64,000 nucleotides of DNA from Aureimonas sp. Leaf324 (GTDB lineage Bacteria; Pseudomonadota; Alphaproteobacteria; Rhizobiales; Rhizobiaceae), in contig NZ_LMOH01000002.1 in assembly GCF_001423245.1 (NCBI RefSeq), forward strand, positions 1-64,000, given 5' to 3'. The position numbers and the translations under genes are program-made. A model generated the notes under the pieces. That model did not search any database and had not been told where the DNA came from. It saw only the letters and a list, made by a program, of their open reading frames with translations. Position 1 is the first letter of the stretch. The number at the start of each line of letters is the position of its first letter. Shown here piece after piece: positions 1 to 64,000 of the stretch.

Positions 1-115
1 TCCGATCTCCGCTCCGCCTACGGCTCTACGGAGATCGGAACCGCGGCCGCACCCTCACGCCTCAGGGGTCAAAGTTGGACGCCGATCCGGGGTCAGTTTT
101 GCAGGCCGTTTGACA
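1..115. mobile_element. Terminal end of an IS21-type insertion sequence
   Basis: The segment opens with a perfect 11-bp inverted repeat (1-11 and 29-39, 17-nt loop), like the hairpin often found after istB genes. It then carries two GGGGTCA copies 24 bp apart (65-71 and 89-95) and ends in TGACA at 111-115. Repeated GGGGTCA-type boxes running to a terminal CA are the usual structure of IS21-family ends. The transposase genes would lie left of the window. The next base begins IS66 transposase codons, so this element appears to have inserted into the IS66 gene. The family call rests on end structure alone. Confidence 0.55.
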
Positions 116-1108
116 CGATACGCCCACGAGGGGATCGATCTGCCGCTCTCGACGCTGGCCGACTAGGTCGGCGCCTGCGTGCACGCTCTTCGGCCGCTTC
201 ACGACCTCATCGCCGCCCACGTCCTCGCCGCCGAGCGCCTGCACGGCGACGACACGACCGTGCCGATCCTGGCCAAGGGCCGGACTGCGACGGGCCGGAT
301 CTGGACCTATGTGCGCGATGATCGCCCTTTTGGCGGTCCGTCGCCACCGGCGGCCTTGTACTACGCTTCTCCAGATCGCACCGCCGAGCAGCCCGAGGCC
401 CATCTGAAGGACTGGGCTGGCATCCTGCAGGCCGACGCCTATTCCGGCTATGGACGCCTTTACGCTGCGGGGCGAAGTCCGGGACCGCTGACCCAGGCTC
501 TGTGCTGGGTACACTCCAAACGTAAGTTCTTCGAGCTTGCCGACATCGCGAAGAACGCCCGGCGTGGAAAGAGCGCGGCGTCGATCTCGCCCATGGCGCT
601 GGAGGCGGTGAAGCGCATCGATGCCCTGTTCGCCATTGAGCGTGAGACGCACGGCTTGCCTGCCGCCGACCGTCTGGCGATCCGCCTGGAGCGTTCCACG
701 CCGCTCCTTGCCGACTTCGAGGGGTGGATGCGCACCGAGCGGGCACGCCTGTCGCGCCATGCAGACGTGGCCAAGGCAATGGACTCCATGCTGATCCGGT
801 GGGATGCCTTCACCCGCTTCACAACCGACGGACGCATCTGTCTGTCGAACAACGCGGCCGAACGAGCCCTACGTGGCATCGCGCTCGGTCGACGCTCATG
901 GACCTTCGCCGGCTCGCAGCGTGGCGCTGATCATTGCGCCTTCATGCTGACGATGATCGCCACCGCCAAGCTTAACGATATCGACCCGCACGCCTGGCTC
1001 GCCGGCGTTCTCGCCCGCATCGCAGACATGCCACAGGCTCGACTGTCAGAACTCGTGCCGTGGAACTGGGCCGTAGCAACCCATCAGGATCAAGCCGTCG
1101 CTGCCTGA
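116..1108 (+). pseudogene. IS66-family transposase, 5'-truncated and with an internal amber codon
   Basis: This is the C-terminal two-thirds of an IS66 TnpC transposase (family length about 510-540 aa). Reading from 116 gives RYAHEGIDLPLSTLAD, then TAG at 164-166 where the family normally has Trp (TGG), then VGACVHAL and onwards to a stop at 1108. The longest open part starts at GTG 179 (309 aa). The DDE signature is still visible: HGDDTTVP, QADAYSGY and the Glu of NNAAERALRG. The 5' third is removed by the IS21-type end at 1-115. With both truncation and a nonsense codon the copy should be inactive. Confidence 0.88.
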
Positions 1109-1132
1109 CCGCGGCCTATGCCGGATGCGTAC
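116..1132 (+). mobile_element. IS66-family element remnant
   Basis: The remnant consists of the truncated transposase plus a short tail. CCGGATGCGTAC at 1121-1132 resembles the right inverted end of IS66 elements, which usually begin GTAAGCG.CCGG on the other strand. The left end and the small tnpA/tnpB genes are absent, so neither the terminal repeats nor the 8-bp target duplication can be checked. Confidence 0.55.
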
Positions 1133-1377
1133 GAGGAGCCAGCCCGCGCTGCAAGAGTGTAGCCGAAAGCGGCTTCAGCCTCGCTCGTCATGCTGTCACT
1201 CATAACTAGCTCGAAAAAAAGGGTTTGTAACACCCGCTGACATTACCCGATCCAGTGTCAGCTGCGATTGCACTTCAGTTTCTCGATACATGTAATTCTT
1301 TGTCCGCGCACTACCAAGATTTATAAGCCTGCGAGTGATCTTGCTCTCACCGCATGTACCATTCAATGGAGCCAGTC

Positions 1378-2838
1378 ATGATCCTCCTGCCGCAGATCAA
1401 TACGACCACCGTGAGCAACCTCATCAACCCAATCGCAGGCGTCGCCAATGCCGGGCTTGCGAACGTTTTGAGTGCAGACAGCGGAACGGTTCTGGATGCA
1501 ACACTCGGCAATCAGCCCTCTCTCCTCAACGATACGAGCCTGCTGAACGATCTCACGAATACGATTGCAGCCATCACTGACACCAGCGTTACGAACGTTG
1601 TGAATGTCATCGGCGGTGTAGTGCTTGAGGGGGAGACGATCCTCAGCAATCAGTCTCCGATCCCGACTGGTCCGGACCTATTGAATGAGCTGACCAACTT
1701 GGTCACTGGCGTTTCGGATGCCGGCCTCGCGGACGTGGTAAATGTGGTGAATGGAACAGCGCTAGAACTAGAGGCAACGCTAGGCAACCAAGCCTCGGTT
1801 GGGACTGATACGAACTTTTTAGCAAACCCAGTCAGCACGGTCGCAGTCCTTGTCGATGCGGACCTTAGTGACGTCGTGAATGGGGTAAGCGGAACAGCGC
1901 TAGAACTCGAAGCAACGCTCGGCGGTCAGATCCCAATTATCGATGCCAACGTTGATCTTCCAAACTCGGCTGAGTCGACCTCACCACTGGTTGGCATTGA
2001 TCTAGGGCTCGGCAGTGCACCTAACACGGGCTCGCCAACCGCCCCCACATCGGGCGAGCCAGACAGCACTGCATCCGCTGGCACGACTATCTCCGTTGGT
2101 GTCGGGAGCACAGGCAGCGTTGACGCGTCGGCTGGCACGGGCGGTACCCCCAACACGCCACCCACAGGTGGTACGCCGAACGTGCCGTCCACGGGCGGCA
2201 CTCCAAGCGTGCCGACCACGGACAACGTTCCGAACCTGCCGACGACTGGTGGCGTGCCGACCACTGGTGGCAATTCGTCGCCGACGACGCCAGTGACGAC
2301 CCCCCATTCACATCTGCCTGGCGGCCATGGTGGTTCAGTCGGGTCGGAGAGTGCAGCTCATCTCACCAGTTCGGGCGCGTCTACCGGCGGCAAGATGATT
2401 ATGGGACATGCCGGCGAGGGCATGCTTATGGGTGGCAACCAGAACGATATGTTCTTCGGTCACGATGACGGTCATCTGTTCCTCGGCAACCAGGGCAATG
2501 ACATGGAGTTCGGCGGTGCTGGCAACGACGTTTTGCGGGGCGGCAAGGGCGACGATTTCGTTTCGGGCGGCCATGGCGATGATCATATCTGGGGTGATCT
2601 CGGCGACGACATTCTCGAAGGTGATGACGGCGCAGACACCTTCTATTTCACCCTGAATTCGGGCAACGACATCATCTCGGATTTCACCTACTCGGAAGGG
2701 GATCGCCTCGATCTACAGGGACAGAGCTACACCATGCACGATGTGGGCGGCTCGGCGGTGGTGCATCTATCAGGCGGCGGATCGATCACACTGGCTGGCG
2801 TATCTTCGGTAACCCTCGACGCGAATGCGTTCGCCTGA
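1378..2838 (+). CDS. RTX-type calcium-binding repeat protein
   Basis: A 486-aa protein in three parts. The first ~185 residues hold about four imperfect repeats of ~48 residues that recur as xxDVVNVVNGTALELEATLGNQ. A ~120-residue Gly/Pro/Thr/Ser linker with TGGTPN-type units follows. The last ~150 residues contain hemolysin-type nonapeptides (GGAGNDVLRGG, GGHGDDHIWG, GDLGDDILEG) ending in a DADTFYF/DFTYSEGD RTX cap. There is no Sec signal peptide, which fits export by type I secretion through the C-terminus; no transporter genes are nearby. ATG 1378 is preferred because GGAG at 1368-1371 is six bases upstream; ATG 1354 is an alternative. Likely a surface or matrix protein (inference). Confidence 0.85.
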   Translation: MILLPQINTTTVSNLINPIAGVANAGLANVLSADSGTVLDATLGNQPSLLNDTSLLNDLTNTIAAITDTSVTNVVNVIGGVVLEGETILSNQSPIPTGPDLLNELTNLVTGVSDAGLADVVNVVNGTALELEATLGNQASVGTDTNFLANPVSTVAVLVDADLSDVVNGVSGTALELEATLGGQIPIIDANVDLPNSAESTSPLVGIDLGLGSAPNTGSPTAPTSGEPDSTASAGTTISVGVGSTGSVDASAGTGGTPNTPPTGGTPNVPSTGGTPSVPTTDNVPNLPTTGGVPTTGGNSSPTTPVTTPHSHLPGGHGGSVGSESAAHLTSSGASTGGKMIMGHAGEGMLMGGNQNDMFFGHDDGHLFLGNQGNDMEFGGAGNDVLRGGKGDDFVSGGHGDDHIWGDLGDDILEGDDGADTFYFTLNSGNDIISDFTYSEGDRLDLQGQSYTMHDVGGSAVVHLSGGGSITLAGVSSVTLDANAFA

Positions 2839-3221
2839 GACCTTCATCGTTAATAGAGGCTTAGTAGGCCCGCCCAGATCACCCAGGCGGGCTTATTCTA
2901 CCTAGGCGGCCCTGCATCTTCAGAATGTAGGGCGCTTTCTGAGAATCGAAATCGAAGAGCGATCTGCATGACGTGCTGCTTGAGCTTGGAGCTCTCGGCC
3001 CCGAATCATGTCTGGGAGAGCAGTAGAGCGCGACGTCAAACACCGGCGGAAAGCCAAGCCATCAACCAATATCCCAAGGGAGCTTGGAGCGGCTTAGTGA
3101 TTTTGGAGGCCTGCAGTTCGGGGTCCGTTCACTGGCTCTTCAGTTCGCGAATGACACACGAAGACCTATCAACACGATGATGATCTGATCCGCGAACAGC
3201 AGACGGCGAAGGGACGCAACA
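2839..3221. other. Intergenic region before the HD-GYP gene
   Basis: Apart from the two terminator-like hairpins at its left end, I see no supported gene. A short open frame at 2968-3180 has no ribosome binding site and no recognisable composition. The promoter of the HD-GYP gene presumably lies in the right half. Confidence 0.5.
2868..2933 (+). terminator. Hairpins downstream of the RTX gene
   Basis: GCCCGCC (2868-2874) pairs with GGCGGGC (2886-2892) and is followed by TTATTCT, resembling an intrinsic terminator. A second hairpin follows with arms at 2909-2917 and 2925-2933 (one mismatch), before GCTTTCT. Confidence 0.6.
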
Positions 3222-4637
3222 GTGCAGCAGGTTCGCGAATACGAGCAAGCGGATGGGGTCATCTCGCTGGCCAACCTCCTGGGGGCGCTGAGCTATGCCT
3301 TGGACCTTACCGAAGGCCAGCCGGTCGGCCACTGCCTTCGCTCGACCTGGATCGGCATGCGCATCGGCCGGGCGATGGGCCTGCCCGACATGCAGCTCTG
3401 GGAGCTGTACTACACCGTCATGCTGAAGGACCTCGGCTGCTCCAGCAATGCGGCGCGGATCTGCGAGCTCTACCTCTCCGACGACATCGCCTTCAAACGA
3501 GACTCCAAGACGCTGGGCGACAGCCTTCCGAAGGTCCTCGGCTTCATCCTGTCGCATACGGGCAGGCGATCCAAACTCGGCGATCGCCTGCGCGCCGTTC
3601 TCAACATCGTCCAGAACGGCGAGGCGATCGTCGACGACCTCATCCAGACGCGATGTCACCGCGGCGCCGAGATCGCGGCCAGCTTGCGCTTCCCGCCATC
3701 CGTTTCCGACGGGATCCAGGCGCTCGACGAGCACTGGAACGGCGAAGGACGGCCGGATCGCCTCGCGGGGCCCACCATTCCGATCTACAGTCGCATCGCG
3801 CTTCTCTCGCAAGTGATCGACGTCTTTCACACGGCCGCCGGCCCGGAGGCGGCGATCAGCGAAGCGCGGGCCCGATCGGGGACCTGGTTCGATCCGCATG
3901 CGGTGGCATGCTTCGAGCGCGTCGCGGCCGAGCCGGACTTTTGGGCGACGCTTGCATCCAAGGGTGTTGCGGATGCCGTGCTCGCGCTGGAGCCCGGCCG
4001 CAGTCTGATCGCCGTCGATGAAGCGTATCTCGACGACATCGCACGAGCATTCGCGCAGATCATCGATTCCAAGAGCCCGTTCACCTCCGGTCATTCCGAG
4101 CGCGTGTCGATCTACGCCGACATGATCGCCGCCGAGCTGGGATACGCGCCCGACCGCCGGCGCTGGCTGCGGCGTGCTGCCTTGTTGCACGACATCGGCA
4201 AGCTCGGGGTCTCGAACGCGATCCTCGACAAGAACGGCAAGCTCGACGAGGAGGAATGGCGCGAGATGCGCGCCCATGCATCGCTATCGGAAAGCATATT
4301 GTCCCGCGTTCCCGTGTTCCAGGAGATGGCGCGGATCGGCGGGGCCCATCACGAACGACTGGACGGGAAGGGCTATCCGCGGGGCCTTGGGGGAGAACAG
4401 ATCGAACTCGACACCCGTATCGTCTCGGTCGCCGACGTCTTCGACGCGCTGACCGCCGATCGGCCGTACCGCGCTGCCATGTCCGTCGAGAAGGCCCTGT
4501 CGATCATGCACGCCGATGTCGGCGCGGCCTTCGATACGTTCTGCTTCGAAGCGCTGGAGCGGGCGATCGAGGCGATCGGAAGCGATCTGACACGCGCTAG
4601 ACTCTCAGTAGCCACCGAACCTGAACTCGCTGCATAG
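3222..4637 (+). CDS. HD-GYP domain protein, probable cyclic-di-GMP phosphodiesterase
   Basis: A 471-aa soluble protein. The C-terminal half is an HD-GYP domain: HSERVSIYA, LLHDIGKLG, then HHERLDGKGYPRGL, which is the HD-GYP signature, and VADVFDALTADRPYR. The N-terminal ~200 residues look like a second, degenerate HD-type domain (LTEGQPVGHCLRSTWIG...YYTVMLKDLGC). HD-GYP proteins hydrolyse cyclic di-GMP in the cytoplasm; the GGDEF cyclase at 23681 makes the same messenger. The start is GTG 3222, with GAAGGGA about eight bases upstream. No receiver or sensor domain is fused, so the input is unknown. Confidence 0.88.
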   Translation: MQQVREYEQADGVISLANLLGALSYALDLTEGQPVGHCLRSTWIGMRIGRAMGLPDMQLWELYYTVMLKDLGCSSNAARICELYLSDDIAFKRDSKTLGDSLPKVLGFILSHTGRRSKLGDRLRAVLNIVQNGEAIVDDLIQTRCHRGAEIAASLRFPPSVSDGIQALDEHWNGEGRPDRLAGPTIPIYSRIALLSQVIDVFHTAAGPEAAISEARARSGTWFDPHAVACFERVAAEPDFWATLASKGVADAVLALEPGRSLIAVDEAYLDDIARAFAQIIDSKSPFTSGHSERVSIYADMIAAELGYAPDRRRWLRRAALLHDIGKLGVSNAILDKNGKLDEEEWREMRAHASLSESILSRVPVFQEMARIGGAHHERLDGKGYPRGLGGEQIELDTRIVSVADVFDALTADRPYRAAMSVEKALSIMHADVGAAFDTFCFEALERAIEAIGSDLTRARLSVATEPELAA

Positions 4638-5016
4638 TTCACAGTCGGGCTCGCCTTGCAGGTTTCCGGCAGATACGAAGGGGCAGCTATTGGCTGCTAG
4701 CCTTTCTGCCAACGGGATAACCCCTCAATCGCCGTATTTCATGTTTGGAACGGCCGATAGCCAGCTATCAGCGTCGTGCCGATCGACGCCACCGCTGTTT
4801 CCAGGGAATCACCTCACTGACGCCTCGTTCTCCCCAAGCGAAGAACGTACGGAAAGATACGACCTCCGCATCGTGTTTAGGAACTCTCAACGGGCGAGGG
4901 CGAGGGCTCGCCGACACCATGATAGCCGTCAACATATCCTGTGGTTGAGTGTTTACACCTAGTTTGAATGTGCAGATCATACTTAGACGGGTGTCAGCTA
5001 AGATGATCAGCCAATC
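4638..5016. other. Intergenic region before the response regulator
   Basis: I find no supported gene. A small hairpin (GCAGC 4683-4687 with GCTGC 4693-4697) follows the HD-GYP gene. Short open frames here lack ribosome binding sites and recognisable protein composition. The right part should contain the response-regulator promoter. Confidence 0.45.
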
Positions 5017-5736
5017 ATGGAAAAGAAGCACATCATCGTCGTTGAAGACGACGCTCTCCAGCGGGAAGTCATTTCTGAATACCTCTCCCGCTCGGGGTTT
5101 GACGTTTCGCAGGCGCCCGATGGCGCCGCGTTTCGTGAGCTCGTGCGTCAACGCGCCGTTGATTTGGCTATCGTCGACCTTCAGCTCCCCGATGCCGACG
5201 GTTTCGATCTGATCCGCCTGCTTCGAGACACTCAGCGCTGCGGCATCATCGTGCTGACCGCGAATGACGATCCAACGGACAGAGTCGTCGGACTCGAGGT
5301 CGGTGCCGACGATTTTGTCGTGAAGCCTCATCCTCCAAGGGAGCTTCTGGCACGCGTGCGAAGCGTTCTGCGACGCATCCCTGATACGGAAACGATTGCG
5401 ACGCCACGCTTGGCTGCTGAACCACCCATTATGGATTTCGGAGGTTGGACCCTAGACGTCATGGTGCGCGGACTCCGTGGTCCCGCTGCCGAGCAGATCG
5501 ACCTCACCGTCAGCGAATTTGCGCTTCTCAAGGAGTTGCTCGCCCATCCTGGCGAGGTAATGGAGCGAGATCAGTTGATGCGAAACGTGTTCCATCGGCC
5601 TTGGAGCTATGAGGATCGCAGCCTCGATGTCCTAGTCGCGAGGCTACGTCGCAAGCTTGAGCCAGCAGCAGGATCCATGCGGATCGGGTCGGTACGGGGG
5701 ACCGGCTACGTCCTGAGCGGTTCGACGCTTCAGTAG
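5017..5736 (+). CDS. OmpR/PhoB-family response regulator
   Basis: A 239-aa regulator. Residues 1-120 form a receiver: acidic VVEDD, phospho-Asp in LAIVDLQLPDADG, Thr in VLTAND and Lys in VVKPHPP. Residues ~135-235 form a winged-helix DNA-binding domain (LTVSEFALLKELLAHPGEVMERDQLM...DRSLDVLVARLRRKLEP). It converges with the hybrid kinase at 5758 with a gap of only 21 bases, an arrangement like TorR/TorS-type phosphorelay pairs. A likely binding site is the phased direct repeat at 8581-8616. The signal and regulon are unknown. Confidence 0.9.
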   Translation: MEKKHIIVVEDDALQREVISEYLSRSGFDVSQAPDGAAFRELVRQRAVDLAIVDLQLPDADGFDLIRLLRDTQRCGIIVLTANDDPTDRVVGLEVGADDFVVKPHPPRELLARVRSVLRRIPDTETIATPRLAAEPPIMDFGGWTLDVMVRGLRGPAAEQIDLTVSEFALLKELLAHPGEVMERDQLMRNVFHRPWSYEDRSLDVLVARLRRKLEPAAGSMRIGSVRGTGYVLSGSTLQ

Positions 5737-5757
5737 TCGCCAGCCATCATCCGAAAA

Positions 5758-8415
5758 TCAGCCAGCCAGCTGTTCCGAAGTGAGCTCCCTATCCCGGAAT
5801 GCTGCGAGATCGGACGCTGCATGAAGGCATACGACGGAAGCTTGCCCGATCGCAGCCAGCGCAGCATTGAGTTCTCCACCTGTCTGGCATGCTTTTTCGA
5901 GACCACGACACGCCTCGGCGAGTGCCGTGAAGCCAAGAACTCCGGTCATCGATACGAGCGCGTGTGCCTCTTTCCCCAAGACCGCGTGGTCATCGATCAT
6001 TCCTGCCAAGCTCGATAGTCGCTCGGCAATTTCATGGAGCGACTTCTGAACTCGCGCCACGCCAAGGAGGTCGATGACCTCTTCGAATGTCTCACGATCG
6101 AAGATGTCGGAATTGGGGGCCGCCGGCTCAGAGAGGCTGTCGGGGGAGAACGCCATCCATTGTTCGACCTTGGCCAACAAGGCTAAACGGTTGATCGGCT
6201 TTGCCAAATAGTCGTCCATCCCAGCTTTCCGAAAGGCCTCGACCCGATCGGACATCACGTTTGCCGTAAGGGCGATGATCGGCGTTGCCGGGCCGTCGCC
6301 CATCCTGCGACGCAGCTCCGTAGTTGCCGCTAGACCATTGAGACCCGGCATCTGGATATCCATCAGGATAAGTCCAAACCTCTCTCGTGCAGCGAGTTCG
6401 ATGGCGCGGTTGCCGCTCTCCGCCTCCACAACGCTGTAGCCCGCCTTTTCCAGAATGGTTGTCGCGACCTCCCGGTTGACCGCCAGGTCCTCGACCAGGA
6501 GGATGCGACCTAAGGGCATGCCATGCTGCCCCTTAACTCGCGAAGACAGCTTCTGGTCTGTCAGCAAGGCGTGAGAAGCGTAGAGATCAGTGACCGGCTT
6601 CTGGATCTCCTTCATTGGCAGCGCCAGCTTGAAAATCGATCCCCGCCCCAACTGGCTTGTTGCCTCAAGGGTCCCGCCCATGAGCTCGGCTAGGGAGCGG
6701 GAGATAGCTAGCCCAAGCCCGGTGCCACCGAAACGCCGTTCAATGGAGCTGTCCGCCTGATGGAAGCGGTCGAATAGGCCGCCAAGCTGTTCTGGTGAGA
6801 TACCGATGCCGGTATCGCAAACCTCGATCGTGAGGCCAGTATGGCTAGCGTGCGATGCCGCCAGGGTAACCGACCCAGCATGCGTGAATTTCACTGCGTT
6901 GTTCAGAAGGTTGAGAACAATCTGCCGCAAGCGAGCCATATCTCCCTGCACGAAGAACGGTATATCGGCATCGATCGACAGGTTGAGCTGGAGTCCTTTG
7001 GAATGAGCCTGCACCTCGACAAGCTCCAGCGTCGTCGAAAGAAGGCTTGAAGGATCGAATACGTCCTCGTTGAGAGTGACTTTGCCGGCCTCGATCTTCG
7101 ACCAGTCCAGAATGTCGTTGATGACGGTTGTAAGCGCAGAACCTGCACTGTGGATCAGATTGATCCGACGGGACACATCGGGGGCTAGGTCGGGCTCATC
7201 CAAAAGCAGGTCGGCGAACCCGATGACGCTGTTGAGTGGGCTGCGGATCTCATGGCTGACGGTTGCCAGAAAATCGCTTTTGGCTTGTGCGGCTTTCTCG
7301 GCGCGTGCTCTCGCCTCCTCTAGCTGCTGGGTCCGGAACAGCACCCGATCTTCAAGGAGCGTATTGACCGTAAGAAGCTCTTCCGCCTTCTGGTCCCGGG
7401 CTCGAAAGGCGGAAGCAAGAACATCGGAGAGGGCCTTCACCTCGATGAAACGTGAGCCCGTTTCAATGCAGGAGATATCCGCTCCATCGCGCACTGCCGC
7501 AGCCTGATCCGCCAACCGAGAAATGGGACGTGCGATGGCGGTAGCGACCTTGCCTCCTACAAAGGCTGCGAAGGCAGCTAGGAGGATGCCCATCAGCGAG
7601 ATTGCCCAAGTGAGCGCCGTCACAGGCAGGAAGGCCACCGTAGAGGGCTGGCGAGCGACGACTGACCATCCCAGCCCCTTGAACTGCGCCATTCCAGCTG
7701 TCGGTGCCGTAACCGTCACAAAGCCTTGCTGACCAGGATCGAAAACAGACCCCAACTCCGATCGAGGTCCGAGAAGGATCTTGCCATCATGCGAGATCAC
7801 GAGAAGCTCGGAAGCATCCAGATCTGAAATCGTCGAGAGAACGGCGCGTCGAACTTCGTCGACCCAATCCCAACTCAAATGGGCTGCCAGCACTCCGATG
7901 AAGCGACCCTCGTCGTAAACGGGCGCGGTCACGTCGACGAACCGAAGCATTTCCGTCTTGTCCGGTGCCAGATAGCGCTGGAGCAGTTTGGCCTCGTGAA
8001 CGTCGAGGGCAGCCGCGCCCTGTCGCCCTGCTGCGAACCAGGGTCGTGACGACACATCCTCTCCTTCGAGAAGACCACTCGTCGATACAAGAACGCGGCC
8101 ATCCGGTCCCGCCAGGCCAATCCAGGCATAATTTGGCACGGCTCGCTGCAAACGCTCGAGGAACGCGCGCTGACCATCTCTGTCCTCACCGCTGAACAGG
8201 GTCTTCATTCCTGCCGCCGTGGTGATGTCGCCCAGGCGTTCGAACATGTGCAGATCGAGCCGTTCGCTCATCTGGTGCGCAGCCTGCGAAAGCTGACGCT
8301 CTGCAGCCTCCCTCAAAGCTGTCGATGCGCTTATAACCGTTGCACATCCGAGAACCGTCACCAGAACGATCGCGAAACCTGCAAAGATAAGAGAGAGGCG
8401 AATGCGGAGCGACAT
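5758..8415 (-). CDS. Hybrid sensor histidine kinase (sensor-HisKA-HATPase-REC-HPt)
   Basis: About 885 aa from ATG 8415, chosen because MSLRIRLSLIFAGFAIVL is a clean first membrane helix; the frame extends upstream to 8520 without sensible sequence. Order: membrane helix, a Cache-like periplasmic domain (YAWIGLAGPDGRVLVS...SSRPWF), a second helix (AISLMGILLAAFAAFVGG), a HAMP-like linker and coiled coil, HisKA with the phospho-His in VSHEIRSPLNS, HATPase (NLLNNAVKF, DTGIGIS, GTGLGLAIS), a receiver (LILMDIQMPGLNG) and a C-terminal HPt with His in KEAHALVSMTG. The four-step phosphorelay would end on the convergent response regulator at 5017. It diverges from the mucin-like gene at 8767. Confidence 0.9.
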   Translation of the reverse strand: MSLRIRLSLIFAGFAIVLVTVLGCATVISASTALREAAERQLSQAAHQMSERLDLHMFERLGDITTAAGMKTLFSGEDRDGQRAFLERLQRAVPNYAWIGLAGPDGRVLVSTSGLLEGEDVSSRPWFAAGRQGAAALDVHEAKLLQRYLAPDKTEMLRFVDVTAPVYDEGRFIGVLAAHLSWDWVDEVRRAVLSTISDLDASELLVISHDGKILLGPRSELGSVFDPGQQGFVTVTAPTAGMAQFKGLGWSVVARQPSTVAFLPVTALTWAISLMGILLAAFAAFVGGKVATAIARPISRLADQAAAVRDGADISCIETGSRFIEVKALSDVLASAFRARDQKAEELLTVNTLLEDRVLFRTQQLEEARARAEKAAQAKSDFLATVSHEIRSPLNSVIGFADLLLDEPDLAPDVSRRINLIHSAGSALTTVINDILDWSKIEAGKVTLNEDVFDPSSLLSTTLELVEVQAHSKGLQLNLSIDADIPFFVQGDMARLRQIVLNLLNNAVKFTHAGSVTLAASHASHTGLTIEVCDTGIGISPEQLGGLFDRFHQADSSIERRFGGTGLGLAISRSLAELMGGTLEATSQLGRGSIFKLALPMKEIQKPVTDLYASHALLTDQKLSSRVKGQHGMPLGRILLVEDLAVNREVATTILEKAGYSVVEAESGNRAIELAARERFGLILMDIQMPGLNGLAATTELRRRMGDGPATPIIALTANVMSDRVEAFRKAGMDDYLAKPINRLALLAKVEQWMAFSPDSLSEPAAPNSDIFDRETFEEVIDLLGVARVQKSLHEIAERLSSLAGMIDDHAVLGKEAHALVSMTGVLGFTALAEACRGLEKACQTGGELNAALAAIGQASVVCLHAASDLAAFRDRELTSEQLAG

Positions 8416-8580
8416 ACGGAACCGGCCACACGTGAGAATAGAGCGTGCACAATGCCACGTTCTACCCGATGCGAGCCTTACGATCTGGCTGCGGTCACCC
8501 CTGCGGACGCCACCCCTCACAATCTATGACTGATCGATGTTGGATGCTAAGGCGGACCCATTCGCAGAAACCTCGAAAGC

Positions 8581-8616
8581 GTTACATGCAGTTACATTCT
8601 CGTCAAAACGTAACAT
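8581..8616. promoter_or_regulatory. Phased direct repeats, candidate response-regulator site
   Basis: GTTACAT occurs at 8581-8587 and 8591-8597, exactly one helical turn apart. A related GTAACAT follows at 8610-8616. Same-face tandem repeats at 10 bp are the usual binding arrangement of OmpR/PhoB-family regulators. The site lies between the hybrid kinase gene and the Ser/Thr-rich gene, so it could control either or both. The link to the regulator at 5017 is inference from position. Confidence 0.45.
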
Positions 8617-8766
8617 ATCGGCGGAAAAGGTGACGAGCGCATCATTGGATTTCAAAGTGAAACATTCCGGTCACTTGATGTCTTAATTTCCGATTTTTGC
8701 GAAAAGCATCACTTCATTCGCCGTTTGCATATTCGAATTCAGCAAACGATGCGAACGGAGACGACA

Positions 8767-10338
8767 ATGGCTGGCTTGCTTCCGACGGGTACGACGACCT
8801 CGCCTTCACTCTTCAAAGTCGCATCTGCCACGACCTCGGCCGTTCAGGCATCTGGTTCGTCCTTTACGTCGACGATGACCTCTTCCGGCAATGTCGTTAC
8901 TGCTCTCCAGACGTCGCAGCAGACCTTCAGCTCGTCCTTCACTCAAGCCCTTTACGGTGTGCAGGCGGGCCAGTCGTCCACGTCGACCTCTGGTGCAACT
9001 TCGCCGTCGACTACTTCGACTTCCCCAACGGGCACGACTGCACCTACGCCCGGCACGACCTCGACGACAACGCCGACGTCTTCGACGGCTCCTACCTCAA
9101 CCTCTTCAACTCCTACATCGGGTTCTACCCCGACGGCCACGCCATCCACGTCGACGTCTACTGCTGCACCGGCCCAAAGCTCCACGACGTCCACAGCGCA
9201 GTCGAGCACCAGCGCGACGTCAAGCGGTACGGCCACAAATCAGAACTCTGCTGCGGCGCCGACTTCCTCTTCGTCCACGCCTTCGTCGACGACCTCGACC
9301 GCACCCCCAAGCACCACGACAAGTGCGCCTACGAGCGATGCGTCGACGAGCCCATTTTCATCTACCGCCTCGACCTCCGCGGCAGCTTCTTCGAGCACAC
9401 CGACGAGTTCGTCGCCCACATCGTCGACTCCTATGGCTTCATCGACGCCGACGGCTGCTCCGGCTCCAACTTCTACCAACTCGACGACGGCTACTACTAC
9501 GAGCACTTCACCCGCACCCGCTACATCGTCGCCGACTACCTCAACGGCGCCTGCGCCTTCGTCGAGCACGGCGTCAGTTGAGACTGGCACGTCGGCTCCG
9601 TCCTCTACGACCAGCTCGGCGGCTCCGGTTCCGGAACCCACCAGCTCGAGCCCGACGCAGCCTTCTGCTCCCGCATCGTCCACCCCAACGTCGCCGCAGA
9701 CTTCCGCACCAACACCTTCTGAGCCGTCCTCCGCATCCGCGCCAGCAGCCCCTGTCTCCACTTCGGCCCGATCATCAGAAGCATCAAATCCCACTCAAGC
9801 TCCGCCCGCAGCGCCGGCAAGCGAAGCGCCGCCGGCAATTGCGCCAACGAGCACCGAAGCGCTGCCAATAGTGGGTGCTGTCAACGCCTCGGCGCCAGAA
9901 GCTTCGGCAGCGCCAGAGCAATCTGCGCTTGAAACCGCTCCCACTGCTTCTGCGAATAAACCCGCAGCTGTCGACCCCCTAGTAACGGCGCCGACGCGTC
10001 CTGAAATTGAGAAGCCGAAGGCGATCAGCGCTACGGTGCGGGCGATCCTCGACCAAATTTCCAAAGTGAAGCAGAGCAGAAAGCTGGAAAGTGATACGGA
10101 AATGGACCAGCTGCGCAGTATGGCTCAGAAGGTCAATGACGACCTGCACAACGAAGAGATGATCCAGCGCATCGGTGAAGCGATGGAGGCTACTGAAGCT
10201 GGTGCGTACTCCGAGCCGGCTGCTACCAATCAGCAGGCATCTTCAAGCAACGTGTACGCTCCCAGCAATCGGTCAGCCTCTCTTTCAAACAACGCGGCAT
10301 TCGCATCGCAGATGCAGGCTTACCGCGAGAACGCTTAA
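8767..10338 (+). CDS. Mucin-like Ser/Thr/Pro/Ala-rich protein
   Basis: About 523 aa. The central ~330 residues are almost entirely Ser, Thr, Pro and Ala (runs such as TSSTAPTSTSSTPTSGS). The first ~70 residues (MAGLLPTGTTTSPSLFKVAS...SFTQALYGVQAGQ) and the last ~110 (EIEKPKAISATVRAILDQISKVKQ...DLHNEEMIQRIGEAMEA) are more normal and probably folded. No signal peptide or membrane helix is visible. ATG 8767 is chosen because GGAG at 8757-8760 is six bases upstream. The two other frames are also long and open here, but that follows from the TCG/ACG/CC-rich codons. It diverges from the hybrid kinase and may be its target. I recognise no family; an extracellular stalk or spacer role is a guess. Confidence 0.72.
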   Translation: MAGLLPTGTTTSPSLFKVASATTSAVQASGSSFTSTMTSSGNVVTALQTSQQTFSSSFTQALYGVQAGQSSTSTSGATSPSTTSTSPTGTTAPTPGTTSTTTPTSSTAPTSTSSTPTSGSTPTATPSTSTSTAAPAQSSTTSTAQSSTSATSSGTATNQNSAAAPTSSSSTPSSTTSTAPPSTTTSAPTSDASTSPFSSTASTSAAASSSTPTSSSPTSSTPMASSTPTAAPAPTSTNSTTATTTSTSPAPATSSPTTSTAPAPSSSTASVETGTSAPSSTTSSAAPVPEPTSSSPTQPSAPASSTPTSPQTSAPTPSEPSSASAPAAPVSTSARSSEASNPTQAPPAAPASEAPPAIAPTSTEALPIVGAVNASAPEASAAPEQSALETAPTASANKPAAVDPLVTAPTRPEIEKPKAISATVRAILDQISKVKQSRKLESDTEMDQLRSMAQKVNDDLHNEEMIQRIGEAMEATEAGAYSEPAATNQQASSSNVYAPSNRSASLSNNAAFASQMQAYRENA

Positions 10339-10361
10339 ATCCACCCAAAAACTGCGACGAA

Positions 10362-10393
10362 GAGGCGTCCAACCCGAGCGGTTTGGGGGCCTC
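10362..10393. terminator. Hairpin between convergent genes
   Basis: GAGGC (10362-10366) pairs with GCCTC (10389-10393), with further pairing of CCAA (10369-10372) to TTGG (10383-10386). It sits between the end of the mucin-like gene and the end of the small gene at 10401, so it may terminate both. There is no strong T-tract. Confidence 0.45.
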
Positions 10394-10400
10394 TGCTGCC

Positions 10401-10595
10401 TCAGCGCAACTTCTGGCCCACGTAACCCGCCGAGATCCGCTCCGCGTATGCCTCCTGGAGCGACCGCTGCCCGAGAATGAGCGCCTTGGTCGCCACCATC
10501 GGATCGCCTCCAGCCACCCGCAGCGCGTCGCCGGCAGCCTCGTCGAGATCGTCCTTCAGAGGCAAGTCCGTGATCCGTTCGGCCAGCTTCGACAT
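10401..10595 (-). CDS. Small hypothetical protein
   Basis: A 64-aa polar, probably helical protein (MSKLAERITDLPLKDDLDEAAG...LQEAYAERISAGYVGQ). ATG 10595 has a GGAG-type ribosome binding site nearby in the transcribed direction. I do not recognise a domain. It is divergent from the DUF3572 gene at 10707 and is separated from it by a short promoter region. Confidence 0.55.
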   Translation of the reverse strand: MSKLAERITDLPLKDDLDEAAGDALRVAGGDPMVATKALILGQRSLQEAYAERISAGYVGQKLR

Positions 10596-10706
10596 CGCCC
10601 ATCTCCATGCGACACGCTCTGTGAATGATGACTCCGAAGACGGTTGAGGGGAAGCTTCTGTTCCTATTTTGTTCTAGTTCGTAAGGAAACAAACCGGAGC
10701 CGCCCC

Positions 10707-11000
10707 ATGCTCGACCGCCGCCTCCCCAAGCCCGCCACAGTCGACGCCGAACAACTCGCGATCGATGCTCTCGGCTATATCGCCAGCGAGCCCGACCTGA
10801 TGAAGCGTTTCCTCGACATCACGGGCATCGAAGCCGACGGGATCCGCCAAGCGGCCAGCCAACCCAGCTTCTTCGTCGGCGTGCTCGACTTCCTGCTGGC
10901 GAACGAGAACGACGTCGTCGCTTTCAGCCATGCGACCGGGACGCCGCTCGAAGCGGTTCAGATCGCAAGGGACAAGCTGGACCGCGGCCCGGCTGGCTGA
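10707..11000 (+). CDS. DUF3572 family protein
   Basis: A 97-aa protein matching the DUF3572 pattern of alphaproteobacteria: AEQLAIDALGYIASEPDLMKRFLDITGI, then IRQAASQPSFFVGVLDFLLANENDVVAF. It is all-helical and cytoplasmic, of unknown function. ATG 10707 is chosen because GGAG at 10696-10699 lies seven bases upstream; the frame is open further left without such a site. Confidence 0.75.
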   Translation: MLDRRLPKPATVDAEQLAIDALGYIASEPDLMKRFLDITGIEADGIRQAASQPSFFVGVLDFLLANENDVVAFSHATGTPLEAVQIARDKLDRGPAG

Positions 11001-11149
11001 CGCCGTGGTCCAGCCGATCCGCAGTCTCCGCTGTGGGTCCCAGCGCGCCTTTTGCTGTGTTCTCACGCCGTTGGCCCTGTGTGGGGCATGCCAATCCCGT
11101 CGAAAAACCGTTTCCTGCCTAAGCGCGAGACTTTGAAATGAGAACGCGT

Positions 11150-11995
11150 TCAGGCGTGTGTTGGAAATGCAGGCGGAGCGTCATCGACGATTTCCTCTGC
11201 GGTTACGACGAACCGCTTGAGCTCACTAGGGCCGAAGGTCAGCGTCAGAGGAACGTCAGCGGCGTCGCGACCGCGCGCAACTAGGACGCGGCCAATCCGT
11301 GGGCTGTTGTTGCGTGGGTCGAACATATGCCAGCGCCCGCCGAGATAGACCTCGATCCACGCAGCGAAATCCTGCGGCGCGTGCGGCGGCGGCAGCCCGA
11401 TATCACTGATGTAGCCCGTGCAATACCGGGCCGGAATGTTGAGGCACCGGCAAAATGTCACGGCGAGATGGGCAAAGTCTCGGCAAACGCCGCGCCCTTC
11501 GTTAAAGGCCTCCCATGCCGTCCGAGTGCTGCGCGAATGCTCGTAGCCGAAGGTCAGGTGCCCATTGACGAAATCCACGACGGCCTGCACCCGCGCCCAG
11601 CCTAGCGGCTGATGGCCGAACAGCTTCCAAGCTGTCTCTGACAGGAGATCGGTTTCGCAATAGCGGCTTCCCAGCAGAAACTGGAGTGTCTCGGCGGGCA
11701 ACTCGTGAACCATGGTCTGGCTCGCGGAGGTTTCCGCTTGCCCGCTGTCCCAGCGACCGCTGTCACGGATGACCGAGCGCGTTCGCAAGGACACCATGCC
11801 GGCCGGTGCGAGAAAGCGGTTGCACCAGTTTCCGAATTCGTCGCGGTATCCTTCGACACGAACGGAAGGTGAAACCGCCAGTGCGTCAGGCGCTTCCAGG
11901 TCCGAGACGCGCGACGAATGAACAGCCAAAAGCGCGACGACCGGTGTCGGTTGCGGAAACTCGAAGGTCAGTTCGCTGCCGATAAGGATGCGCAT
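11150..11995 (-). CDS. Transglutaminase-like cysteine peptidase family protein
   Basis: About 281 aa from ATG 11995 (MRILIGSELTFEFPQPTPV). The N-terminal beta-rich half and the C-terminal transglutaminase core follow the bacterial transglutaminase-like family: the nucleophile Cys in GRGVCRDFAHLAVTFCR, the Asp in RWHMFDPRNNSPRIGRV, and GRDAADVPLTLTFG. In many members the catalytic His sits in a DFHAW motif; here it reads DFAAW, so either another His serves or activity is altered. The substrate is unknown; such proteins are often proteases or amide-bond enzymes. It stands alone, with no partner gene. Confidence 0.82.
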   Translation of the reverse strand: MRILIGSELTFEFPQPTPVVALLAVHSSRVSDLEAPDALAVSPSVRVEGYRDEFGNWCNRFLAPAGMVSLRTRSVIRDSGRWDSGQAETSASQTMVHELPAETLQFLLGSRYCETDLLSETAWKLFGHQPLGWARVQAVVDFVNGHLTFGYEHSRSTRTAWEAFNEGRGVCRDFAHLAVTFCRCLNIPARYCTGYISDIGLPPPHAPQDFAAWIEVYLGGRWHMFDPRNNSPRIGRVLVARGRDAADVPLTLTFGPSELKRFVVTAEEIVDDAPPAFPTHA

Positions 11996-12248
11996 AGCTT
12001 GTACTCCTGTCGTCTGATGATCATCGGGACGTATGAAGGAGCTGGGCCAGTCCAGCGCATACGCCATCTAGCAGTGTCGTCTGGATGCGATCAATCCACC
12101 GTATGCGGTTGCTTACCCGCTTGCCGCGGATCGAGACCGAATGCCGGTCCTGCGGGAATCGCGTCACCTACCGGTGCTAGGACTTCGTCGGGTACATTCG
12201 GCCGGCGATAAGCCGTCCTCACCGTCCGGATTCATTTTCCGGGCATCG

Positions 12249-12353
12249 ATGACCCTGCCCAACGGCACGGTGATCTTCTGGAAGCAGTTCGGCAAACGGG
12301 CCTTCAAAATCCCGATCGGTCCGGACGATGAAGGTAAGAAGCTAACTTCTTAG
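12249..12353 (+). CDS. Small hypothetical protein (uncertain)
   Basis: A possible 34-aa product, MTLPNGTVIFWKQFGKRAF and onwards, ending just before a strong intrinsic terminator at 12372-12399; the terminator is the main support. The frame is open back to 12141, but the upstream residues look non-coding. No clear ribosome binding site precedes ATG 12249. Basic and aromatic residues dominate. It could be a fragment of a longer protein. Confidence 0.3.
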   Translation: MTLPNGTVIFWKQFGKRAFKIPIGPDDEGKKLTS

Positions 12354-12371
12354 CTTCTATCTGACATCAGG

Positions 12372-12399
12372 AAGGGGCTGGGAAACTGGCCCCTTTTTT
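12372..12399 (+). terminator. Rho-independent terminator
   Basis: AAGGGGC (12372-12378) pairs with GCCCCTT (12389-12395) and the T-run continues to 12399. It is a textbook stem and U-tract for transcripts coming from the left. Confidence 0.8.
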
Positions 12400-12487
12400 G
12401 TCATCACAACGCCGTTCTCCGCGTCGAGCTCGTCGGACCGCTTACCCTCGTCGTGCGGATCCAACGGCAACGGCCGCGTGAATTGAA

Positions 12488-12507
12488 GCTGAACGGACCG
12501 GTTCAGC
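12488..12507. promoter_or_regulatory. Inverted repeat upstream of the OB-fold-like protein gene
   Basis: GCTGAAC at 12488-12494 and GTTCAGC at 12501-12507 form a perfect 7-6-7 dyad about 60 bases before the ATG at 12566. It could be an operator; no regulator is identified. Confidence 0.35.
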
Positions 12508-12565
12508 CTACCGAGGGCTCGCCGAGCCTAGAACCGTCATCACCGAAACAGGAGCGGTGACGACG

Positions 12566-13111
12566 ATGACCGACGACTTCAACGAAACGCCCACCCCGAC
12601 ACCCGCTGCTGCGCCCCCCGCAGGAACGACGACCGTAGGTCGCCAGCGCCTGACCTCGCGCAACGCGATCCTCGGCGCCGGCGCCCTTGGTGTCCTGGCG
12701 CTTGGCTTTGCCGGCGGCGCTGCCGCCTGGAGCGCGACGCAGCACCGCGAGGCCACGTTCGACACCAGCCTTGCTACGACCCCGATCTCTCAGCTTTCCA
12801 GCGCTTCCGCAGTCGGTATCGCCGGCCAGGTTGCCGAGATCTACGGCAACAAGTTCGTGGTGAGTGACGGCGCCGCGAAGGCACTGGTCGAGACCGGCCG
12901 GGCCGGCGAGGGAGGCAAGCTGGTGACGGCTGGCGAGACCGTGACGGTGCAGGGCCGCTTCCGCGACGGCTTCCTCCATGCCAGCGCCATCCAGCACGCC
13001 GACCAGCGTATCGACGAACTCGATCCGCCGCCCCCGCCCCATCATGGGCCGAAGCACGGTCCGCGCGACCTCGGTCCTGCTGGCCCGGATGCGCCGGACG
13101 AGGCGAACTGA
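12566..13111 (+). CDS. Membrane-anchored OB-fold-like protein
   Basis: About 181 aa. A Pro/Thr-rich cytoplasmic start is followed by one membrane helix (NAILGAGALGVLALGFAGGA, residues ~35-55). The periplasmic part (IAGQVAEIYGNKFVVSDGAAKALVETGRA...GETVTVQGRF..GFLHASAI) has the pattern of a small OB-fold. The tail is rich in Pro, His and Gly (PPPPPHHGPKHGPRD) and might bind metal. ATG 12566 is preferred over GTG 12557, which lies only two bases after the AGGAG at 12550-12554. Function unknown; the next gene also makes a Pro-rich exported protein, so the pair may act together at the envelope. Confidence 0.7.
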   Translation: MTDDFNETPTPTPAAAPPAGTTTVGRQRLTSRNAILGAGALGVLALGFAGGAAAWSATQHREATFDTSLATTPISQLSSASAVGIAGQVAEIYGNKFVVSDGAAKALVETGRAGEGGKLVTAGETVTVQGRFRDGFLHASAIQHADQRIDELDPPPPPHHGPKHGPRDLGPAGPDAPDEAN

Positions 13112-13285
13112 TCGCCTTCGTGGACTGACCCCATCTGGGTCGGATCAATCCCTTTCCCCAACTGTCCGGCGAAACAGCTGGGCAGACCTAGGCCCCTTTG
13201 GCGTCCGTCCTGGAACGGCACCATGGCTCAAGGCTCGATCCGAAAGGCGCCGGATCGGAGCATCTTGCTCAAGGATCGACATCTC

Positions 13286-13693
13286 ATGATCAAATCAGCT
13301 TTGCTCGCAACGGCTTTTGCCGTCGGGTTCACCTCCTTCGCGGCGGCGCAAAGCGCCCAATCGCCCGATGCTCCGCCCCCGCCGCCGGCCGCTGCAGCGA
13401 TGGCGGGACCGGATGGCAACGCCCGTCCCGCACCGGCCGACCTGCCGCCTCCGCCCCCGCCGGGCGAGGCGCCGCGTCCCGGCGATCACCGCGGACCGCC
13501 GCCCCCGCCGCCGATGGGCAAGGGCGTCGAGATCCGGCTCGGTCGCGATGCGGGCATCCGGGTCAACTGCGGCGATGAGCCTATGGAGGCTTGCATCGCA
13601 GCCGCCAAGCCGCTGACCGACCGCATTCCCGATCTTACGCTGCCGCCGGCGCCGCCCGCGCCGGTCGGGGCGCCGATGCCCTCGGCAAACTAA
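13286..13693 (+). CDS. Exported proline-rich protein
   Basis: About 135 aa with a clear Sec signal (MIKSALLATAFAVGFTSFAAA, cleavage near AAAQS). The mature chain is dominated by Pro, Ala and Gly (PPPPPAAAAM, DLPPPPPPGEAPRPGD, GPPPPPPMGKG), followed by a short region with two Cys (IRVNCGDEPMEACIAAAK) that could form a disulfide. ATG 13286 begins the signal peptide and AAGGA lies ten bases upstream. A terminator follows at 13704-13729. No family is recognised. Confidence 0.7.
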   Translation: MIKSALLATAFAVGFTSFAAAQSAQSPDAPPPPPAAAAMAGPDGNARPAPADLPPPPPPGEAPRPGDHRGPPPPPPMGKGVEIRLGRDAGIRVNCGDEPMEACIAAAKPLTDRIPDLTLPPAPPAPVGAPMPSAN

Positions 13694-13703
13694 GATCTAA
13701 AGG

Positions 13704-13729
13704 CCGGACGGCGGGAAACTGCCGTCCGG
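13704..13729 (+). terminator. Hairpin terminator after the Pro-rich gene
   Basis: A perfect 9-bp stem, CCGGACGGC (13704-13712) with GCCGTCCGG (13721-13729), and an 8-nt loop. It is followed by TCTTC, so the U-tract is weak. Confidence 0.6.
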
Positions 13730-13870
13730 TCTTCGCGTTCGGCAACACGATCGTCAGCCATCTGACGAAAGAGCTGTTTCCGGTTCTGTGCCAAGCGATC
13801 AGTTCGGCTCGGTCGTGCGTTCGTTGATCAACATCCACGGCCGCCAAAGCGGCTTGCGCACGAGATCCCG

Positions 13871-15001
13871 ATGCAACGCTTCCTGTCCCTCCTGACTGCC
13901 ACCTCCTTGTCCGCCTGCGTCATGCTGGGGGCGCCCGTCGCCTCGCGGGCCCAGGCAGCAGGAGCGAGCGTCGAAAAAGTCGCGGACTTTCCGCATCAAG
14001 TGACCGGCGTCACCGTCTCGGAGGACGGGCGCATCTTCGTCAACTTCCCGCGCTGGACGGAGGACTCGCCCGTCTCGGTTGCCGAGGTCGCCAAGGACGG
14101 CTCGATCAAGCCCTATCCGAACGAGGACTGGAACTCGTGGCGCAACGCGCGGAAGGACGAGCTGGCTGCCGGCGACCACTTCGTCTGCGTCCAGAGCGTC
14201 GTCGCCGACAGGCGTGGCGCGGTCTGGGCGCTGGATGCGGGCGCGCCGGCGCAGAGCCTTCTCGTGCCGGGCGCGCCGAAGCTGGTGCGCATCGACCTCG
14301 CGTCCAACGCGGCGACCAAGACCATCGCCTTCGACGAAAGCGTCGCTCCGCAGGGCTCATATCTCAACGACGTTCGCTTCTCGTCCGACGGACGCCACGC
14401 GTTCATCACCGACAGTGGCGCGAAGGGGGCGCTTGTCGTAGTCGATCTCGAAAGCGGGAAAGCGGTGCGCGTCCTCGACGGCCATCCTTCGACGCAGGTG
14501 AAGAAAGGCCTCGTCGTCGAAGCGGACGGCCAGCCGTTGCGTCGGCCCGACGGGCGTGGCGTCGAGTTCTCGGCCGACGGTATCGCGCTGTCGAAGGACG
14601 GGCAGCATCTCTACTGGCAGGCGATCAAGGGCGACACGCTCTACCGGATCGAGACCGCGGCCCTCGTCGATGCGTTGATCGGGGGTGTCGACGCCGAGGC
14701 CAAGGTCGAGCCCTTTGGCAAGAACGGCGTCGCGGACGGATTGTTGATCGGCCGCCAGAGCGGCGACATGTACGTTACCGCCCCACAGGACGATGCGGTG
14801 AAGATCCGCGATCTATCGGCGGAGGCTTCAAGCGAACCGCGCATTCTCGTGAAGGATGAGCGACTGCGCTGGCCTGACACGCTGTCCGAGGGCCCGGACG
14901 GAACCATCTATGTAACGACCTCGCGCATTCAGGACAGCGCCTTCTTTAAGCCTGACGCTCCGGCGGCGTTGCCGACGCAGCTTTGGCGCGTCGTGCGCTG
15001 A
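13871..15001 (+). CDS. Major royal jelly protein (MRJP) family beta-propeller
   Basis: A 376-aa exported protein with an N-terminal signal (MQRFLSLLTATSLSACVMLG...ASRAQA). The rest follows the bacterial royal-jelly/yellow family: HQVTGVTVSEDGRIFVNFPRW, VWALDAGAP, SYLNDVRFSSDGRHAFITDSG, DGIALSKDGQHLYWQAIKGDTLYRI and RLRWPDTLSEGPDGTIYVTTSRI. The fold is a six-bladed propeller; bacterial members are of uncertain function, some annotated as lactonase-like. A related gene lies at 52455. It stands alone, with the XRE gene convergent downstream. Confidence 0.85.
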   Translation: MQRFLSLLTATSLSACVMLGAPVASRAQAAGASVEKVADFPHQVTGVTVSEDGRIFVNFPRWTEDSPVSVAEVAKDGSIKPYPNEDWNSWRNARKDELAAGDHFVCVQSVVADRRGAVWALDAGAPAQSLLVPGAPKLVRIDLASNAATKTIAFDESVAPQGSYLNDVRFSSDGRHAFITDSGAKGALVVVDLESGKAVRVLDGHPSTQVKKGLVVEADGQPLRRPDGRGVEFSADGIALSKDGQHLYWQAIKGDTLYRIETAALVDALIGGVDAEAKVEPFGKNGVADGLLIGRQSGDMYVTAPQDDAVKIRDLSAEASSEPRILVKDERLRWPDTLSEGPDGTIYVTTSRIQDSAFFKPDAPAALPTQLWRVVR

Positions 15002-15143
15002 CGCTAGGCATCGCCCATGGCAGCGGAGCGGTCTGGCGCACGGACCGCTCCGCTTGCCGAGTGAACTCGTCACCCTCTCACGTCCACTGAAAGTCATGAA
15101 ACGGAGGTTGGCGAAAGTTGCATCCCTGACAGCGTGGTAGGTG

Positions 15144-15371
15144 TCAGGTTCGCCGCAGCCGCACGCCGGCCCCGCCGCCGTTCTCGGGGATGAACTCTAC
15201 GCCGGCGTCCTCGAGCGCGGCGCGGATCGCAGCTAACGCGTCCTGGCTGCCCGCGTACTTCTCATTCTCGAAGTTGGTGATCGTGTTCCGGTGCACCTTC
15301 GCGGCGTCCGCGAGGTCCTGAAGCGACCACTTAAGGGCTGCCCTCGCCATTCTCACTTGTGCAGGCTTCAC
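15144..15371 (-). CDS. XRE-family helix-turn-helix regulator
   Basis: A 75-aa protein that is little more than one Cro/C1-type HTH: MKPAQVRMARAALKWSLQDLADAAKVHRNTITNFENEKY. The GTG start at 15371 matches the usual TPAQ-type beginning of the family. It diverges from the gene at 15439. The promoter region between them contains three related sequence units (15356-15371, 15383-15398, and 15401-15416 inverted), and the first overlaps its own start codon, so autorepression is likely. Confidence 0.8.
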   Translation of the reverse strand: MKPAQVRMARAALKWSLQDLADAAKVHRNTITNFENEKYAGSQDALAAIRAALEDAGVEFIPENGGGAGVRLRRT

Positions 15372-15382
15372 AACCCATTAAC

Positions 15383-15416
15383 CTTGTGCTATCTGAACAA
15401 GTGCAGATTACACAAG
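15383..15416. promoter_or_regulatory. 34-bp dyad operator in the XRE divergent promoter
   Basis: CTTGTGCTATCTGAAC (15383-15398) is followed after two bases by GTGCAGATTACACAAG (15401-15416), the reverse complement of CTTGTGTAATCTGCAC, giving a nearly perfect dyad. A third copy, CTTGTGCAGGCTTCAC, lies at 15356-15371 across the regulator start. It fits the binding of a dimeric XRE protein. Confidence 0.6.
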
Positions 15417-15438
15417 CCGCCCGCAGGGAGCAACGAAA

Positions 15439-15747
15439 ATGCAGAACGGCCGCACCGCGCCGACCGGCGAAGTCATGTCCGGATCCGACCCGCTATTAAC
15501 CCTCGTCCATGCCTTCGAGGCCGAGGTCGCGCTGTTCAACGCCGACGACGATCGGCCGGACGCGATCTGGGACGCGCTCTGGCTGCAACTCGCGCACCGC
15601 ACGCCCGATTGCACGTCCGACGAGGGCGCCTTCGCTGCGCTGGCATTCGTTGCCCGTGAGCTGCAGGAGAACCTACCGAACGAGTTGACCAAGAGCATCC
15701 TCCAGTCCGTCCTGGACTACGCGCATCGCCGGCAGTGCGACGCCTGA
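15439..15747 (+). CDS. Hypothetical protein divergent from the XRE regulator
   Basis: A 102-aa acidic, helical protein (LLTLVHAFEAEVALFNADDDRPDAIWDALWLQL...FAALAFVARELQENLP). GGGAG lies eight bases before ATG 15439. I do not recognise the family. The divergent XRE gene and its dyad operator suggest that this gene is the main regulated target. Confidence 0.6.
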   Translation: MQNGRTAPTGEVMSGSDPLLTLVHAFEAEVALFNADDDRPDAIWDALWLQLAHRTPDCTSDEGAFAALAFVARELQENLPNELTKSILQSVLDYAHRRQCDA

Positions 15748-15847
15748 GTCAATCGAAGGCGCTTTGATGAAAGCGACGGTCGGTGCGATGTCGGTGCCGG
15801 CCGTTGTTGTCTTTGGATCAGAGGAAAGCGCCGGGATATCGCCTATT

Positions 15848-16063
15848 TCAGTCGGCCGCGTGCTCAACGAGTTTCCGAACGGCCATGGCCTCAGGGCTGC
15901 CGCCGCCGCGAGCCAGGAAATCCTCGATAGAGCTCTTAGTTTCCGTCCCGCCGGATGCCGGATTGGCACGATGGATCACGGCGACGACTTCACCTGTTGG
16001 AGCTCGTTCTACCAACCAGTCGTCTCCATTCGACGATCGGTATGCCGTTTCGATAGGTGCCAT
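15848..16063 (-). CDS. Small hypothetical protein
   Basis: About 71 aa from ATG 16063 (MAPIETAYRSSNGDDWLVERAPTG and onwards), with an AGGAG ribosome binding site upstream. The open frame extends to 16123, but the ribosome binding site and the clear 28-base gap after the gene at 16092 support this start. It has a compact beta-rich pattern (DDWLVER..GEVVAVIHRANPASGG) with no recognised domain. Probably cotranscribed with the gene at 16092. Confidence 0.6.
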   Translation of the reverse strand: MAPIETAYRSSNGDDWLVERAPTGEVVAVIHRANPASGGTETKSSIEDFLARGGGSPEAMAVRKLVEHAAD

Positions 16064-16091
16064 GATCGGGTTTCTCCTCAGCCTGCAGCGA

Positions 16092-16355
16092 TCAATGGAT
16101 TGTCGGGGCTTCGCTTTCGGCAAACGACCCGATGCCCTGAAACTGCTTCGTCAGCACGAACTGTCGATGCGCTTCCTCAGCTGTGGGGAACAGCTCTTCC
16201 CATGTCGTGGAGCCACCTTCATGGTCGACAACCTCCAACGCCCATCCGTCCGTGCTCCCGACGATGCGGTAGATGTGCACCTGGACCGTGATGCCATCTT
16301 CGGTGACAACGCCGCCGAGAGGCGAAAACTCGAGTTCGGGGTTGTCTTGGGTCAT
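16092..16355 (-). CDS. Small hypothetical protein
   Basis: An 87-aa acidic protein (TQDNPELEFSPLGGVVTEDGITVQVHIYR, then WALEVVDHEGGSTTWEELFPTAEEAHRQF). The pattern is familiar from uncharacterised short proteins of Hyphomicrobiales that follow this two-strand, one-helix arrangement. It is first of a probable two-gene operon with the gene at 15848. Function unknown. Confidence 0.6.
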   Translation of the reverse strand: MTQDNPELEFSPLGGVVTEDGITVQVHIYRIVGSTDGWALEVVDHEGGSTTWEELFPTAEEAHRQFVLTKQFQGIGSFAESEAPTIH

Positions 16356-16585
16356 TGGGGCATTCCGTCATCAGGCAGTCCAATCTGCCAGTGTTCACCA
16401 GACGCAACCAAACGCAGCGTTACAAGCGGTCGGCAACCAGCCGGTCCTACCGCCGTGGGGAGACTATATGCGCGAACATGCGCAATTCGCTTCCCAAGGG
16501 TTCTATTCGCAGTCCTCAACCCATCTATCAACTTGCCTGAGACGGTTTGCGAACGATCGGGCAGGTGAGGGTGATCGCCTCGTCG

Positions 16586-16693
16586 TCAAGCAAATTGCGC
16601 CAGCGTCAGGCCGCCAATTAGAATGAAAGCCAGCAAGAACAGGTAGAGCTTCAGGCGCCCGAACAGGTTGTCCCCACGAAGAGAACCTTCCAA
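16586..16693 (-). CDS. Possible single-helix membrane microprotein
   Basis: A 35-aa frame from TTG 16693 to TGA 16586. It starts LEGSLRGDNLFGRLKLY, and the rest is a clean membrane helix ending FILIGGLTLAQFA. An AGGGGG stretch lies about ten bases upstream. The sharp polar-to-hydrophobic pattern is unlikely in random sequence, but the TTG start and small size keep confidence low. Confidence 0.3.
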   Translation of the reverse strand: MEGSLRGDNLFGRLKLYLFLLAFILIGGLTLAQFA

Positions 16694-16759
16694 ACTTTCA
16701 GTGCCCCCTGATCGTCGCTTTGCACGCTGTCCATTTGTCCGCTCCGTTCAGGACGGCAT

Positions 16760-16906
16760 ATGGGCCGTCACGGAAATGAAGAGGCTCAAGACCCTTATCG
16801 ATCCGGGAATGTTCGTTTGCCGTCTGCCTTCGAAGCCGACGACGCGGAGCGCGATGACGCCGAGGTATCGGACCTTGCTGATACCGCGGGCGACAGATTG
16901 CGATGA
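16760..16906 (+). CDS. Possible small acidic protein
   Basis: A 48-aa frame (MGRHGNEEAQDPYRSGNVR and onwards, with an acidic ADDAERDDAEVSDLAD stretch) from ATG 16760, with AGGA a few bases upstream. It ends at a TGA overlapping a further ATG at 16903, but the frame from 16903 mostly runs antisense to the MucR gene. No known domain; coding is uncertain. Confidence 0.28.
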   Translation: MGRHGNEEAQDPYRSGNVRLPSAFEADDAERDDAEVSDLADTAGDRLR

Positions 16907-16979
16907 AGCCAATTCCGATCGTTCGGCTGGTTACCGAGCCGCTGGCCATCCCGTTGATTGGCGAGATGGCCGAAATCGA

Positions 16980-17519
16980 TCAGGCGTCGGCCTTGGCGCG
17001 GGCCTTTGCCGGCCGCTTGGCCTTCGGCTTGGCCGTGGGCTCCGGCACAGCTGTCGGTTCCGACGCCGCAGCTTCGCCCGCCTCGGCCTCTGCCGGTGCG
17101 ACGCGCTTACGTCCCAGGCCCAACGCCTTGGCCACTTCGGCGCGACGTTTCGAATAGTTCGGCGCGACCATTGGATAATCAGCCTTCAGCCCGTACCGCT
17201 CGCGATAGGTTTCGGGCGTAAGGCCATGCGTCGCGAGGTGACGTCGAAGCGCTTTGTAGGGCTTCCCGTCGATCATGCTGATGATGATGTCAGGATCGGC
17301 CAAGCTCTTCCGCGCGCTGACGGCGCCCTGGTATTCTGCTGGCGCTTCCTCAGCCGCGGGCGCTGCTTCGACCGGCGGATCGATCATGCCGACGAGGGCG
17401 GAGTGGCTGTTCTTCAGGAAGGTATGGACGTCTTCCGGTGCTACCCGCGTGTTCGGGTTTGATAGCCACGCAGTCGTGATCTCGACGGCCAACTCGACGG
17501 CGTTTGACTTCTCTTCCAC
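16980..17519 (-). CDS. mucR: MucR/Ros-family transcriptional regulator
   Basis: About 179 aa from GTG 17519, with GGAG seven bases upstream. The core LADPDIIISMIDGKPYKALRRHLATHGLTPETYRERYGLKADYPMVAPNYSKRRAEVAKALGLGR is MucR. The two zinc-binding Cys of classic members are replaced (ISMIDG in place of a CLECG-type motif), as in several rhizobial paralogues. The extra N-terminal helix region and the long Ala/Pro/Lys tail fit oligomerising, AT-rich-DNA-binding MucR proteins. Such proteins control surface polysaccharide, motility and cell-cycle genes. The 470-bp region upstream is gene-free. Confidence 0.85.
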   Translation of the reverse strand: MEEKSNAVELAVEITTAWLSNPNTRVAPEDVHTFLKNSHSALVGMIDPPVEAAPAAEEAPAEYQGAVSARKSLADPDIIISMIDGKPYKALRRHLATHGLTPETYRERYGLKADYPMVAPNYSKRRAEVAKALGLGRKRVAPAEAEAGEAAASEPTAVPEPTAKPKAKRPAKARAKADA

Positions 17520-17989
17520 ACCAATTCTCCACAACCTAAAAGCGACAAGCTGCAGTAGGGACCGAATCAGTGATCTGCAGCGAGATGATTGGTGATAGTC
17601 GATAGGTGAAGCATGGTGCCAGCACGAATATTTCTACAGAGCCAAACCATAGGGTCTGATGTATGACTGACAGTATGACATTGCACAACGGCTGCGCAGG
17701 TGGCGCGATGAATTGAATTAAGAGACGAGGTCGCGTTTGCGGGGCCAGCTTTCTTCGTCGCTTGAGACTAGACGGGGTGGTTTCCGGACGGTCCGCTCCC
17801 CGCTGCCCATGGGCGGAAGCAGACGCTCAAGTCCAAACGTGGCGCCGCTGCGCTAGATCCGTTAGCCAGCGCCAGGACCTCCCCGGGATGACTGTCTGAT
17901 CGGCCGCACGGTACGCCCTATGTGCGCGGGACAGGCAAGTTGGCTGTCGAGTTTCTGAGCGTCCCGTTCAAACTGACAGGATCGTCAAA
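17520..17989. other. Gene-free region between mucR and the HWE kinase
   Basis: About 470 bases without a supported gene. GTATGAC is repeated at 17661-17667 and 17673-17679 (12 bp apart). The left part should be the mucR promoter, where autoregulation is common in the family, and the right part the kinase promoter. Confidence 0.45.
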
Positions 17990-19480
17990 TTGTCGGACGG
18001 TCGCTCTCCCGGGACGAAGGCTTCAAACTGGATGACCATGGCCGAGACAATCATCGATCACGCAGCCATCCTTGCCGGCATTCCTCAGCCCTACCTGGTC
18101 CTTGATGCGGACCTGACCATCGTAGCCGCGACCGACGCCTACCTCAGGACCACGGACCGAACGCGTGAGGACATCGTCGGCCGTCACATTCTGGAGGCGT
18201 TCCCCGAGAACCCCGACGCGGTTGGCACGGTCGAGCAAGGGCCGTTGGAAGTCTCGTTGCGCCATGTTCTGAGGACTGGCGAGCCACACGAGATGGCTGT
18301 GATCCAGTACGACATCCCGCGGCCGGCGAGCGAGGGCGGTGGCTTCTACCAGCGGTATTGGACGCCGATCCATACACCGGTGAAGGACATTGCCGGCACC
18401 GTCCGATACATCGTCCAGAACCCGATGGACGTCACCGAAAGCGTCCTGCAAACCCGTGAAGCCGACGCTCGGCTGCGCATCGCCCTTCATGCCGCCGACC
18501 TCGGATCGTGGGAGTACGAACCGGAAACCGACATCTGGCGGCGAAGCGCGACGGTCGATGCGTTCTTCGGTGTCGGCCCCGGCGAGGGTGGATCCGTCGC
18601 GGCGCCCTTCTTCGCGATGATGCATCCCGAAGACCTACCCCGCGTCATGGGTGCCGTTCAGGAGGCTCTCGATAGCCCCGATCAGACGACCCTGCGTTTC
18701 GACTACCGCGTGGTGGATCGTGTGACCGGGGAAACCCGGCACATCGCCTCCCGCGGCGAGGTCCTCCGCACGTCAACAGGGAAACCGCGGTTGATCGGCG
18801 TCATGATGGACGTGACGGCCGATCGGATCCGCGAGGCCGCCTTGGCCGACGCGCTGAAGGCGCAGGAGAGCCTGTTGATGCAGAAGGACCTGCTCCTTGC
18901 GGAAGTGAACCACCGCGTGAAGAACAGCCTTCAGCTCGTGATGAGCGCCCTCAGTCTCCAAGCGAGACGGTTGACCAACCCTTCGATGGAAGCCCCGTTC
19001 AGGCAGGCAATCTCCCGCGTCCGTGCGATCACCTCGGTCCACGAGCGCCTTTACCGGACCGACAACCCTCTCGTTGTGGAAATGGCCGACTATCTCGACG
19101 GCCTTTGCGCCGACCTCGCCGCCAACTCGGAACTGCGTGACCTTCTCCAGGTTGACGTCGAGCCCGTGCACCTGAGGACGGAGCGGGCGATACCGATCGC
19201 CCTTATCGTCAACGAACTGGTGACCAACGCCTTGAAGTACGCGTATCCCGAGGGAACGTCCGGTCCGATCGTTCTGTCGCTGAGGACAATAGCGGACGGA
19301 ATGCTGGAACTCAGCGTCGCCGACCAAGGGATCGGCTTCTCGAGCGAGACCACGTCGCAAGGCCTTGGCACGCGTCTCGTCAAGACGATGGCGTCGCAGA
19401 TCGGAGGCCGCGTCGAGACGCAGCCGACCGAGAGGGGCTACCGATCGGCGGTGATATTTCCGAAAGATGCCCCCCAATGA
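17990..19480 (+). CDS. PAS-PAS HWE/HisKA_2-type sensor histidine kinase
   Basis: A 496-aa soluble kinase. Two PAS domains (residues ~20-145 and ~160-280) are followed by a HisKA_2-type phosphoacceptor, EVNHRVKNSLQLVMSALSLQARR, and an HATPase with NELVTNALKYAYPEG, DQGIGF and GLGTRLVKTMASQIGG. No membrane helix. The start is TTG 17990 with AGGA eight bases upstream; ATG 18032 is an alternative. The stop overlaps the receiver at 19477 (ATGA), so the two are translationally coupled partners. HWE-class kinases in alphaproteobacteria often feed the general stress response; that link is inference here. Confidence 0.88.
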   Translation: MSDGRSPGTKASNWMTMAETIIDHAAILAGIPQPYLVLDADLTIVAATDAYLRTTDRTREDIVGRHILEAFPENPDAVGTVEQGPLEVSLRHVLRTGEPHEMAVIQYDIPRPASEGGGFYQRYWTPIHTPVKDIAGTVRYIVQNPMDVTESVLQTREADARLRIALHAADLGSWEYEPETDIWRRSATVDAFFGVGPGEGGSVAAPFFAMMHPEDLPRVMGAVQEALDSPDQTTLRFDYRVVDRVTGETRHIASRGEVLRTSTGKPRLIGVMMDVTADRIREAALADALKAQESLLMQKDLLLAEVNHRVKNSLQLVMSALSLQARRLTNPSMEAPFRQAISRVRAITSVHERLYRTDNPLVVEMADYLDGLCADLAANSELRDLLQVDVEPVHLRTERAIPIALIVNELVTNALKYAYPEGTSGPIVLSLRTIADGMLELSVADQGIGFSSETTSQGLGTRLVKTMASQIGGRVETQPTERGYRSAVIFPKDAPQ

Positions 19481-19845
19481 GCCTGTGCATCATGATCGTC
19501 GAGGACGAGATGCTGCTCGCCTTGGACCTGGAGGACATCCTCGTAGAAGCGGGACATAAGGTCGCCGGACAGGCCTCAGACATGCACCAGGCACTTGCCC
19601 TTGCCGAACGCTTCGGCGAGCAGATCGACGTCGCCATCATGGATGTGAATCTCGCGCGTGGCTCGAACGGTGTTGAGACGGCCGCGGCGTTGCGCCAGCG
19701 CTGGAACATTCCTTCGCTGTTCGTCAGCGGGAACCTCGACGAGAAGACACGTGCGCTCGCTCTCGAATGGCAGCCGGTCGGCTTTGTCGGAAAGCCGTAC
19801 TCCGAACGCGAGGTGCTGGCGGCGATCGCAACGGTTGCCGCGTAG
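19477..19845 (+). CDS. Single-domain response regulator
   Basis: A 122-aa receiver and nothing else: MIVEDEMLLALDLEDILVEAGHKV, phospho-Asp in VAIMDVNLARGSNG, then FVSGN and VGKPYSERE (conserved Ser and Lys). It overlaps the kinase at 17990 by ATGA and should be its phosphorylation partner. Without an output domain it probably acts as a phosphate sink or by protein-protein contact. The sequence resembles the receiver half of PhyR-like proteins. Confidence 0.85.
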   Translation: MSLCIMIVEDEMLLALDLEDILVEAGHKVAGQASDMHQALALAERFGEQIDVAIMDVNLARGSNGVETAAALRQRWNIPSLFVSGNLDEKTRALALEWQPVGFVGKPYSEREVLAAIATVAA

Positions 19846-20140
19846 GCAAGCAGTCCGGATCCGTGACTTCCATCGCGATCGATTGCAGGAGACGAGGTCT
19901 ACGAGGCTGGCGGCGATCCTGAGAGGCTGGTTGCGCAGTCTGCAAACGTCCGATGATGCCCGCCATGTACTGGCACCAACGGCAACGCTCTGTCGCACGG
20001 CGTTGTCCAGTCCGTGGATCTTGAACGGGCTTCGGGCGGTATCGCCAACTGGTGACACCCTGACGTTTTCGCGATAGGGCGATCTAGCCGTTCGGCAAGA
20101 CGCTGCACGAGGCTGATGCGAGAACGAAGCGAGCGGCACG

Positions 20141-22090
20141 GTGCTCCAAGTCCAGACCACTGACAGGCATTCCAGCCGTATCGAAGCCCTTCGCCGCAGC
20201 GGGCTCCTGACGCGCTCGCACAAGGGTGAATTCGAGCACCTGACGACGCATGTGCGCGACGTCCTCGACGTGCCGGTGGCTATCGTCACGTTGGTCGACG
20301 AGGACCGGCAGGTCTTCGCCGGCCACAGCGGCCTGCCGTCCCCTTGGGATGCCCGCGGCGAGACGCCGATGACGCACTCCTTCTGCCAGCATGTCGTCGA
20401 CCGCAACGCGACCCTGAACGTCTGCGACGCGAACCTCGACCCGCTCGTCCGGGACAACCATGCCATCTTCGACATCGGCGTCGTCGCGTACCTCGGCGTG
20501 CCGCTGGCGCTGCCGGATGGCGAGGTCGTCGGGGCTCTCGCGGCGATCGACACCGCGCCCCGGGTGTGGACCGATGCCGACGAACGCCGACTGCACTCGA
20601 TCGCCCGCACCGTCGAGAAGGAGATGGCGGTCCGCATCTCGGAAGCGCGCTGGCGCTCCCTCTTCGAGGGCCTGCACGAAGGCTTCATTCTCGGGCGTGT
20701 CGTGCGCGACGAGGCCGGTCGCATCGTCGACTGGCTGTACGAGGAGGTGAACTCGGCTTGGCACGACCTGACCGGCGTCCCGCACGGCTCGGTCGTCGGC
20801 CGCACGATCCGCGAGGTTTTCCCCGGCATCGAGGACGAGTGGATCGACGAGTTCGCCGACGTCGTCCGGACCGGGACGCCGGCGCGGTTCACTCGCCAGG
20901 TCGGGACGCTCGGTCGCTGGTACGACGGCGTGGCTCAGGCGATCGGCAGCGACCGCTTCACCGTCATCTTCCTCGAGGTGACCGATCGGATCGAGCAGGA
21001 GCGCCGACAGAACGCCCTCCTGAAGCTCGGCGACGACCTCCGGAACCTGTCGACCATCGATGACATCGTGGCCGCGGCCTCGGAATGTGTCGCATCGGGG
21101 ATCGAGGCGGATCGGGTCGGCTTCGGCTCTGTCGACGAGCGATCGGAGACGGTGGAGATCCGTCCGCACTGGATCGCGGCTGGCATGACGAGCATCGCGG
21201 GGCTCCACGACTTCCGATCGTTCGGATCGTTCATCGACGAGCTGAAGCGCGGCGAGACCGTGGCCATCGCCGATGTCGAGACGGACTGCCGCACAGCGGG
21301 CGCCGCAGGCGCATTCTCGGCCATCCAGATCCGATCGCTTCTGAACCTGCCGATCCTCGAGGCCGGCCGCATCGTCCTGGTGGTCTTTGCGCACCGTCGG
21401 AATGTCCTTGCCTGGACCGAGTCGGAGCTACGTTTCGTGCGTCAGGTCGGCGACCGGACGCAGGCCGCCATCGGGCGCCTTCGCGCTGAGGAGGGACAGC
21501 GCGTCCTCAACCAGGAACTCGCGCACCGGATGAAGAACTCGCTCGCCATGGTGCAGGCCATCGCGACGCAGACCCTGCGCCAGGCTCGCACGATGGACGA
21601 AGGCCGCGAAGCCATCACCAGCCGACTCTCGGCGCTGGCGCGGGCACAGGACATCCTGACGCGGACGGACTTCACCGAGGCCAACGTGCGCGAGGTCGTC
21701 GATGCGGCCATGGCACCGCACAGGTCCTCTCAGGTCCACATCGAAGCCTATGACGACCGGATCACGCTGACGGCCCAGCAGGCGCTGGGCCTGTCGCTTG
21801 CGATTCACGAGCTGGCGACCAACGCGGCGAAGTACGGCGCGCTGTCCTGCCTGGAGGGCAGTGTCACGATGTCATGGGGCGAAACCGACAAAGCATTCTA
21901 TTTCAAGTGGATCGAAGAAGGCGGCCCGACCGTTGCACCACCCGAACGTCGGGGGTTCGGCTCCAAGCTGATCGAGCGGATCGTCGCTTCGTACTTCGAT
22001 GGCGAGGGCCGCCTGGACTTCGATCCGGCGGGTATCCGCTTCACTCTGACCGGCGCCCCAAAGGCCGTCGAGACCGCTGCACAGGCCTGA
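20141..22090 (+). CDS. GAF-PAS-GAF HWE-family sensor histidine kinase
   Basis: A 649-aa soluble protein. Residues ~20-165 form a GAF domain of the type with SFCQHVV and DNPLV-like motifs, ~175-290 a PAS-like domain, ~300-450 a second GAF, and the rest an HWE kinase: ELAHRMKNSLAMVQAIATQTLRQAR, HELATNAAKYGAL, WIEEGGP (the W-x-E) and GFGSKLIERIVASYF. The His, W-x-E and N-box residues that define HWE kinases are present. The start is GTG 20141. A lone receiver follows eight bases after its stop. The N-terminal GAF is related to the C-terminal GAF of the cyclase at 23681. Confidence 0.88.
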   Translation: MLQVQTTDRHSSRIEALRRSGLLTRSHKGEFEHLTTHVRDVLDVPVAIVTLVDEDRQVFAGHSGLPSPWDARGETPMTHSFCQHVVDRNATLNVCDANLDPLVRDNHAIFDIGVVAYLGVPLALPDGEVVGALAAIDTAPRVWTDADERRLHSIARTVEKEMAVRISEARWRSLFEGLHEGFILGRVVRDEAGRIVDWLYEEVNSAWHDLTGVPHGSVVGRTIREVFPGIEDEWIDEFADVVRTGTPARFTRQVGTLGRWYDGVAQAIGSDRFTVIFLEVTDRIEQERRQNALLKLGDDLRNLSTIDDIVAAASECVASGIEADRVGFGSVDERSETVEIRPHWIAAGMTSIAGLHDFRSFGSFIDELKRGETVAIADVETDCRTAGAAGAFSAIQIRSLLNLPILEAGRIVLVVFAHRRNVLAWTESELRFVRQVGDRTQAAIGRLRAEEGQRVLNQELAHRMKNSLAMVQAIATQTLRQARTMDEGREAITSRLSALARAQDILTRTDFTEANVREVVDAAMAPHRSSQVHIEAYDDRITLTAQQALGLSLAIHELATNAAKYGALSCLEGSVTMSWGETDKAFYFKWIEEGGPTVAPPERRGFGSKLIERIVASYFDGEGRLDFDPAGIRFTLTGAPKAVETAAQA

Positions 22091-22098
22091 CCGCATAC

Positions 22099-22488
22099 AT
22101 GGCTCAATCGTTCGATCCCGCCCGCTATGCCGTCCTCGTCGTCGAGGACGATGCGCTCGTCCGATTCGGAGCCGTCGACCTTTGTGAGGAAGCTGGCTTC
22201 ACGACCTACGAGGCGCGCAACGCCGAGCAGGCTATCCGGCTCCTCGAGCGCCATTCCGAAATCCGCGTACTCTTCACCGACGTCGAGATGCCGGGATCGA
22301 TGGACGGCCTGAAGCTGGCGCGGGCGGTCCGCGACCGGTGGCCGCCGGTCTCGATCATCGTGACGTCCGGGCGCATGCAGGTCGGGAAGGAGGATCTTCC
22401 CGAGAACGGGCTGTTCTTTTCCAAGCCCTATCCGCCGCGTGGCATCATCAAGGCGCTGAACGACATCGCCGCACAGATCATGAACTGA
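22099..22488 (+). CDS. Single-domain response regulator
   Basis: A 129-aa receiver starting at ATG 22099: VLVVEDDALVRFGAVDLCEEAGF, phospho-Asp in VLFTDVEMPGSMDG, then IIVTSGR and FSKPYPPRGI. It lies eight bases after the HWE kinase and is its probable partner. No output domain. The frame is open upstream, but that sequence is inside the kinase gene. Confidence 0.85.
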   Translation: MAQSFDPARYAVLVVEDDALVRFGAVDLCEEAGFTTYEARNAEQAIRLLERHSEIRVLFTDVEMPGSMDGLKLARAVRDRWPPVSIIVTSGRMQVGKEDLPENGLFFSKPYPPRGIIKALNDIAAQIMN

Positions 22489-22512
22489 CTGGACCAGACA
22501 AGACGCCCCAGT

Positions 22513-22881
22513 ATGAGTATCGCTTTCTTCGAAGACCCTGAGAACCGGGTCATTCTCCAGATCTGCCGGTCGGCGCCGGGCTACATTCCGGTTGTGATCG
22601 GTGGCACGCTACACCCTGTCCGCGAAGCAAGTACCGACACGCATCGCGTGTCGTCCGACTTGTCGGTGGAAGATTACGTGATCGGGCTCGAGGTGCTTGG
22701 CTGCAAGGTCACCCACGGCGAGAACGACGACACTATTGTCCGGGAGCCTACCCTGTTCAGGAGCGATGCCTGGCAGGCGCGTGCGCGCCAGATTCAGGCG
22801 ATCTTGTTCGTTCACCACCGGGAGCGACTTCGTCCCGCCCTGTCCGACTACCTGCGCGGGCGCAAGCGAACGGCGGGCTGA
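22513..22881 (+). CDS. Hypothetical protein in the kinase cluster
   Basis: A 122-aa soluble protein (MSIAFFEDPENRVILQICRS...DLSVEDYVIGLEVLGCKVTHGENDDTIVREP...ARARQIQAILFVHHRERLRPAL). I recognise no domain. It starts 24 bases after the receiver and may be the last gene of the kinase-receiver operon. It converges with the MarR gene at 22889. Confidence 0.55.
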   Translation: MSIAFFEDPENRVILQICRSAPGYIPVVIGGTLHPVREASTDTHRVSSDLSVEDYVIGLEVLGCKVTHGENDDTIVREPTLFRSDAWQARARQIQAILFVHHRERLRPALSDYLRGRKRTAG

Positions 22882-22888
22882 TCGAAGC

Positions 22889-23359
22889 CTAACGCAGGCG
22901 CCGCAGGCGTGCCGCCATCAGGACCGTCAGTTCCCTGATGTCGGACGGCCCCGGCACATCTTGGCCATCCGACTGCTGATGCGCCAATTCCCGGTCCATC
23001 TGCTCATGAAGATCGCGGATCTTGCCGATCATGTTCCGACCATCGTCCGTCAGTTCGACGAACGTTTGACGCCGGTCTCCTTGCCGACCGGTGCGAGCCG
23101 TGTATCCACACTCCGTCAGCCGATCCAGCATCTTCGACACCGTCGACGGTCGGACCGAGATGATCTCGGCCAGGTTGGATACGGACTGCGATCCGTGCTC
23201 GTCGAGCGCGAGAAGAAGTTCATCTTGACCGGAGCACAGTCCGATCTCGGCGAGCTTCAGGCCCATCAAGGCGCGCGTGGTCTTCCCAAGGTGCAGCAGG
23301 GCTCCGATCATCGAAGCCTTGGTGCCATCGGCATGCGCGTGTGTATTAGCATTGGACAC
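22889..23359 (-). CDS. MarR-family transcriptional regulator
   Basis: About 156 aa. The winged-helix core is typical: AEIGLCSGQDELLLALDEHGSQSVSNLAEIISVRPSTVSKMLDRLTECGYTART, then the wing RQGDRRQTFVELTDDGR. GTG 23359 is preferred because GGAGG lies five bases before it; the frame is open to 23392. MarR proteins are dimeric repressors of neighbouring genes, often sensing phenolic compounds or oxidants. The nearest divergent gene is the GGDEF protein at 23681, a possible target. Confidence 0.85.
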   Translation of the reverse strand: MSNANTHAHADGTKASMIGALLHLGKTTRALMGLKLAEIGLCSGQDELLLALDEHGSQSVSNLAEIISVRPSTVSKMLDRLTECGYTARTGRQGDRRQTFVELTDDGRNMIGKIRDLHEQMDRELAHQQSDGQDVPGPSDIRELTVLMAARLRRLR

Positions 23360-23680
23360 AGTGACCTCCTCCGTCCATTGGGCATCAACCATTCCGCCAG
23401 CAAAGGGTTCAGACAGGTCGCGGCTAAGGGGGTGGGCAAATCCCTATCGAAGACGCTACGCCGCATAGAGCAGCGCTCGCTTTGGGGTATCTAGCACGGA
23501 CCATTCAGAGGCGCGAATGGGTCGGAAACCGATCGACCGTCTCCATCTAACCGCTTCCTGGCTTCGCAGGCGCTCAGTCAGCCCTAGGCGAACAGCTAAT
23601 CGTCAATCTCTTCAAACTATCGTCCGCCTTACGATCGGCCATTGGCGCCGTCGTTTCTCCTAGGATCCAGGGAGCTCAGG

Positions 23681-25828
23681 ATGCCGCTCTCGGACTCGAT
23701 CACAGGCGTTCGCAGGACGGGGAATGACGTGGCCTTTACACGTATCCTGAAAGCGCAAGGTCGGATGCGCGCCGCCTTCATTCGCACCATGCTTGGCTAC
23801 AGCGGCCCTCTGGTCATACTCCTGCTTGTCGGCTTCGCCGTCCTTTACGGCACCATGGTGATGACGCTGCGCACGGAAGCGTGGAACAGAGCGATCGTTT
23901 CCTCGGACAACCTGCTGCGGTCCCTGGATGGCAACCTTGCGCGAAGTCTTGGGGAATACCACGACACGTTCGAAATCTTGGCGACCGAGTTGGGCACGGC
24001 CGAGCACAACAAGCTGGCGGGCGGCCACGAGAGTGTCGCGGTGCGTGCTCATGGCGCCCTGATCAAGTCGACGGGCGACCTCTTTCTGTTCGACGAGACC
24101 GGAACGATCCAGGAGCGCTCCCATAACCTCTTGGCACGCGAAGCCCTCAAGCACCGGGACTTTCTGGAGATCCACCGACGCGATCCGTCATTGGCGGTTC
24201 GCATCGGCGCACCTTTCCGGGATCGAGCCAGCGGCAACACGGTCCTCTGGATAAGCCGCCGACTGAACCGGCCTGACGGCCGTTTCGCTGGCGTCCTCGC
24301 AGGCACGCTTGATACCGGCCGTTGGCGACAGGCGTTCGAAAGCTACTCGATCGGCCCCAAGAGCTCGATCAACCTCTTCCATGCCGACGGCACCCTGATG
24401 ATGCGCGCTCCCTTTGTGGCGGACCGTATCGGATCCAATTTGGCGGGAACCAACAACTTCAAGCGTTTCGCCGCCGAGCCGTCGGGCACTTTCGTCGGGA
24501 AGTCGGCCATCGATGGCGAGGAGCGCGCTTACCATTTTGTCCGCATCGACGACACGCCGCTGATCCTCAACGTCGCCACCTCGACCGCCGAGATCTACGC
24601 GGGGTGGTGGCGAGGCACGCTTGTCAGCGGCGTCGTCGTCGCGATTCTTGCAGGGTTGGCAGTCATGCTTAGGCTGGTCCTGTCCCGTGAGTTGCGCCTG
24701 CGTCTCGCAAGCGAGGCACGTTATCGCGCCCTCTCGGACGTCGACGGGCTGACAGGCGTCGCCAACCGTCGTCGCTTCGACGAGGTGCTCGTCCTCGAAT
24801 GGGCTAACGCAGCCGCATCGGGGCGACCCGTGTCGGTGATCATGCTCGACGTCGACCACTTCAAGCTCTTCAACGACAGATACGGCCACCAAGCCGGAGA
24901 CGCGTGCCTGCGCACCGTCGCTGCGGCTTTGCGGAAGGCAGTCGGGCGCTCGGAAGACCTTGTTGCTCGATATGGTGGGGAGGAGTTCGTCGTCCTACTT
25001 CCCGGTACGGACGCAACAGGCAGCGCCGTGGTGGCCGAACGGATCCGAGCAGCGGTCCAGGAGAGCGCCATCTCGCATGCCGGCAATCCGGAAGCGGGTG
25101 TCGTCACGGTGAGCCTCGGTACATCGACGGCGGATCCGTCCAGGGACCGCGGCACGGTTCCCTCGCTTCTGGTCTCGTGCGCCGACCAGGCGCTCTACCG
25201 GGCCAAGCGGGCCGGCCGGAATAGGGGCGAGCATCAGCCATGCCTGTCGACGGAGACAGATGTCCCCGTCCGCGAGGACGAGAACGCGCGCCTTGCGATC
25301 GTGGAGCGGCGGCGCTCACATCTGCCCGTCCGGTCGTCCGCCAACTTCGACGAATTGGCCCGGATCGCCGCCACCGCGCTTGAAGCTTCAGTGGCCTTCG
25401 TTTCGCTTGTTGGCTCAGAGCGACAGGCTTTTATCGGCAAGGCGGGCTCGGACGCCGAGGGCATCCCCCGCGAGCAGTCATTCTGTGCTCACGCGATTGC
25501 CGGCAACGGCGTGCTTGTCGTAGCGGACGCAGGGACCGATCCTCGCTTCTCTGACAACCCCCTGGTGACGGGTCCCATGGGAGTTCGCTTCTACGCCGGA
25601 GCCCCTGTCGTCGACCCCCAGACAGGGCACGGCCTCGGTGCCGTTTGCGTCGTCGACACGGCGCCGCGTGCGGGGCTGACCCCGTTCCAGGAGCGCCTCC
25701 TCACAAGCCTTGCGGACGTTGCGGCGCAAAGACTGGTGTCTCGATCCGGGCCGATTCTCCCCGCTGATACTCGGAAGGCCAACACCAGTTCGGTCACGCC
25801 AGCGGCAATGCAAGAGCGACACGGATGA
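23681..25828 (+). CDS. Membrane sensor-GGDEF diguanylate cyclase with C-terminal GAF
   Basis: About 715 aa from ATG 23681, with AGGGAG upstream. Order: membrane helix (GPLVILLLVGFAVLYGTM), a ~250-residue periplasmic double-Cache-like sensor, a second helix (TLVSGVVVAILAGLAVMLRLV), then GGDEF (DVDGLTGVANRRRFDE, IMLDVDHFKLFND, RYGGEEFVVLLPG), so an intact GGEEF active site. A C-terminal GAF follows (SFCAHAIAGNGVLVVADAGTDPRFSDNPLV). A GAF after GGDEF is less usual than before it. It should make cyclic di-GMP, opposing the HD-GYP protein at 3222. No RxxD inhibitory site is obvious before GGEEF. Confidence 0.88.
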   Translation: MPLSDSITGVRRTGNDVAFTRILKAQGRMRAAFIRTMLGYSGPLVILLLVGFAVLYGTMVMTLRTEAWNRAIVSSDNLLRSLDGNLARSLGEYHDTFEILATELGTAEHNKLAGGHESVAVRAHGALIKSTGDLFLFDETGTIQERSHNLLAREALKHRDFLEIHRRDPSLAVRIGAPFRDRASGNTVLWISRRLNRPDGRFAGVLAGTLDTGRWRQAFESYSIGPKSSINLFHADGTLMMRAPFVADRIGSNLAGTNNFKRFAAEPSGTFVGKSAIDGEERAYHFVRIDDTPLILNVATSTAEIYAGWWRGTLVSGVVVAILAGLAVMLRLVLSRELRLRLASEARYRALSDVDGLTGVANRRRFDEVLVLEWANAAASGRPVSVIMLDVDHFKLFNDRYGHQAGDACLRTVAAALRKAVGRSEDLVARYGGEEFVVLLPGTDATGSAVVAERIRAAVQESAISHAGNPEAGVVTVSLGTSTADPSRDRGTVPSLLVSCADQALYRAKRAGRNRGEHQPCLSTETDVPVREDENARLAIVERRRSHLPVRSSANFDELARIAATALEASVAFVSLVGSERQAFIGKAGSDAEGIPREQSFCAHAIAGNGVLVVADAGTDPRFSDNPLVTGPMGVRFYAGAPVVDPQTGHGLGAVCVVDTAPRAGLTPFQERLLTSLADVAAQRLVSRSGPILPADTRKANTSSVTPAAMQERHG

Positions 25829-25946
25829 GTGTCGAAGTCGTAGCAGGAGCAGCGATCTTCGGCATGGCAATCGTCCGCTTAGGGGTGACAGCCAAGATGT
25901 TATGAGCGTCCCGGAAGGGTCGATAGCGGGAATTGCCAAAGACGGC

Positions 25947-26789
25947 CTAAGACGCCTTCACGATCCGGAACCCGTCGACTTCCTCAACGACCGGCAGGTT
26001 CGGCCAGCGCTGCATATCATGCAGAATGACAAGTCGACCGAGGTCGCCGCCGATCTCGCGGTTGATGCGATCAAAGGTCTTGAGCTGGTCCCAAACGCTG
26101 CCCGTCGCGTTAGCGAGGGGGACATAGACCCCATCATGGTTGTGGCCGCAGATGTTGCGCTTGGAGTAGACGCAGTCGCCCGAGATCACGAGCCGCCCGC
26201 GCGTCGTCTGGACGATCACGAACTGCTGGCCGACCGTGTGGCCGGCGCCAAGCCGAAGATGCAGGCCCGGCAGGAGGTCGTCGACGTCGCCCTCGACCAG
26301 GTTCAGACGGTGCTCCAGCGAGGCGTCGAAGGCGTGGCGCAGATCGTCCGGGTTGATGATCTCGGTGAGGTAGCCGAACTGGCGGGGCAGGGCGAGCGCC
26401 TCGATCCAGGACAGGAGCTCGGACTTCTGGATGTGGAGCCGAGCTTTCGGAAACTCGTGGATCGAGCCCATGTGGTCGAAATGGGCATGGCTGAGGACGA
26501 TGTCGGTGACGTCGTTCGGCGCGACGCCGAGGGCGGCCAGCATGCGCAGCGGCGAGACCCAGGAGGGCACGCCAAACTTCTCGCTCATGGCCTCGCCCGA
26601 GCCCTCCTTCATGAAACCGGTATCCACCAGCACCACGTGGGTCCCGCTCCGTGCGAGCACAAAGGAGAAGGGAACGTCGACCGTACCCTCGTCGTAGGCG
26701 CCATGAACGAGGCCGGCGACAAGCTGGTCCTTCGAGCGGGCGAACTCGATGACGTGGACGTCCCAGTTCGGGCTATCGGTGTCGGGCAT
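25947..26789 (-). CDS. MBL-fold metallo-hydrolase, AHL-lactonase-like
   Basis: A 280-aa enzyme of the metallo-beta-lactamase fold. The zinc ligands are visible in LSHAHFDHMGS, the later His of GAGHTVGQQ and Asp of VISGDCV. VLVDTGFM precedes them. The layout matches quorum-quenching N-acyl homoserine lactonases, but it is the last gene of a sugar-transport operon (four bases after the permease), so a sugar lactone or related ester is an equally likely substrate. No signal peptide. Confidence 0.82.
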   Translation of the reverse strand: MPDTDSPNWDVHVIEFARSKDQLVAGLVHGAYDEGTVDVPFSFVLARSGTHVVLVDTGFMKEGSGEAMSEKFGVPSWVSPLRMLAALGVAPNDVTDIVLSHAHFDHMGSIHEFPKARLHIQKSELLSWIEALALPRQFGYLTEIINPDDLRHAFDASLEHRLNLVEGDVDDLLPGLHLRLGAGHTVGQQFVIVQTTRGRLVISGDCVYSKRNICGHNHDGVYVPLANATGSVWDQLKTFDRINREIGGDLGRLVILHDMQRWPNLPVVEEVDGFRIVKAS

Positions 26790-26793
26790 GGGG

Positions 26794-27789
26794 TCAGCTT
26801 TCCGCGATCGAGCGGCCGAGGCTCGAAAGCCCGACAGCTAGGATGAGAATGGCACCTTGCAGGACATACTGCGAGAAAGTGGGCGCACCGAAGATGTTGA
26901 GGCCGTTGAAGCCGAAGGCGATGATCAGCGCGCCGATCAGCGTTCCGAGGATGTGGAACTCCCCATCCCGTAACGTGGCGGAGCCCAGGAACACAGCGGC
27001 AAATGCCGTCAGGAGGTAGCTGTCGGCGGCGCTCGCCGTGCCACTGCCAAGGCGTGAGGCGAGGAGGATACCGGTCAGTGCGGCACAGACGCCCGAGATC
27101 GCGAAGCCGAGAATCTTGATGCGGTCGACATCGATGCCAGCGAGCCGCGCGGCTGCCGGATTGCCGCCGACTGCCTGGATCTCCTGACCAAGGGCCGAGC
27201 GCTCCACCAGAACCCAAAGGCCGCCAACCACGAGCGCCATGATGACGATATTGTTCGGAATACCGAAGAGCCAGCGACCCAGCGACAGCTGGAGGAACGC
27301 TTCCGGAACACCCGACACGATGGGTACGCCGGCGGAATAGGCGAAGGCGAGCCCTGTCAGGATCGTGCCGACGCCGAGCGTCGCGATGACCGAGTTGACC
27401 TTGATCTTGGTGACGATCAGTCCGTTGACGAGACCGATCAGGGCACCTGCGCACAGGACGATCAGGATCGCGAGCGGGATCGGCAAACCGTTGGAGACGA
27501 TGAGGCCGGTCACGAGGATGCCGTGCAAGCTCGCCGCAAAGCCGACGGACAGGTCGAGTTCGCCGACCACCACTGCGAGCGTCAGCCCGGCCGCGATGAT
27601 CATTGTGAGCGAGGCCTGGTTCAGGACGTTGGTGAAGTTGTTGAGGGTGGGAAAGGCCCGCGGGGAGAGAACTGCAAACGCCGCGATCATGACAAGGAGG
27701 CCGATGATCGTCGCATACCGCGCGAAGATGCCGAGCGCGGTCTTCGCCTTCGGAGACAGGCGGCGGGTGGAGACGCTGGTATTGGTCAT
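26794..27789 (-). CDS. Sugar ABC transporter permease (RbsC type)
   Basis: A 331-aa membrane protein with about eight to ten helices and the BPD_transp_2 signature AGLTLAVVVGELDLSVG near the N-terminus and AVGGNPAAARLAGIDVDRIK in the middle. It forms the channel with the double ATPase at 27786. Its start overlaps the ATPase stop by ATGA, so the two are translationally coupled. Confidence 0.88.
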   Translation of the reverse strand: MTNTSVSTRRLSPKAKTALGIFARYATIIGLLVMIAAFAVLSPRAFPTLNNFTNVLNQASLTMIIAAGLTLAVVVGELDLSVGFAASLHGILVTGLIVSNGLPIPLAILIVLCAGALIGLVNGLIVTKIKVNSVIATLGVGTILTGLAFAYSAGVPIVSGVPEAFLQLSLGRWLFGIPNNIVIMALVVGGLWVLVERSALGQEIQAVGGNPAAARLAGIDVDRIKILGFAISGVCAALTGILLASRLGSGTASAADSYLLTAFAAVFLGSATLRDGEFHILGTLIGALIIAFGFNGLNIFGAPTFSQYVLQGAILILAVGLSSLGRSIAES

Positions 27790-29357
27790 GGTCTTGTGTC
27801 TCCGGCGTTGCGCCCTTCGGCGTAACTCGCCTCGATGATGGCGTTGCGGGTGAGGGCGGGTCCCGTCAGTTCACGCACGATCCGACCTTCCGCCATGACC
27901 AGCACCCGGTCGCAGAGATCCGGCAGTTCGTCAGGCTCGGACGATACGACGAGCACCGCCATGCCCTGGAGTGCGAGGTCGCGGATCAGGCTATGGATCT
28001 CACCACGGGCGCCGATGTCGACGCCGCGCGTCGGTTCGTCGAGGATCAGGATCTTGGGCTTGCGCAGCAGCCAGCGGCCAATGACGACCTTCTGCTGGTT
28101 GCCGCCGCTGAGACGCCCGACCGGCGCATGCCGATCCGGCGTCCGGATCGCCAGTTCGCGGATCATATCGTTGGACAACGTGCGCTGCCGGGCGGAGCTG
28201 ATGAGCGGCAGGAGATTGCCCGAGACGATCCGAGACAGGCTGGACAGATGGAGGTTGAAGGCAACGCTCTTCGTGAGAATCAGACCTTCGCTGCGCCGCT
28301 CTTCGGGCACGAGGCCGAACCCTGCCTTCACGGCGTCCGTGGGGCGGCGAGGCGCGAACTGCCGCCCCTCAAGCCGCATCGTGCCGCCATCCGGTCGGTC
28401 GGCGCCGTAGATAAGGCGCATGAGTTCGGTCCGCCCGGCGCCGACGAGACCGCCGATGCCCAGCACTTCGCTACTATGAAGCTCAAGGCTGACATCGCGT
28501 ACGCGCGGGCTCCGCGTCAACCCGGATACGGCGAAGACGACCTCGTTGCGGCGGATGTCGCCTATGGGCTTTTGGAGGTTCTCGACGGCGCCGCCGACGA
28601 TCGCCTCGACAAGTGCGGACCGCGTCAGGTCTGCGCCCTCGAGCGTTGCCACTGACCACCCGTCGCGGAACGCCGTGACGCGATGGCAGAGGCGCAGAAT
28701 CTCGTCGAGACGGTGGGAGACGTAGAGCACCGCGACGCCCGAGCGCGACAGGTCCTCGACGATGCGCAGCAGCGTCTCGGCCTCCGTCGCCGACAGCGAA
28801 GCGGTCGGCTCATCCATGACGATGAGGCGGGCCTTTCGCACAAGGGCGCGACAGATGTTGATAAGCCACTTCTCGGCGACCGACAGGCTTTTGACGCTGG
28901 AGAAGAGTGGCGCAGCGAGGCCGACGCGCCGCGCCACCGGCTCGACCTCGCGGGCGATCGATCGCCAGTCCACCATGCCAAAGCGCTGGCGTTTGGGCAG
29001 TCCAAGCATGATGTTCTGGAGAACCGTCATGCCGGGCACAAACGCCAGTTCCTGGTGGATGAACGTCATGCCGAGATCGGCCGCACGCTGGGGCGCGGAG
29101 ATTGCGGTACGCTCGCCGTCGACCGCGATCCGTCCCCGGTCGGGCTGCGTCAGCCCGGCCAGGATGCGGATCAGCGTCGACTTGCCTGCCCCGTTCGCAC
29201 CAACGAGGCCATGCACTTCGCCCGGCCGCACGGCAAGCGAAACGCCCTTGAGCGCCTGAACGCCGCCATAGGACTTGGCGACGTCCTCTGCGACGACGAA
29301 GGGCTCGGCATCGGCCATCGGTCGTCGCTCGGCCGGGCGCGGCGCGGCCTGCGGCAT
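27786..29357 (-). CDS. Sugar ABC transporter ATP-binding protein (two NBDs)
   Basis: A 523-aa protein with two nucleotide-binding domains. The first has GANGAGKSTLIRIL, LSVAEKWLINICRAL and LIVMDEPTASL; the second has a degenerate Walker A (GLVGAGRTELMRLI), LSGGNQQKVVIGRWL and ILILDEPTRGVDIGA. This is the RbsA/XylG pattern. ATG 29357 overlaps the stop of the binding-protein gene (TGATG) and is the best start; MADAEPF at 29318 is an alternative. It energises uptake with the permease at 26794. Confidence 0.88.
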   Translation of the reverse strand: MPQAAPRPAERRPMADAEPFVVAEDVAKSYGGVQALKGVSLAVRPGEVHGLVGANGAGKSTLIRILAGLTQPDRGRIAVDGERTAISAPQRAADLGMTFIHQELAFVPGMTVLQNIMLGLPKRQRFGMVDWRSIAREVEPVARRVGLAAPLFSSVKSLSVAEKWLINICRALVRKARLIVMDEPTASLSATEAETLLRIVEDLSRSGVAVLYVSHRLDEILRLCHRVTAFRDGWSVATLEGADLTRSALVEAIVGGAVENLQKPIGDIRRNEVVFAVSGLTRSPRVRDVSLELHSSEVLGIGGLVGAGRTELMRLIYGADRPDGGTMRLEGRQFAPRRPTDAVKAGFGLVPEERRSEGLILTKSVAFNLHLSSLSRIVSGNLLPLISSARQRTLSNDMIRELAIRTPDRHAPVGRLSGGNQQKVVIGRWLLRKPKILILDEPTRGVDIGARGEIHSLIRDLALQGMAVLVVSSEPDELPDLCDRVLVMAEGRIVRELTGPALTRNAIIEASYAEGRNAGDTRP

Positions 29358-30301
29358 CACTTGCCGAGCGCCTCGGGGTGCTGCTTGACGAAATCGGCGA
29401 CGGTTTCCTTCGTGACGAGAATGGCTGGCACCTCGGCAGCCTTCGGCGTCCAGTCGGCGCCGGCCTTCTTGATCTCGTCCAGCATTTCCACCATCCGCTG
29501 GCCTTCGGTGAAGCTGTCCTCCCAAGCGGTCGCGGTCATGTGGCCGTTCTGGACGTTCTCGATCGCCTGCGCGTTGCCGTTGACACCGTAGACCTTCACA
29601 TCGTCCCGGCCCTGCTGGCGCAGCGCCCCGATCGCTCCGATCGCCGGATCGTCCCAGCAGCCCCAGATGGCAAGGTTGCCGTCGCCGGCCGGGTGAGAGG
29701 CGAGCCAGGCGTTCGCATACTGCGCGCCGTCTTCGAAGTAACCTGGAATGCGCACCTCATTCTTGGTGACGGTGATGCCGGGGCTGGCCTTCAGCATCTC
29801 GTCGAGAAGAACTTCGCGGTTCCGGCAGACCTCTCCGGTGCGATAGGTCAGAGCGAGGAGACTGCCTTGGCCACCGAGATCGGCAATCATCTTTTCGATC
29901 ACGGGCTGGGCGATCGGCGCGCCCGATCCATTGGTCGCGGCGACCGATGAGCCGAGACCACCGCCCCAGGTGACTACGGGGATGCCCGCATCCTTGGCCG
30001 CGGCCAGACCCGCGCCGATCGACGAATAGGGAAAGACCATGTCGATGATGGCGCCGGCGCCGCGACCGGCGAAGTTCTGGATCGCTGAATTCGCCTGATC
30101 GGCACTGCCGGCGGCGTCGATGACGGAGACGGTCCAGCCGGCTTTCTCGGCGGCGGCGGTCGCGCCCGCGATATAGCGCACGTTGTTCGCTTCCGTGGCC
30201 GAGATCGAGACGATCCCGAGCAGCGGCTTGTCCTGCGCGACGGCAGGGGCGAGCGTCGCAGCGAGGCCTGCCGCGACAATAGCGATCGTTGAAGCGTTCA
30301 T
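29357..30301 (-). CDS. Periplasmic sugar-binding protein (RbsB type)
   Basis: A 314-aa protein with a Sec signal (MNASTIAIVAAGLAATLAPAVAQ). The mature part is a type I periplasmic-binding fold: PLLGIVSISATEANNVRYIAGATAAAEKAGW, IDAAGSADQANSAIQNF, KDAGIPVVTWGGG. It is the first gene of the operon with ATPase, permease and lactonase-like enzyme. Ligand unknown; family members bind pentoses, hexoses or polyols. Its promoter is shared with lacI and contains the operator-like site at 30352. Confidence 0.88.
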   Translation of the reverse strand: MNASTIAIVAAGLAATLAPAVAQDKPLLGIVSISATEANNVRYIAGATAAAEKAGWTVSVIDAAGSADQANSAIQNFAGRGAGAIIDMVFPYSSIGAGLAAAKDAGIPVVTWGGGLGSSVAATNGSGAPIAQPVIEKMIADLGGQGSLLALTYRTGEVCRNREVLLDEMLKASPGITVTKNEVRIPGYFEDGAQYANAWLASHPAGDGNLAIWGCWDDPAIGAIGALRQQGRDDVKVYGVNGNAQAIENVQNGHMTATAWEDSFTEGQRMVEMLDEIKKAGADWTPKAAEVPAILVTKETVADFVKQHPEALGK

Positions 30302-30351
30302 AGGATCCTCCCACAGTTGCTTCGGCTCCCGTTACCCTCCCGGCGAACAAC

Positions 30352-30367
30352 AGCGAACCGTTTTGCC
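30352..30367. promoter_or_regulatory. LacI-type operator 1
   Basis: AGCGAACCGTTTTGCC lies 51 bases before the binding-protein start. It matches the reverse complement of the second site (AGCTAACCGTTTCAGC), sharing AGC-N-AACCGTTT with the central CG typical of LacI-family operators. Regulation by the neighbouring regulator is inference. Confidence 0.55.
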
Positions 30368-30461
30368 AATCTGTGCCGAATACGAGTGGCAATGCAAGTC
30401 CCATTGACGCCGGGGCGGCTTCAGATAACGGTATCGGACATGAGAGCGACTTCGGCGCATT

Positions 30462-30477
30462 GCTGAAACGGTTAGCT
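30462..30477. promoter_or_regulatory. LacI-type operator 2
   Basis: GCTGAAACGGTTAGCT ends 11 bases before the lacI start codon, almost touching its GGAG ribosome binding site. It is the inverted partner of the site at 30352, with centres 110 bp apart. A weaker AACGGT-centred dyad (GATAACGGTATC) lies between them at 30424-30435. It suggests autorepression and possible looping. Confidence 0.55.
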
Positions 30478-30488
30478 GCGGAGCATGT

Positions 30489-31526
30489 TTGGCAACAATC
30501 CGAGACGTCGCAAAAGTGGCTGGGGTTTCTACGGCAACCGTGTCGGCGGTGGTCAACGATACTGCCTATGTCAGTCCCTCGTTGCGGGCCCGTGTCCTGG
30601 CCGCGATCGTCGACCTCGACTACGCCCCGATGTCGGCCGCCCGCAATCTGAAGCGCGGCCGCAGCCAGCTGATTGCGTTGGCCGTATCGGATTTGAGCAA
30701 TCCGTTCTTCGCCCGCATTGTCTGCGCCGCCGAGGCGGCGGTGGCCGACTGGGGTTACTCGCTGGTTCTCTTCAACAGCGATGAGAAGCCGGAGAACGAG
30801 CGGCGGATCCTCGCTCGAGTCCGAGCCCTGTCGTGCGATGGGCTTATGTTGGTTCCGATTGATGCGAGCCTGCGCCTTGATGGCCGCGATGGGGAAGGCG
30901 GCCGGATCCCGACCGTCCTGTTCGGGCGACGCGTTGCGGACGATCGCTGTGACACTGTTACAATCGATAATGTCTCGGCGGCTCGGCAGGTCGCCAACTA
31001 CCTCCTTGATCTTGGTCACCGCCGCATCGCGACGATCACCGGACCGCTTCATCTAACCACGGGGCGAGGGCGTCTCGACGGCCTCCTGGAGGGAATGGCG
31101 GCACGGGGTCTGGAGCCTGAGCCTTCGCATATCCGCAACGGAGCGTTCCGAGAGGACGTCGCTTATTCGGTGGCTCGAGAGCTGCTGACGAGTGCTGACC
31201 GTCCCACCGCGATCTATGTCGCCAACGGTGTCATGGCGCTCGGTGTCATGCGGGCGCTTGCTGACCTTGGGTTGTCGTGCCCGAACGACGTGTCCATCGC
31301 GTCCACTGACACTATTCCGGGCATCGGCGGGCTGCGTCCTCGCCTGACGCGAACGGAACATCCGATTTCGGACATGACCAACGAGGCGCTGCGGCTGCTT
31401 GTCGACCGTATCGAACGGGGGCCGGCCGCAGATCCTCGGAACGTCGTGTTCCAGCCAGCTTTGATCCTAGGTGAAAGCTGCGGGCCGGTGCAGCAGACCT
31501 TCGGCGCTTCAGCATCCGTTTTGTAA
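30489..31526 (+). CDS. LacI-family transcriptional regulator
   Basis: A 345-aa protein: HTH (MATIRDVAKVAGVSTATVSAVVNDTAYVSP) plus a periplasmic-binding-type effector domain (LIALAVSDLSNPFFARIV...RLTRTEHPISDMTNEALRLLVDRIE). The start is TTG 30489 with GGAG five bases upstream. It faces the sugar transporter operon and should repress it until the sugar binds. The last residues (ASASVL) and the stop codon are read from the tRNA-Thr remnant at 31511-31564: TAA is bases 36-38 of the tRNA. The C-terminus has therefore probably been rewritten by integration. Confidence 0.88.
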   Translation: MATIRDVAKVAGVSTATVSAVVNDTAYVSPSLRARVLAAIVDLDYAPMSAARNLKRGRSQLIALAVSDLSNPFFARIVCAAEAAVADWGYSLVLFNSDEKPENERRILARVRALSCDGLMLVPIDASLRLDGRDGEGGRIPTVLFGRRVADDRCDTVTIDNVSAARQVANYLLDLGHRRIATITGPLHLTTGRGRLDGLLEGMAARGLEPEPSHIRNGAFREDVAYSVARELLTSADRPTAIYVANGVMALGVMRALADLGLSCPNDVSIASTDTIPGIGGLRPRLTRTEHPISDMTNEALRLLVDRIERGPAADPRNVVFQPALILGESCGPVQQTFGASASVL

Positions 31527-31564
31527 ACCGAAGGTCGGGGGTTCAATCCCCTCAGCCGGCACCA
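31511..31564 (+). other. tRNA-Thr(TGT) 3' remnant, attachment-site-like
   Basis: From 31511 the sequence follows a tRNA: anticodon arm with loop TTTGTAA (anticodon TGT at 31522-31524), variable region, T-arm GGGGGTTCAATCCCC, acceptor AGCCGGC and discriminator-CCA at 31561-31564. The 5' half (acceptor 5' strand and D-arm) is missing and is replaced by lacI codons; one anticodon-stem position is mispaired. A 3' tRNA fragment without its 5' half is the usual trace of tyrosine-integrase recombination. It is not a functional tRNA gene. Confidence 0.75.
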
Positions 31565-31821
31565 CCCTAACCTACTGACATCATTGTGCAAATTCGATCG
31601 GATCGACACCATAACCGTGTCGCGGCGTGTTGCATGTATTTCCATCGGGTTTCGTTGATTTTCAGGGGTTCTCGCCGAGTTGCGGCTTGTTCGCGCGACA
31701 TGGATGCGACACGTCGCGCCGGTCCGGGTAGCAAAATGGTAGCAGTACGTTCTCGGCGTGTTCCCGGTAGCGTGCACCGGATCAGGCACGTAATCTTTGT
31801 GGCGAACGGAGAGGGATACCC

Positions 31822-32076
31822 ATGAGCCTGAGAGCAAGAGATGGCGACCGAACCGAGACGATCCAGCTTCGGGACGACGCCTCCCTCGACAACGTCCGTG
31901 AAGCCTTCAACGAATTGATCGCTTCTGCGGATGGCGCGGAGTTGCGTGGAATCGAGGTCAGCCAGTCGATCTGGCATCGCGGTATCGGCGATGAGTACCA
32001 AGGTGTTCCCTTAGCGCCTGCAGACGACCTTTATCCAGAAGTCGCTGTGCGCTCCGTGTTCGTGGGCAACGGTTGA
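31822..32076 (+). CDS. Hypothetical protein
   Basis: An 84-aa soluble acidic protein (TETIQLRDDASLDNVREAFNELIASADGAELRGIEVSQSIWHRG). GAGAGGG precedes ATG 31822 at good spacing. No domain recognised. It is the first gene right of the tRNA-Thr remnant and heads a short rightward series (31822, 32098, 32358, 32716) of probable cargo genes. Confidence 0.55.
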   Translation: MSLRARDGDRTETIQLRDDASLDNVREAFNELIASADGAELRGIEVSQSIWHRGIGDEYQGVPLAPADDLYPEVAVRSVFVGNG

Positions 32077-32097
32077 CGACAACCGAGGGAACTAGGC

Positions 32098-32301
32098 ATG
32101 CTGAAATTCGCCGCCGGCGCCATCGTTGGTGCGATCCTTACAGCCACCACTGGCGCCCTAGCTGTGGTCCATGCTGAGGTGAACACGAACGGCGTGTTGA
32201 AGGGCTACATCGTGCAGGACAAGCGCGGGCGCGCGGTCTGCCGCGATCCGATGGTCTGGAACCAGTTCCGCGGCCCCGAGAGCTACATCAACTGCCAGTA
32301 G
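32098..32301 (+). CDS. Small exported or membrane-anchored protein
   Basis: A 67-aa protein with an N-terminal hydrophobic segment (FAAGAIVGAILTATTGALAVVHA) that reads as a signal peptide or anchor. The short remainder (LKGYIVQDKRGRAVCRDPMVWNQFRGPESYINCQ) has two Cys able to pair. GAGGGA is found before ATG 32098. No family recognised. Confidence 0.6.
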   Translation: MLKFAAGAIVGAILTATTGALAVVHAEVNTNGVLKGYIVQDKRGRAVCRDPMVWNQFRGPESYINCQ

Positions 32302-32357
32302 GAATTTCGACGTCACGGTACGATCGTGTAGGCCAAGTACGCCATAGCGCTTACGCG

Positions 32358-32666
32358 CTGCTCGGCATCAGCTGTTGTGCCCTCCTGTCGGCCAACCTTG
32401 CGGAGGCGGCGCCAAAGAACGCCTACGATGCCTGTGTTAGCCGCCTGTGCAATTCAACGACGCAGCGCGACTGCTGGGTGAAGGCTGGGGCGGCTATGTG
32501 CGATAGCGACCAGATCCAGTGCAAGGAACTGCCGGATCACGCGCCCGCAAAGGCGCTGCGCCACGTCGGCGATCGCTGGCAGGTCCAGACGAGCTATGGC
32601 AAAGGCTACGTGAGCGACCGCATGATGATGCTCGACGGCCGATCCTGTCCGGCGCTGCTCGACTGA
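32358..32666 (+). CDS. Putative secreted Cys-rich protein, start unresolved
   Basis: In frame before the first GTG (32478), the translation reads as a signal peptide followed by a mature domain: ALLGISCCALLSANLAEAAP, then YDACVSRLCNSTTQRDCWV. The chain continues with MCDSDQIQCKELPDHAP and WQVQTSYGKGYVSDRMMML, the latter like a small SH3-type strand pattern. Six or more Cys suggest disulfides. No ATG, GTG or TTG exists upstream within the sensible part; CTG 32358 is used only to mark the extent. Either an unusual start, a small frameshift near 32330 or a decayed gene is possible. Confidence 0.4.
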   Translation: MLGISCCALLSANLAEAAPKNAYDACVSRLCNSTTQRDCWVKAGAAMCDSDQIQCKELPDHAPAKALRHVGDRWQVQTSYGKGYVSDRMMMLDGRSCPALLD

Positions 32667-32715
32667 TTTTCCTTATGCGCGCGGCTCGGCGACGTAGATT
32701 GGACAGAGGCAGACC

Positions 32716-33243
32716 ATGCCGGTCAAGCGGCTTCCCTGGCGCAAGTTCACGCCGGCGCAGATCGCGCTGATCGAGCGGCTGAGCGCGGCCGGCGGCAACG
32801 TTCTTGTCGACGAACTGCAGTATGGCGAGCAGCTGGCGCTGAACGAACTACGGCAGCTGAAGCTTGCTGAAATGCGGCTCGGCGCCTACTCGAAGCTCGA
32901 GGCGGTGCTGACCGCTGCCGGCGCCGCTCTACGCGACAAGGGGTTCACGACCGACCGCGTCGTTCTTCACGTCACGCCATCGCAGGCTGAGCTTCTGCGC
33001 TTCCTCGACGATGGCTGCCCCTCTGAGGAGAGCATCGGCAGCGAACCGAACAGCATGTCGGGGCAGATGAAGGACGTCTGCCGTCGTATGTGCCTTCGCG
33101 GTTGGGCGGAACGACACGGCGGGCGGGACGGCTTGCGCTGGGTCCGGCTCACGCCAGCTGGCCACGAGGTCCTGGCTGCCGTCAACGAGTGGGATCAAGC
33201 GATCCGGGAAGCTGGCGCAATTGAGAGGCATCAGCTTCACTGA
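32716..33243 (+). CDS. Hypothetical protein with two winged-helix-like halves
   Basis: A 175-aa protein. Both halves begin alike (FTPAQIALIERLSAAGGNVLV and VTPSQAELLRFLDDGCPSEE) and end in a wing-like AAGAALRDKG or WVRLTPAGHEVLAAV, suggesting tandem winged helices of the MarR/ArsR sort. This is pattern reading, not a named family. It converges with the ATPase-TOPRIM gene at 33247 with three bases between their stops. Confidence 0.5.
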   Translation: MPVKRLPWRKFTPAQIALIERLSAAGGNVLVDELQYGEQLALNELRQLKLAEMRLGAYSKLEAVLTAAGAALRDKGFTTDRVVLHVTPSQAELLRFLDDGCPSEESIGSEPNSMSGQMKDVCRRMCLRGWAERHGGRDGLRWVRLTPAGHEVLAAVNEWDQAIREAGAIERHQLH

Positions 33244-33246
33244 CCC

Positions 33247-34857
33247 TTACGCTCGATCGAAGATGCAGGCCTCGAGTTCACGATAAACCGCCATTTCCGG
33301 CGTCATGTGCTTAGACAACTCGATCTTAAAGGCGTCAGCGGTAATGCTGCCGACGATTCCGCAGATGCTCCGGATTCGGTTCGTATCATCCTTCAGGTTC
33401 TGGTTTGCGATATCCTGCACGAATGCGTCATAAGCCTCCTCGTTAAACTGCTTCTGGTTCGCCGCGCAGAAGGCTTTCAGCACTTCCTTATCGTAGAGGT
33501 AGTTCTCAATTTCCCAGCGCTTCAGGACACGATGATTTTGCCCATTCGTTCTCAGGTAGATTTGTCGATCGTTCTCATTGGTATCCCTGCCGGATGCCAT
33601 GTCGCGATCCTTCAAAACCCAGATGTCGACGGCTGGGAACACCTTTCCAAGGACTGCCAAGGCGATGGCGCTCCTTTGATCGGGCTCAGTATTGCCGCCG
33701 CTCGATGTGAAAAAGGCTTCGGGCCGTCCCCTCGCGAAGATGTTGTTGAAGACCTGCGCATCCATGCCGCGCTCACGATTATTTGGGCCTGGTTCTGCCC
33801 GGCCTTCACAATAAACGATCGTTGAGGGGCTGATGAGGTGAGCGAGATCGTCGAGCGCGATCGAGAATAGGTCGCGCCAAGTACCCGGGCCAACCTCGAC
33901 AGGGCGCAGCACGTGGGCTTCCGACGCTAAGCTATGTTCTGGCTTGAATTGAACTATCTGACATTTGTCATGCAACTTGAGCTGCAGGGCACGGATGAAG
34001 CCAATGCTGTGCGTCGTAATCCAAAGCTGACACCTCTCTCCAATGAGACGATCGATCTCAACAAGAAGATTACCTTGAATTGACGTGTTTATATGTAGCT
34101 CAGGCTCATCGATTAAAAAGACGGTATCATCGTAATCATCTTTGCGGAGATATAAATCAAGTAGAATGTCCACCACCTCCTTTTCGCCATATGATAGCAC
34201 ATTGAATTCAAATTCGTGCGGATGATCCGGCTTGGAAAAATACAGAGTTCCCTGACTTCCTTCAACGTTTCCAATTCCTGAAATTTCTAGATCTAGGCAG
34301 TTCTTCAGAGATTTGTTCAAATCACCGATGATCTTAGCCTTCGCCTCGCTTGGCTTGAGATCGTTGTCATCCCGATATTTATTGTACATCGCGTATAGGA
34401 GGCGGTAGTTTGCCTCCATTTTTCCATCGATCGCACCAGCATACGCTGCTCCGTACTGGTTTTGACGGATCGGATCGACAGCTCTCGTCTCAGTAATCTT
34501 GAGATTATTGTTGTATCGATATGGACTTCGAAAAGAAAATATGGTGTTTCCTTTATTCTCTTCGGCGCGTCTATGATATTGGGCTCCATAGTCCCCTGTT
34601 GTGAACATCACCTCTACGCTGGTTGCGTTGATAATGACATCTGAGCGCATCGAGTAGTAACTGTTTTCTCTGTTGAAATGTGTTCCAACATGGTTCCATT
34701 TGCTTGCGTGATGCATGAGCCCGTCTAGGACGCTACTCTTCCCGCAACCGTTTGGGCCGACTAGCGCAACAATGCGTTTTGGATTTTCGCCCAAATCGAT
34801 AGTAAGGTCGTGGAAGCGCTTGTACCCATTCTTTAAACGAATCGATTTTATGAACAT
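33247..34857 (-). CDS. AAA ATPase-TOPRIM/DUF4435-like fusion, PARIS-like defence protein
   Basis: A 536-aa protein. Residues 1-330 form an ABC/SMC-type AAA ATPase: Walker A VGPNGCGKSSVLDG, signature-like LSYGEKEVVDILLDL, Walker B TVFLIDEPELHIN and ITTHSIGFIRAL. Residues ~345-530 carry TOPRIM/DUF4435-type motifs: TIVYCEGR, VDIWVLKDRDM and RWEIENYLYDKEVL. This joins in one chain the two parts of the PARIS anti-phage system (AriA ATPase, AriB DUF4435 effector); OLD-family nucleases are the nearest alternative. The gene is visibly richer in A+T than its neighbours, as expected for transferred defence cargo. No helicase or methylase partner is adjacent. Confidence 0.7.
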   Translation of the reverse strand: MFIKSIRLKNGYKRFHDLTIDLGENPKRIVALVGPNGCGKSSVLDGLMHHASKWNHVGTHFNRENSYYSMRSDVIINATSVEVMFTTGDYGAQYHRRAEENKGNTIFSFRSPYRYNNNLKITETRAVDPIRQNQYGAAYAGAIDGKMEANYRLLYAMYNKYRDDNDLKPSEAKAKIIGDLNKSLKNCLDLEISGIGNVEGSQGTLYFSKPDHPHEFEFNVLSYGEKEVVDILLDLYLRKDDYDDTVFLIDEPELHINTSIQGNLLVEIDRLIGERCQLWITTHSIGFIRALQLKLHDKCQIVQFKPEHSLASEAHVLRPVEVGPGTWRDLFSIALDDLAHLISPSTIVYCEGRAEPGPNNRERGMDAQVFNNIFARGRPEAFFTSSGGNTEPDQRSAIALAVLGKVFPAVDIWVLKDRDMASGRDTNENDRQIYLRTNGQNHRVLKRWEIENYLYDKEVLKAFCAANQKQFNEEAYDAFVQDIANQNLKDDTNRIRSICGIVGSITADAFKIELSKHMTPEMAVYRELEACIFDRA

Positions 34858-35029
34858 GAGATAGAATCGCTGCGACTTGAGCTAGGGTGCCCACAACCCT
34901 GGCACGAACGAGGGCGCCGCGAAATCGAACCAGGTAGAAGGTTCGTTTCATCGACAGGTTCGTACTAGTTATACCCACTCAGCACCTTGAACTCTAAGAC
35001 ATCCCCTTTCCCCCAGACCTGAGGAAAGC

Positions 35030-35653
35030 TCACACCTCTCTCGGCCGACCATTCGGCCGCACGACTATCGCAGGGTTCCGGTGCAGCCCGCCCTTCGCCA
35101 TAGGCACCTCGCGGAACGTGAAGAAGATGTCGGCCTCGGCGTCGAAGCGGGTTGTGGCCACTGCGGCGATCGCCGCATAGACGCCTTTGGGCGCCTGCTT
35201 GGAGCGGGCAGGCAAGCCGTCCTTCGGGTCCAATTTCACGCCGTAGGGTACGTCCGAGGCGATCACGAACTCGGCCGCGTCCGGAATGTCACCGCCCGAG
35301 CCGAGCTGGATCAAGCGGCCGTCGGCGTACACGCTGTGTGAGGCGCGATAGGCGCCGGTCAGCCGTGGCGACTCCAGCTCGAGCTGTCGCAGGATCCACC
35401 GGAGCGCTGTAACTTCGGTGTTGAACTTGGCGACGATCGTGCCGTCCGGCTTCACGCTGCCAAGTGGCGCGCCCTGGCGGCCGTCGACCGCGATCTTCGG
35501 CTTCCCGCTCGTCCGGCCGGCCGCCGCCTCGTTCCTCGCCTTCGTGACGGCGATCTCTTCACGCGCGAACGACGCCAGCATCCGAGACCGGGCCGTCGGG
35601 CTCTTCATCTCGTCGACGAGAAGGGCGAGCTCGCGCGTGAAGGGATCGCTCAC
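35030..35653 (-). CDS. Hypothetical phage-type protein, last of the tail module
   Basis: A 207-aa soluble protein (MSDPFTRELALLVDEMKSPTARSRML...VKPDGTIVAKFNTEVTALRWILRQLELESPRL). Its start lies two bases from the stop of the gene at 35656, so it belongs to the same transcript as the tape-measure gene. No domain recognised. The position downstream of a tape measure suggests a tail-tip or virion protein (inference). Confidence 0.55.
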   Translation of the reverse strand: MSDPFTRELALLVDEMKSPTARSRMLASFAREEIAVTKARNEAAAGRTSGKPKIAVDGRQGAPLGSVKPDGTIVAKFNTEVTALRWILRQLELESPRLTGAYRASHSVYADGRLIQLGSGGDIPDAAEFVIASDVPYGVKLDPKDGLPARSKQAPKGVYAAIAAVATTRFDAEADIFFTFREVPMAKGGLHRNPAIVVRPNGRPREV

Positions 35654-35655
35654 CC

Positions 35656-36327
35656 TCAGACGCTCGTAGGCTGGTGCTCGGGCAGCAGCGCACGGACCGC
35701 GTCGAAACGCTCCGTTATCGCCTGACGCCAGGCGTTGTCCTTGGGGTCCACGCCGTAGCCCGGGAAGACGAAGGCCACGACGAGTGTGGACAGGCCCTCG
35801 AACATGTCGTTCGGGATCGCGTCCATGCCGACTACCTTGCCGATCTCTCGGAGAAGCCGGTCGGTGAGGATCAACACGCGCGCCGCGTACTCGCCGCGGG
35901 CGGCGGTCCAGTATGCGAACCCTGCGTCTCGTCCTTCAGGGCCGAAGACCGCCGCCACGTTCGACAAGTACGCCTCGCAGGCCTCGCCGAACCGGGTCAG
36001 GTACAATGGGATGTTGTCGGCCAGGTCGGGCGTGTGACCGATCTCGAGGTCGTGCTCGATGACCTTCACCATCAGCTCGAACCAGACGCCGCCGTGCGCC
36101 TTGCCCATCTCGCGCGCCTCGGCGATCAGCCGCAGCCCTTCGGCGCGCTGCCGCGCCTCGAGGATCTCCGAAGCGCCGTCCAGCGACCGAGGCGGATTGA
36201 ACTGCCCATCGGAGCAGCCCGTCCGACGCTTGGCCCGCACGACAGGCCCGGCCCAGCCGGAGAAGGAAGCCAGCGGCGGGGCTCCGACCATGGAGGATCC
36301 GAGCAGGCTGTTTTTGAGACTGGTCAT
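35656..36327 (-). CDS. Hypothetical phage-type protein
   Basis: A 223-aa protein from ATG 36327 (MTSLKNSLLGSSMVGAPPLASFSGW and onwards), whose start overlaps the preceding stop as TGATG; the frame is open to 36693 but that part lies inside the previous gene. The middle is helical (ARQRAEGLRLIAEAREMGKAHGGVWFELMVKVIEHDLEIG). No recognised family. Probably a minor structural protein by position. Confidence 0.55.
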   Translation of the reverse strand: MTSLKNSLLGSSMVGAPPLASFSGWAGPVVRAKRRTGCSDGQFNPPRSLDGASEILEARQRAEGLRLIAEAREMGKAHGGVWFELMVKVIEHDLEIGHTPDLADNIPLYLTRFGEACEAYLSNVAAVFGPEGRDAGFAYWTAARGEYAARVLILTDRLLREIGKVVGMDAIPNDMFEGLSTLVVAFVFPGYGVDPKDNAWRQAITERFDAVRALLPEHQPTSV

Positions 36328-37133
36328 CAGGCAGCGACCTTTGCCAGCTTGGCGGCCTTCCGGGCGCGCTTGGCAGCGGCTCGGTCGAGTTCCGGTGAAT
36401 GGATCGCAGACTTCTGGAAGGGCTCCGGTTCGATCGGCACACCCGGTTCGTCCGCCCAGCGATGCACGACGCGCTGCGACACGCCGTCCTTCGAGACCTC
36501 CGTCAGCGTGATGTGCCCGCCGACGAGGGATATCGGCGTCGTGCCGGTGAACGCGCTCCCCATGTCCGCGGGATCGACCATCATGCGCCGTTGGGCCTCC
36601 ATGATCGGGATGCCGTGACGGATCGGATCGAAGCGACGGACCGCGTCGTCGCCTTCGAGGCTGGCGCCGAGCGACCGGAGGTTCACGAACCATTCCTCGC
36701 CGGACGGGTATGGGCCGACGGTGAACTCGTCGATCTGCTCGACTTCGCCGACGGCATAGTCCGTGCCTTCAGCACGGGTCATGAAGTTGAGCGCCTTCAC
36801 TCGCTGCTCATCGTCCGACCAGCCGACGACATAGAGATCGACGTCGGCCCAAGACGTGTAGCCGGCGTCGCGCGCACGCAGATCCTGCCACTCGCTGAGG
36901 TCGTCCTGAAGCCGAGCGGCGAGATCGTCGAAGGAGCGATAGCGAATGGAGAAGTCGAGCGCGAACTCGGCGACGACCTTCTGCAGGCCGCGGACGGCGA
37001 TCGCCGCGTTCAGGTTCGGGATCGGCATCGCCTTGTTGCCGAAGCCCACGATATGGCCATCCGGCAGATAGAATGCGCCGTCGGTCATCAGGAAGGCGCG
37101 GTCAGGCCGCACGAAGACGTTGATTGCCGTCAT
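36327..37133 (-). CDS. Hypothetical phage-type protein downstream of the tape measure
   Basis: A 268-aa protein from ATG 37133 with GGAG seven bases upstream, overlapping the tape-measure 3' end by 32 bases. It starts MTAINVFVRPDRAFLMTDGAFYLPDGHIVGFGNK and continues as a compact alpha/beta protein with a Lys/Ala-rich tail (RAAAKRARKAAKLAKVAA). I do not know its function. It is coupled by TGATG to the next gene. Confidence 0.6.
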   Translation of the reverse strand: MTAINVFVRPDRAFLMTDGAFYLPDGHIVGFGNKAMPIPNLNAAIAVRGLQKVVAEFALDFSIRYRSFDDLAARLQDDLSEWQDLRARDAGYTSWADVDLYVVGWSDDEQRVKALNFMTRAEGTDYAVGEVEQIDEFTVGPYPSGEEWFVNLRSLGASLEGDDAVRRFDPIRHGIPIMEAQRRMMVDPADMGSAFTGTTPISLVGGHITLTEVSKDGVSQRVVHRWADEPGVPIEPEPFQKSAIHSPELDRAAAKRARKAAKLAKVAA

Positions 37134-40100
37134 GATCGAACTCCATTGCCCGCTCACGGTGGGCCTTCGGATTGGATTTGCCGCCGCCGATCGGCGACGC
37201 GATGATGCCGACACCGGCACCGAGTGCCATGCCGACCGGGCCAGCTGCCGAGCCGAGACCGAGCGCGCCACCGAACTGGCCGGCGAGCTCATAGCCGCCC
37301 ATCAGGCCCGAGATACCGCCCATCAGCGGATTGCCCGATGAGTAGGCGTTGCCCGCGATGCCGGCGAGGCCCATGAGGGCGCCGAAGCCCGCCTGGCCGC
37401 GCGACATGCCGGGCGTCGCGCCCTGGCCGGCGTAGCCTGTGTCGAACCGCCCGGCGCCGTAGCTCTCGATGCCGTCTTCGACACCCTTCGACACGCCCTT
37501 CGCGAGATCGCGCGTCGTGCCGCCGAGGATGCTGTCGGCCTTCGCGAAGTGCGAGGCGAACTGGTGATCGACCTTGTCGCGGACCGAGCCCCACGTCCCG
37601 CCGTTTGCGGCGTCCGACGCGCCGTAGCGCCCCGGGCGGCCGGCGTTGATCGTCGAGTACAAGTCGTAGATGTCCATGCCGGGCTTGAAGCCGCGGTCCT
37701 GGAGATAGCCGACGACCGCGTCCATCTGGTCGGAGAGCGTCTGTCCGATCGCCGCGCCGTAGCGCTTCTGCTCGGTCGGGCCGAACTGAATCAGGCCGAT
37801 GTGACGATCGCCCGCACCACCGCGGATGCTGGTCGAGAAGCTGCCGCCGGTCTCGAATGAGATAACGGCCGCTAGGTCGCGAGCCGTGGTCCCGATCCGG
37901 TTGGCACCATCCTTCAGGACGTCGGCGAGCGACGAACTGGCACTCGTCATCTTCGTGGCGGCCGCGGTCGCCGCCGGCAAGGCGTACTTGTCCGCGTAGG
38001 GATAGCTCGGCGACTGGTAGGCCGGGCGCGCCGTCGGGATCGGGACGTTCTGGTTGGCAGCGAGGCCACCGAGGATCGACACGACGTTGTTCCGGCCGGT
38101 CTGCCCGTCGCCGAACAACCCGCCGAACAGCCGCTCGAAACCGGCCGAAGCGAGCTTCTGCCCGAGGCCGGACAGTGCCTGCGCCAGGTTGTCGACAAGA
38201 CTGCCGCCCTTACCGAGCGCTTCGATGATGCTGCCGAAGACGTCTGAGGCCACTTGGCCCATATCGGCCATCGCGTCCTGCTGGGCGCGGACCGAGTCGT
38301 TGAACCGCATTGCGGCGGCGAGCCGCTGCCCCTCGAAGCTGTCGAAGTCGAGATCGAGATTGCGGATGGTCTGGCGGATTTCCTGCTCGCTGTCCGTGAA
38401 GCCGAGGATCGACCGCTCGAACTCGACGTCGGCAGTGAACTCGGCGATGCGCTCGCGCTGACGCTTGGCGTCCTCGGCCGCCTTCTGCCGCTCGCGCTCG
38501 GCCGAGGTGTTCGTGCGGATCTTGTCGGTCAGCCGGCCGATCTCGTCGGCCTCCCGGTTGATCTGGTCGACGAGGGCCGGATTGATAGCGCCGGCCTTCG
38601 CGTCGTTCGCGGCGCGCTGCGCCTCGGTCATCGCGTCAAGCTTGAACCGGGCAGCGGCGATGGCGCCCTCGCTCTCGCCGTACATGTCGACCTGAAGCCG
38701 CAGCTCGGCGACGGACTTCTCGATGCTGGCCTTCTGTTCGGCCACGGCATCGGAATAGGACCGGGTCGCGGTCTCGGTCTTCGTCAGCGCGGCCGCCTGG
38801 TCCTCAAGCTGCTTGCGCAGATCGTCCGTCACGTCCGGGTTGATCCGGTCGCCGAAGCGACGCTCGAGCGCCGCGTTGTCCGGCCTGTCCTGGGCGGCCG
38901 GCTTCGGCAGGCGCGAGCGCGAGTTGACGATCGCATCCATGGCGGCCTGAAGAGCCTGCGTGTTCGTGGCGGCGTTCATGACGTCGGTGCCGAGACGGCG
39001 CATCTCGCCGGCCAACGCTTTGACCTCGTCGCTGGCGCCCGGCTTGATCTGGATTTGCGCCATGCGCTCGACGAACGCCTTGGCTTGTATCTCGCCCCGG
39101 CTGAACTGCCCGTAGAGCTCGCGGATCTCGGCCTGCGCGTTGCGGACCTCGCCGTTGAAGAGGTCGAGCACGGCCTTCGCGCTGCCAAGTGTGCCCATGT
39201 CGAGCCGGACCGCTTCACCACGGCCGAGGTTCTCGACGGCGCCCTTCAGTTCGTCCTTCGCGACCTTCAGACTGTCGACGAGTTGGCCGACCGCCATGCC
39301 CTCTGTGAGCTTGGCGCCGGCCGAATAGACGAGATCAGCAGCGCGACCCGCTTCGCCGAAGCTGTCGCGAACGGCGTCGACTGAGCGCTTAAACTCGTCC
39401 ATCGAGTTCTTCGCGGCCTTGGCCTCGGGGCCATCCGACATGAGCCACAGCGCGCCGGCCGCCGCCGTCGTGGCGCCGAGGGCGATGCCCACCGGGCCGA
39501 GGGACGTGACGAACCCGCCAACCGCTGTCGCGATCGCGCCGATGCTGGATTTTATACCGCCGCCTTCCTGCAGCACTTGCGCGACCTGACCGGCCTGCGA
39601 AGCCAGGATCTGGAACGGCGACGCGCCCATCGCGAGCATCGTGCCCATGTCGTTCAGCTGGAAACCGAGGCCCTGCACCTGGCCAGACGTCAGCTTCACG
39701 TTCTGGTTCGCAGCCTCGGCGCCTTTGCCCATCTGGTCGAAGCGTTTGGCCGCGGTCGCGAGGATGACGTTGCCCTGCTCGGTCGTCAGATTGCGAAGGC
39801 CGATCTGGTGCGCGACGTCCTGTTCGACCTTCAGGTATCGGGTGGCGTTGGCGTACGTGTCGTCGTAGGCGCGACGGAGGTTTTCGGCACGCTTCATCTC
39901 TGCCGAGGCCAACTTGTTGACCGCCTCGGCAGCCTTCAGACTCTCCGTCTGCTGCTTACGCAGCGCGTCGCCGAACGGTTTCAGCTCGGCGGTCAGCGCC
40001 TTCGTCATCGAGGCCATCTGACGCTCGGCCTCAATGGCTGGCTTCATGCCAGCGGCCAGCGACTTGTAGGCGGCTGGGTCCATCTCGGCCTTCATCCGCT

Positions 40101-40221
40101 TCAGCGTCGCGGCCGCGCCCTCGGTCTGCTGCCCGAATGCCTCGACGTCGCGCGCACCTTTCTAGATACCGGACGTATCGGCGGTGACGATGAGCTTGCG
40201 GGTGACTGTCGCTGCAGCCAT
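37102..40221 (-). pseudogene. Phage tail tape-measure protein with an early in-frame amber
   Basis: From ATG 40221 the frame reads MAAATVTRKLIVTADTSGI, then TAG at 40162-40164 (codon 20), then KGARDVEAFGQQTEGAAATLKRM and on to 37102, about 1,039 codons. The N-terminus has the expected tape-measure style and its ATG overlaps the previous stop (TAATG), so this looks like the true start. The body has long coiled-coil helices, a membrane-like central stretch (SIGAIATAVGGFVTSLGPVGIALGATTAAAGALWLM) and a C-terminal Gly-rich region. A 997-aa product could start at ATG 40095, but no ribosome binding site is seen there. Either a nonsense mutation, a sequencing error or amber readthrough. Confidence 0.78.
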
Positions 40222-40469
40222 TAGCTGCGCCCCCCAACCTGCCGATCGTGGCTTCGGCCACTATCTGCACGCGAAACGACGCCAGCGTCGAAGTCGCCAC
40301 GGCGGAAGACGCCCGGGAACGTTTGACCGGCCCGCGCGAGTTTCTCTGCCGCCGCTCGAATGGCGAACTCGTTCGGCGTCACGCCCGCACGGTTGGCGGC
40401 GTCATGAATGGCTTCCCGGAAGCCACTGGTGACGCGCGCACCGCTGAGAAAAAGCTGAGCTGTTGCCAT
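40221..40469 (-). CDS. Small protein coupled to the tape-measure gene
   Basis: An 82-aa protein (SGARVTSGFREAIHDAANRAGVTPNEFAIRAAAEKLARAGQ). The central VTPNEFAIRAAAEKL resembles a ribbon-helix-helix or short helical unit; the tail is Arg/Asp-rich. Its TAA overlaps the next ATG as TAATG. In tailed phages the position before the tape measure is held by tail assembly chaperones, but the sequence gives no proof of that role. Confidence 0.5.
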   Translation of the reverse strand: MATAQLFLSGARVTSGFREAIHDAANRAGVTPNEFAIRAAAEKLARAGQTFPGVFRRGDFDAGVVSRADSGRSHDRQVGGRS

Positions 40470-40574
40470 GAGCCAAGACCTTCGTTCTGTTGAAAGTCAT
40501 ATGGTGGTGGCTGTTGCTATCGATTACTGGACATGTGCGGACATTACTATGCAATGGCACGCGAGGCAGAGCGA

Positions 40575-40862
40575 TCAACAACTGATGCCAAGCGACAGGA
40601 AGTAGCGCGTAAGTGCTGGAGAGTCCCGGTGCCCCTCGCGAAGCAGGTCGAGCGCCTGCCGATCCCCATATCGCTTCGCCTCGAGCGCCACAGCAGAGAT
40701 CTCCCATGGAGCGCCCAGCGATGAGCGTCGACCAATGCCATCCTCCTTGCACCAACGTCGGATCGTTTTCTCGTTTTTACCGGTGCGATAGGCCGCCTCC
40801 TTCAGCGAGATAATCTCTTCCGGGCGCATCAGGACAGGCGAGGGGAGCGTACTGGTGGTCAT
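40575..40862 (-). CDS. Helix-turn-helix protein, excisionase/MerR-like
   Basis: About 95 aa from ATG 40862 with GGAGAG nine bases upstream. EEIISLKEAAYRTGKNEKTIRRWCKEDGIGRRSSLGAPWEISAVALEAKRYGD is a MerR/excisionase-type winged helix followed by a short dimerisation tail. The frame is open to 41327, but that part is the repeat region and looks non-coding. It sits between the origin-like repeats and the tail module, so it could regulate either. Confidence 0.65.
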   Translation of the reverse strand: MTTSTLPSPVLMRPEEIISLKEAAYRTGKNEKTIRRWCKEDGIGRRSSLGAPWEISAVALEAKRYGDRQALDLLREGHRDSPALTRYFLSLGISC

Positions 40863-41262
40863 GGAGGGAAACTCTCCAGATGTTCGGGGGACAGATGCAG
40901 GTGCGGGCATGGGCAGCCGAACGCGCCAGCGGGCTAAATTCTTACGAGCAAAAAAAATCTGCGAATGAGGCCCCTGTCGGTAGACACCCCCACGACCGCC
41001 CTGACTTTCGATCCCCCCTCTCGTCGGGGTCGATCGATGGGCATCGACAGAGGGTGGCGGAGCTTCGACGACGGACGACATTGGAATCTCATCCGTCGTC
41101 GTCCGTCGGTCGTCCGTCACATCAAGGCACTGTTCTAATTGGGTTTTCGCCGTGACGGACGACGACGGACGACATTTCCCTACCTTCTCTAGGCAGTGCT
41201 CCTGTACGTCTCTACCGATCGCCCAAACAGCATCGTTCAAAGAGTTGTTGGGATGTCGTCCG
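40863..41262. other. Non-coding region around the iteron-like array
   Basis: About 400 bases between the primase-helicase stop and the helix-turn-helix gene hold the six repeats, an A+T-rich patch and no supported gene. Long frames crossing it are Arg/Ser-rich and match no family. It is a likely origin and promoter region. Confidence 0.55.
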
Positions 41263-41264
41263 TC
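41067..41264. repeat. Iteron-like array of a 10-bp repeat (candidate replication origin)
   Basis: GACGGACGAC occurs six times without mismatch in under 200 bp: forward at 41070-41079, 41154-41163 and 41164-41173 (the last two tandem), and reverse at 41098-41107, 41109-41118 and 41255-41264. Several copies carry flanking GACGAC. An A+T-rich stretch with an A8 run (about 40935-40965) lies to the left. The array directly follows the primase-helicase gene, whose stop codon overlaps the last copy. This is the layout of iteron origins, such as that of satellite phage P4. Confidence 0.65.
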
Positions 41265-43515
41265 ATTTGGTCGCCCGAGCCCACGGAATGTTCCCGCGAC
41301 GGTCCTTCTTCTGCCTCGTCCAGCCAAGGCGTGTCATCGCAGCGGTGATACGTGTCTGTTCCGCACGCCCTAGGCGCGACGTCGCTATGAAGAGCGCGTC
41401 CCGCGCCACGTCGCCGACAAGGACGGAGCCGGGCTGCTCGTCGAGGAACTTGGCAAGGTTCGCCTCCCAAGCGTCCTCTTCAAATCGAGCGTCTTGTTCC
41501 GGCGCGATGTGCTCGCGCTCGAACGTGGCGTCCGGCCACCACGGGTCGCCGGCTTCGAAGCGCACGACCGCTTCGGCGAAGAGCTGATCACGATCACGTG
41601 CCAGCGCGTCGATGTCGATCGCGCCTACGCCTACCGGCCAGAACCGACGACCTCCGCTCTCGTCCCGCAGATAGACTGAGGCGTTGGTCGTGCCGATGAA
41701 GATGCACTGCCTCGGCTGGTCAACCTCGAACTTTCCGTAGGGCGGACGATACCGTTCATGGGTGCGGGTGATGAATGCCTTCAGGGCGGCATGATCCGCC
41801 TTGCCCATCGCGGACATCTCGGCGACCTCGATCAGCCATTTCCCCGCGAGATGGATCGACGCATCTTTGCCCTGCCGAATGTCCGGAAGAGCGTCCGAGA
41901 ACCAGGCGCCTGCCAAGACGGCGCAAGCCGTGGACTTCTTCGCACCTTGTGCGCCCTCGAGCACGAGCATGTGGTCGGCCTTCACGCCCGGCCGGCGGAT
42001 ACGTGCCACGAGTGCGATCAGGAACATTATGCCGATCGCATCGATGTACGGGCTTCGCGACGCGCCGAGGTATCTGCCCAGCCAACCGGCGAGCCGAGAC
42101 GTACCGTCCCAGCGCAGACCGTTCAGATAGTCGCGGACCGGGTTGAACGATCGCTCCGACGCACGCATCGCCATCCCGCGCGTCGTCACACCCTCGCCAA
42201 TGCCGCGCAGTCCTTCGCTCTGCAGGTAGCATTCGAGGACAGAGATGTCGGTATCGACGACGGGGCGCGGGGCAGCAAGGTCTGGCTCGTCCGGCAGGGC
42301 ACGCATGAGCATGGGCCGCGCCTGCATTTCGTCGAAGGCGAAGCAGGCGCTGATCTTCGGATCCAACCGAAGGGCCGTGACGACATTCTTCAGGATTGAA
42401 AGTGGTTCACCGTTCTTGGCCTTGATAGCTGCGGCGAGCCACGCTTTCCGAGGAGCCGTAGAGCCCTCGACGTCCTCGAAATGTGCGGCGGGGTCGACTG
42501 GACCATCCAGCTTCGGCCATGCATCGTCGAGCGTCTTAGGCCAGCTGTCCCGGTCCAGGTACTTTTCGGCGACGCTATCAGGGAACGCCTCCCAGATCGC
42601 TCGCGCTTCCGCCTTGCTGAACCCGGCTCGCTTTATCTTTCCCGTGCATGAGAACCAGTGACTGGACCTGTCACGACCGGCCGGGAGGTTCTCGATGTCG
42701 TGTCGGACGTGCTTCGGAAGCCGCTTGAGGACGGCATCCGTCTCGTCGATCGTCAGTCGAACGTTGTGGCCTTTCACCGGCTTCGCAGCGACCGCGTCCG
42801 TCGTGCTTGGCACGGCAGGCAGCAGACCCGCAAACGCGTTCGGATCGAACGCAGCTCCCAGCGACACGATGTAGGTTGGGCTGTCGGTACGGCCGTGCCG
42901 CTCTCTCTTATCCTGCGAGGGCATATTCTGCGTGCCAGCAAGCCGGTACGGCTGCACGGGATTCCCCGTGTTGGCATCACCCCCCAGCTTCCGCAGCCGA
43001 TCGCCGATGTCCTTCGCATTCTTTGCAGAAAGCAGACGATCGAAGACGAACCAACGATGTTCGTTGTCCGGCTCCGAGGATCGCACGACGAGTGAGGGAA
43101 CAGCGAACGATGCCGGTCGCTCGCCATTGTAGGCGTCGACGTCGATGACGAGAGCAAACACGCCGATCGTGTCGCCTTCGGCTTGCCCGCGTTCCTTCGG
43201 ACCTAAGCCGGGCCGCACGAGGCGCGGCTCGACGTAGCAGTTCCAGCCTTCCTGAGAATGGCGCACGGCAGCGCGGATCATCTGCTCGCGCTCACCCAGC
43301 ACGAACCGTTCGAGGACCTGGAACAGCGGCTTTCCTTTAAAGTCGAGCCTGGTCCGATGCTGGCCGGTGATCTGCAAACGTCCACCGCAAGCGCCGTCGC
43401 TCGCCGCGGCTCTGGCCACGTCGTGGATCCAATGAACGAAGGCCGTAATCTGCTCGACGTCGGGCGTCAGCGCCTTGGCAACGCTCGCCGGGTAATCCAT
43501 AATAAGTGCGGACAA
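41263..43515 (-). CDS. VapE-type primase-helicase
   Basis: A 750-aa replication protein. Residues ~60-240 look like an archaeo-eukaryotic-type primase domain (VFALVIDVDAYNGERP, SEPDNEHRWFVFDR, GNPVQPYRLAGTQNMP). A linker like the primase C-terminal domains follows. The last ~330 residues are a virulence-associated-E (PF05272-type) helicase: YLNGLRWDGTSRLAGWLGRYLG, Walker A LEGAQGAKKSTACAVLAG, LIEVAEMSAMGKADHAALKAFITR and IFIGTTNASVYLRDESGGRRFWPV. Such proteins replicate phages and phage satellites. The start is TTG 43515 with AGGA upstream; ATG 43500 is an alternative. The iteron-like array lies directly downstream. Confidence 0.87.
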   Translation of the reverse strand: MSALIMDYPASVAKALTPDVEQITAFVHWIHDVARAAASDGACGGRLQITGQHRTRLDFKGKPLFQVLERFVLGEREQMIRAAVRHSQEGWNCYVEPRLVRPGLGPKERGQAEGDTIGVFALVIDVDAYNGERPASFAVPSLVVRSSEPDNEHRWFVFDRLLSAKNAKDIGDRLRKLGGDANTGNPVQPYRLAGTQNMPSQDKRERHGRTDSPTYIVSLGAAFDPNAFAGLLPAVPSTTDAVAAKPVKGHNVRLTIDETDAVLKRLPKHVRHDIENLPAGRDRSSHWFSCTGKIKRAGFSKAEARAIWEAFPDSVAEKYLDRDSWPKTLDDAWPKLDGPVDPAAHFEDVEGSTAPRKAWLAAAIKAKNGEPLSILKNVVTALRLDPKISACFAFDEMQARPMLMRALPDEPDLAAPRPVVDTDISVLECYLQSEGLRGIGEGVTTRGMAMRASERSFNPVRDYLNGLRWDGTSRLAGWLGRYLGASRSPYIDAIGIMFLIALVARIRRPGVKADHMLVLEGAQGAKKSTACAVLAGAWFSDALPDIRQGKDASIHLAGKWLIEVAEMSAMGKADHAALKAFITRTHERYRPPYGKFEVDQPRQCIFIGTTNASVYLRDESGGRRFWPVGVGAIDIDALARDRDQLFAEAVVRFEAGDPWWPDATFEREHIAPEQDARFEEDAWEANLAKFLDEQPGSVLVGDVARDALFIATSRLGRAEQTRITAAMTRLGWTRQKKDRRGNIPWARATK

Positions 43516-43742
43516 GGGGTGTCATCCTCTCGCCGCCGCAACTCGTTGCGGCTGCATGTCTCGATTGGATGCCGAAGGGCAGCTTGGCGGCCTTCCCCTT
43601 CGGCGATAGCGTTCGGATGACGATCGCGTCTCCTGGGTTGAACTGACGGCTTTCCCAAGGGAAACCGTCAGTGGGTTTCCTAGAATTGGTTACACGCATA
43701 GGGCCGGGGTGGTAGTCGCCCCTCTGCTGACGTATCGACCTT

Positions 43743-43952
43743 TCAGGAGTCGTGGGGATCGAACGCCCGAGCGATCAGTCCTTGGGCACGGTGTCGCAGC
43801 AGCGGGAAGCTCGTATGCTGAACGATCATCTCCAGATCATCGACCGCTTCCTTTATCCCGTCGTAGTCATTGGTGGTTCGCGCAACGGCTAGATCGGTAT
43901 GCACACGGTGCAGTAGGTCTCGCTCGGCGGCGAACTCCATCACCTTGGTCAT
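43743..43952 (-). CDS. Small helical protein, paralogue of the gene at 44302
   Basis: A 69-aa protein (MTKVMEFAAERDLLHRVHTDLAVARTTND...DDLEMIVQHTSFPLLRHRAQGLIARAFD). The DDLE-x-IV...S-F...R.RA pattern recurs in the protein at 44302, so the two are probably duplicated. Its ATG overlaps the previous stop as ATGA. It is last of a five-gene overlapping cascade upstream of the primase-helicase. Function unknown. Confidence 0.55.
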   Translation of the reverse strand: MTKVMEFAAERDLLHRVHTDLAVARTTNDYDGIKEAVDDLEMIVQHTSFPLLRHRAQGLIARAFDPHDS

Positions 43953-44305
43953 CGCAACTGTTCCCGTGTGAGATTGTCGAAGAACCTCTGGGCTCTGAGC
44001 ACCGCACGAGCACCGTGCGCATAGGTGCCACCGTCCAAGCGTTCAGCGCCCGCTTCGTCCAGGATCAGCGAGAACGTCCCGGACGGCATCGCTCGGTCGT
44101 TTTCCATTGCGACGAGCCCGCGGCACACGCCTACAAGTAGACCCTGCCGCTGATGCGAGTTGAGGTTCGGCACACATGCCTCGTCGGGCCAGCCAACGAG
44201 CGCGCGGAAGGCGTCCTCGAGATCTGTGCGACAGGAGCTAAACCCCGCTCGGTGGAGGTTGGCGATGAGGTCGGCTGCAGCCGAAGAACGACGGACCGCG
44301 CTCAT
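43949..44305 (-). CDS. Hypothetical protein of the satellite operon
   Basis: A 118-aa protein from ATG 44305, coupled by ATGA on both sides. It reads ADLIANLHRAGFSSCRTDLEDAFRALVGWPDEACVPNLNSHQRQGLLVGVCRGLVAMENDRAM, then GARAVLRAQRFFDNLTREQL. No known domain. The frame is open to 44680, but the overlap chain and composition support this start. Confidence 0.55.
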   Translation of the reverse strand: MSAVRRSSAAADLIANLHRAGFSSCRTDLEDAFRALVGWPDEACVPNLNSHQRQGLLVGVCRGLVAMENDRAMPSGTFSLILDEAGAERLDGGTYAHGARAVLRAQRFFDNLTREQLR

Positions 44306-44562
44306 GCCGTCACCTCGTCGCCCTCGATCTGCCGGCGAGCCACCTCGTCGACAATCTCCGTCAATCTTGCCCGAGCGCGCTTGCGGACGCTTTCGAACTG
44401 CGAGAGCCGAATGACATGCTCGAGGTCGTCGGTCGTTTCGATAAGGGCGCGCCGGTCGTAACCGATAGAGCCGATCCGACGCAGCCGGAGCTGCTGCATG
44501 GCGCGGGCTTCGGCGCGCTCGAAGATCCGTACCTCGTTGTCGTAGGCGGCGAGACGGCTCAT
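44302..44562 (-). CDS. Small helical protein, paralogue of the gene at 43743
   Basis: An 86-aa basic, helical protein (EVRIFERAEARAMQQLRLRRIG...ALIETTDDLEHVIRLSQFESVRKRARARLTEIVDEVARR). It shares the DDLE-centred core with the protein at 43743. ATGA overlaps at both ends join it to its neighbours. Function unknown. Confidence 0.55.
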   Translation of the reverse strand: MSRLAAYDNEVRIFERAEARAMQQLRLRRIGSIGYDRRALIETTDDLEHVIRLSQFESVRKRARARLTEIVDEVARRQIEGDEVTA

Positions 44563-45023
44563 GCCGCATCTCGGCAGTCCGATGCGAACAATTGCGCGGT
44601 CTTCTTGCCCTCGGTCGCCATCCGACAGCGGAACAGGTCGAGCAGGTATCCGCAGCCGAGATCGTTGAGCTCTCGCTCATCCAGCCGGGCGCGCATCAGG
44701 CTTATCTCGTCATCGACGAGCTCGGCGATGTCGTCAGGTCTGAACCGGTGGCGCAGGAAGCGATCCAAGATGCGGCCGGCCGCCGCCTTCGCGGCGCGAT
44801 CGACAACCATGGCGCCGACGAGAGCCGACAGGCTTATGCCTCCTAGAACGGTGATCGCGCCCGGCTCGGCGGCCGACCGCTCGTTACTTCCGTTGTCGTC
44901 CAGAGACGCCAGCAGCGCCTCGATATTGGTGAAGGTTGGGCCGCCGCGCGCCTCGGGATCGGCGTCCCATTCAGCGATCTTGACGGCGTCTTGGTCACCT
45001 AGGTGCGTGCCGTTGGCGCTCAT
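44559..45023 (-). CDS. Hypothetical protein with one membrane helix
   Basis: A 154-aa protein. An acidic start (DQDAVKIAEWDADPEARGGPTF) is followed by a hydrophobic stretch (GAITVLGGISLSALVGAMVV, residues ~55-75) and a basic helical tail (RILDRFLRHRFRPDDIAELVDDEISLMRARLDERELNDLGCGYLLDLFR). It is coupled by ATGA to both neighbours. No family recognised. Confidence 0.55.
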   Translation of the reverse strand: MSANGTHLGDQDAVKIAEWDADPEARGGPTFTNIEALLASLDDNGSNERSAAEPGAITVLGGISLSALVGAMVVDRAAKAAAGRILDRFLRHRFRPDDIAELVDDEISLMRARLDERELNDLGCGYLLDLFRCRMATEGKKTAQLFASDCRDAA

Positions 45024-45211
45024 GCCGCCACCTCGTCGAAGAAGCGCTCCAGCGCCTCGCGTTTAGCGACCCAGCGGTGGCCGATCTGCCGTGCCGGCAG
45101 GGCACCGGACGCCAGCATCCCATACGTCTGGCGATCGGTCCGTCCGATCACCTTGGCGATGCCACTGATCCCCCAGACGAGATCGAATTCAGCGTCCACA
45201 GCTTTGCTCAT
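45020..45211 (-). CDS. AlpA/excisionase-like helix-turn-helix protein
   Basis: A 63-aa protein from ATG 45211, with GGAGG six bases upstream. LVWGISGIAKVIGRTDRQTYGMLASGALPARQIGHRWVAKREALERFFDEV is a single MerR-type winged helix as in AlpA and Xis proteins, which act in excision or as activators in satellites and prophages. It heads the overlapping cascade (45211 leftward to 43743) and diverges from the Arc-type gene across the paired operators. Confidence 0.72.
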   Translation of the reverse strand: MSKAVDAEFDLVWGISGIAKVIGRTDRQTYGMLASGALPARQIGHRWVAKREALERFFDEVAA

Positions 45212-45235
45212 CTTACACCTCCGCTTTCCTATGGT

Positions 45236-45288
45236 TGCGACTTGCACCTATTGTTAATAAGCGTGCGCTATGTTGATTGCAAGTCGCA
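45236..45288. promoter_or_regulatory. Paired inverted operators in the divergent control region
   Basis: TGCGACTTGCA at 45236-45246 and its exact reverse complement TGCAAGTCGCA at 45278-45288 flank 31 bases that include TTGTTAATAA. The centres are 42 bp apart, four helical turns, so bound repressors would face the same side. The sites lie between the Arc-type gene and the AlpA-like operon. Confidence 0.65.
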
Positions 45289-45306
45289 CTCACGGGATTT
45301 ATGTTG

Positions 45307-45651
45307 ATGAGCGATCGAGAACGTTACCCAAGCGAAGCGGCTGACAGGTTTCAGGTCCGAATGACGAGCGGGTTGCGCGATCGAATTCGGCAGGCCGCAG
45401 AAGCGAACAATCGTTCGATGAACTCTGAAATTGTCGCGACTCTTGAGGAGAAGTATCCAGCCCCAGAGCCGGCTACGATCGAGGAACTGGAGGCGGCAAT
45501 TCGAGGGATCACGGAGCTCCTCGATCGAGCCGGGCCGAACGGCCAGGACGAGAGGATTCAGGAACTTGCTCGTCTGCTGGTGGAGCGTTGGTTCGAGCCA
45601 CCCGAAGAGGCCGCCCCCAAGAAGAAGCGTGGGGAATTGGATCGAACCTGA
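45307..45651 (+). CDS. Arc-family ribbon-helix-helix DNA-binding protein
   Basis: About 114 aa from ATG 45307, nine bases after GGGA (ATG 45301 and an upstream start are alternatives). The N-terminal half is Arc/Mnt-like: DRFQVRMTSGLRDRIRQAAEANNRSMNSEIVATLEEKY. The rest is an acidic helix (EELEAAIRGITELLDRAG) and a Lys-rich end. Arc proteins bind as paired dimers to operators such as the inverted sites at 45236-45288. It is probably the element's repressor, cotranscribed with the integrase 14 bases downstream. Confidence 0.8.
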   Translation: MSDRERYPSEAADRFQVRMTSGLRDRIRQAAEANNRSMNSEIVATLEEKYPAPEPATIEELEAAIRGITELLDRAGPNGQDERIQELARLLVERWFEPPEEAAPKKKRGELDRT

Positions 45652-45665
45652 AGAGGAGTGTGCAT

Positions 45666-46877
45666 ATGGCCGGCGTTTCGAAGCGAACTTGGAAGACGTC
45701 GAGCGGCGCACCGCGGCACAGCTGGCAGGTCGATTACGCCGACGAGACCGGCGCGAGGCAGCGGAAGCAATTCAAGCTGAAGAAGGATGCGGACGCCTTC
45801 CGCATCAAGGTCGAAGGCGGCCTCGCCGAGGGGACGTACCGCAGCAAGGCAGAAGGCACGACGGTTCGAGATGTCGTGCTCGCCTATCTCGAGCACGCCG
45901 AGGGCCGCAACGAACGCGGCGAGCGCTTCACGAAGGCGCACCTGCTCGTCGTGACCGGGCACATTCACAACTACATCTGCCCGAACCCGGAGCATCGCGC
46001 GAAGCGTAAGGTGAAGACCCAGGTCCGTGAGTTCGATGCTGGTCTCGCGACCATTCCTCTGTCGAAGCTCACGGCGGGTACGATCGGCGATTACCGCGAT
46101 CGGGTTCGGGCTGCCGGCGTCGGGGTCGTCACGACGCGAAAGATCCTTACGACCCTCTCCGCGGTGCTGGCCTTCGCGGTCTCTAAAGACCTCGTCGCCT
46201 TCAACGCTGCGACCGGCGTTCGTGTGATCGGCCGACGCGATGAAGGAGCCAAGAAGATCGTCCCGCCTAGCAAGGCGGCCATGCGCTCGTTGATTGAAGC
46301 GGCTGGTCCTGACTTCAAGGTGCAACTCGTCTTCGCTGCTGCATCGGGTCTGCGGGCAGGGGAGCACCATGCGCTGCGCTGGCGCCATATCGACTTCAAG
46401 GCGAGAGAGGTCACGGTCGAGACCCGCGTGGACGCTTTCGGCAACGAAGACACGACGAAGACTGCCGCCGGCGTCAGGACCGTGCCCCTGGCCTCCACTG
46501 TCGTCACGATGCTGAAGGAGTGGCGCCTACGGTCGAAGTTCGCGAAGGACGACGATCTCGTTTTCCCGAGCCGGTCAGGCAGCTACGAAGGTCATCCGAA
46601 CCTCGTGAAGCGTCGCTTCAATCCACTTTTCAAGAAGCTGGCAGCATCGCACGCGGCGGACCCGGAGAAGCATCCGCCGGCGCCCCAACGCTTCAACTGG
46701 CACGCTCTGCGACACTTCGCGATCTCAGGTTGGATCGAGGCAGACTTGAAGCCGAAGACGGTCCAGACCTTCGCCGGTCATTCGAGCCTTCAGGTGACCA
46801 TGGATCGATACGGGCACATGTTCAAATCCGACGACCATGGGGCGGCGATGGATCGGATCACCAGCGGCCTGCTCTGA
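45666..46877 (+). CDS. int: Tyrosine-family site-specific integrase
   Basis: About 403 aa from ATG 45666, with GAGGAG seven bases upstream. It has an N-terminal arm-binding region (SWQVDYADETGARQRKQFKLKKDADAF), a SAM-like core-binding domain, then the catalytic domain with Arg in ASGLRAGEHHALRW, HALRHFAISGW and AGHSSLQVTMDRYGHMF (the Tyr nucleophile). The gene points at the tRNA-fMet fragment 70 bases downstream, which marks its attachment site. It should integrate and, with the AlpA-like protein, excise the element. Confidence 0.92.
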   Translation: MAGVSKRTWKTSSGAPRHSWQVDYADETGARQRKQFKLKKDADAFRIKVEGGLAEGTYRSKAEGTTVRDVVLAYLEHAEGRNERGERFTKAHLLVVTGHIHNYICPNPEHRAKRKVKTQVREFDAGLATIPLSKLTAGTIGDYRDRVRAAGVGVVTTRKILTTLSAVLAFAVSKDLVAFNAATGVRVIGRRDEGAKKIVPPSKAAMRSLIEAAGPDFKVQLVFAAASGLRAGEHHALRWRHIDFKAREVTVETRVDAFGNEDTTKTAAGVRTVPLASTVVTMLKEWRLRSKFAKDDDLVFPSRSGSYEGHPNLVKRRFNPLFKKLAASHAADPEKHPPAPQRFNWHALRHFAISGWIEADLKPKTVQTFAGHSSLQVTMDRYGHMFKSDDHGAAMDRITSGLL

Positions 46878-46941
46878 GCTCTACGGCACAAAACCGCCAC
46901 ACGGTACAGGTCTACGCCCTGTGGCACATAGGCTGCGATAC

Positions 46942-46989
46942 GGGCTCATAACCTGAAGGTCGCAAGTTCAAATCTTGCCCCCGCAACCA
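46942..46989 (+). other. attR-like site: 3' part of initiator tRNA-Met(CAT)
   Basis: From about 46942 the sequence is the 3' half of an initiator tRNA: anticodon loop CTCATAA (CAT at 46947-46949), stem CCTGA, AGGTC, T-arm GCAAGTTCAAATCTTGC, acceptor CCCCGCA and terminal ACCA at 46986-46989. The D-arm and 5' acceptor strand are absent; upstream bases only partly restore the anticodon stem. This is the remnant left at the far end when a tRNA-targeting integrase recombines. The intact tRNA should lie at the other end of the element, and I do not see it in the window. Confidence 0.8.
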
Positions 46990-46995
46990 AGTTCA

Positions 46996-47039
46996 AGCCC
47001 GCTGGATCAACCGTCTCGGTTCGATCCGGCGGGCTTTTT
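46996..47039 (+). terminator. Terminator of the original tRNA-fMet transcript
   Basis: AGCCCGC (46996-47002) pairs with GCGGGCT (47029-47035); GGATC pairs with GATCC and AACCG with CGGTT inside. The T-run is 47035-47039. It lies seven bases after the tRNA CCA, as expected for a native tRNA terminator, and so marks chromosomal sequence to the right. Confidence 0.85.
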
Positions 47040-47088
47040 CGTATGTGTCGTCCGCTTCCGCTCCGTGGGCCCCGTTCGGGGCCGGGCG

Positions 47089-48498
47089 TCAGGCCGCGCC
47101 GATCGCCAGCCGTGCCGGATCCGGCCGTGTCTCCATCGAAGCGTTCGAGAACACGACGCGCATCACGAGGCCGGGCGCGGCGTCGCGCACCTCGATGTGC
47201 GCCCCGTGCAGTTCGGCGATCGAGGCGACCAGCGCCAGACCGAGGCCATGGCCGGGCGTCGACCGGCTGCGGTCGAGCCGGTAGAGGCGGCGGAAGATCT
47301 TCTCGCGCTCGGCGAGCGGCACGCCGGGCCCGTCGTCGGCGACTTCCAGCACGGTCTCGTCCGCCTCGCCCCGCACCGCCAGCGTGACCTCGCCGGGGGC
47401 GGGGACATGGGTGATCGCGTTCTCCACGAGGTTGGCGAGGAGCTGTGTCAGGAGATCGGCGTCGCCCTGAACCGTGCGGCCGGGGTCGATCCGGGTGAGG
47501 AGACGATGGCCGGCGTCGACCGCCACCTCGCCATAGGCGTCGGCGACGCGCTCGGCGAGGTCCGACAGGTCGACCGGCCGGAAGCGGGCCTTGCGTGCAC
47601 CCGCGTCGATCTGGGCGATGCGCAGGAGCGCGTTGAAGGTCTCGATGATGGCGTCGGTCTCGGTGACGGCGGCGTCCACCGCGCGCTCCAGCCCGGCCCG
47701 GTCGTGCGTGCGACCGATCCCCTCCAGCCCCTGCCTCAGCCGCGCGAGTGGTGTGCGCAGGTCGTGGGCGATGTCGGTGGAGACCTGCCGCAGGCTTTCC
47801 ACCAGCGTCTCGATGCGCGCCAGCATGACGTTGATGTCGGTCGCCAGCCGGTCGAGCTCGTCGCCGCGCCCGGACACCGGCAGGCGCAGGTCGAGCCGCC
47901 CCTCGACGATCCGCCGGGTCGTGGCCGCGATCGCGTCGACGCGCCGGCTGGGCCCGAGCCCCACCACGACGCCGCCGACCAGCGCCAGCGCCACCGTGAC
48001 CATGCAGCCGGTGAGGATCGCCGAGAGGAGGATCGAGCGGATCATCTCCAGGATGTCGGAGCGGCGCGCCGCCATCACCCGGTAGTCGCCGAGCGTGATG
48101 CCTTCGGTGTAGAGCGTGTCGCCCCGCGCGCCCTCGGTGGCGTCGGGCGTGACCGGGTCGAGACGTGCGGCGCTCGGCCCCGGCGCCCAGGCGGACGCCG
48201 GCAGGTTGCCGACGATCCGCTGCCCGTCGGGCCCCAGCAGCAGGAAGAAGCGGTCGTCCGCCGCGCTGTCGATCCGCTCCTTCACCTCCTGGACGAGCCC
48301 GCCCTCGCCGCCCTCGCGAAAGCCGTGGCGGAAGAGCGCGAGATCCTCCGAGATCGAGGCGCGCACGATCGACTGCATCTGCGTGCTCGCCGCGACGTAG
48401 GTGACCGCCATGATGGCGACGGCCGACAGGCCGAACAGCAGCCCGTAGCCGACCGACAGGCGGAACGAGATGGTGCGGAAGCGGTCAGGCAGGCGCAT
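47089..48498 (-). CDS. Two-component sensor histidine kinase
   Basis: A 469-aa membrane kinase: first helix (VGYGLLFGLSAVAIMAVTYVA), a ~130-residue periplasmic sensor, second helix (ILLSAILTGCMVTVALALVGGVVVGL), HAMP (RRVDAIAATTRRIVEGRLDLRLPVSGRGDELDRLATDIN), HisKA (STDIAHDLRTPLARLRQGLEG) and HATPase (NLVENAITHVPAP, DDGPGVP, GHGLGLALVASIAELHGA). It overlaps the response-regulator gene at 48485 and diverges as a unit from eptA. By position it probably plays the PmrB-like role of sensing envelope or cationic stress. Confidence 0.88.
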   Translation of the reverse strand: MRLPDRFRTISFRLSVGYGLLFGLSAVAIMAVTYVAASTQMQSIVRASISEDLALFRHGFREGGEGGLVQEVKERIDSAADDRFFLLLGPDGQRIVGNLPASAWAPGPSAARLDPVTPDATEGARGDTLYTEGITLGDYRVMAARRSDILEMIRSILLSAILTGCMVTVALALVGGVVVGLGPSRRVDAIAATTRRIVEGRLDLRLPVSGRGDELDRLATDINVMLARIETLVESLRQVSTDIAHDLRTPLARLRQGLEGIGRTHDRAGLERAVDAAVTETDAIIETFNALLRIAQIDAGARKARFRPVDLSDLAERVADAYGEVAVDAGHRLLTRIDPGRTVQGDADLLTQLLANLVENAITHVPAPGEVTLAVRGEADETVLEVADDGPGVPLAEREKIFRRLYRLDRSRSTPGHGLGLALVASIAELHGAHIEVRDAAPGLVMRVVFSNASMETRPDPARLAIGAA

Positions 48499-49165
48499 CG
48501 ATGAGATATCCCGATCCGCGCACCGTGCGGATCATCTCGGAGCCGAAGGGTCGGTCCACCTTGGCGCGCAGGCGGCTGACATGGGTCTCGACGACGTTGG
48601 TCTTGGGGTCGAAATGGAACTGCCAGACCCGCTCGAGCAGCATGGTGCGGGTGAGGACGCGGCCCCGGTTGCGCATCATGAACTCGAGCAGCCGGAACTC
48701 GCGCGGCTGCAGGTCGATCGCCTGGCCGGCGCGCGCCACGGTGCGCGAGATGAGGTTCATCTCGAGGTCGGCGATCGCCAGCACCGTCTCCTCGCGCCGC
48801 TCCGGGGTCGTGCGCCGGGCGAGCGCGTTGAGCCGCGCCATCAGTTCGGAAAAGGCGAAGGGCTTGAGGAGATAGTCGTCGGCACCCGCCTCCAGCCCCT
48901 CCACCCGGTCGTCGACGCCGCCGACCGCGGTGAGGAAGATCGCAGGCGTGCGCTTTCCCGCCGCGCGCATGGCTTTCAGGAGCGACAGGCCATCGAGGTC
49001 GGGCAGCATGCGGTCGACCACGGCCGCGTCGTAGGGCCGGGTCAGCGCCAGTTCCAGGCCGAGCGCCCCGCGCCCGGCATGGTCCACCTCGTGGCCCTCT
49101 TCGCGCAGGCCGTTGCAGACATAGGCGGCGGTGGACGCGTCGTCCTCGACCAGAAGCACCTTCAC
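48485..49165 (-). CDS. OmpR-family response regulator
   Basis: A 226-aa regulator: receiver (VLLVEDDASTAAYVCNGLREEGHEV, phospho-Asp in AAVVDRMLPDLDG, FLTAVG, LLKPFAF) and winged helix (DLQPREFRLLEFMMRNRGRVLTRTMLLERVW...VVETHVSRLRAKVDRPF). It is first of the operon with the kinase at 47089 and faces eptA across about 160 bases, a PmrA-like arrangement suggesting control of lipid A modification. Confidence 0.9.
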   Translation of the reverse strand: MKVLLVEDDASTAAYVCNGLREEGHEVDHAGRGALGLELALTRPYDAAVVDRMLPDLDGLSLLKAMRAAGKRTPAIFLTAVGGVDDRVEGLEAGADDYLLKPFAFSELMARLNALARRTTPERREETVLAIADLEMNLISRTVARAGQAIDLQPREFRLLEFMMRNRGRVLTRTMLLERVWQFHFDPKTNVVETHVSRLRAKVDRPFGSEMIRTVRGSGYLIDAPA

Positions 49166-49326
49166 GCCGACGAACCCCTTTTCACGCGCGTGTCTTAGCG
49201 GGCTTCGCGCCCGGCTTCACGCAACCGTTTCACACTATACGAAACTGTATAGTCCCGGCGACGTCCCGCGGATCCGGCGGGTCTATGACGGCGCGACGAC
49301 AGAGGCCCACCCCCGGACAGACGCCC

Positions 49327-50973
49327 ATGAGACTTGCCAGACCTACCATCGGCAGCCTGCCCCTTGCGGCGCTGGCGACGGCCTATCTCCTGTTCGCGCT
49401 GAACGGGACGTTCTGGCGCAAGGGCCTCCTCTACTTCGCCGATCATCCGCTGCACCTCGCCGCGCTCGGGGTCGGCCTCTTCCTCCTGATGTTCTCGATC
49501 CTCGCGGCCGTCTCGCTGCGCTTCCTCCTGAAGCCGCTGGTGATCGCGCTGATCCTGATCGCGGCGGTCGCCTCCTACTATGTCGACAGCTACGGCATCC
49601 TGATCGACCGCGACATGATCGCCAACGTCGCGCAGACGACGCGGGCGGAAGCCGGGCACCTCCTGACCGTCGGCTTCCTTGTGCATCTCGCGCTGTTCGG
49701 GCTCGTTCCGGCCGCGCTGGTCGCCCTCGTTCGCGTGCGCCACCGCCCGTTCTGGCAGAAGGCGCGGCGTAACCTCGCGGTGATCCTGCCGAGCCTCGCG
49801 CTGACGGCGGTGATCGTCCTGTCGTTCTATTCGAGCTACGCCTCGACCTTCCGCACGCATCGCGACCTGATGGCGAGCCTCAATCCGGTCGCCTCCGTCA
49901 CCGCGCTCGTCAAGTACGCCCAGCACTGGGACGGGGAGACGGTCTATGTCGTCGCGCCGCTCGGGACCGACGCGGTGCCCGGCCCCCGCGTCGCACGGGC
50001 CGACAAGCCCGTCGTCGTGGTCCTCGTCGTCGGCGAGACGGCGCGGGGCCAGCAGTTCTCGCTGAACGGCTACGAGAAGGACACCAATCCCGAACTCAGG
50101 ACGCGCGGCGTCGTGTCGTTCTCGGACGTGTCGAGCTGCGGCACCTCCACCGCCGTCTCGGTGCCCTGCATGTTCTCCAACCTGACGCGCGCCGGCTATT
50201 CCGACGAGAAGGCGCGCTCGGTCGAAAACGTCCTCGACGTCGTCAAGCGCGCCGGCTTCGACGTGCGCTGGATCGACAACGACACGGGCGCCTACCATGT
50301 CGCCGACCGCGTGCCCTACACCTACCTGCCGGATGCCGGCGACCCGCGCTTCTGCGAGGGCGGCGAGTGCCATGACGAGATCCTGACCGACCGGCTCGAC
50401 GCCGCGCTCGAGACCGTCACCGGCAACACCCTGATCGTCCTCCACCAGCTCGGCAGCCACGGGCCGACCTATTTCAAGCGCTACCCGAAGGCGTTCGAGC
50501 GCTTCACCCCGGCCTGCCAGACCGCCGAGTTCGCCAACTGCCGGCGCGAGGAAATCGTCAACGCCTACGACAACACGATCCTCTACACCGACCACAACCT
50601 CGCCGAGACGATCGACCGCCTGAAGGCGCGCACCGACCTCGACACCACGATGCTCTACCTTTCCGACCACGGCGAATCGCTTGGCGAGAACGGCATCTAC
50701 CTCCACGCCATGCCCTACATTCTCGCGCCCGCGACGCAGACGCAGGTGCCGATGATCGCCTGGTTCTCCGACGGCTTCGCGCGGACGATGGGCGTCGACG
50801 CCCGCTGCCTCGAAGCGCGCCGCGCCGAGCCGCTCTCCCACGACAACCTCTTCCACACGCTTCTCGGCCTCACGGACGTGAAGACCAGCGTCTACGACAC
50901 AGCGCTCGACGCCTTCGCGCCCTGCCGTTCCGCGGCGCCGGAGGTCTCGGCCCTTGCCGGGAGCGCCCGATGA
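49327..50973 (+). CDS. eptA: Lipid A phosphoethanolamine transferase
   Basis: A 548-aa inner-membrane enzyme from ATG 49327. The N-terminal ~165 residues hold five membrane helices. The periplasmic sulfatase-like domain shows the Thr nucleophile region VVGETARGQQFSLNGY, SSCGTSTAVSVPCMFS, DNDTGAY, LHQLGSHGPTYFKRYP and YLSDHGESLGENGIYLHAMPY with zinc ligands. It moves phosphoethanolamine from phosphatidylethanolamine to lipid A, lowering negative charge and polymyxin binding; MCR enzymes belong to the same family. It overlaps dgkA (ATGA) and faces the two-component system. Confidence 0.9.
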   Translation: MRLARPTIGSLPLAALATAYLLFALNGTFWRKGLLYFADHPLHLAALGVGLFLLMFSILAAVSLRFLLKPLVIALILIAAVASYYVDSYGILIDRDMIANVAQTTRAEAGHLLTVGFLVHLALFGLVPAALVALVRVRHRPFWQKARRNLAVILPSLALTAVIVLSFYSSYASTFRTHRDLMASLNPVASVTALVKYAQHWDGETVYVVAPLGTDAVPGPRVARADKPVVVVLVVGETARGQQFSLNGYEKDTNPELRTRGVVSFSDVSSCGTSTAVSVPCMFSNLTRAGYSDEKARSVENVLDVVKRAGFDVRWIDNDTGAYHVADRVPYTYLPDAGDPRFCEGGECHDEILTDRLDAALETVTGNTLIVLHQLGSHGPTYFKRYPKAFERFTPACQTAEFANCRREEIVNAYDNTILYTDHNLAETIDRLKARTDLDTTMLYLSDHGESLGENGIYLHAMPYILAPATQTQVPMIAWFSDGFARTMGVDARCLEARRAEPLSHDNLFHTLLGLTDVKTSVYDTALDAFAPCRSAAPEVSALAGSAR

Positions 50974-51362
50974 GCCTCGAGGCCCCCGTCCAGCCCCTGC
51001 CGCCCGCGAAACTGCGCGGGCTCGCCCATCTCTTCGCCTCGACCCGCTACTCGCTGGCAGGCTTCCTGAGCCTCCTCGCCGAGCCCGCCTTCCGTCACGA
51101 GATCGTGCTCGGCCTCGTTCTCCTCGCGGCCCTCGCGCTCGCGGGGGCCACGACGCCGGTGCTCCTCATCCAGGGCGGGCTCCTCCTCGCGCTGGCGGCG
51201 ACGGAGGCCCTCAATACGGCGATCGAACTCATCGTCGACCGGGTGTCGCCGGAGTTCTCGGCGTTCGCGGGACAGGCGAAGGACCTCGGCTCGTTCGCCG
51301 TGTTCTGCCTTCTCCTGGTCAACCTCGGTTTCGCCGGCTGGAGCCTCCTCGCCCTCGTCTGA
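50970..51362 (+). CDS. dgkA: Diacylglycerol kinase
   Basis: A 130-aa integral membrane enzyme with three helices and the DgkA motif ALAATEALNTAIELIVDRVSPEFSAFAGQAKDLGSFAV (Glu and Asn catalytic residues). It phosphorylates diacylglycerol to phosphatidic acid. The ATGA overlap with eptA fits its role: phosphoethanolamine transfer from phosphatidylethanolamine releases diacylglycerol, which DgkA recycles. Confidence 0.9.
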   Translation: MSLEAPVQPLPPAKLRGLAHLFASTRYSLAGFLSLLAEPAFRHEIVLGLVLLAALALAGATTPVLLIQGGLLLALAATEALNTAIELIVDRVSPEFSAFAGQAKDLGSFAVFCLLLVNLGFAGWSLLALV

Positions 51363-51444
51363 GGTGGGGCGGCGTCCCGCCGCGGGATCGAAGAGCCCGG
51401 CTTCGTCGTTGCCCCGCCAAACCTTAAGGGTTCGAGGACGGCGG

Positions 51445-52428
51445 ATGGGCATGCACGGGAGACGGGCCGTCCTGAAGATGGGGGCGCTGGCGCTGACGGT
51501 GGCCGCATTCGGCCGGCGCGCCGACGCGGCGCCGGTGGTTCTGACACGCGATCCGCGCCTTGCCGACGTCGTCGATCCCGATGCACGCCTCCTTGAGCTC
51601 TACGGCGAGGGGCGGTGGTGCGAAGGCCCCTGCTGGGCGCCGGCGCTCGGCGGCCTCGTGTTCAGCGACGTCCGGCGCAACCGGCTCCAGGTGCTGCACG
51701 ACGACGGCACGGTGGACGCGCTGCGCGACCCGTCCGACAACGCCAACGGCAATGTCCTCGACGCCGAGGGACGCCTCGTCACCTGCGAGCATCGCACGCG
51801 GCGCGTGGTGCGGCGCGAGGCGGACGGCAGCCTGACGGTGCTCGCCGACCGGTTCGACGACAAGCCGCTCAATTCGCCCAACGACGCCGTGCTCGCGCCC
51901 GACGGCGCGATCTGGTTCACCGATCCCGTCTACGGCATCCGCCAGCCCGACGAGGGGCTGATGGCTGAACCCGAGCAGACCGCGCGGCGCGTCTATCGCA
52001 TCGATCCCGGCGGGCGTCTCGACGCCATGATCGACACGATCGACCAGCCGAACGGCATCGCGCTCTCGCCGGACGGGCAGACGCTCTACGTCGCCGAATC
52101 CGGCGCGGCGCTGAACCCCGAAGGCCCGCGCGAAATCCGCGTCTTCGCGATCCAGGCCGACGGGCGGCCGGACGAGGGCCGGGTCTTCGCCACGCTCGAC
52201 AGCGGCGTGCCGGACGGGCTGGCGGTGGATTCCACCGGCCGGCTCTACGCCGCCTGCGAGGAGGGCGTTCGTATCTACGACCCGGACGGGACGTGGCTCG
52301 GGCGCATCGCGACGCCGGGCCCCGCCGCCAACGTCGCCTTCGGCGGTGCGGAGCGCCGCCGGCTCTTCATCGCGTCCGGCACCTCCATTCACGCCATCGA
52401 CCTGAAGGCGCGAGGGCTCGCCCTGTGA
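51445..52428 (+). CDS. Exported SMP-30/gluconolactonase family protein
   Basis: About 327 aa from ATG 51445, with GAGGA six bases upstream. The N-terminus (HGRRAVLKMGALALTVAAFG) is a twin-arginine-like signal. The propeller has the SMP-30 pattern: GRWCEGPCWAPALGGLVFSDVRRNRL, CEHRTRRVVRREADG, LNSPNDAVLAPDGAIWFTDPVYGI, PNGIALSPDGQTLYVAES and GVPDGLAVDSTGRLYA with the metal-binding Glu, Asn and Asp. It probably opens sugar lactones in the periplasm. The royal-jelly-family gene follows 26 bases downstream. Confidence 0.88.
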   Translation: MGMHGRRAVLKMGALALTVAAFGRRADAAPVVLTRDPRLADVVDPDARLLELYGEGRWCEGPCWAPALGGLVFSDVRRNRLQVLHDDGTVDALRDPSDNANGNVLDAEGRLVTCEHRTRRVVRREADGSLTVLADRFDDKPLNSPNDAVLAPDGAIWFTDPVYGIRQPDEGLMAEPEQTARRVYRIDPGGRLDAMIDTIDQPNGIALSPDGQTLYVAESGAALNPEGPREIRVFAIQADGRPDEGRVFATLDSGVPDGLAVDSTGRLYAACEEGVRIYDPDGTWLGRIATPGPAANVAFGGAERRRLFIASGTSIHAIDLKARGLAL

Positions 52429-52454
52429 CGCAGCCCCCACGGGAAGGATTCCCT

Positions 52455-53657
52455 ATGACCATCGCCCGCCGACGCTTCCTCGTCTCCGCGCTCGCCGGGG
52501 CGGCGACGCTTCCGATCATCGGCCGTGCCGTGGCCCAGACCTCGCCATCCCCGGCCCCGGCCGCCCGAGGCGGCGCCGCGGCCGAGGCCGCGCGCGAGGC
52601 GGGCGCGATGGAACTCGCGATCCTTGCCGACGCGCCCTCGACCCCGACGGGCCTTGCGATCTCGCCGAAGGGCCGCGTCTTCGTGATGATGCCGCGCTTC
52701 ACCGGCCGGGAGCCCTACACGCTCGGCGAGGTGGCGCCCGACGGCTCGGTCACGCCCTATCCCGACCAGGGCACCAACACGCTTGATCCCGAGCGCCCGC
52801 AGGCGACCCTCTTCCACGTGCCGAACGGCGTCTTCGACCGCGCGGGCAAGCTGTGGCTTCTCGATGCCGGCCTGCCCAACGGCTCGGGGCCCCCGGTGCC
52901 CGGCGGCACCAAGCTCGTGCAGATGGACATCGACACGGACGAGGTCCTGCGCGTCGTGCCGCTCGATCCCGGTGTCGAGCCGACCTCGTCCCTCAACGAC
53001 CTGCGCATCGATATCGCGGACGGGCGGGCGCGCGCCTTCGTCACCGACCAGGGGCAGGACGGGCAGGGGGCGATCCTCGCCGTCGACCTCGACACAGGGC
53101 GCGTCGTGCGCCGGCTCGGGTCCCACGCCTCGACGCGTTCGCAGAAGGGCGTCCAGAAGTTCGTCGAGCACCGGCCGGTGCTGCGCGACACGGGGAGCGG
53201 AAAGCCGCAGCCTGTCCAGGGCGGGGCGAACGGCATCGCGCTCGGGCCGGACGGGCGGCGCCTCTACTGGGCGCCGCTGATGGGGCGCCGGCTCTACGCG
53301 GTCGACACCGACAGCCTTCTCGACGCCGCGCAGACCGACGCCAACGTCGCGGCCGGGGTCGAGGACCTCGGCGAGAAGGGGATGACCGGCGGGCTCGGCG
53401 CGGACGCAAAGGATCGCGTCTACCTGACGCTGCAGGAGCAGAACGCGCTCGGGCGCCGCCTGCCCGACGGCACCATCGAAGTGCTCGGTTCGGACCCGCG
53501 GCTGATCTGGGCCGATACGATCGTGATCACCGAGGACCGGTGGCTCTACGTGTCGGCGGCGCAGGTCAACCGCCGGCCGGAATACAATGGCGGCACCGAC
53601 CTCCAGAAGCCGCCCTATGCGATCCTCCGCATCCGCATCGACGCCGGGCCCGCCTGA
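52455..53657 (+). CDS. Exported major royal jelly protein family beta-propeller
   Basis: About 400 aa from ATG 52455 with AAGGA upstream. ARRRFLVSALAGAATLPIIG is a twin-arginine signal. The mature chain matches the family: PTGLAISPKGRVFVMMPRFTG, KLWLLDAGLPNG, SSLNDLRIDIADGRARAFVTDQG, GGANGIALGPDGRRLYWAPLMGRRLYAVDT and LIWADTIVITEDRWLYVSAAQVNR. It parallels the protein at 13871 motif by motif. Probably cotranscribed with the SMP-30 gene, so two propellers of lactonase-type fold would be exported together. Substrate unknown. Confidence 0.85.
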   Translation: MTIARRRFLVSALAGAATLPIIGRAVAQTSPSPAPAARGGAAAEAAREAGAMELAILADAPSTPTGLAISPKGRVFVMMPRFTGREPYTLGEVAPDGSVTPYPDQGTNTLDPERPQATLFHVPNGVFDRAGKLWLLDAGLPNGSGPPVPGGTKLVQMDIDTDEVLRVVPLDPGVEPTSSLNDLRIDIADGRARAFVTDQGQDGQGAILAVDLDTGRVVRRLGSHASTRSQKGVQKFVEHRPVLRDTGSGKPQPVQGGANGIALGPDGRRLYWAPLMGRRLYAVDTDSLLDAAQTDANVAAGVEDLGEKGMTGGLGADAKDRVYLTLQEQNALGRRLPDGTIEVLGSDPRLIWADTIVITEDRWLYVSAAQVNRRPEYNGGTDLQKPPYAILRIRIDAGPA

Positions 53658-53709
53658 TCGGTCCGGCACGGGCGCGGGAGGCCGCGAGGCCGCGAAGACC
53701 GATGCCGCG

Positions 53710-54147
53710 TCAGCCCTGGCGCCGGAGCCGCGTCGACAGGATGATCGAGGACTGGGTGCGCTCCACCCCGTCGATCGCCCCGATCTCGTCGATGCGCCGG
53801 TCGAGTTCGGCGATCGAAGGCGAGGCGACGATCGCGATGAGGTCGAAGGCGCCGCTGATCGAGTGAAGCTCGGTCACGGCCTCGACGCGCTCGATCGCCG
53901 CGGTGACCTGCGTCAGCGACTTCGGCGCGATGGTGATGAGGATGTGGGCGCGCACGAGGCTCGACGCATAGGCGTCCGACAGGCGCACGCCGTAGCCGGC
54001 GATGACACCGATGCGCTCCAGCCGCTCGAGGCGCGCCTGCGCGGTGGTGCGCGACACGGCGAGCCGCTTGGCCAGCGTCGCCACGGGCAGGCGCGCGTTC
54101 TCGGACAGGAGGGCGAGAAGGTCGCGGTCCTTTGCGGTCAGGTCCAT
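53710..54147 (-). CDS. Lrp/AsnC-family transcriptional regulator
   Basis: A 145-aa protein: HTH (DRDLLALLSENARLPVATLAKRLAVSRTTAQARLERLERIGVIAGYGV) and a C-terminal RAM-type ligand domain (VRAHILITIAPKSLTQVTAAIERVEAVTELHSISGAFDLIAIV). It diverges from the saccharopine-dehydrogenase-family gene at 54271 with about 120 bases between, so regulation of amino-acid catabolism through that gene is the simplest reading. Confidence 0.88.
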   Translation of the reverse strand: MDLTAKDRDLLALLSENARLPVATLAKRLAVSRTTAQARLERLERIGVIAGYGVRLSDAYASSLVRAHILITIAPKSLTQVTAAIERVEAVTELHSISGAFDLIAIVASPSIAELDRRIDEIGAIDGVERTQSSIILSTRLRRQG

Positions 54148-54270
54148 CGAACTGGTCGCCTTGCCTATTCCTATCGTTGATATGCGTAGGATGTTGCGGC
54201 GGATTGCGCAATCCGCCGCTCGTATCCGCCGTCCCCGCCTTTACACTGCCTTGATGTCGAAGAGGCGAGG

Positions 54271-55383
54271 ATGGGCATGATGAAGCGGGTGATGGTGATC
54301 GGTGCGGGCAAGATCGGCGGCGCGATCGCCCTGATGCTGGCGGCGACGGGCGACTGGCAGGTGATGGTCGCCGACCGCAGCGCCGAGCAGCTCGCCATGC
54401 TGGAAAAGCATCCGGCCATCGAGGGCCTCGCGCTCGACATCCTCAACCACGGCGAACTGGTCAGCGCCCTGAAGGGCCGCTTTGCCGTCCTGTCCGCCGC
54501 GCCCTTCCATCTGACGGGCCGGATCGCGGAAGCCGCGCGCGAGGCGGGCGTCCACTATCTCGACCTCACCGAGGACGTGGCGACGACGCGGATGGTGGAG
54601 CGGCTCGCGGACGGGGCGACGAGTGCCTTCATCCCGCAATGCGGCCTCGCGCCCGGCTTCATCTCGATCGTCGCCAACGATCTCGCCGCGCGCTTCGAGA
54701 CCCTCGATTCCGTGCGCATGCGGGTCGGTGCGCTGCCGCAGTATCCGTCCAACGCCCTGAACTACAACCTGACCTGGAGCACGGACGGGCTCATCAACGA
54801 GTACATCGAGCCCTGCGAGGCGATCGTCGAGGGGCGGCTGATCGCCGTGCCGGCGATGGAGGAGCGCGAGGAGTTCTCGCTCGACGGCGTCACCTACGAG
54901 GCGTTCAACACGTCGGGGGGCCTTGGCACGCTTGCCAAGACGCTGGAAGGCCGCGTGCGGACGATGAACTACCGCACGATCCGCTATCCCGGCCATCAGG
55001 CGATCATCAAGGCGCTCCTCAACGACTTCAACCTGAAGAACCGGCGCGACGTCCTGAAGGACCTCTTCGAGAACGCGCTGCCGGCGACGATGCAGGACGT
55101 GGTGGTGGTGTTCGTCACCGTCTGCGGCTGGCGCGACGGGCGCTACCTGCAGGAGACCTACGCCAACAAGATCTATGCCGGGGTCGTCGCCGGGCGGCGC
55201 ATGAGCGCCATCCAGATCACCACGGCGGCCGGCATCACGGCCGTGCTCGACCTTCTGGCCGAGGGGCGCCTGCCCCAGTCCGGGTTCGTCCGCCAGGAGG
55301 AGATCGCGCTTCCCGACTTTCTCGCCAACCGCTTCGGCCGGGCCTACGACCCGGCGGCGGGCGAGTTGCGCAAGGCCGGCTGA
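54271..55383 (+). CDS. Saccharopine dehydrogenase family protein
   Basis: A 370-aa enzyme: Rossmann start MKRVMVIGAGKIGGAIALMLAATGDWQVMVADRSAEQL, then LSAAPFHLTGRIAEAAREAGVHYLDLTED, CGLAPGFISIVANDLAARF and TSGGLGTLAKTLEGRVRTMNYRTIRYPGH, typical of saccharopine/lysine dehydrogenase-type proteins. It probably oxidises an amino acid or a saccharopine-like adduct with NAD(P). The divergent Lrp gene supports an amino-acid role. The exact substrate is not evident. Confidence 0.85.
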   Translation: MGMMKRVMVIGAGKIGGAIALMLAATGDWQVMVADRSAEQLAMLEKHPAIEGLALDILNHGELVSALKGRFAVLSAAPFHLTGRIAEAAREAGVHYLDLTEDVATTRMVERLADGATSAFIPQCGLAPGFISIVANDLAARFETLDSVRMRVGALPQYPSNALNYNLTWSTDGLINEYIEPCEAIVEGRLIAVPAMEEREEFSLDGVTYEAFNTSGGLGTLAKTLEGRVRTMNYRTIRYPGHQAIIKALLNDFNLKNRRDVLKDLFENALPATMQDVVVVFVTVCGWRDGRYLQETYANKIYAGVVAGRRMSAIQITTAAGITAVLDLLAEGRLPQSGFVRQEEIALPDFLANRFGRAYDPAAGELRKAG

Positions 55384-55392
55384 CGACCTGCC

Positions 55393-56112
55393 TCAGCTGG
55401 CTTGAACAAGCGCCGCCTTCATGCGGCGCACCGCGTCGGCATCGGTTCGGCGCCGGCTCCCGCCGAAGCCGAGCCGCTGCGCGTTGGCGTCGCCGGGGCC
55501 GACGGTGGCCGAGCAGGAGCCATGGACCTCGCCGAGTGGCACACGGGCGAGAAGCGCGGCGACGTTGTCCGCCGACAGGCCGGACCCCGCCATGACGGCG
55601 AGGCGCCCGTCCGCCAGCGCATGGGCGCGGGCGAGGTCGGCGAGGCCCTCCATCGCCGTCGCGGCGCGGCCCGACGTCAGGATGCGCTCGAAGCCGAGGT
55701 CCACCGCCAGATCCACCGCCGGCTCGATCGCGGGCACGAGGTCGAAGGCGCGGTGGAGCGTCAGGCCGAGCCCGGCGCTGGCGCCGACAAGGTCCGCCAG
55801 CGTGTCGCGGTCGAGCGTGCCGTCGGGGCGCGAGGCGCCGAGGACGACGCCCGCCAGCCCAGCCGCGCGGATGGCGGCGATGTCGGCGAGCATGGCACGG
55901 CGCTCGGGGCCCGAGAACACGAAGTCGCCGCCGCGCGGGCGCACCATCGCATAGACCGGCACGGGCGCCGCGGCGGCGAGCGCCATCAGCCCCGGCGTCG
56001 GCGTCAGGCCGCCAATCTCCAGCGCCGAGCACAGCTCGATCCGGTCGGCGCCGCCCGCGATCGCGGCCTCCAAGCTTTCGGGATCGCCGACGCAGACCTC
56101 AAGCAGCGGCAT
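55393..56112 (-). CDS. cutC: CutC family protein
   Basis: A 239-aa TIM-barrel protein: MPLLEVCVGDPESLEAAIAGGADRIELCSALEIGGLTPTPGLM, VYAMVRPRGGDFVFSGPE, GVVLGASRPDGTLD, LTLHRAFDLVPAIEPAV, RILTSGRAATAMEG and VMAGSGLSADNVAAL. Named for copper homeostasis, but its biochemical role is disputed. Start ATG 56112 sits six bases after GGAGG; ATG 56118 directly abuts it. It is the last gene of the amino-sugar operon and overlaps the ROK kinase by 14 bases. Confidence 0.9.
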   Translation of the reverse strand: MPLLEVCVGDPESLEAAIAGGADRIELCSALEIGGLTPTPGLMALAAAAPVPVYAMVRPRGGDFVFSGPERRAMLADIAAIRAAGLAGVVLGASRPDGTLDRDTLADLVGASAGLGLTLHRAFDLVPAIEPAVDLAVDLGFERILTSGRAATAMEGLADLARAHALADGRLAVMAGSGLSADNVAALLARVPLGEVHGSCSATVGPGDANAQRLGFGGSRRRTDADAVRRMKAALVQAS

Positions 56113-57022
56113 CGGCATCCTCCCGCAAGGCCAGGATCGCGGCGCCGATGAGACCGGGCTCGTGGTGGCAACGGGCCGGCACCACGAGGGGCGCCTGCGT
56201 CCGGCGCAGGATGCGCGCGCGCACGACAGCGTCGAGCCGCTCGACCAGCGCGTGGACATTGGAGAGGCCGCCGCCCACCGGCACCACGTCGGCGCCGACG
56301 ATGTTGACGACGAGCGCCAGCGGATCGGCGACGAGATCGGTCCAGACGTCGATCGTGCGCGCCGCCGCCGCGTCGCCCGCGATCCAACCGTCCGTGATCT
56401 CGCGGCTCGTGCGCTCTGCGCCGTGGAGATGGCGATGGAGGCGCTCCAGCCCGCGCGCGCCGCCGACCGTGTCGACGCAGCCCGTCTGGCCGCAGCCGCA
56501 GGGGAGGCGTGGCACTTCGACCGGCGGCGTCCCGGCTCGGTTCGCCGCGATCGGGCCGTGGCCCCATTCGCCGGCAAAGCCGCCCGCACCCTGGAGGAGG
56601 CGTCCGTCGATCACCAGCCCGCCGCCGACACCGGTGCCGAGGATCGCGCCGAACACCACGCGGCGGCCGGCGCCCGCGCCCTCCATGGCCTCCGCCAGCG
56701 CGAAGCAGTCCGCGTCGTTGGCGACGGTGACGGGCCGCGCGAGGCGCACGGCGAGGTCGCCCGCCAGCGCGCGCCCGTCGATGCAGGGGATGTTCGCGAC
56801 CTTGATGCGACCCGTCGCGGGATCGACGACCCCGGTGATCGACAGGGCCGCCGGCGCGCCCTCGGGAAGATCGGCCTCTTCGATCATCGTCGCCAGGGTG
56901 CCGGCGAAGGCGTCGAAGTCGTCGAGCGGCGTCGGGCGGCTGCCGAGCACCGTCAGTTCGGCGGGCGAGGCGGCGCGCGCGGCCTTGATCGCCGAGCCGC
57001 CGATGTCGAAGCAGGCGATCAT
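56099..57022 (-). CDS. ROK-family sugar kinase (N-acetylglucosamine/mannosamine kinase-like)
   Basis: A 307-aa kinase from ATG 57022, overlapping the ATPase stop (ATGA). It shows the ATP-binding CFDIGGSAIKAA, VANDADCFALAEAMEGAGAG, ILGTGVGGGLVIDG, the substrate motif EWGHGPI and the zinc-site motif CGCGQTGCVDTVGGARGLE. In an operon with murQ and a sugar transporter it probably phosphorylates an imported amino sugar such as GlcNAc; glucose or ManNAc are alternatives. Confidence 0.87.
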   Translation of the reverse strand: MIACFDIGGSAIKAARAASPAELTVLGSRPTPLDDFDAFAGTLATMIEEADLPEGAPAALSITGVVDPATGRIKVANIPCIDGRALAGDLAVRLARPVTVANDADCFALAEAMEGAGAGRRVVFGAILGTGVGGGLVIDGRLLQGAGGFAGEWGHGPIAANRAGTPPVEVPRLPCGCGQTGCVDTVGGARGLERLHRHLHGAERTSREITDGWIAGDAAAARTIDVWTDLVADPLALVVNIVGADVVPVGGGLSNVHALVERLDAVVRARILRRTQAPLVVPARCHHEPGLIGAAILALREDADAAA

Positions 57023-58050
57023 GGGGTGCGGATCGCAAGGCCCGCGGCGTCGAAGCGGTGGATGCGGCCGGGCAGGGGGGCGAGCGCGACACGGTCGTCG
57101 ATCGCGATCGCGGTTTCCTCGGGGATGCGCACCGTCACCTCCTGCCCGTCGCCGAGGACGACATAGAGATAGGTGTCGGAGCCGAGATGCTCGGCATGGC
57201 GCACCGTGCCGGACCAAGGCCCCTCAGGGTCGACGCGCAGGTGCTCGGGGCGGATCCCGAGCGTCGCGGCGCCCGCCTCCTCGGCGAGGCGCCCGGTCAG
57301 GAGATTCATCTTCGGCGAGCCGATGAAGCCGGCGACGAAGAGGTTGTCGGGTCGGTTGTAGAGATCGATCGGGCGGCCGACCTGCTGCACGGTTCCCCCG
57401 CTCAGGATCACGATCCGGTCGGCCAGCGTCATCGCCTCGACCTGGTCGTGGGTGACGTAGATCATCGTCGCCCCCAGCGTGCGGTGGAGCTTGGCGATCT
57501 CGAGGCGGGTGGCGACGCGCAGCGCCGCGTCGAGGTTCGACAGCGGCTCGTCGAACAGGAAGAGCTGCGGCTCGCGCACGATGGCGCGCCCGATCGCCAC
57601 GCGCTGGCGCTGTCCGCCCGACAGCTCCGCCGGGCGGCGCTTCAGGAGCGGCGTCAGCTGCAGGAGCCCGGCGGCTTTCTCGACGCGCGCCTCGCGCTCC
57701 GCCTTCGACACGCCGTCCTCCTTCAGCGCCAGCGTCATGTTGCCGGCGACGGTGAGGTGCGGATAGAGCGCGTAGGACTGGAAGACCATGGCGATGCCGC
57801 GTTTGGCCGGCACGGTCGCATCGACGTTGCGCCCGCCGATCTCGACGGTGCCGGCGGTCTGCGTCTCCAGTCCCGCGATGATGCGCATCAGGGTCGACTT
57901 GCCGCAGCCCGACGGGCCGACGAAGACGACGAACTCGCCCGGCTTCACCTCGAGATCGACGCCCTTCAGGACTTCGATCGGGCCGAAGGTCTTGACGATC
58001 CGCGACAGTTTCAGGGAGTGCACGGGCGTCTGGGGGGTGTGAGCGTTCAC
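57019..58050 (-). CDS. Carbohydrate ABC transporter ATPase (UgpC/MalK type)
   Basis: A 343-aa ATPase from GTG 58050, overlapping the oxidoreductase stop (GTGA). Walker A FVGPSGCGKSTLMRIIAG, Q-loop VFQSYALYPHLT, signature LSGGQRQRVAIGRAI, Walker B LFLFDEPLSNLDA, H-loop YVTHDQVEAMTLADR, then the C-terminal OB-type regulatory domain (TLGIRPEHLRVDPEG). It powers the permeases at 59096 and 59950. Confidence 0.9.
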   Translation of the reverse strand: MNAHTPQTPVHSLKLSRIVKTFGPIEVLKGVDLEVKPGEFVVFVGPSGCGKSTLMRIIAGLETQTAGTVEIGGRNVDATVPAKRGIAMVFQSYALYPHLTVAGNMTLALKEDGVSKAEREARVEKAAGLLQLTPLLKRRPAELSGGQRQRVAIGRAIVREPQLFLFDEPLSNLDAALRVATRLEIAKLHRTLGATMIYVTHDQVEAMTLADRIVILSGGTVQQVGRPIDLYNRPDNLFVAGFIGSPKMNLLTGRLAEEAGAATLGIRPEHLRVDPEGPWSGTVRHAEHLGSDTYLYVVLGDGQEVTVRIPEETAIAIDDRVALAPLPGRIHRFDAAGLAIRTP

Positions 58051-59099
58051 AGGCGGACGGCCTTTCCTTCGCGCATCGACCGATCGGCGGCCAGCACCAC
58101 GGCGAGCGAGCGCACGGCGTCGTCCATGTGGCGGGTGAGATCCCTGTCTTCGCGGATGGCGTCGAGGACGAAGCGTTGCTCGGCATCGCAGAGCGCCTGG
58201 TGGCCCGGCTCGCCCGCCATCGAGACCATCTCGTCGTCGCGGGCGAAGAGGCCGTCCGGTCCTTGCGCGGCATGGTGGATGCGCAGGCGCTGGGTCTTCG
58301 TATGGGTGTCGATGTCGGCCGACTTCGCGCCCTCGTCCATGACGATCGAGACCGAGCCCCGGGGGCTCATCACGTCCTTCACGAAGAAGGCGGTCTCCGA
58401 GATCATCGGCCCCCAGCCCGCCTCGTACCAGCCGAGCGAGCCGTCTTCGAAAAGCACCTGGAGATGGCCGTAGTTGACTTGTGTCTTGGCGATCTCGTCG
58501 GACAGCCGAAGGCCCATGCCGCGCACTTCCACCGGCGCCGCGTCGGTGATCTGCAGCATGACGTCGAGATAGTGGACGCCGCAGTCCACCACCGGCGAGG
58601 TCGACTGCATCAGCCGCTTGTGGATCTCCCACGCCGCGCCCGCCGACTGCTGGTTGAGGTTCATGCGGAAGACGTACGGCCCCCCGAGGTCGCGCGCGCG
58701 CTTGATGAACTCCACCCAGGACGGGTGGTGGCGCAGGATATAGCCGACGACGAGCTTGCGGCCCAGTCGCTTGGCGGCATCGACCACGCGCTGAGCGTCC
58801 TCGACCGTGCCGGCGAGCGGCTTCTCGACGAAGACATGCGCGCCGGCTTCCATCGCGCGGATCGCAAGGTCGGCATGGCTGTCGGTGTAGGTGTTGATCG
58901 AGACGAGGTCGGGTTTGAGCGCCAGCCCCGCCTCGAAATCGGCCAGCATCGGATAGGCGCGCAGCTCGTCCGGCAGATCGACCGGCGAACGGTTGGCGAG
59001 GCCGACGATCTCGAAGCCGGGATCGGTGTGATAGGCGAGCGCGTGGCTGCGGCCCATCTGGCCGAGACCCATGACGAAGGTGCGGATCGGGGCGGTCAT
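58047..59099 (-). CDS. Gfo/Idh/MocA family oxidoreductase
   Basis: A 350-aa dehydrogenase. The NAD(P) fold TFVMGLGQMGRSHALAYHTDPGFEIVGLANRS and the family motif AGAHVFVEKPLAGTVEDAQRVVDAA are clear. The C-terminal part carries VVDCGVHYLDVMLQI, with the His and Asp expected near the active site. In the operon it probably oxidises or epimerises the imported sugar before or after phosphorylation. Both ends overlap neighbours (ATGA and GTGA). Confidence 0.87.
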   Translation of the reverse strand: MTAPIRTFVMGLGQMGRSHALAYHTDPGFEIVGLANRSPVDLPDELRAYPMLADFEAGLALKPDLVSINTYTDSHADLAIRAMEAGAHVFVEKPLAGTVEDAQRVVDAAKRLGRKLVVGYILRHHPSWVEFIKRARDLGGPYVFRMNLNQQSAGAAWEIHKRLMQSTSPVVDCGVHYLDVMLQITDAAPVEVRGMGLRLSDEIAKTQVNYGHLQVLFEDGSLGWYEAGWGPMISETAFFVKDVMSPRGSVSIVMDEGAKSADIDTHTKTQRLRIHHAAQGPDGLFARDDEMVSMAGEPGHQALCDAEQRFVLDAIREDRDLTRHMDDAVRSLAVVLAADRSMREGKAVRL

Positions 59100-59938
59100 T
59101 TCACGGCTCCCGCGGTGATGCCGGCGATCAGCTGGCGGGAGAACAGGAGGTAGAGGACGAGGACGGGCAGGATCGCCAAGGAGAGCGCGGCGAGCACCGC
59201 TTCCCAGTTCGTCACGAACTGGCCGAGGAAGATCTGGGCGCCGAGCGTCACCGTCTTGGTGCTCTCGCCGGGCGCGAGGATCAGCGGGAACCAGAGGTCG
59301 TTCCAGATCGGGATCATGGTGAAGACCGCGACGGTCGCGAGCGCCGGCCGGATCAGCGGCAGCACGAGGACGAAGAAGATCCGGTATTCCGACAGGCCGT
59401 CGATGCGCCCGGCGTTCTTCAGGTCGTCCGAGACGTTACGCATGAACTCCGACAGGATGAACACGGCGAGCGGCAGCCCTTGCGCGGTGTAGACGAGGAC
59501 GAGCGCCGTCAGGGTGTTCACGAGGCCCGCCGAGACCATCATCTGCAGGATCGCGACTGTGCCGAGCCGGATCGGCACCATGATGCCGAGCGCGAGGAAC
59601 AGGCCGAGGAAGGTGTTCAACCGGAACCGGTATTCCGACAGAGCGAAGGCCGCCATCGCCCCGAAGAGGAGCACGAAGAACAGGGAGCCGATCGTCACCG
59701 TCAGGCTGTTCTGGAAGTAGAGGAGGAAATCGCCCTGCGCGATCACCGTGCGGTAGCCGGCAAGGCTCGCCGTGGTCGGCAGCGGCGGCTCCAGGGGAGC
59801 CGCGAAGATCGCCCGGCGCGTCTTGAACGAGTTCATGACGATCACGAGGACCGGCAGGACCGAGATCAGGCAGTAGAGGAGGAGCGCTGCGTGGACGAAG
59901 CACAAGCGCAGGCGCTGGGCGGGGGCTTTCGGGGTCAT
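59096..59938 (-). CDS. Carbohydrate ABC transporter permease (MalG type)
   Basis: A 280-aa membrane protein from ATG 59938. Six helices and the EAA loop ELMRNVSDDLKNAGRIDGLSEYRIFFVLVLPLIRPAL (read here as FMRNVSDDLKNAGRIDG...LPLIRPAL). It pairs with the MalF-type permease 11 bases upstream in the operon. The open frame runs to 60280, but that part is antisense-like to the previous gene. Confidence 0.88.
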   Translation of the reverse strand: MTPKAPAQRLRLCFVHAALLLYCLISVLPVLVIVMNSFKTRRAIFAAPLEPPLPTTASLAGYRTVIAQGDFLLYFQNSLTVTIGSLFFVLLFGAMAAFALSEYRFRLNTFLGLFLALGIMVPIRLGTVAILQMMVSAGLVNTLTALVLVYTAQGLPLAVFILSEFMRNVSDDLKNAGRIDGLSEYRIFFVLVLPLIRPALATVAVFTMIPIWNDLWFPLILAPGESTKTVTLGAQIFLGQFVTNWEAVLAALSLAILPVLVLYLLFSRQLIAGITAGAVK

Positions 59939-59949
59939 CGGCGGCCGCC

Positions 59950-60888
59950 TCACATCTGGTAGCGGCGCATGCGCCGCTGGACGACGAACAGGTAGAACGA
60001 GACGCCGAGAAGGATGATCAGGAACATCGCCGTCGCCACCGCCGCGCCCATGTAGCGATCGCCCGCCTGCAGCTGGAAGCCGAAGAAGATGCGGTAGAGA
60101 TAGGTGCCGAGGATGTCGGTCGAAAAGTTCGGCCCGGCGAGCGCGCCCTGCATCGCGTAGATCAGGTCGAAGGCGTTGAAGTTGCCGACGAAGGTCAGCA
60201 CCCCGACGAGGCCGATTGTCGGCAGGATCAGCGGCAGCTTGATCTTGAAGAACTGCTTGAAGCCGGTGATCCCGTCGCATTCGGCGGCCTCGATCACCTC
60301 CGCGGGGATGGTGATGAGGGCTGCGTAGATCAGCATCATCGGAATGCCGACGAACTGCCAGATCGAGACCAGCGAGACGGCGGTCAGCGCATAGGCCTCC
60401 TGGCCGAGCCAGGGCGCGAAGAGCGACTTCAGGCCGATCGAGCCGAGGAGGTTCGGCGCGACGCCCCAGAGCGGCGACAGGAGGAGCTTCCAGAGAAAGC
60501 CGACGATCACGAAGGACAGGATGGTCGGCAGGAACAGCGCCGTGCGGTAGAGCGCGACGCCGCGAAGCCGCGGCACCGACAGGAGAGCCGCCAGCGCGAT
60601 GCCGATCGGGTTCTGGATCAGCATGTGGAGGATGAAGAAAATGACGTTGTTGCGCAGCGCGTTCCAGAACCCGTCGGAAAAGCGCGGGTCGCCGAAGAGG
60701 GTGCGGAAGTTGTCGAGCCCGACGAAGACGCGGTTTCCGTCGCGCACGTTCTCCAGCGCCAGAAGCAGCGTCTGCATCAGCGGCACGAGCATGACCACGG
60801 TGTAGACGAGAAGCGCGGGCGTCAGGAACACGGCGATGTGCCAGCGCGGGCGCGCCTTGAGGATTGGCGCCTCGGGGTCTTGCGTCAT
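59950..60888 (-). CDS. Carbohydrate ABC transporter permease (MalF type)
   Basis: A 312-aa membrane protein with six helices (AVFLTPALLVYTVVMLVPLMQ first) and the EAA loop IPAEVIEAAECDGITGFKQFFKIKLPLILPTI. It is partner of the MalG-type permease at 59096 and receives sugar from the binding protein at 60964. Confidence 0.9.
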   Translation of the reverse strand: MTQDPEAPILKARPRWHIAVFLTPALLVYTVVMLVPLMQTLLLALENVRDGNRVFVGLDNFRTLFGDPRFSDGFWNALRNNVIFFILHMLIQNPIGIALAALLSVPRLRGVALYRTALFLPTILSFVIVGFLWKLLLSPLWGVAPNLLGSIGLKSLFAPWLGQEAYALTAVSLVSIWQFVGIPMMLIYAALITIPAEVIEAAECDGITGFKQFFKIKLPLILPTIGLVGVLTFVGNFNAFDLIYAMQGALAGPNFSTDILGTYLYRIFFGFQLQAGDRYMGAAVATAMFLIILLGVSFYLFVVQRRMRRYQM

Positions 60889-60963
60889 CGGGGGCGCCTC
60901 AAGGCTGGCCGGTCGAGGAAGGAGAGGCGGCGCGGACGCCGCCTCTCGGCGTGGTTCGGGCGC

Positions 60964-62226
60964 TTACTTGGCGGCGGCCGGCTTGTACCAGCTGTCGAGG
61001 CCCTTCTGCAGCTTCTCGGCTGCCTGCGCCGGCGTCTCGGTGCCGTTGATCACGTTGGCGGACGCCGTCCAGGTCTCGTTCTCGAGGTTGGGCGTGCCGC
61101 GCGACAGGATCTGGTAGGTCGAGCGGATCGAGGACTGGCAGGTGCCCCGCCAGCCGACGATCTCCTTGGCGAGCGCGTTCTCGAGCGTCACCGGCTTGTC
61201 GATCAGCGGGAAGAAGCCCGGCGCGGCGTTGGCGTAGATCGTCGCGAACTCGGGGCTGGCGACCCAGGAGAGGAAGGTCTTGGCGGCCTCGGCGTTCTTG
61301 GAGGCGGCGTTGAGGCCGAGCGCGATGTCCGGGTGATCGGAGACGTAGCAGGTGTCGCCGGCGTTCTGGACCGGCGGCAGGAACGCGCCGATCTCGAAGT
61401 CGGCCTGCGCCTCGAAGGTCGCGATCTCCCACGAGCCGGCCGGATAGATCGCCGCGCGCCCGAGCGTGAAAAGGTTCTGGCTGTCGGGATAGGTCTGCGC
61501 CTGGAAGCCGTCGCCCATGTAGGGGCCCCACTTGGCGAGCGTCTCGAAGGGCTTCACCCAGTCGGGATCGGTCAGCTTCTGGGTGCCGGCGATCAGGGCT
61601 TTCCGGCCTTCCTCGCCCTTCCAGTCGTTCGGGCCGATGTTCTGGTAGCCCATGGTCGCGGCTTCCCACTGGTCCTTGGTGCCCATGGCCAGTGGCACGT
61701 AGGTGCCGTTCTCCTTGATCTTGTCGAGGAGGGCGAAGAACTCGGCTTCGGTCTTCGGCGGCTGGACACCGAGCTCCTCGAAGGCCTTCTTGTTGTACAT
61801 GAAGCCGTGCAGCACGGCGGCCATCGGCACGCAGAAGGTCTGCGAGCCGTCGTCGGTCGACCAGGCGGTGCGGGCGGCAGGCGTGAAGTTCTCCATGCCC
61901 GGCAGCTTCGTGAGGTCGGCGAGCTGCTTCTTCTCGTAAAGGCCGAGCGAGGCGTCGAACGGGCGGCAGGCGACGAGGTCGCCGGCCGAGCCGGCATCCA
62001 GCTTGGCGGCGAGCGCCGAGTTGTACTCGGTCGGCGCCGTCGGCGCGAAGGTCACCTTGATGTCGGGGTGCTGCGCCTCGAAGGCGGGGATGATCTTCTC
62101 CTGCCAGGTGGCGAGGTCGTCGTTGCGCCAGCTCTCGATGGTCAGCGTCGTCTGCGCCAGGGCCGAACCCGAGAGGGCGGCGAGCGCCGCCAGGGCCACC
62201 GAGGCTTTGAGGATGGTCGTCGTCAT
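60964..62226 (-). CDS. Extracellular sugar-binding protein (family 1)
   Basis: A 420-aa protein from ATG 62226 with GGAG six bases upstream. Signal MTTTILKASVALAALAALSGSALAQ, then a cluster B/MalE-like fold: TLTIESWRNDDLATWQEKIIPAFEAQHPDIKVTF, FMYNKKAFEELGVQPPKTEAEFFALLDKI, GRAAIYPAGSWEIATFE and NAASKNAEAAKTFLSWVASPEF. It captures the sugar for the permeases downstream. The ligand is inferred from murQ to be an amino sugar or muropeptide sugar. Confidence 0.9.
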   Translation of the reverse strand: MTTTILKASVALAALAALSGSALAQTTLTIESWRNDDLATWQEKIIPAFEAQHPDIKVTFAPTAPTEYNSALAAKLDAGSAGDLVACRPFDASLGLYEKKQLADLTKLPGMENFTPAARTAWSTDDGSQTFCVPMAAVLHGFMYNKKAFEELGVQPPKTEAEFFALLDKIKENGTYVPLAMGTKDQWEAATMGYQNIGPNDWKGEEGRKALIAGTQKLTDPDWVKPFETLAKWGPYMGDGFQAQTYPDSQNLFTLGRAAIYPAGSWEIATFEAQADFEIGAFLPPVQNAGDTCYVSDHPDIALGLNAASKNAEAAKTFLSWVASPEFATIYANAAPGFFPLIDKPVTLENALAKEIVGWRGTCQSSIRSTYQILSRGTPNLENETWTASANVINGTETPAQAAEKLQKGLDSWYKPAAAK

Positions 62227-62267
62227 GCCCGTCTCCTGTTGCATGCCCGAAGCGTTCGGGCGTCTTG

Positions 62268-63170
62268 TTATCGGCCGAGCTCTTGGAGGGCCCGGCGCAG
62301 GTGGCCCTTCGTGCGGGCAAGGCGTGCCCGCGCGTCGGAAAGGTCGGAGGCGCCGGCTGCCAGAAGCACGGCAGGCTTCACCTCGCCGCCAGCCTTCTCC
62401 AGCGCGGCGGCGGCGGTTTCGGGAGCGGTGCCGGCGGCGTCCGCCACCATGCGCGCGGCGCGCTCCAGCAGCTTGGCGTTGTCGGCGCGAAGGCTCACCA
62501 TGTGGCCGTCGTGGACATGGCCGCGGCGCACGGCGAGCGCGGTCGAGATCATGTTGAGGACGGCCTTCTGCGCGGTGCCCGCCCCCATGCGCGTCGAGCC
62601 GGCGACCACCTCGGGCCCGGTGTCGAGAAGGATAGCGACGTCGGCCGCGGCGAAGATCGGCGCGCCCGCATTGTTGGCGACGGCGACCGTCGCCGCGCCC
62701 GCTTCCCGTGCGGCTTGAAGGCCCGCGACGACGAAGGGCGTCGAGCCGCTGGCCGAGACGGCAAGGATGCAGTCGCACGCTCCGATCCCTGCCGCCTCGA
62801 CGTCGCGCCGCCCGGCCGCCGCATCGTCCTCCGGCCCGCCGGTGAAGTCGCGGACGATGTCGAGCCCGCCGGCGAGGATCGCGGCGAAGCGCTCGGCTGG
62901 CTCGCCGTAGGTCTGGGGGATTTCCAGTGCGTCGGCGAGCGCGATCAGCGCCGGGCTGCCAGCCGCGAGATAGACGAGGCGGCCGCCGCGATCAAGCGCA
63001 TCGGCCGCCAGCGCCACGGCCTCGGCGATCGCCGGCAGCGCCGCGTCGACGCTGGCGAGCGCCCGCACCTGGCCGTCGAGGAGACGGGCCAGCACCTCCT
63101 GCGAGGACCGCGCGTCGAGCCCGAGGGATTCGGGATGACGCTGTTCGGTGCGGCGAAGACCGGTCGTCAA
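62268..63170 (-). CDS. murQ: N-acetylmuramic acid 6-phosphate etherase
   Basis: A 300-aa SIS-domain enzyme: TEQRHPESLGLD at the N-terminus, LAAGSPALIALADALEIPQTYG, LAVSASGSTPFVVAGLQAAREAGAATVAVANNAGAP and the hallmark AGSTRMGAGTAQKAVLNMISTALAVRRGHVHDGHMVSL. It cleaves the lactyl ether of MurNAc-6-phosphate to GlcNAc-6-phosphate in peptidoglycan recycling. First gene of the leftward operon and divergent from the BadF-type kinase at 63589, which may make its phosphorylated substrate. Confidence 0.92.
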   Translation of the reverse strand: MTTGLRRTEQRHPESLGLDARSSQEVLARLLDGQVRALASVDAALPAIAEAVALAADALDRGGRLVYLAAGSPALIALADALEIPQTYGEPAERFAAILAGGLDIVRDFTGGPEDDAAAGRRDVEAAGIGACDCILAVSASGSTPFVVAGLQAAREAGAATVAVANNAGAPIFAAADVAILLDTGPEVVAGSTRMGAGTAQKAVLNMISTALAVRRGHVHDGHMVSLRADNAKLLERAARMVADAAGTAPETAAAALEKAGGEVKPAVLLAAGASDLSDARARLARTKGHLRRALQELGR

Positions 63171-63588
63171 GGTCGCACTCTCCTCGTCTGATCGCGACGC
63201 CGCAACAGGGTGTCGGAAGATCTAAGGGGAGGGGCCGTCCGGCCGGTCGCCGTTCCTCGAGCGGACACGACAAGGGTGTCGCGACCCCATCGGATCACGC
63301 CCGCGTCCTGCCCTTCGAATCACGGGCTCGGCCTCAGCCGACCCCTCCCTGTCTTTTGTTGCCGGGATCGTACCAACGTAAAACCATTTGTCCAGCGGGC
63401 CTCTGCAAGATTTTGCGACGGCCTTCGCAGCTGCGAACAAAGCGGGCAAGGATCGCCTCCATAATCCCTGAATCAGAGCGTTTGGACTGACATATCTGTA
63501 ATGGACCGTCCGTGAGAAAGGGGCTGGCGGGTTACCGACTCATGCCGTATAGCTCGATTGGTATTGTTTTGGTTTCTGTGGAGATCGC
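63171..63588. other. Divergent promoter region of murQ and the BadF-type kinase
   Basis: About 420 bases without a supported gene. It must hold both promoters. I see no convincing dyad operator; frames through it are antisense or Arg-rich and unsupported. Confidence 0.5.
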
Positions 63589-64000
63589 ATGGCCGACAGG
63601 TTGCTCGTGGGGGTCGACGGAGGCGGGACGAACTGCCGCGTGCGCGTCCGCAGCCTGGACGGGACGCTGGTCGGCGAAGCGCAGGGCGGCACCGCCAACG
63701 TCTTCGCCGGCCTCGACGCCGCGCTCGCCACGATCGTCGCCACCACCGAGCGGGCGCTGGCGACGGGTGGGCTCGGCGCCGCCGACCTCGCCCGATGCCA
63801 TGCCGGCCTCGGGCTCGCCGGGGCCAACGTCCCCTCGGTCGCCGAGGCCTTTCATGCGCGTCGCCTGCCGTTTGCCGCCGTCGGCCTCGAGACCGACGCC
63901 GTCACCGCCTGCCGCGGTGCGTTCGCCGGCGGCGAGGGCGGCATCGCGATCCTGGGCACCGGCACCGCCTACTGCGTGCGGGCCCGCGGCGCGCAGACGC
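63589..64000 (+). CDS. BadF/BadG-type kinase, probable N-acetylglucosamine kinase (partial)
   Basis: The first 137 residues only; the window ends inside the gene. ATG 63589 has GGAG five bases upstream. RLLVGVDGGGTNCRVRV is the family ATP-binding start, and GLGLAGANVPS, VGLETDAVTACRGAFAGGEGGIAILGTGTAYCVR follow the BadF/BadG/BcrA/BcrD-type sugar kinases (eukaryotic NAGK-like). Opposite murQ, it probably phosphorylates GlcNAc, MurNAc or a related sugar. Confidence 0.82.
   Translation, partial: MADRLLVGVDGGGTNCRVRVRSLDGTLVGEAQGGTANVFAGLDAALATIVATTERALATGGLGAADLARCHAGLGLAGANVPSVAEAFHARRLPFAAVGLETDAVTACRGAFAGGEGGIAILGTGTAYCVRARGAQT

Follow-up and report, generated by a model that had tools for sequence, protein, structure and literature searches.

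The Rep-ori replicons described from Gram-negative and staphylococcal islands keep their origin immediately 3' of rep (as outlined in PMC6092414), and in SaPIs the iterons that directly follow rep are reportedly read by the C-terminal domain of Rep (PMC7581432). A similar case has been known since 2020 from SCCmec, where the report describes the helicase Cch2 as binding, through its C-terminal domain, direct repeats just after its own gene; Cch2 is related to the SaPI5 Rep (D5-type) and has three 5-nt iterons (PMC7581432). The alpha protein of P4 is presented as a multifunctional primase-helicase, carrying a Toprim primase, whose winged helix reads repeats at the P4 origin, and for ORF904 of pRN1 the same account gives an origin 3' of the rep gene that is a stem-loop of about 100 nt, with no iterons described there (PMC4234260). 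The satellite PLE, as far as its report goes, uses an unrelated RepA_N initiator (PMC7145576). In the literature that we searched, no paper linked VapE with iterons or with an origin of replication. To our knowledge, VapE, the 'virulence-associated protein E', is seldom assigned a function. We describe here an array of short repeats at the end of a vapE gene in an island of Aureimonas sp. Leaf324, and we consider it highly likely, on comparison with related loci, that these repeats serve as iterons in a replication origin of the element, to which VapE binds in cis, through its winged helix, where the vapE gene ends.

The repeat array at the end of vapE

The window, that is, the whole stretch of 64 kb of DNA analysed, contains an island, running from about 31.5 to about 46.94 kb, that carries an integrase, an Arc-like protein, vapE, the array, a small HTH ORF, tail genes and a defence-like ATPase. 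The features of vapE and of the array are the following.

41263..43500, minus strand: vapE, encoding a 745-aa primase-helicase (PF05272, 9.4e-73; AlphaFold model; best Foldseek match 7pds)
41266..41496, minus strand: predicted C-terminal winged-helix domain of VapE, the proposed iteron reader (model mean pLDDT 87)
41070..41264, no strand: iteron array, proposed origin; six exact GACGGACGAC and one degenerate copy, at a place that matches the arrays of relatives
41255..41264, minus strand: iteron 1, two bases of which belong to the vapE stop codon
41154..41173, plus strand: iterons 2 and 3, a tandem pair spaced 10 bp, inverted relative to vapE
41088..41118, minus strand: iterons 4 and 5, 11 bp apart (exact copies at 41098 and 41109), with a degenerate copy at a further 10 bp
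41070..41079, plus strand: iteron 6, inverted relative to vapE
about 40938..40987, no strand: weak A+T-rich patch (54% A+T, best 50-bp window)

Six exact copies of GACGGACGAC lie at 41070-41264 and none elsewhere in the 64 kb (0.50 expected as a mean; 0 of 100 shuffles reach six). They are placed at 41070(+), 41098(-), 41109(-), 41154(+), 41164(+) and 41255(-), three per strand, and span 195 bp. The initial annotation, which had reported six perfect 10-mers, three in each orientation, within 195 bp, with a tandem pair at 10 bp (41154/41164) and a reverse pair at 11 bp (41098/41109), is borne out by these positions and by the shuffles. A degenerate copy with two mismatches (41088-41097) makes the reverse pair three in phase, and a further two-mismatch match (41105-41114) overlaps true copies. 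Other 10-mers that do not overlap GACGGACGAC reach at most three non-overlapping copies per 200 bp anywhere in the window.

Because the copy at 41255-41264 overlaps the stop codon of vapE (TGA, 41263-41265) by the two bases GA, the array begins inside the end of vapE. The earlier description of the repeats as lying in non-coding DNA directly downstream of the gene is right as to the place but not as to this first copy. The DNA of the array is presumably non-coding; a minus-strand frame (40575-41327) is open across it, and the GC3 of this frame upstream of the HTH start, which speaks to this point, is 0.55, versus 0.68 in the HTH ORF and 0.75 in vapE. The A+T-rich patch that had been noticed close by does exist, but it is modest, and windows over the array hold 40-48% A+T, with no clear A+T-rich core between the inverted repeat sets.

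When the genome is counted (4,415,253 bases in 30 contigs), exact GACGGACGAC is found 43 times, six times in the array and 37 times scattered, the closest pair of the 37 being about 9.5 kb apart. As a word, GACGGACGAC is thus no rarity; its clustering, on the other hand, is unique to this place, with a Poisson probability of about 1e-14. A 10-mer common genome-wide had been named in advance as a sign against an origin; there are 43 copies, yet the 37 others are scattered, and the count does not tell against the origin reading. Across 394 genomes of the host's family, a search for the exact inverted word pair matched only the window's own genome.

VapE and the closest described replicons

The helicase domain of VapE occupies approximately residues 354-672 and the winged helix approximately residues 676-745. 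In the AlphaFold model the helicase has pLDDT values mostly above 90 and the small C-terminal domain is confident, with residues 1-350 mostly poor. Predicted alone, the C-terminal domain shows three helices and two strands; its Foldseek matches are weak (best E 0.0076, none at or below 0.001), and many of the 50 listed are what we take to be winged-helix chains, of the cohesin Scc1-C, Fur/Mur, Zalpha and MarR types. The only solved relative of VapE at a phmmer E of 0.1 or less is 7pds (1e-36), which also comes first by Foldseek (1.3e-25, TMt 0.72). Its record names PriRep1 with dsDNA, 'Similar to D. nodosus vapE', and PriRep1 is presumably the initiator of a staphylococcal pathogenicity island (SaPI). 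By Pfam, VapE has no Toprim domain and its N-terminal 345 residues have no direct match. Given that an N-terminal relative of VapE in one surveyed locus (L032, 37% identical) has a RepB_primase match (8.8e-5) that falls slightly short of the cut-off, the N-terminus is likely to be a primase of the archaeo-eukaryotic type.

The layout had been likened to the iteron origin of P4 alpha. Repeats beside a multifunctional primase-helicase are indeed common to the window and to the alpha/ori/crr system of P4, but, because PriRep1 (7pds) is the solved structure nearest to VapE in both sequence and fold, the island Rep-ori is the better parallel. The alpha protein carries a Toprim primase, whereas VapE has none by Pfam, a distinction drawn from domain descriptions, and the window's VapE falls outside the P4-type satellites as defined by an alpha with Toprim. 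We take PriRep1 and the SaPI origin as the parallels to this proposed replicon. The Rep-ori of SaPIs and PICIs (e.g. the pri-rep-ori of EcCICFT073) resembles the present locus in having a homologous helicase with a C-terminal DNA-binding domain, which is predicted here, and short iterons immediately 3' of rep in inverted sets. It differs in its word and host group, and its iteron sets enclose an A+T-rich region, whereas the inverted sets in the window have no clear A+T-rich core. PICIs are recognised by att sites with int, a regulator, xis/alpA, pri-rep and an ori module; in the window no att pair is found and a tail gene is present, so the element is not classed as a PICI. The island around the array is prophage-like or composite and includes tail genes. 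SCCmec Cch2 is like our proposal in its repeats directly after the helicase gene and differs in being D5-type with three 5-nt iterons; pRN1 ORF904 likewise has a C-terminal winged helix and a gene-end origin, both predicted here, but, unlike the window, no iterons in the account cited above. Taken with the survey that follows, these comparisons indicate that the array is very probably the VapE-read origin of the island, which would be of the Rep-ori kind and outside the recognised PICIs.

Repeats at the end of vapE in related loci

Loci were gathered by VapE protein similarity alone, blind to repeats, and repeats were scored in fixed windows around the vapE stop. A scan of genome contigs with a single VapE protein found nothing, and loci were retrieved with an alignment as query. 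The sources were the best 80 of 595 and the best 80 of 552 related loci, loci of the host's family from 22 of 394 genomes, and plasmid and phage records, 5 of the 20 and 2 of the 40 listed. In total 190 loci entered, 188 were oriented (two had no stop) and 171 were kept, the window included, after removal of duplicates and of loci with less than 450 bp downstream.

We find significant short repeats at the vapE end in 117 of the 171 loci when 7- and 9-mer pair counts in 300 bp at this end are compared with dinucleotide shuffles (z of at least 3). The same test is passed by 5/171 and 1/171 control windows inside vapE, 9/162 at +1000 and 7/146 upstream. With one locus per 80%-identity cluster the figures are 87/115 against controls of 4/115, 1/115, 6/107 and 4/97, and among 48 nearer-kin loci, hand-picked by locus number, 43 pass. 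Passes are spread over viral contigs (53/75), genome contigs (49/69), phage and plasmid records (5/7), the host's own family (9/19) and the window (1/1). A Poisson test (score of at least 3 in 400 bp beginning 20 bp before the vapE stop) gives arrays in 88/171 loci (51%), with 0-1% in windows lying wholly before the stop, as far as 4 kb upstream, and 1-6% in windows starting 600-3000 bp downstream; when window starts from -200 to +600 are allowed, 98/171 have arrays. Of the 88 Poisson-positive loci, 59 have the start of their first repeat no more than 30 bp from the stop, and 11 have it before the end of the stop codon; the spacing of repeats in these 88 peaks at 9-10 and 18-20 bp, approximately one and two helical turns. 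A+T at +50 to +250 exceeds the locus mean by 6 to 9 points in the 88 array-positive loci and by 4 to 5 in 75 clearly negative ones.

The z test is failed by 54/171 loci. A group with Rhodobacterales record titles (e.g. L157, and L051 alike; z 1.1 and 0.3) has no array at the vapE end; these two and their kin fail both tests, and several of the kin have their strongest array 1.8-3 kb away. Three loci (L155, L126 and L136) fail by Poisson score yet hold visible short arrays and pass the z test, and the host's own family, with its 9/19 by z, reaches 3/19 by Poisson score. Phage Haddon fails near the stop, its repeats starting about 380 bp after it. Loci L168, L170, L163 and L055 have no array at the vapE end and a strong one in the window starting about 1.8 kb on, as if the origin had moved or the array belonged to another initiator.

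Repeat words and the winged helix

The words differ among elements: plasmid pKNA06 has GGTGGCATCA six times, plasmid pGO128 CAGCACTA four times and Marinobacter phage PS3 GGGGTGACC seven times; GGTCACCCC is another natural repeat word, and AGGTTGGAC, ACTGGGACA and others occur in further loci of the survey. Arrays reach up to 13 copies near helical phase. In pGO128, a plasmid of 4340 bp, vapE is the only initiator-like gene among the five listed in a gene table that is possibly incomplete.

The word GACGGACGAC is common to the window and to locus L009, and TGACGCA is found in a large sister group. L009 bears an exact GACGGACGAC at the same -2 offset from the vapE stop, with three one-mismatch and three two-mismatch copies, and of the 37 other C-terminal domains aligned its own is the most like that of the window (54%; 59% over residues 374-740). 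With a Poisson score of 2.1, below the limit, it stands outside the covariation set, which comprises the 88 loci scoring at least 3, and it would be the key independent case for the specificity of the word.

Within the 88 loci, word similarity climbs with winged-helix identity: it is 0.32 where that identity is below 20% and 0.89 where it is 80% or more. With core identity removed, word and winged helix remain correlated (partial Mantel r 0.239, 0/999 permutations); the correlation of word with core given the winged helix is weaker (0.097, not permuted). Only five pairs combine a winged helix of at least 50% identity with a core below 60%, and the link between winged helix and word is therefore partly confounded with relatedness.

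The proposed origin

Arrays at the same place in relatives and words that track the winged helix argue for the claim with which this study began, namely that the repeats are iterons of a candidate origin beside the VapE primase-helicase. We suggest the following course of initiation, in which binding, melting, priming and replication by VapE at the array are all deduced. VapE would attach in cis to the iterons at the vapE end, using its C-terminal winged helix, and the 10-11 bp phasing of copies in the two orientations would seat two groups of protomers; the VapE helicase ring would then melt and unwind the neighbouring DNA, and synthesis would be primed by the N-terminal primase-like domain or by the host. 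There is good reason to expect, though with somewhat less assurance than for the single array, that placing an iteron origin where the initiator gene ends, at its 3' side, is a general VapE/PriRep design in prophages, small plasmids and islands and no special mark of PICIs, the winged helix of each lineage setting its own word of 7-11 bp.

Repeats at the same place after vapE are now seen in plasmids (pGO128, pKNA06), in phage PS3 and in many uncharacterised islands. If the proposed binding is true, VapE is a predictable, self-contained initiator, and in any genome the search for its origin can start at the vapE stop codon; if the family rule is true, the VapE/PriRep family is a natural library of protein-DNA specificity pairs that can be read from sequence. 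The proposed family-wide rule and the link between word and winged helix are of more value than the single array.

The island and alternative readings of the array

Is the island that carries this array still capable of replication? Its other features, and its flanks, are the following.

31521..31564, plus strand: left flank, 3' piece of tRNA-Thr(TGT), not the tRNA of the right flank
33247-34857, minus strand: AAA ATPase, 536 aa (best PADLOC match AriAB, E 1.4e-29)
37102..40095, minus strand: tail tape-measure protein (PF06791, 2.8e-12)
40575..40862, minus strand: small HTH, excisionase-like ORF (two PHROG excisionase families at about 1e-4; no Pfam match)
45277..45651, plus strand: Arc-like ribbon-helix-helix protein (PF03869, 3.1e-13)
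45588..46877, plus strand: tyrosine integrase (longest frame, start unsettled; PF00589, 2.2e-20)
46943..46989, plus strand: right flank, 3' piece of tRNA-Met (CAT), the gene being intact at this locus in the sister genome G404

The tRNA fragments were first spotted by eye and then confirmed, and empty-site comparison was made with the genomes G404 and G401: homology with G404 stops at 46943 on the right, and with both at 31489-31499 on the left. ARAGORN gives no intact tRNA gene in the window, and an att direct repeat joining the two presumed ends of the island was looked for and not found. The differing tRNA ends suggest two integrations or a rearrangement. Because the ends are different tRNAs and no direct repeat joins them, the island is probably composite or rearranged and its excision cannot be predicted. 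Read by eye, the tape-measure frame is interrupted by a TAG near 40161; an upstream ATG lies some 20 codons before it, at 40222, so the gene appears shortened or decayed.

The earlier suggestion that the element, now integrated, is able to replicate in circular form is not supported, in view of the att repeat that was not found, the flanks from different tRNA genes and the stop in the tail gene. The same evidence makes it an even call, in our estimate, whether the array is a relic, once a true origin, in an island that is now a decayed composite and no longer excises or replicates, a reading compatible with that of an origin. To it may be added that the part of the island ORFs scanned holds no portal or capsid gene and a single weak PHROG label of 'terminase large subunit'. 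Against decay, the frames of vapE and of the integrase are open and have their domains, and the identity of all six repeats suggests recent selection or recent arrival.

It is unlikely that the repeats are operators through which a regulator of the element, the HTH protein (40575-40862) or the Arc-like protein (45277-45651), controls the genes beside the array. Inverted 10-mers are a common operator shape, the HTH ORF starts about 0.2 kb past the array on the side away from vapE, and pGO128 too has an HTH gene after its array. However, arrays are found at the vapE end in loci that were chosen by vapE only, the genes past the array vary in the loci inspected, the similarity of words follows the winged helix of VapE, the one protein compared in this way, and up to 13 copies near helical phase are unusual for operators.

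Still less likely is that the functional unit is a hairpin of the inverted copies, a stem-loop origin or a terminator after vapE, with the word as its by-product. The single strand of the array does fold at -52.6 kcal/mol (z -6.57, 0/200 shuffles), and in pRN1 the origin past the rep gene is described as a stem-loop (PMC4234260); yet perfect inverted copies fold well of necessity, relatives show many short-spaced phased copies, and the stems have no T-run immediately after them, a run of T8 being about 110 bp further along. Chance clumping of GAC-rich words in GC-rich DNA can be set aside, for although GACGGACGAC occurs 43 times in 4.4 Mb against 8 for the same pattern read backwards, 0/100 shuffles and a cluster probability of about 1e-14 stand against it, as does the identical word at the identical place in L009.

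Further observations on the insertion site and cargo

Given that G401 holds a cobalamin riboswitch at the same hot spot (L222:3521-3796), the kinase-to-lacI interval is a variable site. No rRNA was found in the loci where it was sought (L201 and L222-L224). Another 3' fragment of tRNA-Thr(TGT) occurs elsewhere in the genome (L203; G000:C12:2711-2742), in a 3-kb locus with no intact tRNA gene, and is perhaps another insertion scar. The ATPase gene at 33247-34857, whose AriAB match we take to be a fused PARIS, is probable anti-phage cargo of the island.
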